5,077 nt of DNA from Candidatus Fermentibacterales bacterium (GTDB taxonomy: Bacteria; Fermentibacterota; Fermentibacteria; Fermentibacterales; JAFGKQ01). The translations under genes and the position numbers were made by a program. This document shows, one piece after another, positions 1 through 5,077 of the stretch. Under the pieces are notes generated by a model. The model saw only the letters and a list, made by a program, of their open reading frames with translations. It searched no databases and was not told the origin of the DNA. Location of the stretch: the NCBI GenBank assembly GCA_016928495.1, contig JAFGKQ010000097.1, positions 1 to 5,077 on the forward strand. The letters run 5' to 3'. Numbering within the stretch: position 1 is the stretch's first letter; every line of letters starts with the position of its first letter.

Positions 1-114
1 AGCCTTCCGGCCTTCCTCACTCCCTCCGTGCTATCGGTGCTGGTCGAGACGTTCGATGTGAGACCGATCTCCTCAGTGGACCAGGATCTCGAAGCCGCCC
101 TCGCGGGAAGATAG
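1..114 (+). CDS. hcp: Hybrid cluster protein (hydroxylamine reductase), C-terminal end only
   Basis: Frame 1 is open from the window edge to TAG at 112-114, giving the last 37 residues of a protein whose start lies outside. The residues LPAFLTPSVLSVLVETFD followed by an I-S-S-x-x-x-D-L-E-A tail closely resemble the C-terminus of E. coli Hcp as I remember it (LPAFLSPNVAKVLVEQF, then I-T-S-P-x-x-D-L-K-A). Hcp proteins are about 540-550 residues long, cytoplasmic, and carry an Fe-S cluster plus a hybrid 4Fe-2S-2O cluster. They reduce nitric oxide or hydroxylamine and can act as protein S-nitrosylases in anaerobes. The cluster ligands lie upstream of the window and cannot be checked. The cupin gene starts 9 nt after this stop with no room for a promoter, so the two are probably one transcript. 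The family call rests on remembered similarity over 37 residues, but the match is distinctive. Confidence 0.85.
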   Translation, partial: SLPAFLTPSVLSVLVETFDVRPISSVDQDLEAALAGR

Positions 115-123
115 GGGAAGACG

Positions 124-459
124 ATGAATCAGGAGAGAACGAGCCCGGAAGGCCCGGCCCGGGCTGCATCCCTGGTCGAATCGGCTGCGGGATCCGTGGT
201 AAGCAGGACGCTGATCGACACGGACTGCGGCAAGGTGACGCTCTTCAGCTTCGACCGGGGACAGCAGGTGAGCGAGCACACGACTCCCTACGAGGCGCTG
301 GTCCTGGTGCTGGAGGGAACGGCGCTGTTCAGGGTGGCTGGCGTCGAGCACGAGGTCGGGGCCGGTGAGCTGCTCCTGATGCCCGCCGGTGTCCCACATT
401 CGCTGAGTGCCCCGGAGCCCTTCAGGATGCTGCTGGTGATGATCGGGAAGGGGAGCTGA
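124..459 (+). CDS. Small single-domain cupin protein, hcp-linked
   Basis: This 111-residue cytoplasmic protein has no signal peptide or membrane segment. Residues 46-65 form cupin motif 1 in variant form: G46, H52, E57 and G65 are present, but the usual second histidine is Thr54 (S-E-H-T-T-P-Y-E-A). Motif 2 is canonical at 81-92: G81, P87, G89, H92. His52, Glu57 and His92 could therefore still bind a metal as a three-ligand site. The S-E-H-T-x-P-[FY]-[ED]-A pattern and the ending P-H-x-L-x-A, M-L-L-x-M-I recall a family of short cupins found in anaerobes, so the missing histidine is probably family-typical, not damage. The ATG is preceded by AGGGG at 113-117, 6 nt upstream, overlapping the hcp stop; this supports the start and suggests coupling. 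No substrate can be assigned. Its position suggests a redox or nitrosative-stress role, which is inference only. Confidence 0.88.
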   Translation: MNQERTSPEGPARAASLVESAAGSVVSRTLIDTDCGKVTLFSFDRGQQVSEHTTPYEALVLVLEGTALFRVAGVEHEVGAGELLLMPAGVPHSLSAPEPFRMLLVMIGKGS

Positions 460-473
460 GAGGCCTGCCTCTC
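458..473 (+). terminator. Possible weak terminator after the cupin gene
   Basis: GAGAGG (458-463) and CCTCTC (468-473) form a perfect 6-bp stem around a CCTG loop, starting inside the cupin stop codon. No T-run follows (the next bases are CCC AGCCC), so it may be a 3' stabilising hairpin or a weak, factor-assisted terminator and not a classical intrinsic one. Confidence 0.3.
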
Positions 474-486
474 CCCAGCCCGCCCA

Positions 487-515
487 TTGACGCGTCCCGT
501 GTGCGGTCCGAGAAT
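487..515 (+). promoter_or_regulatory. Candidate sigma70-like promoter for the propeller gene
   Basis: TTGACG (487-492; five of six matches to TTGACA) is followed after 17 nt by GAGAAT (510-515; four of six to TATAAT). It sits in the only AT-richer stretch between the cupin gene and the next gene (about 511-547), and would give a leader of about 40 nt before the ATG at 565. An alternative reading of the same island is TTTTCA (515-520), 16 nt, then TGTTATTTC with an extended TG (534-542). The sigma-factor consensus of this lineage is unknown. Confidence 0.35.
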
Positions 516-551
516 TTTCATGGGGAGCAGCAATGTTATTTCATGACCGCC

Positions 552-558
552 GGGGAGG
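552..558 (+). promoter_or_regulatory. Ribosome binding site deciding the start at ATG 565
   Basis: GGGGAGG ends 6 nt before ATG 565. A TTG at 559 is in frame two codons earlier but directly abuts this site, leaving no spacing, so ATG 565 is the better start. From it the protein begins with a clean signal peptide, M-R-L-L. Confidence 0.75.
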
Positions 559-564
559 TTGGGG

Positions 565-1590
565 ATGAGGCTCCTTTGCATCTGTAGCCTGCTGCTGATA
601 TCCGCTGTCGCAACAGGCGCCAGCGTGGTCAGGACACTGGACGCGCCTGACACGAACATCAGCGGCCTGGCGTTCGGCGACGGCAAGCTCTGGGCAGTCG
701 ACGGCGGCACCTCGATGATCTACGGCCTGGACCCCGTCAGCGGCTCCGTCGAGACCAGCTTCTACGCGACACACAGCTCGGTTCCGAGCTACTCTCCGGG
801 CGGGCTGGCCTTCTACAACAACAACCTCTTCGCAAGCTTCTTCTACTCGACCTCCTCCACCTACATCTACTGGTACACGACGGCTGGGGCTAACGCGGGC
901 TACGACATCCTGTGTTGAGGCCTCTACACCCCGTCGGTGACGGGGCTCTCGTGGAACGGCACCAACATGTACGGCAGCACGACCTACTCCACCTACTACG
1001 ACGGCTGCTTCGGGTTCCCCTTCTCGGGCTCCTACTTCAGCAGCAAGACGACCTACATCAACACCTACTCCGGGACCCCGACCGGCTATGACATCGCCTA
1101 CCAGCAGAGCAACGGGAGCATCTGGATGGCGACTGACAACGCGACCAGCCCCGTGGCGTGCTTCCAGGCCACGAGCGGCGGAATACTGGCCTCTCTCCCG
1201 GCCAGCATCGGAATAGGCAGCTCCTGCAGGGGGCTGGCGTTCGAGACGGGCTCGAGCCAGTACCTGTGGGTGAGCAACAGCTCTACCGACGAGCTCTACA
1301 GGGTAGACCTGAGCACTGCGGTGGAGGACGAGACCAGCCAGGGGATAGGCGACGCCCCCGTGCTGAGCTGTGGCCAGAACCCGTTCAGGGACTGCGTGAC
1401 GCTGTTCTCGAGCGGCATCGACGCCGCCGCGGTCCTCCAGATCTTCGATGTCAGCGGCAGGACGGTCCTCGAGGACGCGTTCCAGGGTGCATTCGCCTGG
1501 GACGCCCGAGGCGTTCCCAGCGGGCCCTACTTCGTGGTCGTCAGAGTGAACGGAGAGCCATCGGCGACCCTCCGGCTGATGAAGCTCTAG
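565..1590 (+). CDS. Secreted beta-propeller-like protein with sorting domain, interrupted by one in-frame UGA
   Basis: Read through the UGA at codon 118, this is a 341-residue product. Residues 1-19 are a signal peptide (one Arg, then a Leu/Ile/Ala-rich core ending A-T-G-A). Five related repeats follow, each opening with a G-L-A-F/W-x-x-x-x-L-W-like strand, at about residues 32, 78, 125, 174 and 221 (period 46-49), as in NHL/YVTN-type propellers. Residues 264-341 are a FlgD-like / type IX-style sorting domain: Q-N-P-F, then L-Q-I-F-D-V-S-G-R, then W-D-A, then P-S-G-P-Y-F-V-V-V, ending L-R-L-M-K-L. Conventional calling would give two genes, 565-918 and 937-1590 (GTG start). The second would lack a signal peptide and has no Shine-Dalgarno, so it is a continuation and not a separate gene. 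Candidate explanations are a recent nonsense mutation, an assembly error, readthrough or selenocysteine insertion. The terminator at 1611-1645 suggests it is monocistronic. Function is unknown; surface binding is a guess. Confidence 0.8.
916..918 (+). other. In-frame UGA codon inside the propeller gene
   Basis: TGA follows a TGT (Cys) codon, giving D-I-L-C-(UGA)-G-L-Y-T-P. Both flanks share one frame, and there is no frameshift or second stop in the remaining 223 codons before the natural TAG. UGA works as a normal stop for the cupin gene (457-459) and the beta-helix gene (3114-3116), so the code is standard. One-base changes from TGG (Trp), CGA (Arg) or GGA (Gly) would each explain it as a mutation. 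Confidence 0.9.
929..945 (+). promoter_or_regulatory. SECIS-like hairpin just downstream of the in-frame UGA
   Basis: CCCCGTC (929-935) and GACGGGG (939-945) pair perfectly around the loop GGT (936-938). The 17-nt hairpin starts 10 nt after the UGA. Known bacterial SECIS elements lie inside the coding region directly after the UGA. The minimal E. coli fdhF element is a 17-nt hairpin about 11 nt downstream with a GGUC loop. The bulged U of the E. coli element is absent here. The hairpin encodes T-P-S-V-T-G, so chance in GC-rich coding DNA is a real alternative. The hairpin itself is certain; its SECIS function is speculative. Confidence 0.35.
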
Positions 1591-1610
1591 CACATCGGGC
1601 ATGACATCGC

Positions 1611-1645
1611 GAGGGGCGCGGGGACCTGTCGTTCCCGCGCTCCTC
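1611..1645 (+). terminator. Intrinsic terminator after the propeller gene
   Basis: Arms 1611-1625 (GAGGGGCGCGGGGAC) and 1631-1645 (GTTCCCGCGCTCCTC) form 15 consecutive pairs (13 Watson-Crick, 2 G-U) around the loop CTGTC. The hairpin starts 20 nt after the TAG at 1588-1590. It is followed by a moderately T-rich tract (TTCCTTGCATCTTGT). This is the strongest structured element in the window outside genes, and it separates the propeller and beta-helix transcripts. Confidence 0.75.
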
Positions 1646-1656
1646 TTCCTTGCATC

Positions 1657-1685
1657 TTGTGAACACTGTCCCTCCTTGCTCCAAT
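1657..1685 (+). promoter_or_regulatory. Weak candidate promoter for the beta-helix gene
   Basis: TTGTGA (1657-1662) and TCCAAT (1680-1685) are 17 nt apart, each matching four of six consensus positions. The site lies between the terminator and the start at 1752, where a promoter is expected. A second -35-like TTGACG at 1703-1708 has no -10 at workable distance. The rest of the 1646-1738 stretch shows nothing else I can support. Confidence 0.2.
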
Positions 1686-1738
1686 CAGAGCGGCAGGATG
1701 CCTTGACGCAGGGTGTCCCCGAGCGCAGCTTGTGTATG

Positions 1739-1745
1739 AAGGAGG
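1739..1745 (+). promoter_or_regulatory. Ribosome binding site deciding the start at GTG 1752
   Basis: AAGGAGG is a near-perfect Shine-Dalgarno sequence ending 6 nt before GTG 1752. The in-frame TTG at 1746 directly abuts it and so is a poor start. The same 6-nt spacing precedes the propeller gene. Confidence 0.8.
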
Positions 1746-1751
1746 TTGCCA

Positions 1752-3116
1752 GTGAGGTACTTGCTTGTTCTTGCGGCGTATGCTGGCCTCTGCGCAGGTT
1801 CGGTCCTGGAGGTCCCCGGTGAGTACGCCACCATTCAGTCGGCGATCTTCGCCGCTGTTGGCGGGGATACCGTACTGGTCGCCCCGGGCATCTATGTCGA
1901 GAACATCTACTATCTTGGGAAAGCGATTACGATCACGAGCGTGGGGGGCCCCGCTGTGACTCTCATCGACGGCTCGGAGCCGGTGAACCCCGACTTCGCC
2001 AGCGTGGTGCGCTTCCTTCTGGGGGAGGGGCCTGACTCGGTCCTCGATGGATTCACGCTCACGGGAGGGACCGGCACCAGAAAGCCGAGCCCGTCCGGAC
2101 CGGGCCAGCTATGCGGCGGGGCGGCGTACTGCTGGTACGCCTCTCCGACCGTGACCAACTGCGTCATGACCGAGAACAGCGCCGACTGGGGTGGCGCCAT
2201 CTACTGTCAGTGCTCTTCAGCAGCCATTGCGAACTGCCGTATCGAGGACAATCAGGGGAGCAGCAGCGGGGGGGGTGTCTACTTCGGGTACTCGAGCTGC
2301 GCTATCAGCAACTCGATCATCGCGCGCAACAGCAGCGTCTCCGGAGGAGGCCTGTTCGAGAGCTACTCGAGCGATACGACGTTCGTGACGAACTGCGTTC
2401 TCGCCGGGAACAGCGTTTCGAGCAGCGGCGGCGGGTTCTATCTGACGGCCGCACTGACTGGCTTCAGGAACACGATCCTCTGGGACAACTCCGCACCTAC
2501 CGGTCCCAGCGGCTTCATCCTGTTCTCCACCACTTCCGCCTTTCTGGACTACTGCGACGTGGAAGACGGACCCTCATCCATCGTGGGTGATGGGGTCGTC
2601 TGGGGAGAGGGCAATCTGGAGATGGATCCGCTGTTCTTTCCCGGGCCTCTCAGCGACTATCACCTCTCACCCCTGTCTCCGTGTGTGGATGCGGGAGACC
2701 CTGACCCCGAGTACAGCGATCCCGAGGATCCGGAGGATCCCGGACACGCTCTCTGGCCTTCTCTCGGCGGGCTCCGGAACGACATGGGCGCGTATGGGGG
2801 AGGCGGCAGCGGCGGATTCACGGCCGTAGAGAGCAGCCACGCCAGCGTTTCTTCCGGGCCCTCATTGGGACTCGTAAGGCCCAACCCTTCCAGTGGTCAG
2901 GCCGTTGTGGAGATCAGCCTACCGGAGAGCGCCGAAGTGGCCCTGTCATTGTTCTCGCTCGACGGCCGCGTGGTCCATTCTGCTCGTGACGGGTGGACTC
3001 CGGCTGGAACCCACACTTTCTCGCTTGGAACCGGGGCGAAACTCCGGCCGGGGGTCTACCTTGTCGTTGTGGAAGCCTCCGGATGCCGCGTGTCCCGGAG
3101 GTTCGTCGTGCTCTGA
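1752..3116 (+). CDS. Secreted right-handed beta-helix (pectin-lyase-like) protein with sorting domain
   Basis: This is a 454-residue protein starting at GTG. Residues 1-17 are a signal peptide. Residues 21-51 (V-P-G-E-Y-A-T-I-Q-S-A-I, then G-D-T-V-L-V-A-P-G-I-Y-V-E-N) are the usual opening of pectin-lyase-fold / DUF1565-like proteins. Five helix rungs follow at 136-257. Each starts N-[C/S/T]-x-[IM/L], has a second Asn six residues on, and four end in a Gly cluster: N136, N161, N187, N214 and N240, period 25-27, forming an asparagine ladder, with Cys at 137, 162 and 215. Residues 303-350 carry the Y-H-L-S-P-x-S-P-C-V-D-A-G-D-P and D-M-G-A-Y-G-G motifs that commonly close such helices in FCB surface proteins. 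The FlgD-like sorting domain spans 373-454 (R-P-N-P, L-F-S-L-D-G-R, L-R-P-G-V-Y-L-V-V-V, terminal R-F-V-V-L). No catalytic lyase residues can be assigned; polysaccharide binding or a structural surface role is equally possible. A G8 tract lies in the third Gly cluster region. Confidence 0.88.
   Translation: MRYLLVLAAYAGLCAGSVLEVPGEYATIQSAIFAAVGGDTVLVAPGIYVENIYYLGKAITITSVGGPAVTLIDGSEPVNPDFASVVRFLLGEGPDSVLDGFTLTGGTGTRKPSPSGPGQLCGGAAYCWYASPTVTNCVMTENSADWGGAIYCQCSSAAIANCRIEDNQGSSSGGGVYFGYSSCAISNSIIARNSSVSGGGLFESYSSDTTFVTNCVLAGNSVSSSGGGFYLTAALTGFRNTILWDNSAPTGPSGFILFSTTSAFLDYCDVEDGPSSIVGDGVVWGEGNLEMDPLFFPGPLSDYHLSPLSPCVDAGDPDPEYSDPEDPEDPGHALWPSLGGLRNDMGAYGGGGSGGFTAVESSHASVSSGPSLGLVRPNPSSGQAVVEISLPESAEVALSLFSLDGRVVHSARDGWTPAGTHTFSLGTGAKLRPGVYLVVVEASGCRVSRRFVVL
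2268..2275 (+). repeat. Poly-G tract (G8) inside the beta-helix gene
   Basis: Eight consecutive G encode Gly173-Gly175 (GGG GGG GGT). Losing one G would bring the downstream frame to TGA at 2386-2388; gaining one would bring it to TGA at 2588-2590. Either would remove the end of the helix and the sorting domain. Confidence 0.9.
2718..2742 (+). repeat. Short tandem 9-bp repeat encoding an acidic D-P-E linker
   Basis: GATCCCGAG, GATCCGGAG and GATCCCGG run head to tail in frame, encoding D-P-E, D-P-E, D-P-G at residues 323-331. This forms an acidic, proline-rich loop between the S-P-C-V-D-A-G-D-P motif and D-M-G-A-Y-G-G. Confidence 0.75.
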
Positions 3117-3163
3117 GCGCCCTGAGGTGACGGGTGCGGGTGGCTTGGCAGGCTGAGGGGAGC

Positions 3164-3170
3164 AGGAGGA
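3164..3170 (+). promoter_or_regulatory. Ribosome binding site deciding the start at ATG 3173
   Basis: AGGAGGA lies directly before ATG 3173, with the GGAGG core ending 3 nt upstream, somewhat closer than the 6 nt seen for the two genes before it. It rules against the in-frame GTG at 3134, which has no such site and would add 13 charged residues before the signal peptide. Confidence 0.65.
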
Positions 3171-3172
3171 GA

Positions 3173-5014
3173 ATGAACGCCAGGAGCGTCGTCGGATCCG
3201 TTGGTGCTCTGGGTCTGGTTGCGATCTGCGCCGGAAGTGGATACGGCCAGCCCTGGGAGCATGCCGTCCACGATATGGGTGAGCTCTGGAACACGGTCTG
3301 GGATTGCCTGATGTACGGTGACCCATGGGAGGACTACCCGGGCTGCGCCTGGCCCGGTCCGACCATGGACAGCTACCTGTGGTGCGGAGACGTCTGGAGC
3401 TTCGCCTACGGAGCCGTGACCGTCCACGGGGACTCGATCAGCAAGTGGGCCAGCTGCAGTGACTACGGCAACTGGGAGATCCGCTGCAGCGACGGCTATC
3501 CGCTCGAGTACCTGACCCCGGGTCCCGTTGCTCCCGGGCAGAGCCAGTTCGGAGCTGATGACTGGGATATCACTTACAATCCCAGTCCCTATGGTCTGAT
3601 GGTATGGAACGAGAACTACACCTGGGACAGCCCCGGATACGACGACTTCATGGCCATGAAGCTGGTCTTCACTCACCATAGTGAGCACGGCAACCCCGGA
3701 GTGCCCCTGGATGCGTTCGTGGTAGGAGTCCGGGGGGATTGTGACGTGGCATCGTCTGACCAGGCAGAATGCAACCTCGACGATCTGGTGTACTACGACG
3801 GCCACGCGATCTGGTGCAACGAGCCCGGGAATGAGTTCGACTACCTGTTCTTCGACGGCATCCCCGCAAGCTCCAGGGACTTCTACACCTACCAGCAGAA
3901 CCCCGATGCGTCCTACCCGGACCCGGATGACAACGTCTACTACCACTACAACTACCCAGGGCCGGACGGGCTCGTGGATGCCGATGTGGACGCGAACGGA
4001 GTCAGCGATCACCTCACTATCCTGGCGAAGGTCGCGGGAGCCGACACCGTCTACGTGCTCGACGAGGAGAGCGGCATCCTGATGTTCTCAGGGGGGATGC
4101 CGCCCGGGCACTGGCACCATACGGTCGGTGACACGACCTACCTGGTGGTGCCCAGGAACCTGAGCTACATGTGGGACAGCGACACCCCGGGGAGCCCTGA
4201 GGACGACTCGGGCGAGTGGGCGATCGATCCCCCGTGCAACGGGTTCGTGGGGTGGCGTCTGCTAGACTGCTGGGTGCGAGAGCAGAACGGCTCCATCGCC
4301 AGATTCGTGGACGTGAGCGGCTGTGCCATTCCCCTCTGTCATACCTGGTGGACCTGGGAGTACGATCCGGGAACTGACATGAAGAAGTACGACTATGCCT
4401 GGAGCAACACTCCCTTCGGGATCACCCCGAAGAGCGGCCCGGAGTACATCTCCGGCTGGCTGGGCCATCCCTGTGCGCCCGAAGCGTACGAGCCGGACTA
4501 CCCGGGTCCCTTCCCGTTCATCAGCGATTCTCCTATCGAGTACGGCTTTCCTGCCTTCGACCACAGGTTCCTGCTCAGCATCGGCCCGGTGAGGCTGGAT
4601 GACGGGGATAGCCTGTACGTGATGGGCGGCTGGGTGGTCGGCGCCGGGCTGGAGGGTTTGCGAAGGAACGCCGACCTGATGCTCGATGCATACTGGCGCG
4701 AGGGTGTCTGGGGAGGGGCCACCCCTGTGGTCTCGGGACTCGCGCCGATACGCCCGGCTATGCGGCTGCGGATGGTCCCCAGCCCCGCGACCGCCGTGAT
4801 CTCCGTCCTGATCGAGCTACCCGACCCCGGCGAGCTCCGCCTCGATGTGTTCGACTGCTCTGGAAGACTGGCCATCTCGCAGTCCTGCGGCAGCCTGTCT
4901 GCCGGCAGTCATGAGATCGCTCTCGATCTGGGAGATCTGCCTTCCGGCGTCTACTTCGCAAGGGCCACGTCGGGAGCCGAAGCCGCATCGGGGCGCTTCG
5001 TGGTCCTGCGCTAG
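3173..5014 (+). CDS. Secreted Trp/Tyr/Asp-rich protein of unknown function with sorting domain
   Basis: This is a 613-residue protein. Residues 1-25 form a signal peptide (Arg4, hydrophobic core, likely cut near G-Y-G/Q). The long central part (26-525) matches no family I can name. It holds all 26 tryptophans, about three times the usual share. There are also 15 cysteines outside the signal peptide, which could form disulfides. D-V-D-A-N-G-V-S-D at 271-279 looks like a DxDxNG-type calcium loop. The stretches Y-D-D-F-M-A-M (156-162), G-V-R-G-D-C-D-V (185-192) and V-V-G-A-G-L-E-G-L-R-R-N-A (488-500) resemble recurrent motifs of large hypothetical secreted proteins of FCB candidate phyla, from memory. 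Residues 531-613 are the FlgD-like sorting domain (V-P-S-P-A, L-D-V-F-D-C-S-G-R, L-P-S-G-V-Y-F-A-R-A, terminal R-F-V-V-L-R). The gap to the beta-helix gene is 56 nt with no clear terminator, so co-transcription is plausible. Confidence 0.85.
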   Translation: MNARSVVGSVGALGLVAICAGSGYGQPWEHAVHDMGELWNTVWDCLMYGDPWEDYPGCAWPGPTMDSYLWCGDVWSFAYGAVTVHGDSISKWASCSDYGNWEIRCSDGYPLEYLTPGPVAPGQSQFGADDWDITYNPSPYGLMVWNENYTWDSPGYDDFMAMKLVFTHHSEHGNPGVPLDAFVVGVRGDCDVASSDQAECNLDDLVYYDGHAIWCNEPGNEFDYLFFDGIPASSRDFYTYQQNPDASYPDPDDNVYYHYNYPGPDGLVDADVDANGVSDHLTILAKVAGADTVYVLDEESGILMFSGGMPPGHWHHTVGDTTYLVVPRNLSYMWDSDTPGSPEDDSGEWAIDPPCNGFVGWRLLDCWVREQNGSIARFVDVSGCAIPLCHTWWTWEYDPGTDMKKYDYAWSNTPFGITPKSGPEYISGWLGHPCAPEAYEPDYPGPFPFISDSPIEYGFPAFDHRFLLSIGPVRLDDGDSLYVMGGWVVGAGLEGLRRNADLMLDAYWREGVWGGATPVVSGLAPIRPAMRLRMVPSPATAVISVLIELPDPGELRLDVFDCSGRLAISQSCGSLSAGSHEIALDLGDLPSGVYFARATSGAEAASGRFVVLR

Positions 5015-5027
5015 GCGAGTCGGGACT

Positions 5028-5063
5028 GCCGGGCGGGAGGGCCGGCTCCAGCCTCCCGGCGGC
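5028..5063 (+). terminator. GC-rich hairpin after the last gene, probable terminator
   Basis: CGGGAGG (5034-5040) pairs with CCTCCCG (5052-5058). The stem extends across a small internal loop through GCCG (5028-5031) with CGGC (5060-5063), around an 11-nt loop. It begins 13 nt after the TAG at 5012-5014. No T-run follows in the remaining bases, so it may be a non-classical terminator or an mRNA 3' stabiliser. Confidence 0.45.
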
Positions 5064-5077
5064 TACAGGAGTCTGAT

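Follow-up and report, generated by a model that had tools for sequence, protein, structure and literature searches.

A probable selenocysteine-containing, exported beta-propeller family in Candidatus Fermentibacterota

The closest described counterparts of the gene studied here are bacterial selenoproteins of the E. coli FdhF type. With these it shares an in-frame UGA, a hairpin immediately after it, a G as the first base of the loop and a host encoding tRNA-Sec and SelB; unlike E. coli fdhF, the family has a 3-nt loop (GGU/GGC), and the copy described here has no bulged U. A 2026 catalogue lists 119 families of prokaryotic selenoproteins, and our family lies outside it by its fold, its location and the context of its motif: to judge from the text, the catalogue holds no propeller and no family from Ca. 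Fermentibacterota (PMC13188914). Some catalogue selenoproteins (the MerB-like SaoL, SaoC, a SELENOW-like family and GrdA) do carry a vicinal Cys-Sec or CxxU pair, but on other folds, whereas here the pair, mostly C-U-G, is placed in a propeller loop of a predicted exported protein of which no Cys form was found. A vicinal Cys-Sec is also present in the GCUG tail of vertebrate thioredoxin reductase.

In terms of fold, the nearest relatives are the plant and bacterial glutaminyl cyclases (PF05096), which are likewise five-bladed propellers and of which 2faw and 3mbr were the best solved structures in VIA-align (Z about 24). We considered and rejected an origin from, or membership of, the glutaminyl cyclases, since the similarity is at the level of the fold alone and the sequence tests fail. 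The Pfam model PF05096 matched neither the protein studied here at E 0.1 nor any of 39 family members at E 0.01, hhalign against it gave 36% probability over 63 columns, and the residues conserved in neighbouring PF05096 cyclases are, by eye, absent from the Sec propeller. Weak similarity to the propeller repeats of DUF6923 (PF21959) is seen in 34 of the 39 members, the copy described here scoring 25.3 bits, under the gathering cut-off of 27; we know of no Sec in DUF6923. No selenoprotein model in NCBIfam (June 2026) matched, and nothing was found in the open-licence literature on selenium in Fermentibacterota, propeller selenoproteins or selenoproteins of the type IX secretion system (T9SS); an earlier report elsewhere is possible. 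The family appears to be undescribed, as does the occurrence of Sec in a beta-propeller or in a type IX secreted protein.

A reading frame interrupted by UGA

The window, that is, the whole stretch of 5,077 nt that was analysed, is contig C184 of a 2.3-Mb MAG (G000) that is 81% complete and fragmented into 337 contigs. The features of the gene and its product are as follows.

552-558, + strand: likely ribosome-binding site GGGGAGG, read from the sequence, 6 nt upstream of ATG 565
565-1590, + strand: predicted selenoprotein gene, ending with TAG at 1588-1590 and giving 341 aa when UGA is read as Sec
565-621, + strand: putative N-terminal signal peptide, MRLLCICSLLLISAVATGA, hydrophobic, helix 2-16 in the structure model
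622-1314, + strand: predicted five-bladed beta-propeller domain, residues 20-250 (AlphaFold2; VIA-align to 2faw and 3mbr)
913-915, + strand: codon TGT for Cys117, adjoining Sec; Cys at -1 or -3 in all Sec copies
916-918, + strand: UGA, probably specifying selenocysteine (Sec118), a residue in the loop that links the outer strand of blade 2 to the inner strand of blade 3; the codon found in 112/112 Sec-type homologues
929-945, + strand: bacterial SECIS hairpin, 7-bp stem and GGU loop, 17 nt after the UGA, supported by folding energy, covariation and codon lock
1378-1584, + strand: predicted type IX secretion type A sorting tail, residues 272-340 (TIGR04183)

The TGA at 916-918 is the sole in-frame stop from ATG 565 to TAG 1588-1590. 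A preliminary description had reported a single TGA breaking an otherwise intact frame, followed by a short hairpin, and the positions of both are exactly as given there, including the size of the hairpin (CCCCGTC-GGT-GACGGGG) and its distances of 10 nt from TGA to stem and 17 nt from TGA to loop. The + strand of the window contains no other 7-bp Watson-Crick hairpin with a 3-nt loop, the chance expectation being about 0.4, and the minimum free energy (MFE) of this one has a z of -2.5. Judged on the window alone, the hairpin is only mildly unusual and at most suggestive; the comparison with homologues decides. Bacterial SECIS (bSECIS) elements are expected to have a loop of 3-9 nt, a stem of 4-16 bp, a G in the first two loop positions, a distance of 16-37 nt from the UGA and an MFE of at most -7.5 (PMC13188914). 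The window hairpin lies within every one of these bounds (GGU loop, 7 bp, 17 nt, -12.6 kcal/mol). A scan of the window with Rfam returned nothing relevant, and Rfam may contain no model for such SECIS elements.

Homologues, hairpin and selenium machinery across the phylum

Matches to the family were found in 42/42 genomes of Ca. Fermentibacterota (formerly Hyd24-12), and most full-length homologues have exactly one TGA. Among the 116 regions inspected in detail, 112 carry this TGA, at the equivalent point of the protein, and they come from 40 genomes. Thirteen further Sec copies, including one that breaks off directly after the TGA, came from a second pass and bring the total to 41/42 genomes. 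One genome (G024) holds the broken Sec copy only, and in another (G016) no Sec copy was found despite a family match. Cys directly precedes Sec in 69/112 copies (C-U) and occupies position -3 in the remaining 43 (CxxU); Gly follows Sec in 107/112. Sec is replaced by Cys, Trp, Arg or Gly in 0/112 copies, and no Cys orthologue occurs among the 116 regions or 16 further ones. Cys counterparts exist for most selenoproteins; this family is unusually large and seemingly Sec-only. A few full-length paralogues without Sec (L131, L132, L137, L231 and L232) lack the entire Cys-Sec loop and are not Cys-substituted. In one copy, L100 (G006:C7), another TGA lies in frame 60 codons past that for Sec and would seem to be a defect or a sequencing error.

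With the loop columns left out, a quick tree divides the propeller homologues into several paralogous subfamilies, each spread across many genomes; on it, only four switches between the states C-U, CxxU and none are required. In a collection of 84,980 species the named relatives all belong to Ca. Fermentibacterota (Hyd24-12, Fermentibacter, Sabulitectum, Aegiribacteria), in a scan with one short peptide pattern that distant relatives beyond the phylum could escape. No relatives were found among phages or plasmids, nor in viral contigs by a SECIS pattern. Ordinary gene finding cuts these genes apart at the TGA, and public annotations therefore probably hold truncated proteins.

The hairpin is retained together with the codon. 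Its loop starts with GG in 111/112 copies, at a distance from the UGA of 17 nt in 66 copies and 20 nt in 45. On average 6.68 of the 7 stem pairs are kept, whereas 200 synonymous recodings of these genes gave a mean of 3.48 and a maximum of 3.86. Compensatory changes are evident in the stem (CCCGTC/GACGGG, CCCGTT/AACGGG, CCCTTC/GAAGGG, CCAGTC/GACTGG), and the covariation scores of the two spacing classes, 0.412 and 0.598, were reached by 0/500 shuffles in either class and drop sharply when the pairing partners are slid by one column. Given that relatedness lets sequences beat shuffles more easily, we place the weight on the slid controls and on codon usage: in the S-V-T-G stretch encoded by the hairpin, Ser is TCG in 67/67 copies (13% elsewhere) and Val is GTG in 67/67 (24% elsewhere). 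A search for further SECIS-bearing families with covariance models of the element (R1 and R2), which are family-specific, mainly returned the propeller family itself. In L091 and L112 the SECIS can be drawn by eye with a bulged A (CGCCG-A-ACC-GGT-GGT-CGGCG), recalling the bulged base of E. coli fdhF; the MFE fold of L091 differs from this drawing.

The genome from which the window comes encodes SelB, a tRNA-Sec with anticodon UCA (74 bits) and two tandem selD genes (G000:C329 357-2646; L016, L017), while of selA the 3' part alone is present, beside selB at a contig end, with a score under the curated cut-off. Each of the SelD proteins has one in-frame TGA within a CAGU (CxxU) motif, followed by a hairpin; Sec decoding would therefore have other clients in this genome, and the organism very likely decodes Sec in further proteins, SelD among them. 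Across the phylum, SelB was found in 35/42 genomes, including 24/24 of high quality, and tRNA-Sec in 36/42; in the six others it went undetected at the threshold used, and just two of these six are of high quality. The preliminary description had made its proposal dependent on sel genes in the same genome, on the residue aligned to the UGA and on conservation of the hairpin in relatives. All three came out in its favour: selB, two selD, tRNA-Sec(UCA) and a 3' fragment of selA are present, the aligned codon is UGA in 112/112 copies and never one for Trp, Arg, Gly or Cys, and the hairpin is conserved with covariation.

Could the TGA nonetheless be a true stop, or else an artefact, with mere remnants on either side of it? 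A lone in-frame stop is the usual sign of gene decay, and the assembly in 337 pieces might invite error. The comparative data already refute this explanation, to which we attach practically no probability: the same TGA occurs in 112 homologues from 40 genomes, and the presence of this codon in tens of independent MAGs excludes a sequencing error. Moreover, sequence is conserved on either side of the TGA among 39 aligned homologues, with the T9SS tail preserved beyond it, and the median Ka/Ks is 0.16 before the UGA and 0.14 after it, so that the two parts are under purifying selection of about the same strength; a downstream value of about 0.14 argues that the halves are translated as one protein. 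Nearly as improbable is a selenium-free reading, in which a suppressor tRNA or altered code would insert another amino acid at the UGA, or readthrough or frameshifting would yield two products. UGA has indeed been reassigned in some bacteria, and a parallel short form ending at Cys117 is conceivable, but UGA serves as an ordinary stop elsewhere in the window (the end of a cupin gene at 457-459 and the ORF at 1746-3116) and in several members of the propeller family, which disfavours a changed code, and a covarying bSECIS-type hairpin accompanies tRNA-Sec and SelB. Taken together, the sel genes, the aligned UGA and the conserved, covarying hairpin support the original proposal that the UGA is a selenocysteine codon, and on this genomic evidence we regard Sec insertion at 916-918 as nearly certain.

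Fold, export and gene neighbourhood

AlphaFold2 modelled the protein, with Sec as Cys, at a pLDDT of 91.7 as a propeller with a tail domain, the five blades being counted from the strand list of the model. In the model Sec118 lies in a loop flanked by strands 110-115 and 125-130, between blades 2 and 3, and in the model of a paralogue of the CGGU type (pLDDT 88.5) Sec119 occupies the same blade 2/3 loop. The tail of the window protein scores 23.8 bits with TIGR04183, just above the cut-off of 23, and 34/39 family members match at E 0.1. Its profile matches in the PDB are gingipain and other C-terminal domains of T9SS proteins, and the SprA translocon is above cut-off in 40/42 genomes. These three lines point to type IX export, which we consider highly probable. 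An adjacent Cys-Sec pair in an exported propeller had been anticipated from the window, and is now backed by the alignment and a confident structure model. The combined reading of 565-1590 as a gene for an exported selenoprotein is, in our view, very probably correct.

The surroundings of the Sec gene vary between subgroups. At about 14 loci of the CGGU subgroup (L173, L175, L178-L180, L185, L187, L188, L194-L196, L198, L204 and L206) the Sec propeller follows a same-strand block of an M48 peptidase and a glutaminyl cyclotransferase (PF05096), and at some of them a cyclase-domain protein and an SH3_3 protein stand ahead of the peptidase. The window member and the GSDLD subgroup have other gene contexts. 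In the window, the Sec gene is followed on its own strand by two more predicted secreted proteins (1746-3116, a beta-helix/NosD-like protein, and 3134-5014), whose T9SS-type tails are below the Pfam cut-off.

Possible function and significance

We propose the following course of events. The hairpin at 929-945 would recruit SelB with Sec-tRNA(UCA), and UGA 916 would be decoded as Sec118 beside Cys117. The product would then be exported, its type IX tail directing it to the cell surface or the medium, where folding as a five-bladed propeller would put the Cys-Sec pair in the blade 2/3 loop. The pair (C-U here, C-x-x-U in paralogues) would most likely form a reversible selenylsulfide and may perform extracellular thiol/disulfide-type redox chemistry. 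Propellers are not classic oxidoreductases, and glutaminyl cyclase is not a redox enzyme; our suggestion follows from the Cys partner being universal and from its two spacings being interchangeable. Since the fold is no known redox fold and no third Cys is conserved across the family, there is room for metal binding or another role, and we hold a redox function to be only somewhat favoured.

A different use of the same loop might be to bind a soft metal or metalloid, or to carry or store selenium outside the cell. C-U motifs do occur in metal-related catalogue selenoproteins (the MerB-like SaoL and the metal-binding MbdU), propeller loops often bind ligands, and the absence of a third conserved Cys would suit this role too. 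However, the retention of both C-U and CxxU, swapped on the tree, fits a two-residue redox pair, and one Sec per chain would make a poor store of selenium; we judge this explanation unlikely, though it deserves to be kept in mind. Less plausible still is that the Sec propeller acts in the maturation of envelope proteins, for instance with the M48 peptidase and glutaminyl cyclase, and not on an environmental substrate. The order of genes at the CGGU loci, all on one strand, speaks for it, but the window member and the GSDLD subgroup are found in other contexts and neighbourhood alone is no proof of a shared pathway, which makes this role doubtful.

Fermentibacterota have been described as anaerobic fermenters of cellulose and sugars (PMC10116835). 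Multi-copy, Sec-obligate surface propellers, with 1-6 or more in nearly every genome and a fold not previously known to contain Sec, could be characteristic of the phylum and represent a new extracellular redox process, a proposal to which we give about an even chance. If true, these bacteria would carry out redox reactions in anoxic sediment, for example on sulfur compounds, disulfides or metals. The family also offers a rich natural set of SECIS variants with strong covariation, and the Sec propellers provide a handle on the cell-surface activity of an uncultured, widespread anaerobic phylum.
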